Part shown: positions 1 through 64,000 of the stretch, in pieces | How positions within the stretch are numbered: the first letter of the stretch is position 1 | How the letters are laid out: each line of letters starts with the position of its first letter | Assembly (NCBI RefSeq): GCF_042453785.1 | Contig: NC_091666.1 | Span: 24,262,501 to 24,326,500 of the forward strand | Direction: 5' to 3' | Length of the DNA stretch: 64,000 bases | Origin: Malus domestica | Lineage: Eukaryota > Streptophyta > Magnoliopsida > Rosales > Rosaceae | Made by a program: the position numbers and the translations under genes | Notes under the pieces: model-generated | Database searches by the model: none | Told to the model about the DNA's origin: nothing | What the model saw: only the letters and a program-made list of their open reading frames with translations

Positions 1-715
1 ACTCAAACTCCATGCATAAGGGAAGCACATCCACTTTCATGTCTACAAAGCATTTTGTTACCTTTAGGGCATGCTTATATAATTGGGTGCCCAAATCACT
101 AATGAGATATTTTCCAAATCTTTGATCCCAAAAAAGCACCTAAAAGCTAATCAGTTTGTCCATGGGCCTAATAATCATGCCCAAAAAAAGTCATGGGCCA
201 TTTCAAGCCCATTTTCAATTTACTCAGGAGAAGCATAGACAGATAAAGAAGATTTCGCACGTGCGAAGCCGAAGTCGGAGGAAATGACAAAACTAGACAC
301 CCCTTCTGGCTTCTGCTTCTGTTCTGCCCCTTCAGATGGAAAAAGCTCAGAGACCTTGATTACGTCAATCCGCATCATCAATACCTGACAGGGTCATCAT
401 TCCACCCGGCATGGTACAATGACGTGGCAGACACTGGTCCAGTGTGGCCCCCCACAACCTACGCTGGTCCCCCCCTCCTCGTCCTCTCTTCTTCCCAGAG
501 AGGAGAGACCACACTGACTAATCACAGGTTGCAAAAATATGAAGAAAAGCATCTGAACCGTCCAGTTACTTGTTCCCCATATCGCCGGCACTCGCCATCT
601 CAAAATAACTGCCGTCTGATTGACGCGTCAATCAACATCGTCCGGCCGCCACGTGTGCGGCTGTGAGCAAAAGAGAATAATATGTTTTCGATGCACCAGA
701 GTGATGATTCTTAAA

Positions 716-865
716 GGAATTTTTAATTGTGACGGAAACACAATTGATACATCACGTGTTTTAATAAAAGTGTTGAGAATTTTTACTTTTTAAGTTATTA
801 ACTGTTTAACTACACATATCACACAATTTGTACCATTCCCTGTACCACTCACATCGAAAATTCTC
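716..865. mobile_element. Probable MITE with imperfect terminal inverted repeats
   Basis: The two ends are imperfect inverted repeats (GAATTTTTAATTGTGACGG at the left; the right end reverse-complements to GAATTTTCGATGTGAGTGG). A related copy lies at 56217-56350 inside the Helitron and shares the central block reading roughly ACGTGTTTTAAT followed by TTTTTAAGTTATTAA. No clean target-site duplication is visible, so the superfamily is not assigned. Two related copies in one window support a repeat family. Confidence 0.5.
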
Positions 866-1895
866 TCATGGTCCATATAGGCTTTTTGTGTGGCCGATTG
901 ATGGCAACCACTCGGAGTCGTACCACAACTCAAAACGCCAATGGTGAAAACGACTTGCAAAAGACTTTCACTTTAGCAAATTAGGGTTTGAAAAGCATTA
1001 GGAGAGGGTAAACCCTAATTTGTTTGGAGTGTGAAGTAAAACTAAACTTTAGGGAAAGCTCTATGAAACTATCCAACCCTAATACTAACGTGGAATATGA
1101 ATTTTGTTAAGCATAATAGTCATGCGCATGCAGAATACTAAGTAGTATGTTCCTATCAACTTTTTAGTGTGAGACTAACTCATCAGGACAAAGTTACGAA
1201 ACTATGAAGGGTTGTACATATAATGTGTGATGAAAGGGCGGTGATCTTGATGTTGGCTAAGCATGTGTACTTGGAAAAAAAATAGTTCAGAAGATTAAGT
1301 TCATTTCAGTAAAGTTTGAAACTTTGGCTTTATTTCTACCCCCGTTAAACCCTTGTGATTAATTAGTATTTTTTTTTTTTGGAACAAACGATATTATTTA
1401 TACTAAGAGGGAGAGAGGTGAAATTAGCCTTATAAGGGACTAGTGCAATATTTGCATTACATTACTTTCATTAGTATGTACTAATCACTACTGTATATTC
1501 TTCTACTAATCATCACAATATTTCATAAAAAATAAAAAAATAAAAAAAATCATCAAAATAATTACACTATGGCTCTAACCTATCAAGGACTTGGCTAGAA
1601 GAGAATAGTTTTGGAATTGCTCTCCACCTCCAATATAACGTTGAAAATTCCAAGTCTTATAATTATGAAGCTAGTATATATTATACAGCTCAAGCCGTAT
1701 AATAATAACAATTAACATTCATCATATATTAATATTATCCAGCAATCATAATATATATAGTGTAAGTGTGATGTGTGTGTATATATAACTAATTAATTGT
1801 TAGAATTGTGTGTAGTTTGTGAAAGAGGAATCATGTGGCGTTCAACCCAAGTCATGACCAGCCGGAACACAATTCACAATGGTTGTGTAAAAAAT

Positions 1896-1942
<47 letters not shown>
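1896..1942. repeat. (GA)n microsatellite
   Basis: An almost pure GA dinucleotide run of about 46 bp. No gene follows it closely, so a 5'UTR role cannot be argued. Confidence 0.95.
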
Positions 1943-1945
<3 letters not shown>

Positions 1946-2828
1946 TCTCTGGTGGAAAACAGTAGTGTAGTGGAGAAGGGGGTGAAAAAAATGATTGTCG
2001 GATGCTGTTTTTGGGTAATCGGGTAAAACCGTAAAAAGGGGGCCTAAATCAGGGGAGAGAAAGGGCCAGCGGGACTTTTGTTTTGTTTGTTTGTATAGAA
2101 GGTGGGGGTCCTTGTGGCTCTGGGGGTGGGGGTCGGAGGCTGGACCTGTGGACCTGCCTTTTGCTTGCTGATATGGGGAGGAAGGAGAGACCATCTTCTT
2201 GATTAAATCAACATGATCATGATTGGATCATTAGTCGTGCCTCAATGGAGTTTTTAAGCTCTCGAGCTTTTGTTAATCAATGCAAATTAATGCAATTGTT
2301 ACTCTTTACCTTTGTCATCTACTCTTTCATTCAAAAGCTCTATCATTTCTTTCTTTCCATCTATTCATAGAGATGAAAGACAAGAATCGAACTCTTATAA
2401 AGAAAATCTTGTAATAGTTTGATTCGAAAATGTAATGTTACTTGTATACACATCTTTAGAGGTCTACATGAGTGTATTGGAGGTGGTTTGCCAAATTTTT
2501 CGAGTTAGCCATTAGATTTTTGGTGTTCGTCAACTTTTTTATTTCATACTGAAAAAGCTTATGTTTTTATTTGGTTAACTTATCAAGTATATTTACTCAA
2601 TGTCCACAACAAAGAGAATATTGTTTTGTTAACTAAGGAATGGATAACAATAACAAAGTTTTACTCTTGATCTCTCTATTTTAGGATAGTTTTGAGGGAC
2701 TTTCAATTCCTAAGTTTGAGGGCAAGTTAGTAAATGAATGAACTAATATAGGAGATTAGAAATGCGCTTTATCAGGAACGATACAAAGAAATTATGTAAG
2801 AGATTTGCAAATCACACTACTCAGAATG

Positions 2829-3118
2829 TATAGAAAACCTTAATGTATATTTCAGTGTCTTAAAACAGTTTACAAGATTAAGCATAAATAGAGGAATAAT
2901 CGGGAAAGAGAGGAGAGTAGGGGACAATGGCAGCTAAGCAAGTCAGCTAAGCAAGCATGAGAGTATGATGACCTCCACACTCTCTTAACACATGCTTTAC
3001 AGCTTATTAACAAGCTTTACACAGAAGAGGGAATAACACAGCTCACTAAACCCTAGCTAAACACAGCTAACACAGCTTTACAGCTGTTAGGGTTTAAAGA
3101 ATTCAATAATATTCAATA
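2829..3118 (-). repeat. 3' LTR of the copia element
   Basis: A 290-bp long terminal repeat, identical on reading to 7468-7757. It lies next to the polypurine tract, which makes it the 3' LTR for a minus-strand element. Confidence 0.95.
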
Positions 3119-3125
3119 CTCCCCC

Positions 3126-6100
3126 TCAAGCTGGATCGAGAGATTTTCTGGATCCAAGCTTGAAGAGAATACGATCAAGTTGAGAAGAAGGAAGGGGCTT
3201 GGTGAACACATCGGCTAGTTGATCACTGGAGCGAACAAATGCAGTTTGTAACAGCTTGGACTGGACTTGGTTGCGGACGAAATGACAGTCAACCTCGATA
3301 TGCTTTGTTCGTTCATGAAAGACGGGGTTGGCAGCAATATGCATCGCTGCTTGATTATCACAGTGGAGGAGAATTGGCTTGGAAGAGATGATGTCAAGAT
3401 CATGCAGCAAACTCTTTAGCCAAATTAGTTCGCATGCAGTAGATGCCATTGCACGGTACTCAGCTTCTGCGCTGGACCGAGCTACAACAGATTGCTTTTT
3501 GCTCTTCCACGTGACGAGGTTACCACCTACAAGAGTGCAGTAACCAGTTGTGGACTTGCGATCAAGGACGTTGCCTGCCCAATCAGAGTCTGTGTATCCT
3601 TCAATGGTGAAGTGTCCGTTGTTTTGCATGAAAATCCCGGTAGACATTGAGCCTTTTAAGTATCGAAGGATCCTTTTAACAAGTTGCAAATGATGAGATG
3701 TGGGAGAATGCATGAACTGGCTGACAAAGCTAACAGCATAAGCAATGTCAGGTCGAGTTATAGTCAAATAGATAAGTTTTCCTACCAACCTTTGATACTC
3801 CGATGCATTTTCAAGCTGGATGCCTGAGGTTTCATGCTTGAAATTTGTTGGTAGAGGTGTTTTAGCAGGTTTGCTGTGCATCATATTGGCTTCTTCTAAA
3901 AGATCGAGAACGTACTTTTGTTGATTTAGAAACAACCCCGTTGGAGATTGATCCATTTCGATTCCGAGAAAGTATCTAAGTCTGCCGAGATCTTTGATTG
4001 AGAATGTTGAATGTAAGGTGGCTTTGAGAGCATTGATTTCTTCTGGATTATCTCCTGTGACAATGAGATCATCAACATACACAAGTACCACCAATCTTCC
4101 ATGTGTGCCAAGCCTAGTGAACATTGAAGAATCTGCATTGCTTCGTTTAAAACCGGATGACATAAGGACAGAGCTTAGTTTTGAGTACCAAGCCCTTGGA
4201 GATTGCTTGAGACCGTAAATGGCCTTGTGAAGCTTGCATACTACTCCTTGTTCCTTCTCTCGTTCATGACCAGGTGGTAGGCGCATGTACACTTCTTCTT
4301 CCAACTCTCCATGAAGAAAAGCGTTTTTTACATCCATTTGATGTAGAGACCATTGTGAATTGATAGCCACCGAAAGAAGAACTCTAACTGTGTTCATCTT
4401 TGCCACCGGGGCAAAGGTTTCTTTGTAATCTACCCCGTAGGTTTGCGTGAAGCCCCTTGCAACTAACCTTGCCTTGTGCCGCTGGATGGTTCCATCTGAG
4501 TTAAATTTTGTCTTGTAAATCCATCTTGCCCCAACCACACGTTGATCTTTTGGCAGAGAAACAATGCTCCAAGTTTTAGTTTCTTCGAGTGCCTTCAGTT
4601 CCTCAAGCATAGCACATCTCCATATAGGAGATTGGTTTGCCTCTTCGAAGGATCGAGGCTCCGAGTGTTGAGATAACTTAGTGACAAATGCTGCATGAGA
4701 TGGGGAGGTCTTGCTATGGTGAACCATTTGTCCAATAGGATATCTAGGCATGTAGATTTCAAAATCATCAAGCCTGGCTGGAGGTTGTCTGTTTCGAGAA
4801 GGATTCCTTCGTGGATGAGTAGGTTGTTCAAGGGGCTCTCTCCTTTCGTGGAGGACTTCTTCATTATTTGCTTCTATATTTTCATGAGCTGGCTCTATCT
4901 CAATTGCTTCATTGTGCGGTGTTGACAGTCTTGGATCATCAAGGACGAGAGGAGTGGGAAACACTTCATATGAGAGCTCCCCCTGAGGTTCATCATCATG
5001 CTTCTGAAAGAAGAAGTGTGTCTCATCAAACCGTACATCCCTGGATACAAACACCTTTCTGGTTTTAGAATCATAGCATTTGTATCCCTTTTGGGAAGTT
5101 GAGTAGCCTACGAATGCACACTTGATAGCCCTTGGATCAAGTTTATCTCGGTGAATAGTTTGAATATGCACATAGCACACACATCCAAACACACGGAGAT
5201 GACTTATGTCAATATCTCTCCCCTTGAGAATTTGACAAGGAGATTTAAACTTCAAGATTCTGCTAGGAAGTCGATTTATGATGTATGCAGCGGTTTGTAT
5301 AGCTTGAGACCAGAACTTCTTTGGAAGGTTTGCTTGTAACATTAGTGATCGTGTTTTCTCAAGCAAATCTCGGTTCTTCCTTTCTGAAATGCCATTTTGT
5401 TGTGGTGTTCCTACACAACTAGTTTGTTGCAAGATTCCATGCTCACTTAAGTAAGTTGTCATGATTTTGGAAGTATACTCAGAGCCATTATCAGACCTTA
5501 AGATGCCAATATTAGAGTTAAAATGATTTTGAACTAAGTTATGAAAATTTTTGAAACACTGGAAAGCTTCGTGCTTGAATTTAAGTAAATACACAAAGGT
5601 AGTTCTAGAGAAATCATCAATGAAAGATATAAAGAATCTGTAGCCATCAAAAGACTCTAAGGTTGCAGGTCCCCAAATGTCGGAATGGACAATTTCAAAA
5701 ACTTTGGTAGCTCTAGAGAGAGAATGGGGAAAGGGTAACCTGGTGGACTTAGATTTTTGACAAACTTCACAATCTGAAATCTCTTTACAGAAACTAGGAA
5801 AAATAAAAGACATAACATGGGAAGAAGGATGAGCTAATCTCATGTGCCACAGCTGCTCCTTGTTTACTGTGTTTGAGTTTACGTAGAAACCTTTTGGAAA
5901 ACTTGAAGAGAAGTTGACATAGTACAGTCCATTGAGGAAGAAACCTTTACCAATCGTTTCCTTCGAAACTCGGTCCTGGAAAATCACACAGTGAGTGGAA
6001 AAAATTGCAAGACAATTTAGCAATTGTGTTATTCTTCCTACTGACAGCAACTTGAAAGGAAAGGAAGGGACATGCATGACACGGGATTCCTTTTTACTTG

Positions 6101-7385
6101 AGAAGATTTTGAGTTTTCCTATGCCTACTATACTAACTTTGGTGCCATTAGCTACGGAGACAAAAGAAGGAGTGGAGAAGTTTTGAAAATCATTTAGTAA
6201 AGATGCATCGTTAGTCATGTGATCAGAAGCTCCTGAGTCGACTATCCAAAAACCACGGCTACTACTAAGATCCAATGCAGTGGAAATAGTTGCAACAATA
6301 CCTGGCACATCATTTTGTGACACTGAGCTTGACTGTTCGAGGAAGCCAGCAAACTTGCCGAGCATGGCTGCAGGATTTTCATGATTTGTTGTCCCTTGTT
6401 TCTGTTGCAAGAAGTTAGCAAATTCATTTATGAGAGTAATGGGACTAGAAGAAGAGTTCATCACATTTTTTGAGACATTGTCGCAAACAAGGTTTCCTTG
6501 AGGAGTGTAGGCAGGCTTCATTTGGTTTCTTGGTGCTCTTCCCTCATCATTGAACTTGGGTTTAAGTTCTGGATGAAGAATCCAGCACTTTTCTTTTATG
6601 TGTCCAATGCCTGGACGACCTATTTTCACACAGTGAGAACACTTTAAGTCTGGTCGTTTTCCCTTGTATGGTCTGAAAGAGGTGAAGGCTCTTGCTTCTG
6701 ATGGCCTAGGATCTGATTCTCCAACGACAACGACTGCATTCATGACCTTCTTCCTTATTTCTTCGCGTTGAATAACGTTGCAGACCATCTGGAAGGTGGG
6801 AAGCTCAGGTGTCATCAGGAGATGACTTTTAAGGTCCTCATATTCTGGTCCGATGCTGGCAAGCAACTGGAACACTTTGTCTTCTTCAGCACGCTTTAAA
6901 AGAATGGTTGTGTCCGTGGTATGAGGTCTGTAGAGATCCAATTCATTCCATTTGGCCTTCAAGTTGCCAAGATGTTGAACAAAAGAGAGATTTCCCTGTT
7001 GTAATTCTGTAAGATCTTTCTTCAGCTGGAAGACTCGCGCAGCATTGTTTAGATCTCCATACATGTCTCGTACAGAAATCCAAAGGTGGTGAGATGATAC
7101 TGAATAACTGAAAATCTCAGCCATCTTTGGTTCCATAGAATTCAACAGCCAAGACATGATAAGTTGGTCTTGGGACACCCATGCTGCATAATCTTGTGAA
7201 GTTGTTTCGGGCATGATATCATCCTTTTGAATGAACTGGAGCTTTCCACGTCCTCCAAGAGCGAGAGAAATAGCTCGTGACCAAGGCAGATAGTTGAATT
7301 CGTTTAGGAGCACTGAGCTCAAACGTTGAATTGGGTTGGTATCCATAGTTTCGTTTTTTGAAACTTTCTCTGATGATGTTGCCAT
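3126..7385 (-). CDS. Copia gag-pol polyprotein (intact)
   Basis: The open frame runs upstream of 7385, but the first true ATG is at 7385-7383, giving 1,419 aa. The stop TGA (3128-3126) lies within the polypurine tract. In order it shows: a UBN2-type Gag; a variant zinc knuckle (C-x2-C-x9-H-x4-C, DNA near 6590-6640); an aspartic protease with the DSGAS active site (near 6240); a GAG-pre-integrase H/C finger ending CEVCQKSK (near 5760-5850); an integrase core with HSDIWGP, RSDNGSEY and the NGISER glutamate (5680 to 5390); a reverse transcriptase with YVDD (near 4070); and an RNase H with DSDWAGN and AEAEYRAM (3590-3450). The order protease-integrase-RT-RNase H is diagnostic of copia. No stop or frameshift is seen. 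The products would act in cytoplasmic virus-like particles and then integrate cDNA in the nucleus. Confidence 0.96.
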   Translation of the reverse strand: MATSSEKVSKNETMDTNPIQRLSSVLLNEFNYLPWSRAISLALGGRGKLQFIQKDDIMPETTSQDYAAWVSQDQLIMSWLLNSMEPKMAEIFSYSVSSHHLWISVRDMYGDLNNAARVFQLKKDLTELQQGNLSFVQHLGNLKAKWNELDLYRPHTTDTTILLKRAEEDKVFQLLASIGPEYEDLKSHLLMTPELPTFQMVCNVIQREEIRKKVMNAVVVVGESDPRPSEARAFTSFRPYKGKRPDLKCSHCVKIGRPGIGHIKEKCWILHPELKPKFNDEGRAPRNQMKPAYTPQGNLVCDNVSKNVMNSSSSPITLINEFANFLQQKQGTTNHENPAAMLGKFAGFLEQSSSVSQNDVPGIVATISTALDLSSSRGFWIVDSGASDHMTNDASLLNDFQNFSTPSFVSVANGTKVSIVGIGKLKIFSSKKESRVMHVPSFPFKLLSVGRITQLLNCLAIFSTHCVIFQDRVSKETIGKGFFLNGLYYVNFSSSFPKGFYVNSNTVNKEQLWHMRLAHPSSHVMSFIFPSFCKEISDCEVCQKSKSTRLPFPHSLSRATKVFEIVHSDIWGPATLESFDGYRFFISFIDDFSRTTFVYLLKFKHEAFQCFKNFHNLVQNHFNSNIGILRSDNGSEYTSKIMTTYLSEHGILQQTSCVGTPQQNGISERKNRDLLEKTRSLMLQANLPKKFWSQAIQTAAYIINRLPSRILKFKSPCQILKGRDIDISHLRVFGCVCYVHIQTIHRDKLDPRAIKCAFVGYSTSQKGYKCYDSKTRKVFVSRDVRFDETHFFFQKHDDEPQGELSYEVFPTPLVLDDPRLSTPHNEAIEIEPAHENIEANNEEVLHERREPLEQPTHPRRNPSRNRQPPARLDDFEIYMPRYPIGQMVHHSKTSPSHAAFVTKLSQHSEPRSFEEANQSPIWRCAMLEELKALEETKTWSIVSLPKDQRVVGARWIYKTKFNSDGTIQRHKARLVARGFTQTYGVDYKETFAPVAKMNTVRVLLSVAINSQWSLHQMDVKNAFLHGELEEEVYMRLPPGHEREKEQGVVCKLHKAIYGLKQSPRAWYSKLSSVLMSSGFKRSNADSSMFTRLGTHGRLVVLVYVDDLIVTGDNPEEINALKATLHSTFSIKDLGRLRYFLGIEMDQSPTGLFLNQQKYVLDLLEEANMMHSKPAKTPLPTNFKHETSGIQLENASEYQRLVGKLIYLTITRPDIAYAVSFVSQFMHSPTSHHLQLVKRILRYLKGSMSTGIFMQNNGHFTIEGYTDSDWAGNVLDRKSTTGYCTLVGGNLVTWKSKKQSVVARSSAEAEYRAMASTACELIWLKSLLHDLDIISSKPILLHCDNQAAMHIAANPVFHERTKHIEVDCHFVRNQVQSKLLQTAFVRSSDQLADVFTKPLPSSQLDRILFKLGSRKSLDPA

Positions 7386-7455
7386 AATGGCTTTAACTGG
7401 TTTGAATTTGGTAGGATTTCGGAAGAACACAGAAGCAGGTCCAAGAGGGATCACT

Positions 7456-7467
7456 GCTCTGATACCA
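7456..7467 (-). promoter_or_regulatory. Primer-binding site (initiator tRNA-Met)
   Basis: The minus strand reads TGGTATCAGAGC directly after the 5' LTR. This is the standard plant copia PBS, complementary to the 3' end of initiator methionine tRNA, and primes minus-strand cDNA. Confidence 0.9.
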
Positions 7468-7757
7468 TATAGAAAACCTTAATGTATATTTCAGTGTCTT
7501 AAAACAGTTTACAAGATTAAGCATAAATAGAGGAATAATCGGGAAAGAGAGGAGAGTAGGGGACAATGGCAGCTAAGCAAGTCAGCTAAGCAAGCATGAG
7601 AGTATGATGACCTCCACACTCTCTTAACACATGCTTTACAGCTTATTAACAAGCTTTACACAGAAGAGGGAATAACACAGCTCACTAAACCCTAGCTAAA
7701 CACAGCTAACACAGCTTTACAGCTGTTAGGGTTTAAAGAATTCAATAATATTCAATA
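7468..7757 (-). repeat. 5' LTR of the copia element
   Basis: A 290-bp long terminal repeat followed, on the minus strand, by the initiator-Met primer-binding site. It carries the element's promoter and is the expected start of its RNA. Confidence 0.95.
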
Positions 7758-7762
7758 GAATG

Positions 7763-8218
7763 ATTATGTAGTACATTTATAACTTCGTTTTATATTTCTT
7801 CCTCACTTAACCTCAATCCTTTGAAACTTAGAAGTTGGTCACCCAACACATAACCTTAATGTACTCGTAGCACTTACAAGCCTTCATTAATACAGTAGTT
7901 TTCTTCTGTTGAAGTACCACAAGTATCCAAATTGAACTGGTCAAAATGATAGGGTTTTACCAATGGGTCATGGACTTTATTTTGTTTCCTCACATTTTCA
8001 ATTTGGTCTATGTGTTTTCAATTTGAGAGCTTATGTAATGGTACACATCATAATAGATTAACATCAAATTAAGAAAAAATGAACTAAAATTAGATTAACG
8101 TCCAAATTAGATAAACCGACCCAACAGGAACAGAGGCACTCTAAGGCCACCATAGGCCTATGCCTACCTTCACTAGGGTTCCCCCTAAGTTCCTAACTAA
8201 CCTTTCTAAATACTTTTG

Positions 8219-8253
<35 letters not shown>
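7763..8253. other. Intergenic AT-rich sequence
   Basis: No coding signal is seen. The segment ends in a (TA)n microsatellite (about 8223-8255) that is the landing site of the next element. Confidence 0.6.
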
Positions 8254-8257
<4 letters not shown>

Positions 8258-8469
8258 AATTGCTTAAGGGGAGGGATCCCCATTTTTTCAAAAAAATGGG
8301 GACACGCTCCCCACCGTTGGATTTGAATTAAATGAAATCCTGTGGTCGAGATTCTATGGCCTGTGTTTTAATCTCAACCACACAATTTCATTAAAGTCAA
8401 TCTAACGGTGGGGAGCGTATCCCCATTTTTTTTGAAAAAATGGGGATCCCTCCCCTTAAGCTCCCTGTA
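8254..8469. mobile_element. Micron-like foldback MITE inside a TA microsatellite
   Basis: About 216 bp with near-perfect terminal inverted repeats of roughly 75 bp. The left end reads (TA)TAGGAATTGCTTAAGGGG; the right end reverse-complements to TACAGGGAGCTTAAGGGG. The arms each contain GGGATCCCC and the motif GCTCCCCACCGTT. Both flanks are (TA)n, so the target duplication cannot be separated from the microsatellite. This resembles the Micron elements of rice, which insert into TA repeats. The arms would form a long hairpin in RNA. There is no coding capacity. Confidence 0.82.
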
Positions 8470-8862
8470 TATATATATATATATATATTATAAACTTAAT
8501 ATTATACTTCTTTTAATTTATACAAAACTCTTAATTTCTATTCACCAATTGTTCAAATAAGAGGTTTCTTTTTTTGTTTCAATCCCAACAGCACTCATCC
8601 TAAAAATAGATTTAAAATCTTATTTTATAAACAAATCAATAATTCTTAAAATTCAAATATGAAAAAATATTCTTTTACATTGCGAACTAAAGAATAATAA
8701 ACTCTGACTTTTTCTTTGCTTCTTGAATTTTATATATTTTTGCTGTGTTCTTTTTAGCTTTTTACTAAATTTTTGAAATTTCATATATTTTGTTCACCAA
8801 ATTCCCAATCCATTCTTCTCATTTTTTGTTCAAAAATTCTCAATCTATTCTATATTGACTTG

Positions 8863-9038
8863 GGGTGATGCTAAAGATAGCATCTACTTGAGCCATATTT
8901 TAAGACCACATGATTATATAACAGTTAATGATTGGACTATTTCTTTAAATCACTAGAGAAGGAATCCAATCATTAACGGTTCCACATTATGTGGTCTCCA
9001 AAATATGGTCTAAAAACTTAGTATCCCTAGCATTTCTC
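8863..9038. mobile_element. Foldback MITE, 9-bp TSD (Mutator-like)
   Basis: A 176-bp element flanked by the exact 9-bp duplication ATTGACTTG (8854-8862 and 9039-9047). Terminal inverted repeats (GGGTGATGCTAAAG at the left, GAGAAATGCTAGGG at the reversed right end) continue through CCATATTTT and GACCACAT into the centre. A 9-bp TSD and a leading GG/GA fit a Mutator-derived MITE. Confidence 0.82.
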
Positions 9039-9047
9039 ATTGACTTG

Positions 9048-9485
9048 ATATTGAAAGGTTAATTCTCTTAATCCTCTTTAATTTTTTTTATTAATTACTT
9101 TTATATTGACTTGATAATGGAAGGTTAACTTCAACATAGAAAAAACAATTAGAGCCTCAAAAAATTTAATTAGCTCACAACTCCATGCATGTAATATTAT
9201 ACTCTCTTGTAAATTATGTGAGGCCCTTCCTCACCTAAAATCCTATCTCCACCATTGAACTGACCAAAATCTTTAATTGGATGAAACACACCAAGTATGA
9301 AATTAGTCAAGTTCAAACAAAACAGAAAGTGATAAAAAAAAAAAACAAAATAAGAACTGGAAATTTAACTTCCCCCCTCCAAACTCATTTTTTCTAGCCT
9401 CTAGCCCATCATATAATATTTATCCGAATAAAATCCAATGATTAGGATCCAACTAAGCAACTTACCAAATAAAGTTTGTGTGTCC

Positions 9486-9535
<50 letters not shown>

Positions 9536-9720
9536 GATCCCTAATATACACCATCTAAACCAGTATGGAAAGTTCTTGTGATTTTGTTTTAATTGATCAC
9601 GTGCATTGAATTTGGCAAGGTCTTGTAGCCATGAAATATGGTTCTACATGGAGGAATTAATTTGGATTTTTTTTTTAATTTCGACAATAAATTTCAATTT
9701 GAATATACCTAATTTACGGT
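9048..9720. other. Intergenic sequence with (TA)n microsatellite
   Basis: AT-rich and non-coding. A (TA)n run of about 42 bp lies at 9489-9531. Confidence 0.6.
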
Positions 9721-9721
9721 T

Positions 9722-10040
9722 TATTTTCAACAATATCTATAGTTTAATTTTATGAAAACAATATCTATTGTTTAAATTTATACCTCCAGTATAATTACAT
9801 GAAGATAGTTTACCTACTATGAAAATTAATTTTTTTAAAAACCAATATCTATTGTTTAATTTTATGAAAATAATTTACCTACTGTATAATTACATGAACA
9901 AATTTACCTACTATGAAAATTAATTTTTGAAAACAATATTTATTGTTTAATTTTATGAAAATAATTTACCTCCTGTATAATTACATGAAAATTAATGTGT
10001 CTACTTTTTAAATTTGTAACAAAATTAATTTACCTACTTC
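9722..10040. repeat. Tandem repeat, ~90-bp unit, about 3.5 copies
   Basis: Blocks starting CAATATCTATTGTTTAA recur near 9729, 9761, 9842 and 9934. Each is followed by a TTATGAAAATAATTTACCT-like segment and GTATAATTACATGAA. The copies are diverged. No coding role is seen. Confidence 0.75.
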
Positions 10041-11790
10041 TTTTTATGGTATTAGTATACATAAATGTAGAATATATGTCTGTATATATTTGATCTAATT
10101 AGGTTTTGGATTGGAGGATTTCACACAAAATTAAAAATATATTAAACAAATTAAATGTCTAAAAGAAATGTATAAGAGATTTGGTGGCATGATTTTGTAA
10201 ATAAACACAAATTCATGGACATCTTTTATCCAACATGACATCATATTTAAAATTTGGGTTTTATTTAGAAGTTATAATATATGTGGGTTTTTGTTTGAGT
10301 TTAAGTGTTGCAAGAGCTTAAATCTAAAGAACCCCACCTTCGATCACTAGCTAGCTCTCAGTCTCCAGTACTCTCCACCTCACTGAAGGCTGTGTAACCC
10401 TCGACGGTCCATGATTCTATAGATGCAGTAACCCAAATGTGAAAACTGAACACACGGTGAGCCATCAAAAACTATATATCCCATTTGTCATCATTTTAAC
10501 TTTTACTGTTTTACATGCCCATAGTTTTACGTGGCCTTTAGACCTCTGTTTGGCGGTTGTGTGAACAAAAACGATAAACCAAAAAATAGAGATATATTTA
10601 GTAATCATAATGCCAACTTTCCCTAGCTACCCAGACATCTAAATGCTGCATTTGATCATTTTTTGGTAACCTAATAATTATGCGTTTCCTCTGTGAAACC
10701 CTACATATATGCAAAACCTAACGACATGAAACGATATGTTGCCAAATCTGTGTTTTGAGTTGATTTGAACAGGAAATGAAGTGAGGTTTTAAAGCCAGAG
10801 ATTTTGCTCTGAGTTTGCCTTTCGTATGGCATTGTATTCCTCTTTTGATGGTAACGTGAGAGGGAGGTTATAAGATTATCATTTATTTATGCTGCACTTT
10901 TATTGGACAATATAAAGCTTATGTGGCAGCTCTCTCTCTCTCTCTCTCTCTCCCTCTCTGTGTCAAATGCTGTGTCAGCTTAAAGCTTCCACTAAAGCAC
11001 CGAGATTCCTTGTATGATTGACTTTTCCAAGAGAAAATCCATGATGAAATTTGGACGAGGACAAAATCCCATCTTCCTTTTCCTTGGACTAAATGACACC
11101 AAGAACCCTAATCGGGGTTGAATGGTTGGAGCAGACGAGCCAAGAACCCTAAATTTCTCTAAATCTAGCATCTTATACCACTTGAATTCTTGTTTGATTG
11201 TATAATGAATATTATCTCGTAAGGTAACAGTACACTGCATATGTTCATGAATTCTACATGTTAAATTTGTTTGTGTGCGTACATTTTGTGTCGGCATTAA
11301 AACCAAAAAAAGAAAATAAAGAGATATAAACTTTGTGATTGATTTCATTCACAGCTGTTACTTTAACAAAAGTTATCCCAATTTATCTTAAAGAAGTCTC
11401 AGCCTTTGTAAGATGAGAATCTATAGCAATGAGTACATGTTATTACCTAAAATGATTAACTTATTTATTTAGAACATACTTTAGTCAGTGCTACTTAACA
11501 ATAATTTACATAGGTCAAAATCACAATTCAAATTTAATACCTAGCATGCATGTTATTCTCTGCAGAAAAGGGATCATCTCATCGTTGACAAAGAAAGACG
11601 TAAAGCAGGTCGATTGCTATTTAGCTTAGCATATTCAGAAGAATAACAACCTTTTGCAGCTACAGAGCAAACTGTTCTACCTAATAAAACCCACACCAAT
11701 TTTCCTCAGTAAAATTAGTTGGGAAAATGGTTATATATGTGTGTGTGTGCGCGCACGCGCAGGGACAATCAGTTCAAAATAATACAAATA
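10041..11790. other. Intergenic region, no gene recognised
   Basis: Non-coding by inspection. It contains a (CT)n run at 10930-10952 and an alternating purine-pyrimidine tract (TATATGTGTGTGTGTGCGCG type) at about 11732-11760. An open frame on the minus strand at 10992-11348 has no recognisable domain and is treated as chance. Confidence 0.55.
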
Positions 11791-11794
11791 CTCT

Positions 11795-12235
11795 AGTTGC
11801 AAGATAGCTTAAGACCAGAAAACATTTGTATCCATTAATGGAGACTATTCTGAATTATTGTTTGCAGTCAATTTGCAAGCCAAAACTTGAGAAAATATTA
11901 GAAACCACATGTGCCACTCATATATTTGTAAGGAACATAGGCTATGAATAAAGATGACATAATTATATATATGGACTTGTATCACCGCGAGGAGGTCTAA
12001 CATTCACACTGAATCCTAGTCGATCGAAGATACTCAAAGCTGCAAGATAGAGCTAGCATTGAAAAATAATTTATATTAATTAATAGAGGCTATTGTTGAA
12101 TTATTGTTGCAACTAGCTTCCAAGTCAAAACTTGAGAAATTTAGAAATGCCAATCTCATATGCCAGTGCCACTGTTATATGTAGGGATCAACATAACATT
12201 ATGACTATAACGAGAAGGAGCCAGATATCACGATT
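11795..12235. repeat. Diverged direct duplication (~190 bp, two copies)
   Basis: Segments near 11798-11960 and 12040-12200 align: GCAAGATAG, then a GAGGCTATT/GAGACTATT block, GAATTATTGTT, CAAAACTTGAGAAA and TTAGAAA occur in the same order with small indels. The copies are old and non-coding. Confidence 0.65.
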
Positions 12236-13152
12236 GGAAGTATTATATATGATATATGACAGTTAGCATTACAAATGGAGTCCATCGAATTCTCTTATGT
12301 GCCTCATTGCTGCAACAAGGCGGCTCATTCCGTGGCCTCGTTCTTATGCAGGATGGGGCGTACTCATACATCCGGTTTGTTTTTCGTTTTTCCCTGAATT
12401 CTTATTTGATATTCTTGTTGAAGACATAAACTTATCTATTCGTCTTTGATACAATGAAAATCTATCGTTGACAACAAAAAAACATAACATTATGATTATG
12501 AATAATGATTTCTGTCCAGTACCCCATAAATAGGCCATCCCTGCCCTTTATTTCACAGGACAAAGCATGTCTTCCCAAGAAAATAAAGCTTAAAAATGTT
12601 AACACAATAATTAAAACTTTATGTAATATCTGAATTTTTCATATATTCAATCATCATCTAAATGAAGAACTTTTAACATTTAATATACACACTGTCACCA
12701 ACTCAAACAGTTTAATTCTTAATTGAGCAGGCTTTGTTTGTTCTTTATAAACCAAACAGGAAAGGAAAAGAGAAAGAGACAACCAGCAATCCAAATCCTA
12801 TTGCTGGATTTCAATTCCTCCCTTTTTAGCCAAAAAAAAAAAAAAAAAAAACCAAAGAAAAAAGGAGGAAAAAAAAAAAGAAAAGTGTAATTAGCCAAAC
12901 TTTCTGATGCAGTTGACTTAATTCACAACGGCTATGATGAAGCGTGTGTTGTCTTGAGGAGACAAAATCATGGTATTTTGCTTAATAAAGATGAAGGGTG
13001 GTGATGCTGAGAAAAATTGAGCAACTTTGCGTCTTTGCAATCACTTGTGGTGGGTTCTATATCTCCCTCGACAAACCCACCCACTAACACAAAATTTGAG
13101 CTGCTAGCTAATATGGTTTAAGGCAGAGACCTTATAATTAATGGTGTTAACT
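12236..13152. other. Intergenic region, no gene recognised
   Basis: AT-rich sequence with an A-rich tract near 12832-12885. Nothing coding was recognised. Confidence 0.55.
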
Positions 13153-13161
13153 AACATATAA

Positions 13162-13332
13162 GGGTAATGTTAGGGAGACTAAATTTTTAAAACTAAATTT
13201 GGAAACCAAATGATGTGATTGTTGATGATTGGAATATTAATTAAGTATCGATTAATCTAGTTGTTTCTTATTGGTGACATATCATTTGGTTTGCAATTTA
13301 GTTTAAAAAATTTGATCTTCCTAACATTTTCC
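13162..13332. mobile_element. Foldback MITE, 9-bp TSD (Mutator-like)
   Basis: A 171-bp element between exact 9-bp duplications AACATATAA (13153-13161 and 13333-13341). Inverted ends read GGGTAATGTTAGGGAGAC at the left and GGAAAATGTTAGGAAGAT at the reversed right end, and the arms share AACCAAATGAT further in. Non-autonomous. Confidence 0.87.
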
Positions 13333-13341
13333 AACATATAA

Positions 13342-14245
13342 ACACCAAAATGAATATGTTTAAGAACAATCACATTGTGGTTGACTCTCAATCATGAAAT
13401 GCCTTGTCAGTTTGAGTAAAATTGGGAGGGAAGTTAATTACCAAAAACAATAACAATAGAGACCTAATTGTCATCCCAACTTATAGTTACCAACCGATGT
13501 GACATATCATACAACGACTTTTTACTTTTTGAGAATAAATGAAGTCAAGAGCATGAGAGAATATGCTCTAATACCAGTTGTAGATGATTATGTATTTATT
13601 TCTATTGTCACGTGATTAGTTAAGTAATGAGGAAGAAATAGACACATAGTTGTATATAATCAACGATACCCAATAGTCTCTCCAAAGTAAACCCAAACAG
13701 AAACAAATAAAACGCTATCACATTAGTTAAGATCTCAAGCTAATCACATAAAAGTTGAGATAAAAGTTGGTGTCTCTCATACTAATGTGAAAAAAAAGTG
13801 ACCAAAAAAGAAAAGTAAAGTTGTTCGATAGGTGATTTGGTAGTTTATTGAAGTAGGATATACAGCTGATGGAGGAGGGAGATTGGAGGAGAGATGAATA
13901 GGGTAATGGAGAGAGTATAATGTCATGTAAACATGAAATAGGAGTGTGAAAGATCCAAATTGGCATGGGGAAGAAGAGTAAAGAAGGGATTTGCCTATTT
14001 GGTGGTGGTGGTGTGAATAGCAGGATTGTGAAAGGTCAAGATTCTCAGACTCGGAGTAGACTGTGGATGTATTTGCATGGGGACCCATATACATATATAT
14101 GTCTCATGCACTAATGCACCAACATTTGATCTCTCTTTTTATAATTTTTTTTTTTTTTTTTTTTTGGACAAAGCTATAATTTTATTTATCATGAAGAATA
14201 ATGGATGTTCCCCTAAGCTTTTAGGGTGACCTTGGATACCCTACA

Positions 14246-14296
<51 letters not shown>

Positions 14297-14506
14297 TTTC
14301 AAATTTTCAATATTAATATAGCTTTGGTTGTTGATCAGCTAGCTTAGCTGTATCAGTTAAGGACTGAGAAGTCACTGAGCTAGGTCTAGGGTTTCTATGG
14401 AGCATATATGTAAAAAAACAAATTGTGCAGTTTGATATTTAGAAATAGGGGATGGCTCACCAATCTGGGGCTATGTTATGTATCAGATTGTAAAAGGCTA
14501 TGAACT
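13342..14506. other. Intergenic sequence with poly-T and (AG)n tracts
   Basis: No supported gene. A T-rich run near 14144-14165 and a 45-bp (AG)n run at 14250-14294 are the only structured sequence. Confidence 0.6.
14250..14294. repeat. (AG)n microsatellite
   Basis: A pure AG dinucleotide run of about 45 bp. Confidence 0.95.
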
Positions 14507-14516
14507 ATTCATAAAT

Positions 14517-14663
14517 GGGTATGATATCCATACACCCCTTTTTACTTCTCTCACACCTTTTTAATTTTCGACCGTCGGATCGGATGAATTAAAGAAGATT
14601 AAATGACAGAAATTAACAAGGGATGTAGGAGAAGTAAAAATGGGTGTGTGGATAGCACAACCC
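14517..14663. mobile_element. Foldback MITE, 10-bp TSD
   Basis: A 147-bp element between direct repeats ATTCATAAAT (14507-14516 and 14664-14673). The ends are inverted: GGGTATGATATCCATACACC at the left, and the reversed right end reads GGGTTGTGCTATCCACACAC; both continue into TTTTTACTTCTC. The TSD length suggests a Mutator-like parent. Confidence 0.85.
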
Positions 14664-14673
14664 ATTCATAAAT

Positions 14674-17028
14674 ATTTGCATGAAATTCTTTTCTTTTACC
14701 CCAGAAAAATGCATAGCAATTGAGATTTTATTCAAGTGGTGCAAAGACGAGATGGGGTAAAAGTGCACTCTAGGTTAGTAAGTAAATTCAGTGACAGAGC
14801 CAGAATTTTATGTGTGAAAGAGTCTCTCACATACATAGGTAATTTGAACTCATAATATGAGAGATTGGAGTAATTTGTATAAAAATTAAAAGACCCTAAA
14901 TTTAATAGAGAGAACTAAAAAACATTGCACAAACCCAGAAACCCGAATATGAGGTAAGGGGTAAGCAAGAGTTAAAAAAAAAAAAAGTTAAAGCCAAAGA
15001 AAATTTGATAATAAGGAGGGAAGTAAAGACTGCACCACAATAAGAGGGATGTAGAAGAAAAATGTGGCATGGCCTAAATTGGAAAAAAATTTGAGTTAAA
15101 AACACACTTGGATTTTAAGTGTATTAGATTGATACGCAGCATCATCTATTATAATAACAAGAATAAAAAAAAGGTAGGATAGATCAAGGATCATTTTGGT
15201 CCCTTAGTGGCTCTGCCATGTGTAAATTAAGGGGCCATGGAATTACGAGCTAGCTATTAATGAAAGGGAGGGTTTGAAATTTCAGTTATACTTCTAACTA
15301 TTTTTCTTTTTCCATACAACTCCTCTTTATGTTTAGTTGTTGAATTTTATAAATCAATAGAAACAACAAACAAAATTAAATATGAGTATGTATGGAGAGA
15401 AAAATAATATGTGACTATCCTTAATTTTGTTTACTAGCTGCTTTTGTACCGAACCACACTCTGTACTTACACTTACATGGCCCTTTTATGTTGAATTGTA
15501 AAATGATGTGACTATGTCTACTTGATGAATTGGGATTGCTCTATATATAATACATGAGCTTTTATGTTTACTCATATTTAATGTCAAACACAATAAAAAA
15601 ATGCTATGATTCCATTGCTCTTCTACATAGTATGTCGTAGACTGTACAGTCTTTTCTATTATTACGCTATACTTCATTTCTGTGATAAATACAAGTTGTA
15701 CGTTAGAGTGGGCCCATTAAACTTACTTATTTGAGCTTATGTCATGTCAACAACGAATTAGTAAAAAATAATATGTTAACGTCAGTCGTGTATGGTTGAG
15801 TGACACGATTAATACGAACACAGTTTAGCTGCCATATCATTAAGCCCACCTTAGTGAAAAATACACAAGTTGGAAATAAAATCCTTCGTCTTGTCGATAT
15901 TTGATACTTTGAACGGGATTGACCAATTCATTGATATTCGATATACTTGAATTTTATGCAATTCTCGAATAATATTTCATTAAAATTGAAGAAAATTGCC
16001 ATTTAATTATTGCTATTCTCTTCTAGGTGACTATAGCGTAGACCTGTCGTCGAAAAAATGAGAGAGAGAGAGAGAGAGGGAGGCATTGGCAGGGAATGAA
16101 ATCAGAAAATGATCCCCACAAGCCCCACAGACCCTAAATTTCTTAACATTTCCCGAGGGTAGGACCCCTACTAGGGCCCACCGACATCTCACTATTCTAG
16201 AAGGAATATTCTCTCTTGCCCAAGTAATCGTCGGCTCCGCCGGTGACCACTTTCCCATTAGGGCTACTGACCATTAGCCCCCAGCCACCCCCACTCTTCC
16301 CAACCAAGCAACGATATCATTCCCTACATTATTTGCTTATTTACGAGTTTTTCGAAAAGAAAAAAAACTTATGTATGAGTTTGAATCTATACTAAATTAA
16401 TTTGGTTATGTAGTAGTAATGGATTGAATTGATGGAGATAATATTCTATCAGACAATGTTTAACTCGAGTCATGATCCTATAACCATTTTGCATTAGAAG
16501 AATGACTTACATAAAATAAATTATTATTAATTTAGAAGTGTTTTTAAAATAGATGATAATGTTTTTTATGAAAATGTTTTTGAAACCACTCTTTAGTAAA
16601 ATACAAATTAAACCTGAAAAAAAAACACTTTATAAAGTGTTTCCTGTAAAATTCACCAATTATATGTTTCTTAAAGAAACTACTTCAAATGCTTTTAACA
16701 TTTTACAGATTATACAACATCAAGGCATGGTTATACCGATACAATTTATTGGTATTTCTGTATTGGCCTCGATGTTCTATGACCTATGAAATGTGAAAAA
16801 GTGAGATAGGGGGGGATGGAAAAAGAAGGGTGATAGAAATAAAGTAGAACCGTCCATGGTTATTAAAATCAAAGTTACTAACTTGCGCAGGACGCGATGT
16901 TGATAATATACTACTGGTGGAGGCGCAAGTTAGCATGGATCTTTGGGTGGCGCAAGCTAGCTAGCATGTGGATTTTCGCTTTTTTATTTATTAATTTTTG
17001 TTTTCTTTGGAGACAATGATATTTCAGG
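14674..17028. other. Intergenic region, no gene recognised
   Basis: No convincing coding sequence. A GC-richer patch at about 16075-16320 with a short (GA)n tract contains a small minus-strand open frame without a recognisable domain; it might be promoter-like DNA but nothing downstream supports that. Confidence 0.5.
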
Positions 17029-17643
17029 TGTCACATCCCCGCTCGGGACGGACCACTTTCTGGACCTGCTCCACCACCGTAGCACGATATTGTCCGCTTT
17101 AGGTCCCGACCACGCAATCACGATTTTGTTTCTGGGAACTCACGAGCAACTTCTCAGTGTGTCACCCATCATAGGAGTGCTCTGGCCACCTTCTCGCTTA
17201 ACTTCAAAGTTCCAACGGAACCCGAAGCCAGTGAGCTCCCAAAAGGCCTCGTGTGGGAGTATACATTTAAGGATCACTCCCCTAGGCGATATGGGATGTT
17301 ACAATCCCGACGTCCTCGTCGGCACACCACGACCAGGGTTAGGCTCTGATACCAATTTGTCACATCCCGACCCGGGGCAGACCACTTCCCGGACCCACTC
17401 CACCACCGTAGCACAATATTGTCTGCTTTAGGTCCCGACTATGCCCTCACGGTTTTGTTTTTGGGAACTCACGAGCAACTTCCCAGTATATCACCCATCA
17501 TGGGAGTGCTTTGGCCACCTTCTCACTTAACTTTGGAGTTCTGACGGAACCCGAAGCTAGTGAGCTCCCAAAAGGGCTCGTGCTAGGTAGGGATGAGAAT
17601 ATACATTTAAGGATCACTCCCCTGGACGATGTGGGATGTTACA
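17029..17643 (-). mobile_element. Cassandra TRIM retrotransposon (5S-like LTRs)
   Basis: A 615-bp element: left LTR 17029-17303, internal 17304-17357 and right LTR 17358-17643. Both LTRs have TGT...ACA ends and similar sequence. On the minus strand each LTR carries a 5S-rRNA-like block containing GAAGTTAAGCG and GATGGGTGAC, the hallmarks of Cassandra, whose LTRs hold an RNA polymerase III promoter. The internal part is only 54 bp and keeps a Met-tRNA primer-binding site (TTGGTATCAGAGCC, 17342-17355). There are no proteins, so mobilisation must be in trans. LTR divergence and the lack of a matching TSD (TCAGG left, TAAGA right) mark an old insertion. Confidence 0.9.
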
Positions 17644-19530
17644 TAAGATATTTGAGTATTAACTAGTGAGTACTCTTTTTCTGATTTATTATTGGGTTAG
17701 GTTACAGAATGGATTAGTCATACTATGTATCAAACTCAAACATATATTATATTAGATAGTCATCATCTATGTCGCACTTGAAATTTGTACCGACAAATGA
17801 TGAAAAATATTACTAAATTGTAATCCTAATTAGTTATCTTGGTATTTTAAGTGTAGTAGGATGCATAAATTTAATTATTTATAGAAGTAATAATGGGAAA
17901 GGAGATTTTGCATAATAATATTATTGGCATTAGAATGTTAGAAGTAGTAGGGTGTGTTGCTTTGAGGAGTTGACCGATAGGGATTAGGGACGGTTGATTT
18001 TGTGTGCCTTGTGTGGCTTTTTTATGTTCACTTGTTTGGGAGTTATTACATGTGTCTCAAATTAGGACTTTTCAAGTTCCAATTTTTTTTTTTTTGATAC
18101 TTTTTTTTTGGAACAAATTAGAAAATAAGAACCGGGCATCTACTACATTGTTGATTTCGATCGTCGATCTCTGCTCACACCAATCGATTTTGTTGATTCC
18201 ATTATGTGAGATCTGTTCGAGCAAGCGGTTGAACCCAAAACTGGGTGAAAAATTGGAATCGGTAATGTCAGACCCTCGAGCTGCCTCATCATAGTAGAAG
18301 AGCTTGAATTTGCAGGCTTCTCCAATCACGATCCCATTAGAACTTGTATCCAAGATGGAAACCAAACAGGTCCTAACTTACGCATCTACTAATTCAAATG
18401 ATTCCCAACACCACGCTCCTAATTTTCAAAGTAGAGGAAATTCCACCTTTGGTTAATAGCTCTAGGTCATCATCGCCTTTGTCAATTTGTACATTTCCAT
18501 TTCGTTCGTTGATTTTCTTGTTCAATATAAGCTTTGTAATCTTCAGACATATAGCTTTGGTAAAGTTAATGCAAAAAGAAATATAATAAAATCAAGAGCT
18601 TTATGATTGTCACAAATCATCAGAAATTAAGCACTTTAATTAACACAATTACTCGTTTGATTAATTAAATTCATAATATTATTTATCAATTAATAAATTT
18701 TCTATATTAAATCCCTTTGTCCAATATAAACCCAACACCTGTCAAACAAAAATAAATACTCCATAAATTTCATGATTAAATTATAAATTAAACCAAAAAT
18801 TTTCCTAATAACTATGCCATAAAAACCTAGATTTTCCCTTTCATTTTCTACTATCTCGCGAAACTTCAACATCTCATGGGATTTCGAAAGTTTCTTCCGA
18901 GATATTCAACTATAATAACCGGCTGTAGCCGGTAAATCAACTGAAAGTGATTTGGGCGGACCAATGAGGACCAGTCACCGGCAGGTCCAAGTCTCCAACA
19001 AGACAAAGATATTACCACAGGAAAATTCAATACCAAGATCTCAGTGTTCCCCTTTAACCTCGGAGTACTGTATCAGATTTCATTTTCGTCTTTTTCTTTT
19101 TCATTTTCATTTTCATTGTTTTTTATTAAATTATTTTATATGACCGTCACACTGCTACATAAATTGATTACAAACGTAATTTTCCTTTTGTACAAATCTT
19201 TAATTAATCTTGTCCGTAATCCTCATTTGATGACCCGAAGATGTGTACGAGAAGAAAAAAATTGTATGTGAATATTTTTTCTTAAATTTATAAATCCAAT
19301 TATGTTAAAACACGTGCATTGATTTATTTAATATTATATTGTATTAAACAAAATTATATCAATTATATGGTTTATTTGTCTTAGAACACGAAAATTAATA
19401 ACACCGTGTGATGACAGAAGCTAAACTCATAAAGACAATAATCCATAATATTTATGGAGACTAGAGAGAGCTGAAAAAAGAGAGCAAAAGGAAAGCAAAC
19501 CTTAACAATCAGCCCCATCACATTCTCCTC
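17644..19530. other. Intergenic and upstream region of the bHLH gene
   Basis: AT-rich. Around 18060-18365 the minus strand has overlapping open frames next to T-rich tracts. They show no domain I recognise and may be a decayed gene fragment. The last few hundred bases are the promoter side of the bHLH gene. Confidence 0.5.
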
Positions 19531-19533
19531 ATC

Positions 19534-19543
19534 TATATAAATA
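19534..19543 (+). promoter_or_regulatory. TATA box of the LHW-like bHLH gene
   Basis: TATATAAATA lies about 350 bp upstream of the start codon. A pyrimidine-rich CTCTCACTCTCT segment starting about 30 bp downstream is a plausible transcription start region. Confidence 0.6.
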
Positions 19544-19835
19544 TAAAACCTTTCCTTTTAATCTTAAACTCTCACTCTCTAAGCCGACCACTTCCACCTT
19601 CCAAAAAATTCTGGCAACACTGCACAAACACTCTTTGTTTCATAAAGACAACAACTTTGTTGTGCCCTTTGGCTTGTTTTCTTGCAGCAACACCAGAAAG
19701 CAACAAGCTTTGGTTTTTCTGCTTCATTAATTTGTTGAAGTATCAACAAAAATTACAGAAAAAAAGAGTTGGGTTTCTGGGGTTTTGAGCAACTGAGACT
19801 GAGTGACCGAGTTGAGCTGCCTGGTTGACTCGGAC

Positions 19836-19853
19836 ATGGACTTGGGGTTCTGA
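19836..19853 (+). other. Short upstream ORF in the bHLH leader
   Basis: ATG followed by four codons and TGA, ending 41 nt before the main ATG. It is the only upstream ATG noticed between the presumed start of transcription and the main start, so it could reduce translation or force reinitiation. Confidence 0.5.
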
Positions 19854-19894
19854 AGATTTGGGATTTTTGAGGTTGGTTTGATTTGGGTAGTGAA

Positions 19895-22800
19895 ATGGGT
19901 GAAAGTTCAGTGGTGAGAGAGAGGCTGAGGAGTCTCTGTGTTGGCAGTGGGTGGTCTTATGGGGTTTTCTGGCGCTTTGATCACATAAATTCCATGTAAG
20001 TTTCCATTTTTTCTGCTTCTTTTCTTTCCTTTTGGGGAAGAAAATAACACACTTCCATTTTTCTTTCATGTTTTTGTTTGTTTCTTTTGGTTCCTGGTTT
20101 TGTTTTTTATCATTTGGTTTTTCCAACTTCATATTCTTATATTTATTTCAAAGATTTGGTTGTTTATTGTGTGCATGCTAGCTATTTTACACTTACCTTT
20201 ATGAGATCAAAGCTTGTATTGAAGTTCACATTTATTATTTGGGATTTTTAATAAATTTTAATTGGATTCAAATCTGACATTAGTTCTGGGTTTGAAATGC
20301 TTTAGGTTGTTGACAATGGGAGATGCCTACTATGAAGACCATGTGGGAGCAGTGATTGAAACTATGCTTTCCCAGGTCCACATACTTGGTGAAGGGTAAG
20401 CCTAATATTTCAGTAACTCCGTTTCTGTTCACACATTTTCCAAATTCGAATCCAAAAAACATTGTACAAAACATCCCACAAGATTACTTTTGCTGTTTTC
20501 AAACAAGCATTGCAAAGTTATCACATGGCTGATCTTGTTGTTGTCTGTAATAGTGTTATTGGGCAAACCGCTTTCACCGGAAAGCATCAATGGATGCATT
20601 CAGATGTTCATGGTGGAGGATGGAATCCATGTACTTCTCTTGAAAGTCAAGATATGTTTCAGGTTGGTAGGCCATCAAGGTTCTTGTTGAATTGCTCAAA
20701 TTAACTTAAAAATTATGTGAAATGGGAGGTTACTTGTTTTTACTAATGTCGAAATTTTCTGACATTCTGCAGGATTGTTCTGAGTTCGGTTGCCAATTTT
20801 CCTCCGGTATAAAGGTATGATTATTTCCTTGCGATCCTCTATGATTTCGTGAAAGGAACCGTTAGTTGTTGAGATTTTCGATAAATCTTATGAACTCTGT
20901 ACCTTTTCACCGCCATTTGTAGCTATATTTGTTATAAACTTTTCTTCATCCATCCATAGTCATATTTATTGACACTGAAATTTAACTTGCAGACTATTGC
21001 AACAATCTCTGTTGAACCACAAGGAGTAATTCAGTTAGGATCCACCGAAAAGGTAATTCAACGGGAGCATCAAAATGATTTCCACATTCTTATGTTCAAA
21101 TGAGACCATGTTCTCCATCAAATGAGACCATGTTCTCCAAAATCTGGTTCACTTGATTTGTTGTTTATGTAGTATGGAATGGTTGAACAGTTTTTTGACT
21201 ATTCTGCTATTACTTTTTTTCAGATTATGGAGAGGCTGGAAGTTGTGGATGAAACAAAAAGGTTGTTCCAGGAGGTGGAAAATCTTGACGGGCTTATTCC
21301 TTTGGAAAATGCTCCTTCATCGATGAACAATGAAACTAATGATCTAAATGAGTTGTTTGCTTCATTGATTTCACCTGAGAATTCCAACAATGGAGATGTT
21401 GCCTTGAATCCCGGTGATAAATGTAATGACCACCGAGGAAATATTATTTCTGCAGTGGGTTTTCAATCTACATCATCTGATGATATTGGCGCAACTGATA
21501 CAACCCCCTGGTTTAGTACTTGGTGTACTGAATCTTCAATTTTAACTTCATTCGAACCGCAGTTGGCATCTGAAATTATTCACGAGTCTTGCAGAGAGAC
21601 AGTGCAGAATATTCAGATGGACTCGGCATTCACTTCATTAGCTGACTTCGAGAAACCTATTCAAGGAAGTTGTGGATATCAGATGAACAACCAACAATCT
21701 CTGCATGGATTCCCGGTGGAGTTTAACCCAGCTGATTTGAGTACAGATCTCTCTAAACTATACCAGTTGGATGATCTTTCCCAGTGGCTTGCTACTTCAC
21801 CGGAACAGAACTTCAATGCAATGGCAACCGCACTGAATGGTGACTTCTCACAAGTAAAAGAAAGTACTTCAGTGTTGTCTAGTCTGGTTAAAGGTGATAA
21901 CTTTATTGATGTTCCAATTCAACATCCAGCTAACTCCATTCAAAGTTCCATTACAAATCCATTTAGCGCTGATGGACACGAGAAATCTGTGATCATTCAG
22001 AGTGTTGAAAACGGTTCGTTTGATGGTTTGGGAGCGGATTTTGCATGTGGTCAAGTCGGGAAGTGTTGGGAAGATACTATAATGCCAGCTGTCAATGGTG
22101 GCTACTTGGCTACTGGTACTGCTTTGACAAAATGCTTCTCAGAGTCAGAAATAACAGGTTCTATGCCTGGTCCTCGTACAGGGTTGTTCTCAAAGTTAGG
22201 ACTCGAAGAGATTTTAAATGGTAAAAGTACTACTTCCAGCTCCTTAAAGTGCACTTTAGAGGACCAGTCATCCACCACAAGAAAAAGGAAATCAGAATGT
22301 TTATCTGTGAATAGCAATCAGGTTCAATTGCCAAGGCTTGCTGGCTTGGATAGGAGCACGCATTTGGCGAATTCTTTCTACAACCTGGACAATACAAACA
22401 GACTTGCTCCAAAGAAAGACTTTATCCCAAACTCACAGGTAGGCTTATGGATTGATGATAGCTATAGCGTCAACGCTAAAAATGGGGTTCAAGATAAACA
22501 ACAGAAAGCTGAGGAACACACAAAGAACACCAGGAAAAGGGCAAGGCCTGGGGAGAGTACTCGACCTAGACCTAAGGATCGCCAGCAGATTCAAGACCGT
22601 ATCAAAGAGTTGAGAGGGATCATCCCTACCGGTGGCAAGGTAATTGCATTTTTGTTTTTGCTTTCAGTGGAAACTAAGGAGACGTCAGATTAGACAATGT
22701 GTTTCTAGTAAGGTTTTTGACATTCATATATTTGGTTCATGTAACAGTGTAGCATCGATTCTTTGTTGGACCGGACAATCAAATACATGGTCTTCTTGCA

Positions 22801-23630
22801 AAATGTGATGAAATACGCAGATAAGCTTAAACAGACTCATGAGCCAAAGGTCAGTTAGTTTGGTTATTTCTGTTATATATGCAGGACAAGCCCAAAATGT
22901 TTTATATTTATGAACTAATGTGACAATATTTTGCATGGATTTACAGCTGATTGGCAAGGAGAATGGAGTGGTTCTAAAAGACAATGGCACCAAATGTGGT
23001 GGTAATACATGGGCATTAGCGGTTGAGGGTCAAACAGTGGTTTGCCCTATAATAGTCGAGGACCTTGATCAGCCAGGCCAAATGCTTATCGAGGTAAGCG
23101 ACAGGCATACGAAAAAGAAAGAGTTCCCTCCAAGTCTTATGTCAACCTTAATTATTTGAACCCTCCTGACTTCAATATCTACTTTCTGTTGCAGATGCTT
23201 TGTGAGGAACAAGGTTTCTTTCTTGAGATAGCAGACATAATCCGTGGCTTTGGGTTAAATATCTTGAAGGGGGTGATTGAAAGTCGTGAAGATAAGATAT
23301 GGGCAAGATTTATTGTTGAGGTAAACCTAAATTGAAAGATTTCCATTAAGGATCTTAGATAATTTCTCCCGTAAAAAAAATGAAAAAGTATTGGGGAAAT
23401 TCATTATATTTACCTTCTTTTGAAGATTTTAATCCGAAACTTTGTAACAGGCAACTAGGCATGTAACAAGGCTAGATGTGTTCTGGTCCCTTGTCCGGCT
23501 TCTACAACAAACAACTACGGGTGTGGTTGATCCAACTAATCGGCTAAGTAATGTAGTAGATAGTGGGGTTCCTCCTCTATTGGATAGTTGTCAGCAACAA
23601 AGCTTGCCGCCTCCGGTCAGTTTGATGTGA
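19895..23630 (+). CDS. LHL: LONESOME HIGHWAY-like bHLH transcription factor (EMB1444/bHLH155 clade)
   Basis: Ten coding exons joined by hand: 19895-19995, 20306-20395, 20554-20662, 20773-20814, 20993-21052, 21224-22639, 22748-22849, 22947-23093, 23195-23320 and 23451-23630. All have GT-AG borders and consistent phase, giving 790 aa. Residues 1 to about 160 are the conserved LHW/MYC-type N-terminal domain (GWSYGVFWRFD, GDAYYEDHVG, HQWMHSDVHGGGWNP). A long Ser/Asn/Asp-rich middle follows in exon 6. The atypical basic-HLH is near residues 575-635 (RPRPKDRQQIQDRIKELRG..., CSIDSLLDRTIKYMVFLQN); its basic region lacks the H-E-R triad of E-box binders, as in LHW proteins. A C-terminal ACT-like fold lies near 685-745. 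Known LHW proteins pair with TMO5-type bHLHs in the nucleus to control vascular divisions; the same role here is inference. Which LHL paralogue this is cannot be fixed. Confidence 0.93.
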
Positions 23631-25858
23631 GACATTTTAGCTTATTGGCTGCCGGATGAGGAGTTTCAGAAATACCTTGAGCATTGACCTGTGAGGACCT
23701 GCTGTGATAGGTGTTTCTGGCAACTGAGGAAAGCACACACAATGAGAGAAACGGAGACTGGTGATCGAGCCTGGGAAGTAGGTGTGAAGTGTGTATATTG
23801 TTAGTAAAGACTAGGAATGTTCCTGCAAAAAATTGCAGTTCTGCTGTTTTTACTGCTTTAATTAGTTCCCATGGTAGATTTATCCCCTCTTTGGATTTGG
23901 GATTTTCTTTTACATGTTTATATCTTCAACCTGATGAGAATTTAAACCTGTTAGTGATAGGGCTAACCACTGAATTGTTTTTGGCCTCTGTTGGGGCTTT
24001 TTTTTTTGGTGAAGGTAGTCATGGAATGTTATCATCTCTCTCTCTCTCTCTCCATCCATCAAAGGGACTTGCCTACGTCTCCGGAACACCAATATGGCAT
24101 CCCTGATGAACAACATGACGCCACGTGTATAACTTTACTAATGACGCATACTTGGTTTGAGACATCATCATCTTAACATTTATGTTGCCTACATCTCCGG
24201 AACACCACTATGGCATCCCAAGAACAACATGACGCCATGTGTTTAACTTTACTCATGATGTATAATTAGTTTGAGACACTGTCACCTTAGCATTTTTATT
24301 TCATGTAAGTCGTCCAAATGGAGGAATAAACCTAAGGCATACAAAACAAAGAGTGATGGACCACCAGAGAACAGACACAAAACCACAGGAAAAACATAAG
24401 CACCTACAAACTCAAGACACAAAACAAAACACATGACTAAACTAGCTAGGAACGCAAATTCAGAAGAAGAAAAATATGGAAAACTTGGATCAGAGACATA
24501 CATCGGAAAAGGCCAAGAACTTCAAGAGTTTCATCATGTTTCGTTTTCTTTCTACAACGACAACAAAATTACATGATAGTCTTTAGATTCGTTATATGCG
24601 CTGCATATTGAAGGGAAAATTTCTCTTCTCAGGCAATTGACATCATGTGAGCCTTGGCGTAAAATATTACGATTCACAGTCTGACAATATTACATACTAA
24701 TACTAATATATATAGCAAGAAAGCATGCATGACCCTTAAAATTTAGTAATATCTAATACAAATAGAGAATCTATATTTGAAAGAAGACCTAATATAAATG
24801 CTATACACCAAAGTGGTCATTGATCATCATGCACTAAATTCTTGAAGGCTAAAATATGTGGAATTATGTACTTCTGTCTGATACAGTTGAAGTTAGGCTA
24901 AGATTTACGTTGGTTCTAACAACGGATTATTGTTCGAAACTGTTATATAGTAATTATTGGTAATTGTCTGCTAGTCATGGTATCATACATGAGTACATTG
25001 TATGGAAAGCTGATAGATCAAATAATAATGGAAGAGAAAAATATACCATGAAAAAACCCTGCAGAATTGTTGGTGAGAGTATTATCTCACGTCGTAGTTG
25101 TTGATGACCCGATCATAGTGTGTAGTTCTATTCGCCTAATCCTTTCATTACCATTGATGTCATCGTCATGGAAGGAAAATGAAAATTTCTTACCAGGTAT
25201 GTTGTTTGGCAGTTTTATCTAGTTAATAAAGTCTTTTGACAATTAACAGTTCATGTTTCTTCCCTCTCCCAAGGCACTAGGGATCTACATATATTGCCAG
25301 ACATATATGTCATACATACTATTATTGGCATTCCAAAATAATTATCATGCGCTCCATAATGAAAAAAAAATAATTTAAGGGAGCAAAGAGCAAAATATAA
25401 ATATTTGAATTGTTAATAACAAGTTCTTGTATTAAACAGAAGGAAAAAAAGGAGGAACTGTTGTTGAGAGTATTGTCTCACGTCGGATGAGTACAGCCAT
25501 GCGTAGCAATATGTATAACGTCTTTGATCGTTTTTTTTTTCGGTCTGAAACATTTTTGGTCTCTCCATCAATTATTAATTGGTGTTGAGTTTGATGCTCT
25601 ATATATCATGTTGTTATTACTATCAAAGCAGGTTATGGACGTGTAAGTATCAGTGTATCACCAGTGGGGAAGCCACACAGACGCCAGGAGGTGCAGGTGC
25701 ATCTCTGGTCATTGAAAATTTCCTTTAAGAGCGAGGAATCCGTCCTTCTGAACCTACACAGAAGGTGTTCGACGAATGCTTGAATGAAGGTGGTTGTCGC
25801 TACTGTGCTGCACTGGGCGCCAATTTTTTTCAGTATGATTATTTTACAATTGGAAATC
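23631..25858. other. 3' region of the bHLH gene and repeat-rich intergenic sequence
   Basis: The 3'UTR is followed by a (CT)n run (24038-24052) and a tandem duplication (listed separately). Two segments starting TGTTG(G/T)TGAGAGTATT (near 25069 and 25460) share about 25 bp and could be remnants of LTR starts. An open minus-strand frame at 25633-25860 has no known domain. Confidence 0.5.
24068..24298. repeat. Tandem duplication, ~115-bp unit, two copies
   Basis: The segment starting TTGCCTACGTCTCCGGAACA (24069) recurs at about 24184 with scattered substitutions and ends before TTTCATGTAAG. Each unit contains a GACGCCA(C/T)GTGT motif. Confidence 0.85.
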
Positions 25859-25860
25859 AA

Positions 25861-26317
25861 GGTTTTAAAAGACGCTAGGCACTAGTCGGGCAACATGTTG
25901 AGGTTTAGTGCCTAAGCGGGCGCCTAGGCGGATTAGACGGATTTAAGTAAATCTATTATATTTCATATAAATAATGTTTGTTTATACTTAAAATATATAT
26001 AATTTCATCATATACTACAAAATAGAATGACATATATATTATTAAGTATTATAACATAATGAAAACATGAGGAACAATCATATAATGTGTGTTCATTTAA
26101 CAAGTTTCTTATAATTTATTGAAAAAAATAAAATGCAAAATGAAAGTTATATGTTTTCTGTCTAAATAAGTCGTAACCTAAGCAAGTTTGGACACGCTAG
26201 GCGGGCGCCTCAGTAGGTCTAGGCGCATTTTCTTAATTTTCTAACGCCTAAACATTAATCGGGGTTGTAGCCAGCAGCCTAGCACCTAGGCGGTGCTAGG
26301 CAGAGATTTTTAGAACC
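25861..26317. mobile_element. Foldback non-autonomous DNA transposon (GCTAGGCG family)
   Basis: Ends are inverted: GGTTTTAAAAGACGCTAGGC at the left; the right end reverse-complements to GGTTCTAAAAATCTCTGCCTAG. Both subterminal regions are studded with CTAGGC/GCCTAGGCG motifs in inverted orientation around an AT-rich core. This pattern occurs in abundant plant DNA transposons. No clear TSD was found and there is no coding capacity. Confidence 0.65.
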
Positions 26318-26760
26318 GTGTTCCAAACAAAGTAGAAGAAAGAGGAATAATAAGAGAGTTTATGTCTCTCCCCTTCCCAACCCACGCGATCTCTCATATT
26401 TCACCTAATTTGTATTTTTTTTATTATTGTCCAATCAATTTGCACCACCTAGCTTGCTAGTTAATATGTCTTGAATATATTAGGATTTGTTTTGTTTTTT
26501 TATTTGTTGTGGTCCAATCAATTTGCCCACTAGGTTAATATTTTTTAAGTCATGTGTTTGACACCGTTATTTCTTTTAAAATTCGCTACAAATTCATATG
26601 AGCTTCAAAAAAATCCTTTAAGTACTATGAACTCGTAATCACTTTCATCTCATACCCGCCTAGGCATTAGGTCACAACTCATCACCTGACTAGCACATAG
26701 CCTTTTAGAACTTTGCTCATTATACAGTTACATTATAGAAAGATACTACAAGAAACAGGG
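26318..26760. other. Intergenic sequence
   Basis: AT-rich sequence without a recognised gene, between the foldback element and the minisatellite. Confidence 0.5.
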
Positions 26761-27004
26761 CTTAAATCATCCTTCAAATGATACGGTCAACTCAAATCCT
26801 CATTCGGATATTCCGGGTAGTCCAAATCCTTCTTCGAATATTCCGGTTAGTCCAAATCCTCCTTCAAATATTCCAAGTAGCTCACATTAAACCCTCATTT
26901 GAATAATACGGCCAGTCAAATCCTCTTTCGGATATTTCGAGTAGTCCAAATCCTCATTCGAATATTCCGATTAATCCAAATCCTCCTTCAAATATTTTGA
27001 GTAG
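26761..27004. repeat. 30-bp minisatellite with four-unit higher-order structure
   Basis: Eight diverged ~30-bp units. Type units read TCCAAATCCTCATTCGAATA then TTCCGGTTAG. Units 1-4 (26761-26880) and 5-8 (26881-27004) pair in order: a variant with AATACGG, then three with GATATT/GAATATT cores, so a ~120-bp array was itself duplicated. The period is a multiple of three and one frame stays open for part of it (SPNPSSNIP-like), but stops occur. Confidence 0.85.
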
Positions 27005-27880
27005 ATCACTTAAAGTTAAAGTCACTGAATTTGATGAAATATTAGCCACTCTTCTTGCAGACCCTAGATTTAGACCTTGAATAGTTTTCTACATTTTTTT
27101 TCGGACCTTTTACCTTTCTAAATTTTGTCTTTTTACCCGACAATTCCTGACTTCGCCACTGTGTATCACTACATAAAAATATAAGCTAAAAGGAGCCAAA
27201 ATTTGAGATTGTTTTTTACATAAGGGGTTGAAAACTTGCGTTTGACATGTCTACATCATCTTTCGGTAAAGTATGATGCATAATTAACACACGTAATTAT
27301 ATTAAAATACATAATAATCAATCTGATCTTGTTGTGGGAGCAAATGTACGCATATATGCTTTTTTGATAGTTGAATTAGCCTTTCAAATCAGTGCATGCA
27401 GCTGTGGAAAGGAGGCTGAGATAAGTGCTCTTTCCATTCAAACTGAGATGAGCAACAAATTAACAATCAAAATGCATGCAGCCCCCAAGTTTTTAATCCT
27501 CTCTAAAATCCAACACCCCACAACTTTCCTTGGTCACATTAGTGACCTAATTTTTCCTTCCATTTCAAATTAAACAAAATCATATACAAACATTTTTAGT
27601 ACCATATTGGACTCTCCACTATGATTGAATGGAATTACAAGTTTGTGAAACAGCTGGAGTAGTTTAAGCAACTGTGGCAAATAGGGTAATGGAGGTTTGA
27701 GAGGAAAGAGTTGCGTTTTAGGTTATGGTGGAAGGGGAAAGAAACAAAGGCCAAGACTATATTGTTTTTTTCCTCAAAAGGACTTAAAACAATTTTTCTT
27801 TACTGCTACAGAGGACTATAGAGGGAAAGCAGGAAACACGGCTCCTTATGATTACTTTATCGTTGTTTAAAATTTCGTAT
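27005..27880. other. Intergenic region, no gene recognised
   Basis: A 79-codon open frame at 27334-27573 has no domain and no supporting context. Nothing else coding is seen. Confidence 0.5.
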
Positions 27881-28460
27881 TGTGGAGCCAAAAATAATCT
27901 AAAAAATTATTGAGGTGAAACGTGAACTTTTGTGTTAGAATGACAAAATTACCCTCGATGCACATCGGATTCCCACGCGCATGCAACGGATAATAACGGC
28001 TCAATCAAGAAAGAGTTAAAGGTGATCAATATGGTATTTATTCAAATCCATCACATCACCCCTTATCAATCCCTTATTGATTTTATTCAAAAGGTAAATG
28101 TTAAAACTTCCTATTTAATTTAGAAATAATTGTCATGTTAATTGCAATATATTTTTTTATATAATATCTTGTAATTATTCTCCAAATACCATCATATATG
28201 GCCGACCGTTCTCCATCCTAAGGGCTAGCCACTCCCCTATATATAGCTCTATCATCCCACTAAAAAGCGAGGCCATCTGCTACCCACAAACTTTTAAACA
28301 CATTCTTTTCAGAATTCTAACTTTGGCATTGGAGATTCTTCGGCCAAAGGCCCCCCCAATTCATCATGGACGCGTGAGGCTTTTGGCCTTAATCGAAGGT
28401 GTTATTATTTTGCAGGTGCATTTTCGTCAAAGGAATAGATGGTGGAAATTTGTATCCAAA
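27881..28460 (+). repeat. Left (5') LTR of the gypsy-derived element
   Basis: A 580-bp LTR beginning TGTGGAGCCAAAAATAAT. It holds a TATA motif (CCCTATATATAG near 28233) and ends ...TGTATCCAAA before the PBS-like site. Confidence 0.85.
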
Positions 28461-29799
28461 AATTGGTGCTTTCATTGAGAGTTTGATTCACACACTAGAA
28501 GAAGACTCTCACATTCAAAGTTTCTCATTTCTCGTTCGTTCGTAAATTTTTCATACATTCGTATTCCTAGAATTTTTTTAATTCTTTGAATAGACATAGG
28601 AGAAAAATACAATGGTGGGAAATTTGGAAACCACAACGAACAAAACTTTCTACATTCAAAGATCTGGATGAAATGATGGAGGACGCGTTGTAGCCCCACC
28701 ACAATGATCCACGAGACTCACTATGACAAGAGGAGTAACCTTGCCACCTCGGAACACCACCACCATGGCAGCCACGACAATTGATGTGGCAGTGAAGAGA
28801 AGGACAACTCCATGGCAGCTGGGCCACGAAACAACGACAACTACAACCCACGGAGCAGCAGCCCAGCAAGCAGCAAGCCCAAGACCCGTAGGCCCATGAG
28901 GCAGCACGAGCCCAAGTAGCGCCGAGAAGAGGAAAGACCCAGCGCCCGTGTGCCCTGACGGCCTGGCTCGTGCCTGCGATCCAGCCCATGCCTATGATCC
29001 GACCCGCACCCGCGGTCTAGCCCATTCTCTTGGCACACCTAGCTGTCCAAACCGATTTGAACATCCTGGTTCGACCATCCTAGCTTCAGATTTCTAGACC
29101 GAAAATTGAATCAAGGGTATTTTCACCCCATTTTTTTTTTGGAGATTTGACATATCTTAACTTAAATCTCGCACCTAGATTTTATTGTACTTCCACTACT
29201 CAAGGAGACGCATACCATCCAAGCTCTTCCATCCTAAATAACGAACAATATTTGTCTTGACAAGTCATAGAGCTAACAAGCATCCTCATGCAGCAAACGA
29301 ACCTTGGTGAATTAGCTTTTGCAGCGCACCGAGATGCAACGTGCCCCAGACGGGGTATCCCGAAGTAGGACAAGGGTAGATGACAAACCTTTCCAGTAGC
29401 GTCCCGGAAAACAGCCATTCGACCATCCACAAACCAAACAGTGTACACTCATGTCTGGACCCTGAGATAACGTATACTTTCATCTTAGCGCGCGAATGAG
29501 CGTGCACTCCCGGTTAAGCCCAATTGACAAGCATACATTCACAGTTAGGGCCACACTCCGATAATTAACATGGACAACCTTCAAGGTGAAGTGTTCAATC
29601 ATGGCTAGGTTCACAAAGAGCATCCTCCACCTTACATCAAAGTAGGCATCATACAGGACGGAGAGAAGTAGTCACTCAATTCGGCTCAAGTTCAATCGGC
29701 AACCTGCGAGTGATCCGCTCGCTTGCCAGGAACATTCCACATGCACGCAACTATGGCATAGGCGAGCCGAGCACAGGGAAAAGCAGCCTAACAGGTTAC

Positions 29800-29996
29800 C
29801 ACCTGAAGTAGCTGAAAAATCAGCTGCCCTAGAGAGGCAAATTCAGGAAGAAGTTGATAGGCTTATGACTGCACGATTGCGTGATTTCCAACGCAACAAA
29901 GCTACTAACAAAGCATTCCGACGAGACATGACCAACATAAACAAGTCATTTTTCATTGACAAGATCGAGCAGACGGAACCATCCCACATACACTAG
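29800..29996 (+). pseudogene. Gypsy gag remnant
   Basis: A plus-strand frame reads through ALERQIQEEVDRLM..., RDFQRNK..., and FIDKIEQTEPS before a stop at 29994-29996. The IEQTEP motif with the preceding charged helix resembles the N-terminal part of plant gypsy Gag proteins. It is truncated on both sides. Confidence 0.6.
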
Positions 29997-30286
29997 AGGA
30001 TACAATGATTACTTACGTTTTGACAAACGTAGAAACTCAACCTAATCGCTCACCGGGGGTAGGCAGGTACCAGAATGACACACTGGCCCAACCACCAAGA
30101 ACTAGGGGCACGCCTTGTTTTCATCACAACTACACGCTCAAAGTTATGCTACCTACTCCACGGCCCCTGGCTACCTTGATTTGTCACTATACTTTATAGT
30201 CGTGCTGATCTTGCACCATGACTCTTAGTCGTACCACCTTGTAGCTCATATCTGTGCCAATCAAGCTCGCAATACTTTAAACTTCA

Positions 30287-30420
30287 AAGTTCAAAGCATC
30301 CAACGACGGAGCAGAATATAAGGCCTTACTAGAAGCATCTGTTAGTGAAAAACTTAGTGATGTAGAAGCTTGCAATCCATTCAGATTCTCAGCTGACCAC
30401 CGACTAAGCCTCAGAAGAAC
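30287..30420 (+). pseudogene. Gypsy RNase H remnant
   Basis: The frame reads FKASNDGAEYKALLEA, which matches the ASNxxAEYxALL signature of the RNase H domain in plant gypsy polyproteins. The downstream part decays. It lies about 290 bp after the gag remnant, so most of pol is deleted. Confidence 0.6.
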
Positions 30421-30629
30421 ACACTATGAAACATCTAAGGATGTCGGAAATACTTGGAGAAGGTCCAGGAACAGCTTACTGTGTGATTCCCACTTACACT
30501 CTTACGCTGGTTCCACAAGCAGTTCGAAATCTCAAGTAGATCACCGAACAAGACTTCACAGGCTGAGGATTATTTCAGTTGTCCAGCTTTCCTTAATTGG
30601 GCTCACGACAACGACTTCCATGCTTTCTA

Positions 30630-31075
30630 GTGCGAGAGGTTAAACCAATTCCCCGACACCTATATGGGTCAGCTTTCCAATGCGAGAGGGTAAACTAATT
30701 GTTGTCCAGTGTGAGAATCAGCTCTTTAGTGCGAGAGGGTAAACCAATTCTTCGACACCCATATGAGTCTGCTCTCTAATGCGAGAGGGTAAACTAATTG
30801 CTCTCAAGTATGAGAGGGTAAACGAATTCCCCAACACCCATCTGGGTAAGCTCTCAAGTGTGAGAGGGTAAACTAATTACTCTCCAGTGCTAGATAGTAA
30901 ACCAATTCCCCGACACCTATATAGGTAAGCTCTCAAGTGGGAAAGGGTAAACTATTTCTTAGGCACCAATTTGAGTAAGCTCTCCAGCACGAAAGGATAA
31001 ACCAATTCTCGAAACCCATCTAGGTAAGCTCTCCAGTGCGAGAGAGAAAACCAATTCCCTACACCTATCTGGGCC
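30630..31075 (+). repeat. ~50-bp minisatellite inside the gypsy-derived element
   Basis: Recurring GTGCGAGAGGGTAAAC(C/T)AATT, followed by CCCGACACC(T/C)AT and GGGTAAGCTCTC, about nine degenerate units. Some units lack the CCGACACC half, giving an alternating long and short period. Confidence 0.85.
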
Positions 31076-32142
31076 ACACATCTCAAAGGGTCGAATACTC
31101 GAATACCAACTAAGCAGTAAATAGTTAGAAGGCAGCAGCTAACGACAAACTCAACAACTCGATGCCCCAAGAAGCCAAAACTCAAGGCCATAATGACTCC
31201 GTGGGATCGTTAGCCTTTTTCGAAGCAATGTGGTCAATCGATGGTTTTATGGCTAAAAGTTTTGTAGGACGCTTCAAGTAAGAAAAAATTCAAGAAAAAC
31301 AAAGACGGAGTAAAACGAAAGCAGTTTATTAAATTTCTAGTAAATTGATGAACTTAGACGAAGGTCGCCGAAATCCGACATAAGCTAAACAGAGCAGACT
31401 ACTCATTTAGCAGCTTGGATGACCTTGGGCTCTCAAGCAGCCATCCTGCCTTCAGCAGCCACTTCGCACTCAACAGTTTGCTCACCCGACACTTCATCTT
31501 CAGCAACTCCAATCTTGGCAGCACCATCTTCGATTACTTCATCCACGGTAACTGAGAAATCAAACTCAAGCAATTTCTTCATTCTTGACAAGCAACACAA
31601 ACTTGGCATCCCAAACCATGGCCTCTGCCACGCCACTTCCTCGGCCCATGTCGAGCCAGCCATTGGCTTTAGCTAAGTAGAGCGGCCCAAGTCGTGGCCC
31701 TTGCCACACCACTTCCTCGACCTATGTCGAGCCAACTCCTAGCCCTTGCCAGCCGACGTGTCGGACCACCCCGACAGCTACCCCGCAATAGCACCACCCA
31801 AGAAGAAGACAAAAAAAAAAACAATTCTTACCTTGGTGTGGTGCAGAGAAGACAAAGAAACCAACAGAAGATGGTTCTTTGCAAGGGCAATCAATGAAGA
31901 ATGCTAGGGGAAAGGGAACAAATATCATCTAGCTTTCTCTCTTTCTTATAGGGATAAATAATTGCCCTTCGAAGTTGATTTAATCCCCTACTTAAGGTAG
32001 GATTAAATAGGCTTTGGAGGTGATTTATTTCCCTTTCTTAGAAGAATCTAATTCCAAGTCCAAGTGGGAATCTACATCAAAGTTGGAGATCTCTACACCT
32101 GCTGCTCTTTCTTGCGAGCAACGTAGCAGGTGTGGAAGCATT

Positions 32143-32727
32143 TGTAGAGCCAAAAATAATCCAAAAAATTATGGAGGTAACATGTGGACTTTTGGGTAAG
32201 AAGGACAACATTACCCTCGAGGCACATTGAGATTCCCATGCGCATGCAACATACAATAACGACTCAATCATGGAAGAGTCAAAGGTGATCAATATGATAT
32301 TTATTCAAATCCCACTCGTCACTCCTTATCAATCCCTTATTGATTTTATTCAAAATGTAACTTCCAAAACTTCCTATTTAATTTAGGAATAATTGCCATG
32401 TTAATTGCAAGATATTTTTTCACATAATATCTTGTAATTATTCTCCAAATACCACCATATATGGTCGGCCGTTCTCCATCCTAAGGGCCGGCCATTCCCC
32501 TATAAACAGCCCTATTATCCCACCAAAAAGCAGGGTCATTTGCCTACCTACAAACTCTTAAACACATTCTTGTCAGAATTCTAACTTTGGGATTAGAGAT
32601 TCTTCGGCCAAAGGCCCCCCGGCCTATTCATCATGGGCTCGTGAGGCTTTTGGCCTTAATCGAATGTGTTATTATTTTGCAGGTGCATTTTCGTTAAAGG
32701 AAGAAATGGCTGAAATTTGCATCCACA
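32143..32727 (+). repeat. Right (3') LTR of the gypsy-derived element
   Basis: A 585-bp LTR beginning TGTAGAGCCAAAAATAAT. It is collinear with 27881-28460 but carries many substitutions. The TATA motif is CCCTATAAACAG. No strong polypurine tract is visible just upstream. Confidence 0.85.
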
Positions 32728-34500
32728 TGTATTGGTGGAAATATTGATGTGCAAATTGGTGGAAATATCGACGGTTATATCAAATATCGATATTGGTTGC
32801 TTTCGATGGTAATCATGGAATTTTAGAATGAAACTTTATGGATTGTCAAACATTGGTTTGTATGAAATATAAGAGTTTTTCCAATTAACAAATGTGTAAG
32901 AAATATCGACGATATATGCTAGTTTTAGCCTAAACTTAGTTTCTCCAATATGAGGTGTAGTTTGGACTTCAACCCCATTTTCATCTTTCTCTTATTTTTT
33001 GGATATTTCCAAGGAAGTATCGACTGTATCGAAGAAAGTTTAAACATTACTTACAATTATGTCAGTTAATGCGTTATTTTTTCTTAGCTGCAAATCACAA
33101 GCTGAAACATATTATAAATAACTTGTAGCTTGACAATAATTTATCTGCAAAGAAGAAAAACTCGTTAAACTATTAGAAGCCGGGTGTTTCCGGGAAAGAA
33201 ACTCTTAACACTCGAGATTCTTACCGTAGTACTAGAGCGAGAGAGAGAGAGAGAGAGACTACAAGATTGTTGAAATAGTTCTTCCATGATGGTATATGAT
33301 ATGGTAATATAAGAAATATGTCTTGAGTGCTGGTTCCTAATTATGTTATCCGTGGCATAATATATAAGTAGAATATGTTGATTTGATGACATGATAGTGC
33401 GCTGATGTTACCACTTTTGATGAATTTAGGACACAAATATGTCACCAGTCATCAAGGTTTGGTCTTAGGTCCATGACTCTCTCTCTGGCATTAAGGAAAA
33501 ATTGGAAGGTTTAATTATCAGTGTATCAAAGAATTTCCTTCAAATGAAGATCTGCACAAATTAGTTATATTTAGTAGAATCACTCGTATGCATTTTTGTG
33601 CTCCGGTTAGAAGATATAACTATGAGATGGAGGCGGCAAAAGGAGTAGAAGAAGATTTAGGAAGACTTGGAAAGAGACTTTAAGAAAATATATGGAGTAC
33701 TTAGAACTAATTGAAGACTTGTGCAAAACAGAGCGCATTGGCGTCTTAAGATTCATACAACTGATCTCACTTAGTAAGATAAAACTTGATTGTTGTAGTT
33801 GTTGTATTTGTATGCATATCATAGCGTTGGGATTTTCCTAAAAAAAAAAAAAAGGAAGAGAACTATCTGTATGCAGTTTGATTACTAATTATAATCGGTA
33901 AAAGATTTGTCCCACTTCCCATATGTTGATAGTCACCTGATTACATTTGGTAAATTTCCAAAAATATCCCATATCACATTTAGTAGGTTAAAGAGTCTAG
34001 GCAGTGCAAGTAACACAAATTAATTGTATTATAAAAAACTTTGAATTCCAGGATTGAACACTGTATATGTTTGAAGTGAAAACGACCAATTGATACAGGT
34101 GTAAGAAACAATGAGATTATAAGCTCGAAATCTATGCATGACTTATGCGTAGTTGCCATTTTATAGATACAAATCGATAACATATCAATATGTTTTATTG
34201 GTGATAATGATATCGGCACATTATTGAACACATAATGATAATCAAAAAACGAACGTTCATTCCATAGTCAAAAGCTTGAATAGAATTTTTACCTATTTTG
34301 AGTGAATAGAGAAAGGAATTAATGGAAGTTGTAGATCAACGAGTGTCCTTGAGTCTTCAACCTGACCTACCCAACATTCAACAAAAAAACAAGTGCGTTG
34401 GCCTTTAGCTGCTATTGGAAATTTCTTGTTTATTCTTTCTTCTTTACATCATTACTTGCTAGCTCAGTTGTTTATTTCCTTCCACTATGAGAAACCAAAT
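32728..34500. other. Repeat-derived intergenic region upstream of ALMT
   Basis: Near 32740-33030 several AAATATCGA motifs recur, typical of a decayed repeat. A (GA)n tract is at 33238-33260. A LINE tail is listed separately. No gene is recognised. Confidence 0.55.
33625..33853 (+). mobile_element. 5'-truncated RTE-type LINE tail
   Basis: The end of a non-LTR element: a decayed coding end (GRLGKRL..., then the sequence for ALAS/RIH-like residues), then GATTCATACAACTGATCTCA, a TTGTTGTAGTTGTTGT tract and a poly-A run at about 33840-33853. This ending is typical of abundant plant RTE LINEs. Only the last ~230 bp remain. Confidence 0.65.
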
Positions 34501-34510
34501 TCCCACCTAG

Positions 34511-34518
34511 TATATATA
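34511..34518 (+). promoter_or_regulatory. TATA box of the ALMT gene
   Basis: TATATATA lies about 150 bp upstream of the chosen ALMT start codon, a suitable distance for a short leader. Confidence 0.55.
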
Positions 34519-34669
34519 CTTCAGTAATCCCACTGCTTTCTTCACCAACAATCTTCTCCACATAACCCTGAGGACCACATTGTCGTATAGTTCTGCTTGT
34601 CTAATTCTCAATTTCCTCGCTATTTCCGTTTTTGAAAAAATAGCTAAGGAGAAGGAAGCGAGTGACACA

Positions 34670-36909
34670 ATGGAGTGGAGGATAAAAATGGCCGACGGAT
34701 CATCTGAAGCTTTGGCTCCCACCGAGGCACGGGGGTGCCCCGGCATAGCATGTCTTGCCCTAAAGGGTCTGGTTGTAGGGTTTGTAATGAAAGTATGGAA
34801 CTTTCTGAAGAAAGCTTGGGACTTGGGACACAGTGATCCCAGAAAAGTGATCCACTGCCTCAAAGTTGGGATGGCACTCACTGTTGTCTCACTCTTTTAC
34901 TACTTGAGACCTCTCTATGAAGGTGTGGGAGGAAATGCCATGTGGGCAGTTATGACAGTTGTGGTTGTCTTCGAAAATACTATTGGTAAGTTACAAAATT
35001 TTTCTAATGTGTGTCTTTACACGCTAAAAGTTTAGCGCGATATTAGCTTCTTAGTGAAGCTCACAAGCCGAAAAACACCCATTGTTAAATTGTTAATGTG
35101 CACGCAGGTGCAACATTATGTAAAAGTATAAACAGAATATGTGGAACTTTTCTTGCCGGATTTCTTGCCATCGGCATCCATTGGATTGCAACTCGATCCG
35201 GGAAAGAATTCGAGCCGTTCATCACTGGAATATCTGTTTTCTTATTAGGTATGTAGTAGTCTTATTAATCTCATTTTATTTTGTGAGTAGCTATAAATAG
35301 TAGACTTATAAGTTCTAATGTGTTACTGTTATAATGTTATTGTTATTCTTTTTTTCTTCAGCTTCTGCAGCAACCTTTTCGAGATTCATACCTTCAGTGA
35401 AAGCTCGATTTGATTACGGTGCTATGATCTTCATCCTCACATTCAGCTTAGTTTCGGTGTCGGGTTACCGGGTGGATCAGTTATTCCACATGGCCAGCCA
35501 AAGAATGTCGACCATCGTCATTGGGACTTCCTTGTGCGCTGTCATAACCATGATCATTTGCCCCATTTGGGCTGGGGAGGAACTCTACATGCTCATCACT
35601 CGGAACATGGACAAGCTTGCCAATTCCTTAGATGGTACAAACTTTAATCCAATCCCATCAAGTTTAGGACAATTTAATCCCATCTTGTGTTTGCTGTCCT
35701 AGGACAATTTTGCTGACATTATAAAATTGTCCCACTATACTTTCAGCTTGTGTGGCAGATTATTTCAATGATAGTGGAGGCTTTGCTGGTAGTGACAAAG
35801 AATCTGACAAGAAATTGCTTGGCTACAAATGCGTTTTGGGGTCAAAGGGAGCAGAAGAATCCATGGTATGCAACATAAACATATATAATTTGATGGGTTA
35901 TTTGGTGTAACTTCCATTTTTTATTCAATAAAATTCTCTTGTATCATTGAAAAAAAATCTAACAATGGCATTTTCAATTCTATAGGCCAATTTTGCTAGA
36001 TGGGAGCCGGCACACGGCCGATTCAACTTTCGGCATCCATGGAAGCAATACCTCAAAATTGGGGCATCAATGCGTGACTGTGCTTATTGCATTGAGGCCC
36101 TCAACGGTTGTGTCACTTCGGAAAATAAGGTAATTCCAAGATCAGCAATCTACTAAAAGCAACTTTATTAGAAACATGTGTTGAAAGTTTAATAAAAATC
36201 CTAAGTGCTTCTTGAAAAATATTTGGAACTTGGATGTTGGAACTACAAGAAGCATTTACTAAGTGCTTCTCGAGAAAGGCACTTCCAAGTGCCTTTATAA
36301 CCAATAATTTTCTTTTTTGTTTCTTTCAATCCAACATTGTCAAAAGTGTTTTTAGTTATTTAAAAAAATGCTTTTATTATTTCATCACCAGCGCTAGAAT
36401 GACACAAACTGAACCTCTCTGATATGAATAAACAGGTCTCTGAGTTGACAAAGAAGCATATCAGCAACATTGCCATGAAAGTAAGCTCAGATTCTTCAAC
36501 AGTGATAAAAGAGCTAGCAAAGACTATGAAAACAATGAAGAAATCAACTGCAATAGATCTCCTAGTTGGAGAAATGAACAATGCAGTTCTGGAGCTCCAA
36601 GAGGACTTGAAATCTCTTCCTAACTTATTCATTAATCGACAGCCACAACTGCCGCAGGAATCCGATGATTGTCCCGAAAACAACAACACAAAAGCAGAAG
36701 CAGAAGCAGTTGCTCTCATGGACATAATTCCACTTGTGACTTTAGCTTCTCTGCTGATTGAAATTGTTGCAAGGATTGAAGGCATGGTAGGTGCAGTCGA
36801 GGAACTGGCTGAGCTGGCTGAGTTCAAGGCAGCCGGCGATCGGAAGGCGAATCAGAATCAGACTACTAACAAAGTTGTACCTGATCAACATGCCCTCCGA
36901 AGGGTCTGA
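34670..36909 (+). CDS. ALMT: Aluminium-activated malate transporter (ALMT family anion channel)
   Basis: Six exons with GT-AG borders: 34670-34985, 35108-35248, 35362-35634, 35747-35865, 35986-36129 and 36436-36909, giving 488 aa, normal for ALMT (about 450-540). The start is the first in-frame ATG ([10 protein letters not shown]); the frame is open further upstream but only from a TTG. The N-terminal half holds about six membrane segments (from [21 protein letters not shown] to [20 protein letters not shown]). The C-terminal half is cytosolic and helical and carries the diagnostic WEP motif ([10 protein letters not shown], residues about 287-296). ALMTs conduct malate and other anions across the plasma membrane or tonoplast in aluminium resistance, stomatal movement and vacuolar storage. 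Which subclade, membrane and stimulus apply cannot be decided from sequence alone. Confidence 0.94.
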
Positions 36910-37178
36910 GTTAGATTGTACATTGATTATTGTTCTTGGCAGATTGTGTTGTTGCAAGAAAGGTGGCAAGAAACATATACTACCGAGGTGGTGCTGTAAA
37001 TTATACCAATCCAACAACTTGGAACATAATTGAAAGTCTGTCAATTGATCAAACCTTAAATGGCATTTTATGTGTTTATGTGACTAGTTCTTACTTAGGA
37101 TAACTTAGGTTTGATTTTCATACGAATTGCAGTCCAAAATATTTTCGCAATGAGAATTTTGTTTTTTCAATTCCATTC

Positions 37179-37211
<33 letters not shown>

Positions 37212-37938
37212 AGTGTCAACATCCATTCCAAATTTCGAAAAATTTGAATTGAATTTTTTAATAATATGTTTCAAATTTCTTTAAATAATAACTTGAAATC
37301 TTGAATATGTCCAGCATTGAAAGGTCGGAATTAAAAATTCCTACTGAAAACATGAAGAAACTACATTGGTTAATAAATTCGCTTATAAGAGAAGAATAAG
37401 TAGAGTATTGCTTTGAAATAATTATTTCTAAAGTCAGTTATTGTGGGTAGTTTAAGTTTGAAAACTCGATGTGTATTTTATAACTTTAGAGCTTTCAGAA
37501 TTTTAATTTTGGCAAATTTTAGAATTTTGAATATCAAAATTGATTTGAGTGTCCCAAATTGAAAACTCTTGAATTGAAATAGGTCAAAATTTGAATTTCC
37601 AATTTAACCCGTGCCAAAATGAGTCGACTGACTATAATACAGTATGTGGAATAATGGTAGGTAGACCAACTTTTAGACCACATTTTCAAATTATATGATA
37701 TATTATCAATTAAAATAAGTACGTTAATCACCCTTTGAATAATAATCCAATAATAAATAACTACATCATTACAGTATGGCGGCAAATCCCTTGACCGCCT
37801 TAATTGGGCTTAGTGCATACATTTGGGCCTCTCTTATAACCCAAAGCAAAAAGAAACGAACGTTCCAGTCTTTGACGGTCCCTTCTCTCTCACTTCATAA
37901 CTCTCCAAAACCCCTTCGAAACTCGAAAACCTTCAGCC
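36910..37938. other. 3' region of ALMT and upstream region of the HIT zinc-finger gene
   Basis: Contains a poly-A run of about 30 bp (37180-37209) and AT-rich sequence. The last ~100 bp are the leader of the next gene. No TATA box stands out. Confidence 0.55.
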
Positions 37939-40329
37939 ATGGCGGAATCCATCATTACCTCAGAAAAACCCTCCACCTCGTCCCCTCTAGAACCTCCTTC
38001 CCGTATCGTCTGCCACGTGTATGTTCTTCTCCAAGCTCATCTCTCTTTCATCAACAAAGCGTGATAATTTATTTTATTTTTTTCTGGAAAATTTTCCGAT
38101 TTTGATTTATTCAATTTTTTGTTTTGTTTTTGTTTTTGTTTAATTGCAGCTGCCAGAAGCAATTTTCTCAGTACACATGCCCTCGATGCAACTCACGCTA
38201 CTGTTCTCTGCACTGCTACAAGGTATGTATGCTAATTTATACAGATTTAATTTAATTTAAAATATTTATTTTGTAATTTTGGTGTTTGATTGTTTTGAAA
38301 TTTGATTTGATTGAGCAGTCGCATAATCTCCGGTGCACCGAATCGTTTATGAAGGAGAATGTGGTGGGGGAGCTGGGGCAATTGGGGCCCGATGACGAAA
38401 CTAAACAGAAAATGCTGGACATACTGAAACGATTTCACTCTGAAGAAGAAGAAACTGATGACATGGATGATGATGATAATGCTGGTATGTTTTTATTTTG
38501 TTATTATAAGTTGGTGTTCTCATGTTTTTCGATGAAGTTTATGGCTTTCGAGTTTAATGACGTTTTTGGTGAGTTTTCGATACTTGAGATTTTGTATGTG
38601 CATTGTAAGATATAAGAGAAGTTTGTTATTGAGGGATTGCTAGAGCTTTGAACCAGGAATTAGGACTGGAATCTAGTTAGTTTTCGATAAATGTTTGGTG
38701 GTTCGGGTGGGTTTAAGGGTGGAGTGAACAATTGGATTGGTGATTTAATCCGTCGATGTTATGCTGATTACCGATTGTTTAGCAGTTGATGGCATATGCA
38801 AGTTTACTAAACTAGTAGATGTTTTATAGTTGAGTATAAATGAAGTAAGTAGGTCTCGTGTGATGCTAAATCGGGCCTGATTGATGATAGCAATAAGCGT
38901 AAGGCTGCCTTTAAATGAAATTGATAACTAGTATCGTAGTTGGTCGAAGGATAGGTTTTCCGTGTTTTATTGGCTTCCTAAGAGATATTCATTGTTTAAT
39001 TACGGTCCTTAAATGTTTTTTTTCTTCACAAATTTGGATATCTGACCGAAATCTAAACTTATTTTTCAGCAGGTTCTGCACTGTCTGAGGAGACTATTCA
39101 AAAAGTGCTGTCTGGTATGTTACTGTCCATCTTTTATTGATGTATTTAGCTTCTAGCTCTCAATTTCTTTCGTATCTTTCATTCATTTGATTTTACATTT
39201 TCAAAGAAACAGATATTTGCACTCCTTAGTTTATATTTGGAAGTTAAATTTAGCTCACGTCTACTGGATTATGCGTTCTCTGCTTTCCTCTATATGTCCT
39301 AAAGCTGACATGAGTCATTTTGCACTCCGTAGTTTTATACTTGCAAGTAGTAAATTTTAACTTATGTCTTTCTGGATTATGGGTTTCCTGCATTCCTCCA
39401 TATTTCCTAAAGCTGACATAAGTCGGTTGCCTTTAACCTTTGTAGGTGGTGAAGTTAGTCTGGATGATCTATCTACAGAAGAGAAGAAACTATTCCAAAG
39501 AGCTGTCGTTTCTGGGGAACTGAGCAAGATGATTAAGCCTTGGGATCCGTGGTGGTTGAAGCCTTCTGCCAGAACGATATCATTTAGCAAGGAAGGATCC
39601 CAACTTATCCAACCTCTTGTCAAAGACGATGAATCAATGTCACCCGAGGATAATTCAGAGAGCAATCAAGCGAGTGAGATTCCACCTGGGCCTGACACCG
39701 CACTGCCCCCAGTCAGCAAGCTGAGTTCCACAAAGCCATCACCGTCCTTAGCTGTTCATCTGGTTGACATCATATACAGCTACTGTTTCACACTCCGTCT
39801 TTACAATGGAGATTGGAAATCGGATGCCATAGGATCATCCATGGCGGTGCTTTCTGTCTCCAATGTACTGGGCCAGGGTGGGCAACCGGAGACTGTCCTG
39901 GAAGTGCTGTCTTATTGCTTGGAGAAGACCTGCTCCCCAGACTTCAAACATACAGGCGGCTTGCAATTTGGACTCGGTCTCATAGATGATGTAACAAGCC
40001 TATTAATGCTAGGAACACCCGCTTTGTTGTGCTTGCTCTGTGATCTGCAGAGGATGGTTCAGGCTGGGGAGAGGGATCTGAAGTCAGAGAAACCACGAAA
40101 GTTGTCACGGAGAACAGAAATTAGGAACAAGCTTAAGTTGGCCGAACGGAAAATTTATTTCATCATGTGTTGGGTGCACGAGCAAACCGGGGAAGTTTGG
40201 ACTCCCTTAGCAGCCATTGTAACGGCCGAAAAGAGTTCAGCTTTGAGTTATCAATCGGCTTCGAGGCCCGGGAAAGCGGAGAAGAAAGCCGAACCAAAGA
40301 GCAAGGTTTTGATTCAGGAGATTAGATGA
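37939..40329 (+). CDS. HIT-type zinc-finger protein, ZNHIT2-like
   Basis: Five exons: 37939-38018, 38150-38222, 38319-38484, 39073-39114 and 39446-40329, giving 414 aa. The zf-HIT motif is complete: C25, C28, C37, C40, C45, C49, H53, C57 (CHVCQKQFSQYTCPRC...YCSLHCYKSHNLRC). An acidic stretch (EEEETDDMDDDD) follows near residue 97. The long last exon encodes the conserved C-terminal region (WDPWWLKPSA, YCFTLRLYNGDW, a basic KPRKLSRRTEIRNKLKLAERK segment). Animal ZNHIT2 links the R2TP/HSP90 co-chaperone to U5 snRNP assembly; the plant role is inferred from that. Exon 4 has a NAGNAG acceptor (AG at 39069 or 39072), so forms with one extra alanine are possible. Confidence 0.9.
39216..39424. repeat. 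Tandem duplication in intron 4 of the HIT zinc-finger gene
   Basis: Two ~103-bp units starting TTTGCACTCC and ending CTAAAGCTGACAT(A/G)AGTC, diverged at several positions. Intronic and probably neutral. Confidence 0.8.
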
Positions 40330-40751
40330 AAAATAATAACATTGTAAGTTGTTGTAATCAAATTGTTTCTCCTTTTGAGTGTCTGTTATTGTAATTTGCA
40401 TGGGACTATGAGTAGTACAGAAGTTGAATAGATTGCGTAACACATGATCTCAGCCGAGAAGCAAAACGACGACGTTAAACCTTTTATTCCCCGCCGGCGT
40501 TAAACCTTTTAATTACCGGACAATGGCAATTCTGTTATTTCACAAAAAGTCACGGGACATTTTTGGCATTCCATCCAATACCTATATCTGTTGACCACCT
40601 GGTTGCGCTCCCGCGTATGCTCTCATAAACCTCCTCAGTAATCTAATTTCCCAGAGAAGAGAACCGACAATCCCAGAACGTCGTCGTATCGTTCTCGGCT
40701 CTCTCTCTCTCCCCGATTCGAACCAGGGAAAGCCCTAATCTGCGTGCAGAG

Positions 40752-43700
40752 ATGGTCGATGTGAACGACAAGTTAGCGTATTTCCAAGCGATCACAGGCC
40801 TCGAAGACTCCGATTTGTGCGTGGAGATCCTCACCGCCCATGGCTGGGACCTCGAGCTCGCGATCTCCTCCTTCACCACCACCTCGAACCATACACCTTC
40901 GCCGGAAGATCCATCTGCCGCCGGAACCTCCACAGTCTCCGATTCCGGCGGTGGGGACGGTCTTCGCTCCATTCCTCAACCGTCGTACCAATCTGGACAG
41001 TCGTCAAACGCCGTCGCGGCACCCGGTTTGGCTTGGAGGATCATAACTCTACCGATTTCTGTTATTTCTGGTAGTCTAGGTTTGATTTCTGGCGCGGTTG
41101 GGCTCGGGTTGTGGGCGGCGGGTGGAGTGCTATCGTACTCGCTCGGAATGATTGGGGTCGGGGCTGGTCGGGACGGTGAGGCCTCGGCCCGATTAGTGTC
41201 GGTGTCGGAGGTGGGGAATGAAGCAGCGCAGTTTGTAGCGAGGTTCGAGCAGGATTTTGGGACGAGGAGGCCGAATTTCGTCAGCGAAGGGTTTATGGAC
41301 GCCCTGCAGAGGTCGAGGAACTCGTTCAAGCTGTTGTTCGTATACTTGCACTCGCCAGACCATCTTGATACGCCGTCTTTTTGTGAGAGGACTTTGTGCT
41401 CCGAGATGTTGGTGGATTATATCAATGAGAATTTCGTGTCGTGGGGAGGGAGCATTCGGGCTAGTGAAGGCTTCAAGATGAGTAATAGTTTGAAGGCCTC
41501 GAGATATCCCTTCTGTGCCGTCGTTATGGCTGCCACGAACCAGAGGATCGTGCTGCTTCAGCAGGTATATGATTCTTTGCTTGCTTTATTTCCATATAAG
41601 AATTATCGGTAGGATACAGAATTGATTGCTCTATAGATTGAATTGATTTTGATCAGTAGGTTTAAATATTATATCATTTGTTGTTGGTAATGGATTGGAA
41701 GATCTTAGGGCGGAACTTTGAATTATCAGTGTCAATCTTTGTTCGATATTGGGGATGAAGATGGAGGTTTGGAAGGTAATGTCTGACATTGTATCTTCGT
41801 AGGGAGACATACTGAAACTAGAGGTTTCTCGGCATAAAATTCCAATCTGAGTGGTTATTACCTATCATCACGATTTATCGAATACACGTTTGGCTCATTA
41901 TATGCGACTCTTTTCTGTTTCTTTTCTTGTAAATGAGTTGACCAGTCAGTAGTAGTGATTCATGGGGTTTAACTGGGAAGCTTACAGAGCGGTGTTTTTT
42001 AGCGGACTAAGGATTGTTCATTTGCTTTCCCCATTCGGTTGCTCATAGTGCTACAAACATCCCTTTTCATGCAATGTTAGCAGCAGAAACATTGCTCAGC
42101 ATGTTCATTTTGGTGTGAGTGATGTTAGCATTAAAAATGATTATATGGTGGGTTGATCGGTGTTAATGGTCACCGGCAGAAACATGGTAGACATTTACAT
42201 GCTGGTGTGGTTTAGTTTTCTGATATTTTTTAGTGGACTAAGGATTGTTCATTTGCTTTCCCCATTCGGTTGTTCATAGTGCTACAAACATCCCTTTTCA
42301 TGCAATGTTAGCAGCAGAAACATTGCTCAGCATGTTCATTTTGGTGCGAGTGATGTTAGCATTAAAAATGATTATATGGTGGGTTGATTGGTGTTAATGG
42401 TCACCGGCAGAAACATGGTAGACATTTACATACTGGTGTGGTTTAGTTTTCTGATTCTTCGTCTGTTCTTCTGTTTTCCATCCCTAGAGTTTCTACCGCA
42501 GTGACTGAAACTTAATATTTTGGGAATTTTCCTTTGTTGCTTTTTTCCCATAAACATTGAAAGCATGTTTATTTTGGTGCAAAAGTAGGCACTCCTTTTT
42601 TAGATTAGAATGTAGGATGGATTCTATTGGAGGGATAAAAGGCTCAACCGAAAAGTTGAAAGGATAACTATTAGAAAATTTCTGCTATTGTGTTTCTGAA
42701 GATGCTATTAATTTGAAGTTGTTGATTGACCAATATGATCTGTGCATAAGATTTTTTGTGTTTCACTCACGTTTTTATCTTGAAAATTGCTGCTCAGTTC
42801 TAAATCAATGATATTGGAGCTTTAGCTTTTATTTTGACTGGTCATGTTCCTTGGGGAATATGGTGAATCATGTACAGAAATTTTGTCGCACTTTATCTTG
42901 GACGGTAACTAAGTATTATGGTTGCTATTACAGATTAGGTGGACGGTGAATTTGTTATTGAGCTATAAGCTATTCTATAGCTTGGTATGAACATTTTGTT
43001 TTATACCCTACTTTGGACGTGGTTTCCTCTTTAAGTGATGCATCTTGAACTTGAAGTTTTTCTTTCTAGAGTATTAGATAATAGTTGGATTTTGATGTTC
43101 TTATTCTTGACCATATTTCCCTATTTTCCTTTTCAACTGTATGGTAACTAAATATGGATGATATCTATTTTTGTTGTTCATTTTATCCATAACGACAATC
43201 ATTTTCATGTTTGGTAGGTTGAAGGGCCGAAGTCTCCTGAAGAAATGCTCTCAATACTAAATAGAGTGGTTGAAGAAAGTGCTTCTGTTCTTGGTGTAGC
43301 AAGGCATGAGGCAGAAGAAAGGAGAATGAACATTCGTTTAAGGGAGGAGCAAGATGCTGCTTATAGAGCAGCACTTGAAGCTGATCAGGTATGTTAATAG
43401 TTTAACCTAATTTCATGCTCCCTTTACCCTATCACGTGACAGACAAAGGCTTTAGGTTTTTGGAAACTCTTAGGTTGTTCTTTTCTCATTCCCTTATTGT
43501 TATGTTCATTTGCTTCAGGCGAGGGAAAACCAGAGGAGGGAAGAGCAAGAACGTTTAGAAAGAGAAGCTGCTGAAGCTGAGCAGAAGCGCCAGGAAGAAG
43601 AAGAGGCTCTTGAAAGAGCAGCACAGGAAGCTGCGGAGAAAGAAGCTGCATTAGCTAGGATGCGGCAGGAAAAAGCCTTGTCACTTGGTGCCGAACCTGA

Positions 43701-44205
43701 AAAAGGACCTGACGTTACACAGGTAATCCTTCTTGCATTTTTGCTTAAATTCTCTCTTGTTATTTTCTTGTACATTTTGAATGTATAGATGTTTCTGATA
43801 ACTTCTATGATGTGAACATACGTTCAGTTGAGTATGTTTAGATATCATTCATGGACATTCTAGTCGTATGCACCTTTTATACTGGGTCGCAAATCCCATT
43901 AGTCCTTGTTTTGTCCGAGATACTAGTTATTTAACCTAATGTATGCATGGTTATGTTTTCATTTGGTAAACCAGGTTGTGGTCCGGTTCCCAACTGGACA
44001 ACGCAAGGAAAGGAGATTCCACAGCACTGCATTAATCCAAAATCTCTATGATTTTGTTGATTCTTTGGGTTGTCAAGACGCTGAGAACTACAGTTTGGTG
44101 TCGAACTTCCCTCGAGTCGTATACGGACCAGAGAAGTTGTCTTTATCCTTGAAAGAAGCAGGATTGCATCCACAGGCCAGTCTTTTTCTGGAGCTGAATT
44201 CTTGA
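40752..44205 (+). CDS. PUX10: UBX-domain protein PUX10-like (UBA-UAS-UBX, lipid-droplet type)
   Basis: Four exons: 40752-41564, 43218-43388, 43519-43722 and 43975-44205, giving 472 aa, close to Arabidopsis PUX10. Domains in order: UBA-like (residues about 5-45, LAYFQAITGLEDSDLCVEIL); a hydrophobic hairpin (about 92-137, Gly/Leu/Ile-rich) expected to insert in the lipid-droplet monolayer; a UAS thioredoxin-like domain (about 165-275); a Glu/Arg/Ala coiled coil (about 290-380); and a C-terminal UBX (about 393-472) with the NFPR loop that contacts CDC48. Known PUX10 recruits CDC48 to lipid droplets to extract ubiquitinated oleosins; the same role is inferred here. The gene starts about 420 bp after the preceding stop codon, in the same direction. 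Confidence 0.95.
41994..42455. repeat. 231-bp tandem duplication in PUX10 intron 1
   Basis: The units (about 41994-42224 and 42225-42455) are nearly identical: each runs from TAG(C/T)GGACTAAGGATTG through CATCCCTTTTCATGCAATG to GTGTGGTTTAGTTTTCTGAT, with only a few substitutions seen. This is recent for an intron. Confidence 0.92.
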
Positions 44206-46302
44206 GAACTTTAATGCACGCATCGTGGTTTGTTATCAAAATTCAGTAGAGATGATTCCTGCAAGCTGCAACTAGGGTTTAATTTATTTTTGCATCTCTA
44301 TACATAGCAACTATGTCGATTTTATTAGAACGATATGACTAGTTAAGATAGATGACGATGATGATATGTGGATGTGCAGTTTGTTTCCGTTGCAAATTCT
44401 TTCAAACACGCGACCCCCAAAATGGAAGCGGATTGAAATAACGATACTGACTATATAGATTTGAAAATCTAAATAAGCTCTTCCATTCGTTTCTCTGTTT
44501 GATGTGATTAATGATTACTTTGTGATGTTGCCTCGTCCCGTCCATTTCATTTCTTGATAGAGCTGTTGAATTTCGAACTTCAGAGATGAGTGCCGGGCAA
44601 GAACCAAGTTAGCAATGCATCATTACGACTATGAACAACCCATGTCGGCAGATCTTTGTCAACTTTGTTGTCCTAACGGTTCATTGTTCGTAATTTAAAT
44701 TTCATAATCAACTGAACTGTGTTGATCTAACGGTTCGTTGAGCACAACCATGCCACATGCAACCATCGTCAACGTCGATCAGACTTGAACCGGAGATCTT
44801 CGACTGACGTGATTACTGTACTCGTAATCATCATAACTTTACCCCTATCTTACGTGCTTAAGGACGTCGTGGTTGTGTACCAAACTCCATGAAAATTGTG
44901 GGTGCATTTCAACACCCTACTTAAAATTGTGCTAAGTGGATAAATAATTGAAATGTAATGCGCACGTTGTGGTTTTGAATCATCCAGACCGTCAGATGTA
45001 AAGATTTCATATGTCGATACATGGTAAAAAAATAAATAAAAAAACTAAGATTATGCTTCTACATAACCGAAAGTCGCCATATAGTTGGAAAGGTAGTGGC
45101 TGTGGAGAACATAGTTGGAAATGTCGTGATATACAAACCAAGTCCAAGTCATACGTAACTTGTTTCTTTGTTGAAAATCTTAAATCTCTTATGGTTGATT
45201 CTAACTTTTTTGTATGGTCAATATATTCGTCGCGTTCCATGACGTTGAAAGAGCAAAAATGTAGTACTATACATACGCCACATCAATAACTTAAGTTCAA
45301 ATTACATTTCATCTTTTGAAATATTACACCAGAGATTAAGAATCATCTTAAAATCAAAAAACAAACTTTGTTGTCTTTTGATCATTTCTCCATTAGACTT
45401 TAATCTTACTTCCTTTATTTCTTCGCTTTCCCAAAGCTACAAGATTTGAGACAACACCAAATTTTGATTCTATTAAATTCGTAATATTCAAAAATCGAAT
45501 TAATTTCCTCACTACAAAAGTTAGTAACACCTTTTCATGTCATCCCTTTCCCCGCCATTTCCCTTTTCTTGTCAGTTTTCTTAAATTTATTTCAATTTTC
45601 AATCGATATATGTTTCTAAAATAGTTGTGAAGTATCAACATTTTTTTATGTACCTGAAACATAATTATATGACAGTACTGTTTTACTTAAATAATAACAT
45701 GTACAAACACGTGGTGTGCGAAGATTGTGAAAGAATCCTAGTACATAGTTTTGGAATAAATAAAAAATAGAACAAATATACGAAAAAAAAGAAAAAAAAA
45801 ATATAGATTTTAATGTTTTACCAGAACTCCAATTTCAACTTTTCCAACCTTTTCAGGACACCGTGATTAATTAAATCAAAGATTAATTTACTAATATTTT
45901 TGCTGATCAGTAGATTAATTTTACTAATACGCTCCGAGCTGAGTTGTCTTCCCCTAATCAACCTCCTAATTCCTAAATTAAATTAAAGTTAAATTAATTA
46001 AAATTAAATAATTAAATTTCCAAGTAGAAGTCGAGAAGAACAGTGTGTACCATCTAATCATAGAGAGAGAGAAGGACTCCACCGGAACACCTCTTCCGAT
46101 CCAAAAATCAAAATCCCTAGAAATCCCAATCCAACACCATCACAATGCCCCACTCAACCCTACATTTACCCCTCTCCTCCCAATCGCAATCCCTAGGGTT
46201 CCATCTCCAATCGCTCTCGCTCTCTCCGCAGCTCGATTTCTGCACTCTAGGGTTTTCTTAGGGTTCTGAGAGTCCCCAATTTCGCCTCTCCAGCTCGAAA
46301 GA
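44206..46302. other. Intergenic region between PUX10 and WNK
   Basis: AT-rich and without a recognised gene. The end (about 46060-46300) is C-rich and looks like a WNK leader, with CCCTAG and CTCTC motifs. Confidence 0.55.
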
Positions 46303-46520
46303 ATGCAGATAGCACCATGGCTGAGTCTCGGATAGGTTTGACAATGTGGAGCTCCGTCGCGAACCCGAATTCAGGTACGGAATTCGGGGACATGTGGTTT
46401 ATCGGCTGCCGCTTTCGTCTTCGTTCGACGTTCGACTCGTACTCCGTCGCTTGCGAGGCGTTTTCTGAACACTATTGTAATCTGATTCCGGTTGGGATTG
46501 TTAAGCGCAAGAAGCTTTGA
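46303..46520 (+). other. Overlapping upstream ORFs in the WNK leader
   Basis: Two ATGs precede the WNK start. One opens an 11-codon frame (46303-46335). The other, in a strong context (CACCATGG, 46317), opens a 67-codon frame ending at 46520. A GT donor (CAG/GTACGG, 46375) and an AG acceptor (46592) just before the main ATG suggest a leader intron, which would change the second frame. They may limit translation of the kinase. Confidence 0.4.
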
Positions 46521-46597
46521 TAGTTTTGTGAAGAATCGTTTCCGTCTTAAAAAAAGTTTGCTTCTTTCGGGAGATTTTTTTGTGTGTTTTTAGGGTT

Positions 46598-48967
46598 ATG
46601 GATTCCTGTAGTGGTTTTGTTGGTGGGAATTCTGGTTGCGACGATGGTGGCGTTGTGGAGAAAGATCCGACTGGGCAATACTTGCGGGTACGGTTCCGGA
46701 TTTTGTTTGCTCTTTAATTTGGTATTTAAATTGTCTTTTAATGTAAATTTTATTGGTGTTTGTTGAATGTGTTTTCGGTCATCATCGTTGCTTGCTTGTT
46801 GTTGGTTTTGGTGATATAATTCTTATGTAGATTTGTGTTTGTTCATCCAGTATGACGAATTGCTGGGGAGGGGAGCATTCAAGACTGCGTATGCTTCTCT
46901 AACCATACCTTGAATTCGTTTCTTTGTAGTTGGTTTCTAGGGTTCTAACGATTTGCTATTGCAAAATTATATGTTTACTTATTTGGATGTTGTACAAAAT
47001 GTAGATACAAGGCATTCGATGAGGAAGAAGGAATAGAAGTAGCCTGGTGCCAAGTGAATATCAAGGAGGTGTTGCAGTCTCCGGAACAGCTGGAGAGATT
47101 GTATTCCGAGGTTCATCTGCTGAAGTCGTTAAAACATCAAAACATTGTGAAGTTCCATAACTCTTGGGTGGATGATAAGAACAAGACCATCAACATAATA
47201 ACAGAGCTGTTCACTTCTGGGAGTTTGAGGCAGTCAGTTTTGCTGCTTTTTTTTCATGTTTCATGTTTTTACTTGGCGTACCTTCTTCAAATACTAACCG
47301 TTTTTGTTCTGGGATCTAGGTACCGAAAGAAGCATAAGAATGTCGATATGAAGGCCATTAAGAACTGGGCAAGGCAGATTCTTCGAGGCTTGCACTATCT
47401 GCATTCTCACAATCCTCCAATTATTCATAGAGATTTGAAATGTGACAACATTTTTGTCAATGGAAATACAGGAGAAGTTAAAATCGGTGATCTCGGATTG
47501 GCGATAGTCATGCAGCAGCCTACTGCTCATAGTGTTATTGGCACCCCTGAATTCATGGCTCCAGAGCTTTATGACGAGGAATACAATGAATTAGTCGACA
47601 TCTATTCTTTTGGCATGTGCATGTTAGAAATGGTTACTTGTGAATACCCTTATAGTGAATGTAAAAATCCGGCACAAATTTATAAGAAGGTTACCTCTGT
47701 AAGTTTCTGATCGACTGATTTATGAATTTCCCTCCAGTTTTTGTTTTTCTACTAAATGGTTGCCTACTGTTTCTCCTGACTTCCTTTGTTCCTTTGTTGT
47801 AGGGTGTAAAGCCCGCTTCACTCAGTAAAGTGGACAATCCTCAAGTCAAGCAGTTCATAGAGAAGTGTCTAGTTCCATCATCTATGAGATTGAGTGCGGT
47901 GGAACTCTTGAAAGATCCATTCCTTGCAACTGACAATTTGAAGGAGCCGAATTGTGTTGTTTTACAATCAGAAAAGATGGTGAACTTGCCACAGCCTGAA
48001 GCTCGTCCTATGGACATAGATACTAACTACCAGAAGTCCTCTGTTGGATCTTGTGCAAGAAGTACCAATGAAAATTCTAACCCTTCGGTTCTGGAGTTAC
48101 AGAGTTTAACTGAGAATAATGAGTTCAGGTTAAGAGCGACCAAAAATGCTGATAACACCGTCTCATTAACTTTGCGCATTGCTGATACATGTGGTAAGTA
48201 CATATGCCGTGCAAAAAGTTTTACTTCCCCCCCTTATTTTCCTGAACTACACCTGAATATTATTTGTTTATACAGGTCGTGTGAGGAATATCCATTTTGA
48301 GTTCTATCTGGATTCTGATACCGCAATTTCAGTTGCTGGGGAGATGGTTGAGCAACTTGATCTTTTGCATGAAGATGTGTCTGTCATAGCTGAGTTAATT
48401 GATAACTTGATCATGAAGCTAGTACCTGGCTGGAAACCTTCATCAGAAGGTTCATCATGTGGAACAAATAGTTCATGTGGGGATCACCCTGCTCCGCAAA
48501 ATGTTGTCTCACATTTTGTACATGCGGAGGACCGAGATAACCAAGCATCAATGATTTTAGATACTTCGGCTACCTCAGCTGAGTATGATGTCCCTACCTC
48601 CTCAGGTGCCAGTAATGTCAAAGTTATGAAGTCGGCTAAATACAGTTCTGATGAATGCTGTAAAGGTTCAGATGGTTATGGTTGCAGTCCAGATATTGTT
48701 CAGGGTGCGGTCAGGGAGAAGAGTAACGAAGCTGATTCTGATGATTCAGTTGTGATGAATGAGGCTCGCCCCGACATGTCAAGCATTTGGTCCTTATCTG
48801 AGCTGTCTCTAGCAAACAAAGGTCGATACAACGAGCTAAAGGGGGAGCTTGATGCTATTGACAGGCAGTACCATCGATGCCTTCTTGAGCTCTTGACATT
48901 GAGGGAAGAAGAAATTCAGAGTGCAAAGAAGAGGTGGATGGCGAAAAAGATATTATCTGTTAAGTGA
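46598..48967 (+). CDS. WNK8: WNK (with-no-lysine) protein kinase, WNK8-like
   Basis: Six exons: 46598-46687, 46851-46888, 47005-47232, 47320-47698, 47803-48193 and 48276-48967, giving 605 aa. The kinase domain (about residues 30-290) has the glycine loop GRGAFKT, where WNKs place the catalytic lysine; subdomain II reads VAWCQV, lacking the usual lysine. It also has HRDLKCDN, a DLGL magnesium loop and GTPEFMAPE. An OSR1-C/PF2-like domain follows ([32 protein letters not shown]), then a low-complexity tail ending in a short coiled coil ([22 protein letters not shown]). Plant WNK8-type kinases phosphorylate V-ATPase subunit C and AtRGS1 and act in sugar/G-protein signalling and flowering. Assignment to WNK8 is by overall similarity; the symbol is tentative. 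Confidence 0.93.
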
Positions 48968-49703
48968 TGTACTATTTAGTGTTCTTCTCTTTCGTCTCTT
49001 TTTTCCCTGTAACATTCATTTTATACTTGTAATTGTTTTTTTCGGTTAAGAAAAGCGGCGAAGCGAATCATGCCGGTGTTTATATGTGTGGATTTGGTAC
49101 GTACATTTGGTTTTACGATTGCTAATGATATTTACTTTGTTCCATTGCTTACCAAAAACATATAATGTAAAAAAGTGAGAGGGCCTGTGCTATTACTTCA
49201 TAAGTTCTACATTAATCTACTATGGGTAGAGATAATGTATACACATATATTTGGACACTTGGGCGAATCTAGAAAGCAGCGACCTCAGTGACTGACTTTC
49301 AGCTAGTTATTTCTTTCCTCCCCCCCACCCTCTGGTTCATTTCTGCTTCAGCTGAGCCCTCACAAACGAGGACGTGATCCGGGGAGGCTCGGGGTCTCTC
49401 TCGAACGGGAGGAACATCATCGCTTCGTGAACAGCTACCAACCTGCCGCCGGATTTGAGTGAAACTAGTCCGAATCTGGCTTAATGGTACAGAGGTACGT
49501 AAATTTAGAATTGAAGTGAATAGAAGTTTTGTTATTTAAACTTGTAGATCATGGCACTGGCTTTAGTTGGAGGGGCTGCTGTTGGAGCACTGTTTGGAGC
49601 TCTCTATGATGTGGTTAAGGTAAGCCACGGGAAAGACTGTTATGCAGTATAGACCCTTACTTGGAGATCTCAAATTCACGCTTGATTCTCTAAGACCGCT
49701 GAT

Positions 49704-51037
49704 GAGTAGATTTTATATTATATGTTCAACCTTGTTCTTAATATATTTTGGTAGAATTTTGATACTTTGAATTGTATTTTCAATATAAGACTTACGACTT
49801 CCTCTGGAGCAAAACGTGATCAACTGGTTGAATTTTGGAGTAATTCCAGTTGGAGGACGTTCTTGAGTCACTTGGCTTGATCGTATCAAAATTTGGAAGT
49901 TTTCTACCAAGCGGTGATTTTCTAACGATAGAATAAAGGAGCAGTGCGCAGTGCTGAAAAAGTAACGTTTTAAGCTTGAATTGCGTTTTTGGAGCCCAAG
50001 ATGACCTTTGATGGGTTCGTGGCCTTGTGGAGATGTTTAGAACGTCCCGATCTTCAAAACAAACTATAATGGGCCGGATTTTCTAAGATATTTTATTATT
50101 ATTTAGTTTCCTACTTGGAATAAAAGACTTGGTTTTAGGGATTGTGCGATGTCTAGGATGGGATTTTAAAAAGGTTTTGGCCAGCCCTAGTTTATTAGGT
50201 TCTTTTATGCGATCTTGGAGACCAAAAAAAAAAAAAAAAGGCTAGGGTTTTTTAAGGCTTTCAAATTTTTACTTTAAGGTATTGTCATTCTTATTCATTG
50301 TAATAATATTTTTTATGATTTTAATTATGAATATGCGTAGCTAATCCGTTTTGGTAAGGCGAATCCTTAAGTCTTAGCGTGAATATGTAATTTTTATTTA
50401 ATTGCTTATGATTGATTGCATGCACAATTTGAATTAGTGATCACCATTTTAAACTATCTAATTGTCTTAATGCTTGATCACTATGAGGATCTTTAGAAAA
50501 GCAAATTGATGCAATTTTGGTCGGAATGTTCCTGAAATTGACGCTGGCTTCTTGTGATTAATAATTGTAATTTCACTTAAGATGAACATCACGTTTTTAG
50601 GGTTGCATGGTTTTTCAAAGGGTTTTCATAAAGCATAATATATCTCTCATGTTTATATTTAATCCGAACGTCCGGACGGATTGCATGTTAGATATACGTT
50701 CTATGTTGAAGGTTACAAGTAGAATATATATTAGGAGAACCTAACCTTCAAAGTGGCATATGCAGATCATAAGTAATTGGTAACAATACATAGATTGCTA
50801 GGTGATGGTAGTGCTTTTATAAATTGGTATTCAAAACTCGTTTATTTTATTGTATTAGTTTTGGAGGAATTTACTATCTGTTTTTAATTAAAATTAATTT
50901 TTAATATTACCCAATTTCAAAATTTCTTTCTCAATTTTTAGTTTTAAATAATTAACTAGGAATTGTTTTTACATAAATGATTGAAATAGTCCTTGTGCAG
51001 GAGATGTTTTTTTTTTTTTTTTTTTTAAAGTTGTGCA
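49704..51037. mobile_element. Inserted or replacing sequence in the left RPW8-WRKY copy, retroelement-like
   Basis: A 1.33-kb stretch absent from the right copy, where about 945 bp of RPW8 coding DNA lies instead. It has no coding frame. Its G/A/T-rich leader-like sequence (AACGTCCCGATCTTC, TTTAGTTTCCTACTTGGAAT) and regular decay resemble LTR or leader DNA of a retrotransposon, but the ends and a TSD were not found. It ends in a 20-bp poly-T run between 14-bp direct repeats (50993-51006, 51031-51044). Confidence 0.5.
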
Positions 51038-51042
51038 GGAGA

Positions 51043-51355
51043 TGGTAAAGTTGTTAAGATTTCGTAGCCGTTAGGGTTAGGTCTCCTAGTTTGTAGGCTT
51101 GTTTTCAGAAGTTGTTAATAATCCCTATTCTTTAGGGACAAGTTATTTAGTTTGATTCTGATTTAGTCGTGTACCACGTTGTTAGGCTTGTGAAACGTGG
51201 GCTGCATATTTTCAGCATTCAGTTTTCTTTGTAAGGCTATTTAATGCCATTGTTGCTTTCTTAATGAATAACCCAGATTCTCCCAGCTATCGAGTGTATA
51301 AGCAAACATAATATTTTCGTGTTTTTTCTTGTGTGTTCATCCTAGGTTTCTAACA
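51043..51355 (+). mobile_element. Solo LTR (313 bp) in the broken RPW8-WRKY gene
   Basis: Begins TGGTAAAGTTGTTAAG and ends GGTTTCTAACA (TG...CA). It is flanked by the 5-bp duplication GGAGA (51038-51042, 51356-51360). The right copy has a single GGAGA at this place, which confirms the insertion. The interior shows late-LTR features (ATGAATAACCCAGATT before the end). Produced by LTR-LTR recombination. Confidence 0.8.
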
Positions 51356-52233
51356 GGAGAGAGGTGATGTGATCAAGGAGACATCGTTTGCAGCAAGTAA
51401 CATAGAGGAAGGCGTCAAGCTAATGGAAGGGAGTGGTGTGTTACAAGACCAAAACGGAATCAAAGGTTTGTACTAAGTTGTTGAACCACCATCACCGAAA
51501 GTTATATTGGATGTACTGAATCTGCAGGGAACAATGGATGTGGAGGAGACATCAGATTCCACGGTGAATATGGAGGCAGGGGTCAAGCAAATCAAGGAGA
51601 GTGGTGTGGTGAAAAATCAAATTGATATTGCAGTAACTGAACCCCCGTTGCTTAGAGATGGATTGGAAGTAGCGAACATGCAGGGAACAAGGGATAATAA
51701 GCAAATTGAGGGGATAGGAGTGGTCGCGCTCCAAGCTCCAGTTTCTGAATGTGAACTTCCATCGCTTACACTCGAATTGAACGTCCAATTTGGGCTCTTA
51801 GATTCAATGAGTAGCTTCGAAGACAACCAGCAAGTACTAGACTGGCAGCAGCAGCAGCAAAACTCTTATATGGTACGACTAAATTCTTACATTCTCTTCT
51901 TTTTAACTGTGTAGTCGGAAGCCTAGTTTTGAACCTTATTCTGAGACCATATCATATTTCATGAACAGGAAGAGGCGCTGAACAGCCAGCAGCAGTCATT
52001 GAATTTCAGTAAGTACTTCAATTTGCCAACAGAGAAGGCAGGACTTGAGTCTGAAGTTGAATTTGAGCCACTACCGGGTTTATCCCAAGCCATTGACACG
52101 AGCCTTGCATATGTGCAGAGTAGGCAACATGTTGATGCTCCAGAGCCTCATTACATAAATAGAACTCGATTGTCTCACCATGTTAGTCAGATAAAGTCAA
52201 ATGCTGGGTTTACCTGGGGAAAGTATGGGTAAG

Positions 52234-53161
52234 TGTTGGCCCTAGAAACTACCAAGCCTACGTGGCGCGCAGGCCGAGTAATCTATAAGCTAACTACGTC
52301 CTTCGGTGAATGCGGGGCGTGCCAACTCGTCGGCCGAGCTCGGCCGAGGAGTAAATTTTGCTAATGTCGCGTTGGGTGCGCGGCTGACTTCTGCGTCTTA
52401 CGATTGCGGCCGAGAAAGGAACGCGTCTCGGCTTTTTGGGCTCTCGAACCTGAAGACAAGGTTACTATTCTTACGAAGTTCAATATCAAATTCGGCTCTC
52501 AATGTGCCGAATGTAATAACTGTAACACCTCACTTTGCCGAGAAGGCTGATGAGATGACCTCGACCAATAAGGATTCGGAAATCCTTTTCGACCGAGACT
52601 TGGATAGGTAATCAATCGTCCTCGCCGCAGTGCTGGTGATGCCAACGGAAGATGCTGCGAGACCGGATGATTCTACGGTGACAGAGCTATCTATGCCGAC
52701 TTAAGATATCACCGGTTGCTTCCACAGTGCTGTTGATGCCAACGGAAGATGTGTCAGCGAAAAAGAAAGAAAAAATCTCAAGTTGTTGAGTTTGCGCAGG
52801 GCAGTTTTGTATTGATTTCCAGGGCTTGAATGATGCGCAGCATCTTCTATTTATAGCAACGGCTCCCCCCAAGGTCGAGTTAAAAACCTACTCGGACTAG
52901 GTCTTCTTCTCCTGATCAGCACCAACTCGACCAGTCCTACTTTCACTAGGACTGTGAACCTAGTCCTTAACCGAGCCGGATTCGTTTCCGGGTCTTGCCG
53001 AGACTCCTCATTGCACTAGGACTCGACTTCTTGCGTTATGACCTAGCCGACCTAGGTTTGGAGACCCACGTACTGAACGATCCATGGTATTCTTGTCGCA
53101 AGGCCTTCCAGGCCGAGAATGATTCTATACTCGGCCCAAACTATTATTTTGGGCCCAAACA
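52234..53161 (+). mobile_element. Solo LTR (928 bp) splitting the first WRKY domain
   Basis: Begins TGTTGGCCCTAGAAAC and ends TTGGGCCCAAACA. It is flanked by the exact 5-bp duplication GTAAG (52229-52233, 53162-53166). The interior is rich in CGGCCGAG and non-coding. The right copy continues without it (WRKYGQK coding sequence). The size and G/C-rich composition suggest a gypsy-type LTR. Confidence 0.87.
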
Positions 53162-53962
53162 GTAAGAACAAGTGGAACGTAGTAAATATCCGTGTAGTTA
53201 TTACAAGTGTACATATCCCAAATGTCCAACAAGGAAGAAGCTTGAGAGATCATTGAATGGAGAGATTACTGAAATCGTATACAAGGGAAGTCACAACCAT
53301 CCTAAGCCCCAGTCTACAAGACAATCAACCTCTCGACCAATTGAGCGTTCTTCATACGGACTCTTTGATCAATTGGCCCCAAAAATATCCAACCCAAAAG
53401 TTGAATCAGCCACGACGCTGGATGATTTGGAAAAAAAATCTCTGACCAGTAATTCAGGAGTTGAAGATGAAAATGAGCCTGTCATCAAAGAATGGTAATC
53501 TCGGACGATTCTAGTTAGGACTGTATATGTCATATGATAGCCAAAATTGCATATGCGGTAAGGGTTTTTTTTTTGTTTTTTTTGTTTTTTTTGTTTTTTT
53601 TTGTTCTTCTTTTGCAGGGATGTAGGAAACGCAAATGATCAGACAACTCATACCTTTTCTGCTTCTGGGAGTAGCATTGTAAAAGAACCCAGAACTATGG
53701 TGAAGACAATAAGTGAAATTGATCTTGTGGATGATGGATATAAGTGGAGGAAATATGCACAGAGAGTAATAGATGGAAATTTTCTTCCAAGCAAACACTT
53801 CCCCAACTCGGCTGCTTATATCCTATTCAACTGTTTTCCAATCTGTAGGGCCTACTACAAATGCACGTAAAGGGAAACACAAGCACGACATTCTTGGAAA
53901 ATATTAGTATTTTAAGTATTATATTGTTTGAGTTTTTTTATAAGTTTAGTTTCGGCCTAACA

Positions 53963-54133
53963 TGTTAGTATTAGGGTTAGATTTGTTCGCTATAAATATA
54001 ATGTTTCGTATCCTTGAAGAATAACTTAGTCACGATGTAACCTTTTTGGATTTTGTAACCGTTCCGACATTATTCTTATTATTTTAGAATCTTGTTTGTA
54101 CCGTCCTCCGATATTCAATTTCAATATCAGAGC
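53963..54133 (+). mobile_element. Truncated copia LTR with adjacent PBS
   Basis: Starts TGTTAGTATTAGGG, contains CTATAAATATAAT (TATA) and ends ATTCA. It is followed after three bases by TCAATATCAGAGC, a mutated Met-tRNA primer site. The second LTR and the coding region are missing. Confidence 0.5.
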
Positions 54134-54252
54134 ATGTGTGATCATTCAGTTGTTTGTTTGATATTAGTTTTGAAAAAAAAAAAAAAATTGAATATGTTTG
54201 CTCGGAAGTCGCACCACTCCCAGATCCCTGCATACCCAAAACCCCAGCTAGC

Positions 54253-54922
54253 TATGATGCATGGACACGGACACGGACACGAGGATACGACACGATACGA
54301 CACGGGGATACGTCAAATTTCTAAAAACTAAGACACGATACGGCATGGATACGGCAATTTATATAATAAATATATATTTAAAAAATATATTTTAAATAAC
54401 AATAAAAAAATTAATTACTCAAAATCTAATTTATATTATTCAAACTCTTAAAAAAAAAAACAGGATGGTAGTGGTGTAAATTCGGTGGGCTATGTAGTTT
54501 TGGGCTTTAGTCTCATTTAAACCCTAACAAAAAAAAAAAAAAAAACTATGGTGTCGTTTTTTTCTACAGAAACTAACAAACGACATGTCAACCTAGCAGT
54601 CATCTTCTTCCCGAAGCCTCCTCCACCAGATCGGGTCGTCTCCGTGCGACGGCGTCATCTTCTTCGCGAGGTGTCCTTCCACCAGATCGGGTCGTCTCCG
54701 TGCGACGGCGTCATCTTCTTCGCGAGGTGTCCTTCATCCGTATCCAGACAGTCGGATACCCGTATCTAAACCGTCGGATACCCGTATCCATCTATCAAAC
54801 GCCGTATCCGTTGATCCAGATACGTATCCAACGCGTATCCGACCGTATCAGAGGCGTATCGTGTCCATTTGCGTATCCGACACGCGATACGCGGCCGATG
54901 TGCCGTGTCTGTGCATCGTAGC
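54253..54922. mobile_element. hAT-like non-autonomous element, 8-bp TSD
   Basis: A 670-bp element between exact 8-bp duplications CAGCTAGC (54245-54252 and 54923-54930). Imperfect inverted ends (TATGATGCATGGACACGG at the left; reversed right end GCTACGATGCACAGACACGG) and subterminal clusters of GATACG/CGTATC motifs fit hAT. The interior carries a 56-bp exact tandem duplication (54623-54678, 54679-54734). No transposase is present. Confidence 0.8.
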
Positions 54923-54930
54923 CAGCTAGC

Positions 54931-55505
54931 AACCGCCGCTTCAAACTTGCCGTGCCCAATTTTTCTACAACCTGCCGCTGCTGTTAACTGGAGCCCAGAA
55001 ACATACCCACATCGCCACCACGCCCACCATGCCCTCCTTGAACTAGAACCCGACCTGCAATCTGACCTCCGCATCAGACCTGTCTCTGTCAAGTCGTACC
55101 AGATAGAAAACTACTGCCCAGAAAGGGGTATTTATCAAATATAGCTAAATATTAACCCTGAATTTCAAAAATGTCAATTTTTACAAAAAAAAATCAAATA
55201 TATCTAAAATCTCACTTACGTAGATATAAATACCCTCAAATTCAATATCCAACAATTTGTAGTTGATTGTAAAAGTTTGGTCATGCGTTTTCAATATAAT
55301 CAAATAGAACACATTCATGTCTTCGATTATACTGAAAAAGCATGGAAAAGTTTTTACCATTCAATTATATATTGAATAAGTATGGACAAATTTTGCCATG
55401 TCTTAGTTGGGTAGATTATAAAATGTAAAAAGGCCTGTAGGGAACAAAGTCGAATATATATATATTTTTTTCCAACCTGGGATTGTCCTTGTTGCTGAGA
55501 AATTA
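54931..55505. other. Intergenic sequence between the hAT element and the Helitron
   Basis: No recognised gene. The first ~200 bp are C-rich and have short open frames on both strands without domains. Confidence 0.5.
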
Positions 55506-58502
55506 TCTATATACTAAAACCCGGTGGAAAATACTGTTCACGAGCAGTGTAATGGCTAAAATGCCCCTTAGTGTCTTTTTGTTTCATGTGGTCTTACTTG
55601 CTTGGTACAGTGAGATGACACTTTTACCCATGTTTGCCACGTGTCGGTCACGTTCATCCGTATCCTTTGGTGCGTATGCTTTGTGTTTTGTAGAAAAGAT
55701 GCTGGAAGCAAGTTTTGGTTGGTTTTTGTTTACATTATGCCACGTGTTGATCATCCATTTCCATCTGAGAAAGAGGTCCGGTTCCATTTGAATGAGAGGT
55801 TTGATGGTAGTGACAGACGCTCATTTCTCAAAAAAGTGATAATAAATGCAAGTGACAGAAATATATATTTATAAAAATATTAAAAAATGAGAATGGCACA
55901 ATAAGCAAGAACAATTTATCCCGGCCACATGATTTGTGGCACAACTAACAATAAAAATTTATAAAAAAACAAAAACAAAATATTAAAAATGTGACAAAAA
56001 TGCCGGTGGCAAGAGAAAAAAATATTAAACAATGTAAATTGGCACAACAAACAATAAAAATTATGTATCATTGCTCTTCTTTCCCGACTTTTCATTATTG
56101 GTTATGTTTCATAGATAAAGCAATCATCAACTGGTTCTTTCCCTGCTTTTCAATGTGATAAAGCAACTGATCGTAAGGCTAAAAAACCTTTAAAAATGTG
56201 AGTTAAACTGGGCGTGGGGAAATTTTTAGTTGTGATGGGGACGTGTTTTAATGAAAGGGATGAAAAATTTTATTTTTTAAGTTATTAAATTTTTAGCACA
56301 TATATCTCAAATGATCGTACTTTTCCGTGTGCCAATCACTGAAAAATCTCTCATCGTCGTGGCACGACAAGTTTTTTAGTATAAAAACAAACTAAAAAAA
56401 TATTAAAACTACTGTTAATTAACAGTTCCCACCCGGTTTTGTCCTTTGTACTCCTCATTTTTGTTCCCTTGCGTTTTGTTTTTTCTAGGGAAGATGCTTT
56501 CAAGATTTTCATATTTCAAGGAACATGTTTCCAGCATCTTTCATTTTTCAGGCAAGGTGCATTTCATTTTTCACTTTCCTTTCTTTTCTTCTCTCAGTCT
56601 TTCCGTTTCTCTATATTTCTCCTCCGTGCGTCTTCTTTTGATTTCTATCGGATCGTGTGGAAGTGTGCTTGGCCTGTTTTTCTTGCTGTTTTCCACTAAC
56701 GAATCGCTCTGGTTTAGATGTGTTTGTTCATGCGTTGCTTTATTTTCTGTTTGGTTAGGAAGAAATTAATTGATTGTTGTATAGTTCGGCTCTTCACCTA
56801 TTTTGCTTACCTTCTCTTTATTTCTTCGTGTTTTACATCTGGTTCTTTAGTTTTATTTCGTTTTTTGGTTGCAGGAAACATTCATCTTCGAATTTTAGGG
56901 TTTTGATTCTGCGAGCTTGCAAGCCCTTTTTGGGTCAGGTATATAATTTATCTCTTTGTTGTTAAATTTATTTTTTATTTGGGTATTTTGATTGTTTGTG
57001 GTTCAATTTTTCCCTGAAAATTTAAAAAGAGAGGAATTTTTTGTTTCAGGAAAAGTTAAGGATACGATCAAACGTTTACTGGTGAGTATTCTATTTTTCT
57101 GACTGTGATTTAATTTTTTCAAGCTTTGGGTGTACTTTACTGATCTGCTTTGATTTTTGGTTGCAGCAAACGTTGTTGCTCGAATTTTCCAGTTTTTTCT
57201 CTGCGGCTTTGCAAGCTCTTTATCGTCAAGGTATATAATTTTTGTTGGATGGAATCGTTTTTGGTTTTTTGTTTTTCGTTCAGAGGGACTATGTTTTGTT
57301 TGCATATGAGTGTTTGTGGTTGTTGTTTGCATATTTCAGTTTTGACTATTTGCAAATAGTTTTTCTCAATAAATATTGAAAAATGTGTCTCTGCTTTTTG
57401 TGAAAAGGGGAAAATGGTGTGTTGTGAGTGATTGAATAATATTTACATTGCAATTAATAAAGTTAGCATGAATTGTGGTCAAGTTAATTGTAAATAATCC
57501 AAAATGACAATATGATTATATGATTGGTAACGCTCTGGCTACGGCAACCAGCAATCTTTGATGTTGTGAAGATAACAATTTTAGTGTTTTTGGATTGAAG
57601 ACCCTGATTAAGAATGCCAAACTAATATATTTGTTGAAAAATTACAAGACCTAAAAATATGCAGATTTGAAAATGTGTAAAATTGTGATTAAATAATGTT
57701 GCCTACTCTGTGTGAGTACTTATTTTAGTAACACTTAACAGTGTTATCTATTGTGGTGAAAGTTTTGGTTTGTTTCTTTTTTTATTTTGTAAATCCTTTG
57801 TGTACAGTGTCAAATTTTGGTGTTAAGTATCTGAGTATATTGTTATGATGGTTGGATTTGATGTGATATACCTTAATATTTTCAAATAAAAGGAAGGATG
57901 GCTGATTATCCATAACTTCTTCAGATAGATCAATGGTTTAATTTAAGCTATAACTGAGTATGTGACTATCATTCAAGCGGTTAAATTGGCTGCAATAGAA
58001 ATTAAATTCTTTTAATAAAACTAGAAACAACTTATTATGTTTGACAACTTCGTATGAACTAATGTTTTGATTTATCCTGTAACTCATAAATCAATGTTTG
58101 TTCTTTGCTTCCCACTAATTTTTTTTTCAGATAAATGATCAATCATTAGCTTCTGAAATGAAAATTATGTTTTATGTTTGATTTATCCAAATTGTTTTAT
58201 TTGCAGTGACTGCTTCAAGGAAAATGTGCTCTTATGGGATATTCTATTTTCAAGTAATTATGCAAATGAAGCACTGGGATGACTGTCGATGGGGAATACT
58301 AGACTAGCCATTTTTGTATATCAATGACAAGGCATTTGACAATGTCTTTTTCTCTAAGTTACATAAACTTAGACAGGTTTGTAAAAATATTTGCTCCATT
58401 TTCTACTTAATGTTTATCTTAGTCTTTACTTATTTATATGTTAAAATATAATCGATAATTATATTTTTGCTCCCGCAACAACGTGCGGGTAAAATTTACT
58501 AG
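55506..58502 (+). mobile_element. Non-autonomous Helitron (2,997 bp)
   Basis: The 5' end is A/TCTATATACTAAAACCC (plant Helitrons begin TC, often with TATACTA-like sequence). The 3' end has a 6-bp-stem hairpin (CCCGCA 58472-58477, loop ACAACG, TGCGGG 58484-58489), then nine bases and the terminal CTAG (58499-58502), followed by T. Insertion between A and T without target duplication is the Helitron rule. The interior holds no Rep/helicase frame. It contains a MITE (56217-56350) and two related segments ending GCAAGC...CAG/GTATATAAT (near 56880-56950 and 57168-57237) that look like a duplicated exon-intron border, but no captured gene was identified. Confidence 0.82.
56217..56350. mobile_element. 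MITE inside the Helitron (same family as 716-865)
   Basis: Ends are imperfect inverted repeats (GAAATTTTTAGTTGTGATGG at the left; reversed right end GAGATTTTTCAGTGATTGG). The core ACGTGTTTTAATGAAA and TTTTTTAAGTTATTAA matches the copy near 750-800. No TSD was recognised. Confidence 0.5.
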
Positions 58503-58516
58503 TAATGATCTATTAC

Positions 58517-59428
58517 ACCAATGAAAATTGTAACCCTTCGGTTCTGGATTTACAGATCTAGAGTTTAACTGAGAATAATGAGTTCAGGTTAAGAGCGACC
58601 AAAATTGCTGATAACACCGTCTCATTAACTTTGCGCATTGCTGATACATGTGGTAAGTACATTTGCCGTGCAAAAAGTTTTACTTCCCCCCCTTATTTTC
58701 CTGAACTACACCTGAATATTATTTGTTTATACAGGTCGTGTGAGGAATATCCATTTTGAGTTCTATCTGGATTCTGATACCGCAATTTCAATTGCTGGGG
58801 AAATGGTTGAGCAACTTGATCTTTCGCATGAAGATGTGTCTGTCATAGCTGAGTTAATTGATAACTTGATCATGAAGCTAGTACCTGGCTGGAAACCTTC
58901 ATCAGAAGGTTCATCATGTGGAACAAATAGTTCATGTGGGGATCATCCTGCACCGCAAAATGTTGTCTCACATTTTGCAAATGCGGAGGACCGAGATGAT
59001 CAAGCATCAATGATTTTAGATACTTCGGCTACCTCGGCTGAGTATGGTGTCCCTACTGCCTCAGGTGCCAGTAATGTCGAAGTATGGAGTCGGCTAAATA
59101 CAGTTCTGATGAATGCTGTAAAGCTTCAGATGGTTACGGTACCAGTCCAGATTGTATGGTTCACGGTGCGGTCAGGGAGAAGAGTTACGAAGCTGATTCT
59201 GGTGATTCAGTTGTGATGAATGAGGTACGCCCTGACATGTCAAGCATTTGTTCCTTATCTGAGCTGTCTCTAGCAAATAAAGATCGATACAATGAGCTAA
59301 AGGGGGAGCTTGATGCTATTGATAGGCAATACCATCGATGTCTTCTCGAGCTCTTGAGGTTGAGGGAAGAAGAAAATCAGAGTGCAAAGAAGAGGTGGAT
59401 AGCGAAAAAGAAATTAGGTGTTAATTGA
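58517..59428 (+). pseudogene. Duplicated 3' fragment of WNK
   Basis: Corresponds to the end of WNK exon 5, intron 5 and exon 6; kinase exons 1-4 are absent. An extra ATCTAG in the exon 5 part brings a TAG stop, and a one-base loss near 59083 (GTCGAAGTATGGAG versus GTCAAAGTTATGAAG) shifts the frame in exon 6. The tail after the shift is otherwise close to WNK ([22 protein letters not shown]). It cannot encode a kinase. Confidence 0.92.
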
Positions 59429-60016
59429 TGTACTATTTAGTGTTCTCTGTCGTCTTTTTAATTCCTATAACATTCGTTTTATACTTGTAATTGTTTTTTC
59501 ATCAAGAAATGCGGCGAAGCGAATCATGCCCGTGTTTTTATGCGTCGATTTGGTACATACATTTGGTTTTACGGTTACTAATAATGATATTTTCTTTGTT
59601 CCATTGCTTGCCCAAAAAAAAAAAAAATAATGCAAAAAAGTGACGGCCTGTGCTAATACTTCATAATTTCGACAATAATCCACAAATGATAGAGATAATG
59701 TATACATATATATTTGGACACTTGGACGAATCTAGAAGCAGAGATCCCAGTTGACTGACTTTCAGCTAGTTTTTACTTTCCTCCTCACACCCTCTGGTTC
59801 ATTTATGCTTCACCTGAGCCGTCACAAACGAGGACGTGATCCAGGGAGGCTTGGGGTCTCTCTCGAACGGGAGGAACATTCATCATCGCTTCATCAACAG
59901 CTACCAACCCCCCACCGGATTTGAGTGAAACTATTCCGAATCTGGCTTAATGGTACAGAGGTACGTAAATTTAGAATTGAAGTGAATAGAAGTTTTGTTA
60001 TTTAAACTTGTAGATC

Positions 60017-60097
60017 ATGGCACTGGCTTTAGTTGGAGGGGCTGCTGTTGGAGCACTATTTGGAGCTCCCTATGATGTGGTTAAGGTGGCCGCAGTA
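60017..60097 (+). pseudogene. Out-of-frame RPW8 N-terminus upstream of the fusion gene
   Basis: ATG 60017 opens [20 protein letters not shown], the hydrophobic start typical of RPW8, and runs into TAG at 60097-60099. The next module ([11 protein letters not shown]) is in the +1 frame. The left copy shows the same break, so the frameshift predates the duplication or marks an unrecognised splice. Confidence 0.7.
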
Positions 60098-62958
60098 TAG
60101 ACCCTTACTTGGAGATCTCAAATTCACTCTAGATTCTCTAAGACCGCGGATCATCCAACAGATCGGAGATCATAATGTGGAATTGGGCCTTCCAAACGAC
60201 GAAATAGAGAGCCTTCAGAGACAAATGGAGGAGGGTACAGAACTGGTTAGGAAGCTATCGAACGTTGGTATGTGGAACTGCAATATCTGGTGCAGTTGCT
60301 GCAACTGCACAAAGCCAAGTTACACGGATCAACTTGTTGAATTGGATAGGTCATTAAGAATACTGTTAGAGATACTGAGGCTGCAGGAAGCAAGGGATGT
60401 GAAGGAGGCCTTGCTTCTGGCAAGGAAAATCCACAACAAACAAGATGAGTTGGATAAAAAGATGTCGGATTTGCTCAAAGTGCAGCAGGAGGCAGGGTTG
60501 ACAGCGCAACATGAAACGACTGTGGGAGAGCTTTCAGCAAGTAACACACAGACGATGGTGCACGACCGAGTTGAAGGGAATAGTGTGCAAGGGGCTGCTC
60601 TAGGAGCAGCGTTTGCTGTGCTCTTTGGTGCTGTTATACAAGTGAAGGACAACACTAGGATGTTTAAGCGTGTCCTTGGATATCTAAAATCCACGCTAGA
60701 CTCCTTAAAACCGTTGATAGAAGAGGTAGCCAAATGTAAAAGGGTACTGCATCTCCCAAAGGAGGAACTAGAGAATTTTGGAATAGAAATGGAGAAGGGT
60801 ATAGAGCTAGTTGTCAAGTGCTCTAAGGTTCGTCTGTGGGCTAGCTACAGAAAGGATGAATATTCAAACAAACTTCTTGGGTTGGACGAATCTCTTCAAA
60901 GATTGTTATATATACTGAGAATGCAGTTAGCAAGGGATGTGAGAGAAAGCTTGGTTTCCGTAAGTAATATGGAGAAGGTGATAAAGCAAATTGCAGGGCA
61001 TGATGTGGCACAAAACAATGAGGTTGCAGGTAATGGTATGTGTCCCCAGCCTGAACCTCCATCCTCTACAGTTGGATTGGATGTATTGAATGTGCAGGAG
61101 AGAGGTGATGTGATCAAGGAGACATCGTTTGCAGCAAGTAAAGTAGAGGAAGGCGTCAAGCTAATTGAAGGGAGTGGTGTGTTACAAGACCAAAGCGGAA
61201 TCAAAGGTTTGTACGAAGTTGAACCACCATCACCGAAAGTCGAATCGGATGTACTAATTCTGCAGGGAACAACGGATGTGGAGGAGACATCAGATTCCAC
61301 GATGAATATGGAGGCAGGGGTCGAGAAAATCAAGGACAATGGTTTGGTGAAAAATCAAATTGATATTGCAGTAACTGAACCCCCGTTGCTTAGAGATGGA
61401 TTGGAAGTAGCGAACATGCAGGGAACAAGGGATGATAAGCAAACTGAGGGGATAGGAGCGGTCGCGCTCCAAGCTCCAGTTTCTGAAGGTGAACTTCCAT
61501 CGCTTACACTTGAATCAAACGTCCAATTTGAGCTCTTAGATTCAATGAGTAGCTTCAAAGGCAACCAGCAAGTAATGGACTGGCAGCAGCAGCAGCAGCA
61601 CTCTTATATGGTATGACTAAATTCTCACATTCTCTTCTTTTTAACTGTGTAGTCGGAAGCCTAGTTTTGAACCTTATTCTGAGACCATATCATATTTCAT
61701 GAACAGGAAGAGGCACTGAAAAGCCGGCAGCAGTCATTGAATTTCAATAAGTACTTTAATTTGCCAACAGAGAAGGCAGGACTTGAGTCGGAAATTCTCT
61801 TTGAACCAGACGCACAACCGGGTTTCTGCCCTGAGAGCATTGGATATTTGCAGAGTAGGCAGTATGACGATGCTCCAGAGCCTGATTACATAAATAGAAG
61901 TCAATCGTCTCAGCATGTTAGCCAACTAAAGTCAGATGATGGGTTTAACTGGAGAAAGTATGGGCAAAAACAAGTGAAAGGTGGTAAGTATCCCCGTAGT
62001 TATTACAAGTGTACATATCACAATTGCCCAACAAAGAAGAAGGTTGAGAGATCATTGAATGGAGAGATTACTGAAATCATATACAAAGGAAGTCACAACC
62101 ATCCTAAGCCCCAGTCTCCAAGACAATCAACCTCTCGACCAATTCCAGGTTCTTCATACGGACTCTCTTATCAATTGGCCCCAAAAATATCCAACCCAAT
62201 AGTTGAATCAGCCAAGACACCGGATGATTTGGAACAAAATTCTCCAATCAGTAATTCAGTAGTTGAAGATGAAAATGAGCCTGTCGCCAAAGAAAGGTAA
62301 TCTCGGACGATTCCGGTTAGGACTGTATATGTCATATGATTGCCAAAATTGCATATGCGGTAATGGGTTTTTTTTCTTCTTCTTTTGCAGGGATATAGGA
62401 AACGCAAATGATCAGACAACTCATACCTCTTCTGCTTCTGGGAGTAGCGTTGTAAAAGAACCGAGAACCGTGGTGCAGACAAAAAGTGAAATTGGTCTTG
62501 TGGATGATGGATATAAGTGGAGGAAATATGGACAGAAAGTAATGAAGGGAAATTTTCTTCCAAGGTACACATTCTAGGTCTTTAACACTTTTAGTTGCTT
62601 ATATGGTATTGCAACCTTGTAAATCTGTTTAGCTTTCCTTGGTAGATTCCTTTCATTACAAGCAAACACTTCCCCAACTCGGCTGCTTATCCTTTTCAAC
62701 TGTTTTCCAATCTGTAGGGCCTACTACAAATGCACGTATACAGGTTGTCCGGTGAGGAAACATGTGGAGCGATCACCGCATGACTCAACGTCTGTGATCA
62801 CCACATATGAAGGGAAACACAACCACGATGTTCCTGCAGCACGCTATAGTGACATTTATAGTGCTCCAAAAGAAGGTGCTTCCGAACACCAATCTCAATC
62901 TGCAGGGCCGGTCCAGAGATTTTTGAGGCCTGGGGCGATGCCAAAAAATGTGCCCTAA
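60072..62958 (+). CDS. RPW8-RPW8-WRKY-WRKY fusion protein (no NB-ARC/LRR)
   Basis: Four exons: 60072-61610, 61707-62296, 62391-62564 and 62718-62958, all GT-AG and in phase, giving 847 aa from ATG 60072. Domains: a first RPW8 module without its N-terminal anchor (residues about 8-140; [33 protein letters not shown]); a second complete RPW8 module (about 168-300; [43 protein letters not shown]); a repeated acidic linker (about 325-510) ending in poly-Gln; an N-type WRKY (about 594-650, WRKYGQK, C-x4-C, HNH); and a C-type WRKY (about 752-803, [17 protein letters not shown]) split by the conserved intron after the PR position. RPW8 modules act at membranes in powdery-mildew immunity; WRKY domains bind W-boxes. 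The start is uncertain: an upstream ATG (60017) encodes the expected RPW8 N-terminus in another frame. The last ~17 residues lie in a transposon-like repeat. Confidence 0.87.
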
Positions 62959-63380
62959 CTTCATATAAGAAAATTATTTATTTCACGCATAAGACATCGA
63001 TAAATTTATACTTAGAAAAACAGTTCAAACTCAATAATTTAGAAACACTGAAAGACTAATTAATTTTGAATCGAGAGAATGAAACCAAAAAATTCCGAGC
63101 ATACAAGTAGATAGACGATACCGTGGCAGTCATCGTTTGCCTCGCAGTTATACCTTGTGTTACACTCAATAGGGTTGGTCCAGAGAATTTTGAGGCCGGC
63201 GTGACGCCAAAAAATGTGCCCTAACTTCATATAAGAAAATTATTTATTTTCACATGTAAGACATCGATAAAATTATACTTAGAAAAGAAATTCAAACTCA
63301 ATAATAAACACAGAAAGACTAATTTATTTTGTATCCAGAGAAGGAAACAAAAAAACTCCGAGCTTACATGTAGACAGACG
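62907..63380. repeat. Direct repeat (~200 bp, period 266) at the fusion gene's 3' end
   Basis: A block starting GGTCCAGAGA(T/A)TTTTGAGGC and containing CCAAAAAATGTGCCCTAACT occurs at about 62911-63105 and again at about 63176-63380. The first copy supplies the last codons and stop of the fusion gene. The GGGCCGGTCC-like start suggests a DNA-transposon end, superfamily not proven. Confidence 0.8.
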
Positions 63381-64000
63381 ATGAGTTTTGTTTTCCATAT
63401 GAACTTTTAAAGTGTTTTTGTATAAATCGTGAGGTGTTTTTTCATATTTACTAAACCTTGTCAATATGAGACTAAAAAAATAATGATGTTTTCGAGTCTT
63501 TAATTAATATGTATAAGTAATGAATTGGCACTAAATTAAACCTTTTGATGACACGTCATATGATTTGCAAATTTACTCTACGTATTACTCTTTATAGAAG
63601 ATTAGACTTGAATTCAAACGAATATTTAAAAATAGCAACCCACATAGCTAATAGCTAGTAACTAAAAATAAATTATCCAAACAAATATTCGTAAAAATTG
63701 AAAAGAATAAACACGCATACAGCATTTCGAACTTAGGAAATCTTGTTAATTTTAAACAACAAAAACCATTGCTTCTAATTAAACTTCTTCATCATTTAAC
63801 CAACTTTTATAAATTTATACTCTTATGAAAAGAAATCTGTAAAAATTGAAAAATAAATATGCACATGTAGTGTTTTGAACCCAGGACCTCTTCATTATTA
63901 TCAAATGACAAAACCACCACTTCTAGTTAAATTTCTTTGTCATTAAACCAAATTTTATAAATTTATACTCTTATAAAAACATATATAAATATGTCACCCT
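63381..64000. other. AT-rich sequence with a ~148-bp tandem duplication
   Basis: Segments from 63693 and from 63841 align (AAAAATTGAAAA..., CATTTAACCAACTTTTATAA versus CATTAAACCAAATTTTATAA, ATTTATACTCTTAT). No gene is recognised to the window end. Confidence 0.65.

Follow-up and report, generated by a model that had tools for sequence, protein, structure and literature searches.

A single reading frame in the apple genome joins two RPW8 modules directly to the two WRKY domains of a group I factor, and the explanation that best fits the locus as a whole, to which we give a probability of about 0.45, is that a tandem-RPW8 gene captured the DNA-binding half of a WRKY33-type gene and that the resulting protein is a bait tethered to RPW8. 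The frame lies on the forward strand of a 64-kb stretch of Malus domestica DNA (the window, whose positions we use unless a genome coordinate is given) and encodes 847 amino acids in four exons (60072-61610, 61707-62296, 62391-62564 and 62718-62958). At the DNA level the fusion is real. An initial annotation, made from the letters alone, had proposed that one partial and one complete RPW8 module are joined to two complete WRKY domains, and a profile search of the protein bears this out: RPW8 scores 138.3 bits over two stretches (E 1.8e-40, curated Pfam cut-off 30.4) and WRKY 167.1 bits, also over two stretches (E 9.8e-50, cut-off 21). The RPW8 matches fall at 60096-60431 and 60585-60986, whereas a lack of any match in 60090-60960 had been named as fatal to the proposal. 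The fusion is also direct, as had been claimed, with no NB-ARC in a Pfam scan of the 847 residues and none in the 64-kb window by tblastn with the NB-ARC of one sister gene (E ≤ 0.01); the same search, looking for NB-ARC remnants behind the fusion gene, found none. LRRs are likewise absent from the Pfam scan of the fusion protein alone. Alignment with the WRKY genes on C4, C12, C11 and C3 confirms that the WRKYGQK heptads and C2H2 zinc ligands of both WRKY domains are intact, the features that place the pair in WRKY group I.

All splice sites of the gene are GT..AG, and the frame is kept through the four exons. The exons had been described as in-phase; their number, coordinates and kept frame stand, but lengths of 1539, 590, 174 and 241 nt give intron phases of 0, 2 and 2, which are not uniform. 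Exon 1 is an open frame that ends at a splice donor and holds both RPW8 modules and an acidic repeat linker. Exon 2 carries the N-terminal WRKY domain (N-WRKY, 61935-62105) and begins at the junction where exon 3 of the donor genes begins (donor structure being read from open frames); exon 3 holds the first half of the C-terminal WRKY domain (C-WRKY) and ends at a donor-shared intron after PR, and exon 4 adds the second half and a truncated tail. The WRKY part thus corresponds to exons 3-5 of WRKY33-type genes, and its intron positions are common to the fusion and the C4 and C12 genes. These two are its closest relatives in the genome (around N-WRKY, 66% of about 150 residues are identical), with dS of about 0.7, while dS against the C11 and C3 genes is saturated. 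Among solved structures AtWRKY33 is the best match for both halves, and it is by such nearest sequence matches, not by a tree, that we class the WRKY part as WRKY33-type. Donor exons 1-2 have no counterpart in the fusion that we could recognise by eye, and with them the SP-rich N-terminal regulatory region of WRKY33 is missing; the SP clusters of these exons are MAPK sites. The C-terminal tail of WRKY33 is replaced by a dispersed repeat (62903-63060), which contributes the stop and the ~18 residues before it, has at least 43 matches in the genome including itself (from the 40 of 465 candidates that were scored), and begins a second local copy at 63171. Intron 1 (61611-61706, phase 0) is homologous to an intron in the counterpart gene on C14, with none of 1000 shuffles aligning as well or better; it shows a weak likeness to the C4 WRKY intron that precedes exon 3 (8 of 1000 shuffles) and no significant one to the C12 intron (107 of 1000).

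The RPW8 modules differ in how much of the family profile they retain. Module 2 is complete (profile positions 4-138 of 139; 100.2 bits scanned alone; G000:C6:24323085-24323486) and keeps an internal hydrophobic first helix, with a hydropathy peak of 1.87 at residues 171-189. Module 1, a six-frame match at G000:C6:24322596-24322931 (49.4 bits scanned alone), is partial (30-133 of 139) because the family start codon at 60017 lies in another frame. Translation from that codon gives the original start and first helix, 27 residues beginning MALALVGGAAV..., at 60017-60100, so the hydrophobic helix that directly follows the start codon in RPW8 proteins is present here but out of frame. The spacer between this head and the QYRP motif is 7 nt in the fusion, 25 nt in a broken tandem copy (copy 1) and 24 nt in the two sister genes downstream (copies 3 and 4); with 7 nt in place of 24, and 60017 out of frame, module 1 is left without its first helix, and the fusion copy may be newly damaged. 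The aligned stretch on C14 is also 24 nt, and its head is not recognisable. In copy 1, too, the family start codon lies in another frame than the rest. We considered whether an intron at AAG|GT in this region could rescue the frame, but the distance to the next AG (10 nt in the fusion, 28 nt in copy 1) is too small for an intron to be spliced out, and in copies 3 and 4 the stretch is read as coding sequence. The 60017 frame is an upstream ORF in good context that precedes and overlaps the 60072 start codon; in this assembly, translation of the fusion copy may be poor, or confined to the 60072 start. Behind the modules comes the linker (60987-61610), 17% acidic by composition and built of repeated units visible as an offset self-match. 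Its first part is common to the sisters: tblastn with the fusion reaches residue 421 in copy 3 and residue 458 in copy 4.

Those sisters are RPW8-RPW8-SBP genes with a truncated NB-ARC. One (C6:24339491-24342407) carries two RPW8 modules, SBP at 88.0 bits and NB-ARC at 45.4 bits (profile 7-136 of 248); the other (C6:24354550-24357688) also has two, with SBP at 88.4 bits and NB-ARC at 46.5 bits (7-138 of 248). Counting the WRKY matches listed, 6 of 55 RPW8 matches have a WRKY or SBP match no more than 20 kb away; all six are in the C6 cluster, and elsewhere the nearest such distance is 590 kb. With WRKY in the fusion and SBP in two nearby sisters, the cluster may collect DNA-binding domains, which could serve as bait for pathogens. 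The C14 counterpart retains, besides the intron, a short exon resembling the start of fusion exon 2 (3 of 2000 shuffles as good against the fusion; 134 of 2000, not significant, against the C4 donor), and we think the WRKY capture is probably older than the genome duplication that separates C6 and C14. A simple deletion does not account for the C14 layout, because the RPW8 part there is nearest copy 4 (dS 0.24) and not the fusion (dS 0.77); recombination within the RPW8 array is likely, and copy 4 itself looks mosaic by eye.

Evidence on selection comes partly from the donors and partly from copy 1, the tandem duplicate at 48064-53869. Its first piece (48064-49703, 90.6% identical to 58517-60151) takes in the beginning of the RPW8-WRKY copy as well as the 3' end of a kinase gene that looks WNK-like by eye; the second (51354-52232, 90.2% identical to 61095-61967) holds the linker, intron 1 and the 5' part of N-WRKY; the third (53164-53869), set off by about 930 bp of other DNA, completes N-WRKY and adds part of C-WRKY. 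With an in-frame stop in the linker portion of exon 1 and most of the RPW8 modules missing, copy 1 reads as a pseudogene. Three internal indels of 3, 6 and 9 nt, all of which keep the frame, separate the copies over 1272 nt of matched exon (the RPW8 head, where both are out of frame, excluded), against seven of 1-6 nt over 572 nt of 5' non-coding sequence, where 3 of 7 are multiples of three. Across the WRKY cassette dN/dS is about 0.21-0.22 (dS 0.69 between fusion and C4), and for the RPW8 part it is 0.26 against one sister and 0.30 against the other. By domain, and with few changes to count, N-WRKY stands at 0.07 and C-WRKY at 0.25, compared with 0.037 for C-WRKY between C4 and C12. These ratios indicate past purifying selection on the cassette and a loosened C-WRKY. 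Between copy 1 and the fusion (copy 2), dN/dS is 1.06 and 1.23, which we took at first for an absence of constraint and revised after polarising the changes by the donors: nonsynonymous and synonymous changes number 25 and 2 in copy 1, 11 and 5 in copy 2, and 4 and 2 among the ambiguous. On these counts constraint on the fusion since the tandem duplication is weak, with a ratio of about 0.6.

Such a ratio is one reason to take seriously the idea that the gene was long functional and that the copy in this haplotype has recently become a pseudogene, or is close to being one, after losing its tandem sister, the C-terminal tail of its WRKY part and the frame of the RPW8 start. The out-of-frame start codon at 60017, the repeat-derived C-terminus and the broken copy 1 all fit, but we hold a dying relic to be unlikely overall: neither WRKY domain is damaged, nor is RPW8 module 2, and all 847 codons are open, whereas in 2000 simulated runs of neutral drift at 0.045 substitutions per site, with substitutions and no indels, the ORF stays open 11 times (55 of 2000 at 0.03 and 201 of 2000 at 0.02).

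For the bait reading, we propose that the ancestor was a tandem-RPW8 gene of the type whose sisters still hold part of an NB-ARC, and that, before the tandem duplication, a phase-0 intron junction that kept the reading frame would have let it take over exons 3 to 5 of a group I gene of the WRKY33 type. In the protein a WRKY33-like bait would then be attached to a signalling RPW8 part with a tendency towards membranes. SBP occupies a comparable place in sister genes of the same cluster. By analogy with the WRKY of the NLR RRS1, effectors that act on WRKY33-type factors, by binding or modification, would meet the fusion protein instead and so trigger or titrate an RPW8-type response; we infer both the bait function and the RPW8 output. 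The protein might instead occupy W-boxes without the N-terminal half of WRKY33 and dampen WRKY33 targets, with RPW8 serving for localisation or oligomerisation. The kept WRKYGQK heptads and zinc ligands and the missing donor exons with their SP clusters would suit such a dominant-negative or titrating factor. Yet C-WRKY, usually the main DNA-binding domain, has changed at 8 residues on the fusion lineage and at none on the C4/C12 stem (3 ambiguous), and the hydrophobic RPW8 helix could hold the protein at membranes, so we consider this rather improbable. The initial annotation had left the choice between a short circuit from sensing to transcription and a decoy. In the former, RPW8 would perceive or localise, and on release the WRKY part would enter the nucleus and switch on defence genes. 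Signalling and DNA-binding modules do share one frame, but the decoy fits better because the N-terminal half and C-terminal tail of WRKY33 are gone, C-WRKY has changed on the fusion lineage and the frame of the first RPW8 helix is lost; there is, moreover, no known release site, and a WRKY-specific circuit leaves SBP in the sisters unexplained. We accordingly favour a bait tethered to RPW8 and regard the short circuit as very improbable. Least credible is an artefact in which an RPW8 gene stops just past 61610 beside a separate WRKY gene: an unspliced transcript would meet a stop at 61614-61616, but the tandem copies share 97.9% identity in intron 1, which C14 retains as well, and the WRKY-only transcripts from about 61700 that had been raised against the fusion would lack an ATG in frame throughout intron 1 and exon 2. 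As Met does not occur between residues 514 and 760, a WRKY-only product cannot start in exon 2.

The fusion resembles several known systems without matching any of them. It shares an RPW8/CC-R module with the RNL helpers ADR1 and NRG1, and module 2 weakly matches 7L7W and 7L7V (E 0.036 and 0.061), structures of At5g66900, which we take to be NRG1; it differs in having two RPW8 modules, the first with its helix out of frame, and neither the NB-ARC nor the LRR of the RPW8-NB-ARC-LRR order, of which the two sisters keep a truncated NB-ARC. Compared with WRKY33-type group I factors, whose two WRKY domains and intron positions it has and whose C4 and C12 members are its nearest paralogues, it carries RPW8-RPW8-linker for the N-terminal half and repeat sequence for the C-terminal tail. 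Immune genes have captured WRKY domains repeatedly, as in RRS1 and WRKY19, for which a bait model is set out in PMC4350883 and PMC4759884. Like these R protein-WRKY or NLR-ID proteins, the fusion has an exogenous WRKY in one frame with an immune-receptor part, here RPW8; unlike them it has no NB-ARC in the same protein (Pfam scan and window tblastn) and no LRR, places WRKY directly after the RPW8 modules and keeps both group I domains. The available text of PMC4350883 makes no mention of RPW8. RPW8 genes are expanded in Rosaceae, and proteins that fuse RPW8 to another domain without NB-ARC, as the apple protein does, include RPW8-Pkinase_Tyr, RPW8-IQ and RPW8x3-Peptidase_C48; WRKY appears nowhere in the main text of PMC5039405, the source for these. 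The grass NLR-ID clade MIC1 likewise consists of homologous immune genes with diverse exogenous domains, WRKY included (PMC5819176); those are grass NLRs, whereas here we have eudicot tandem-RPW8 genes in one cluster with two domain kinds only.

Captured domains in immune genes are pointers to host proteins under pathogen attack. The integrated-domain survey in PMC4759884 begins from NB-ARC proteins and would overlook an RPW8 protein without one. A broader proposal, which we offer tentatively and as a possibility we would not yet bet on, is that the C6 cluster is a domain-integration locus, where tandem-RPW8 genes were coupled repeatedly to WRKY33-type and, separately, SBP DNA-binding domains, giving a class of bait-carrying immune proteins whose WRKY form would not need an NB-ARC switch. 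That one small RPW8 cluster has two kinds of transcription-factor domain suggests a capture locus of a second kind, beyond the grass NLR clade, and would make WRKY33-type and SBP factors candidate pathogen targets in apple relatives.

Removing the introns between the four exons at 60072-62958 (forward strand) of the window, C6:24262501-24326500, gives a single frame of 847 codons. Both RPW8 (138.3 bits) and WRKY (167.1 bits) match it in two stretches, far over their Pfam cut-offs, as the initial annotation had proposed from the sequence. Its description of one partial and one complete RPW8 module also holds: taken by itself, module 1 reaches 49.4 bits without the first 29 positions of the profile, and module 2 is complete at 100.2 bits, with an intact hydrophobic first helix (hydropathy peak 1.87). 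The expected lack of a nucleotide-binding switch was borne out, as the Pfam scan of the 847-aa protein returned no NB-ARC match; its sole other match, SusD_RagB at 14.1 bits, is under its own cut-off. One might suppose two separate genes, RPW8 and WRKY, and transcripts encoding only the WRKY part had been named as grounds for abandoning the fusion. As far as the DNA tells, that objection fails: exon 2 holds no Met, both ATGs in intron 1 are out of frame, and after residue 513 the next Met is residue 761, within the second WRKY domain. Since there is no Met from 514 to 760, the WRKY part needs exon 1 to supply its start, and this speaks against the two-gene model. If intron 1 is retained, the exon 1 frame reaches a stop at 61614-61616. 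Known RPW8 fusions include partners such as Pkinase_Tyr, IQ and Peptidase_C48 (PMC5039405); we met no description of an RPW8-WRKY protein in titles and abstract openings, and the gene may well be listed without comment in apple WRKY tables.

The WRKY part is of the WRKY33 type. Across the assembly (651 Mb, 19 contigs), its best matches outside the locus, among the best 111 of 261 candidates, are WRKY33-type genes on chromosomes C4 and C12, each 66% identical to it across ~150 residues around the first WRKY domain (N-WRKY), and AtWRKY33 is the best match among solved structures for both halves. Exon 2 starts at the phase-0 junction of donor exon 3, with a leading EE common to both, and the intron within the second WRKY domain (C-WRKY) is also shared, the donor exon structure being inferred from open frames rather than cDNA. 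Nothing in the fusion can be recognised as a counterpart of donor exons 1 and 2, which hold the SP-rich N-terminal half. The donors' C-terminal tail is missing too, and a dispersed repeat that begins at 62903 (at least 43 genome matches, itself included, among the best 40 of 465 candidates) provides the stop and the ~18 residues before it. Elsewhere in the window, two 290-bp stretches 4.6 kb apart (2829-3118 and 7468-7757) are 100% identical and may be the two LTRs of a very young retrotransposon; a 596-bp direct pair 4.3 kb apart with 87% identity (27880-28468 and 32142-32737) is possibly an older LTR pair.

Just past the window edge sit two sister genes, copy 3 (C6:24339491-24342407, L010:2991-5907, 927 aa) and copy 4 (C6:24354550-24357688, L011/L012, 1001 aa), both on the forward strand and spliced by us. 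Both share related RPW8 and linker parts with the fusion and read RPW8-RPW8-linker-SBP-linker-NB-ARC. The SBP domains score 88.0 and 88.4 bits, the NB-ARC matches (45.4 and 46.5 bits) cover only about half of the profile, and the domain scan listed no LRR for either protein. The SBP domain is interrupted by an intron 3' of the CxxCSR motif, and copy 4 appears to be a mosaic drawn from two RPW8 lineages. Genome-wide, scoring all candidates gave 55 RPW8 matches (79 candidates) and 67 SBP matches (94 candidates); for WRKY, the best 150 of 276 candidates gave at least 154 matches. Among the matches listed, at least six of the 55 RPW8 matches lie within 20 kb of a WRKY or SBP match, the only neighbours for which distances were computed, and all six belong to this C6 cluster; on other chromosomes the closest such pair is 590 kb apart. 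A further tandem-RPW8 locus lies at C15:24264566-24266316 (L008:146-1905). A FastTree phylogeny places one of its modules with the first and the other with the second module of the C6 genes (supports 0.996 and 0.933), which suggests that RPW8 was doubled before the C6 cluster arose.

A tandem duplication took in the fusion gene and the 3' end of a gene for a kinase (WNK-like by eye), and the other copy (copy 1, 48064-53869, ~87-94% identity by piece) is broken: its RPW8 modules are mostly lost past 49703, its linker has a stop, and its N-WRKY is split by ~930 bp of other DNA. The dS between copy 1 and the fusion is 0.085-0.091, about a third of that in pairs we take for products of the genome duplication (C4/C12, 0.31; C11/C3, further WRKY relatives, 0.27; copy 4/C14, 0.24).

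The C14 counterpart, whose flank is 86-88% identical to the kinase region, retains a pair of RPW8 modules containing a stop, the remains of a linker, an intron, a short exon and then another stop; a search of 20 kb there, ~10 kb of it downstream, turned up no WRKY domain. Its intron is homologous to intron 1 of the fusion (none of 1000 shuffles did as well) and its short exon resembles the start of exon 2 (3 of 2000). The shuffles tie these pieces less firmly to the WRKY donor: for intron 1, 8 of 1000 were as good against the C4 intron and 107 against C12; for the C14 intron, 13 and 429; and for the C14 short exon, 134 of 2000 against the C4 exon (127, 215 and 245 of 500 for three control introns). 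Capture of the WRKY part before the genome duplication is therefore only probable. The array has also recombined, since the RPW8 part of C14 has its closest relative in copy 4 (dS 0.24) rather than in the fusion (0.77). By eye, the C14 RPW8 gene contains ~1 kb of other DNA whose ends are repeated (L014:7990-9040).

Judged by substitution ratios, the WRKY cassette has long been under constraint. Over 220 codons the fusion differs from C4 by 64 synonymous and 71 nonsynonymous changes (dS 0.69, dN/dS 0.22; 0.21 against C12). By region, dN/dS against C4 is 0.07 in N-WRKY, 0.34 between the domains and 0.25 in C-WRKY, compared with 0.11, 0.12 and 0.04 for C4 against C12, where the N-WRKY and C-WRKY ratios are built on 3 and 14 changes, so this contrast is suggestive at most. 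When amino-acid changes were polarised with C11/C3, those on the fusion lineage, on the C4/C12 stem and ambiguous numbered 7, 2 and 0 in N-WRKY, 10, 5 and 13 between the domains, and 8, 0 and 3 in C-WRKY. C-WRKY, usually the stronger DNA-binding domain of the pair, has loosened relative to its donors. In the RPW8 part, dN/dS of the fusion is 0.26, 0.30 and 0.38 against copy 3, copy 4 and C14, and 0.32 between copies 3 and 4.

Is the fusion copy itself a dying relic? This is the main rival reading because of a shift in the start frame, the strongest ground for doubting full activity. An ATG at 60017 opens the head characteristic of RPW8 proteins (23 protein letters, not shown), but in another frame that ends at 60100. 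From this head to the CAG of the QYKP motif there are 24 nt in both sister genes (and in the aligned C14 stretch, where the head is unrecognisable), but 7 nt in the fusion and 25 nt in copy 1, so the frame is shifted in both tandem copies, by either one common or two independent events. To yield the fusion, ribosomes would have to initiate at 60072, downstream of this out-of-frame ATG (A at -3, G at +4). The 123 nt around the original ATG (59935-60057 and 49469-49591) are identical between the tandem copies, compared with 89% identity for the 5' region overall, and include a putative 53-nt 5' UTR intron (59961-60013, by eye). Since the duplication, copy 1 has gained 25 nonsynonymous and 2 synonymous changes and the fusion copy 11 and 5 (4 and 2 ambiguous), so constraint on the latter has been weak at best. 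The three internal indels between the copies in 1272 nt of matched exon (3, 6 and 9 nt) all keep the frame; this count drops gaps at stretch ends (alignment edges) and the RPW8 head, whose frame is shifted in each copy. The 5' non-coding DNA has seven internal indels in 572 nt (3, 2, 2, 1, 3, 6 and 4 nt). In neutral simulations without indels, the ORF stayed open in 11, 55 and 201 of 2000 runs at 0.045, 0.03 and 0.02 substitutions per site.

If the fusion does act, a cassette that lacks the N-terminal half and tail of WRKY33 and has a loosened C-WRKY would suit an effector bait better than an activator, and RPW8 module 2, with its intact hydrophobic first helix, would supply the response. The WRKY domain of RRS1 is described as a trap for effectors aimed at WRKY factors (PMC4759884), and the SBP factor SPL6 as stimulating TMV resistance in an N-receptor setting (PMC10487714). 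The SBP-carrying sister genes would fit the same bait logic.
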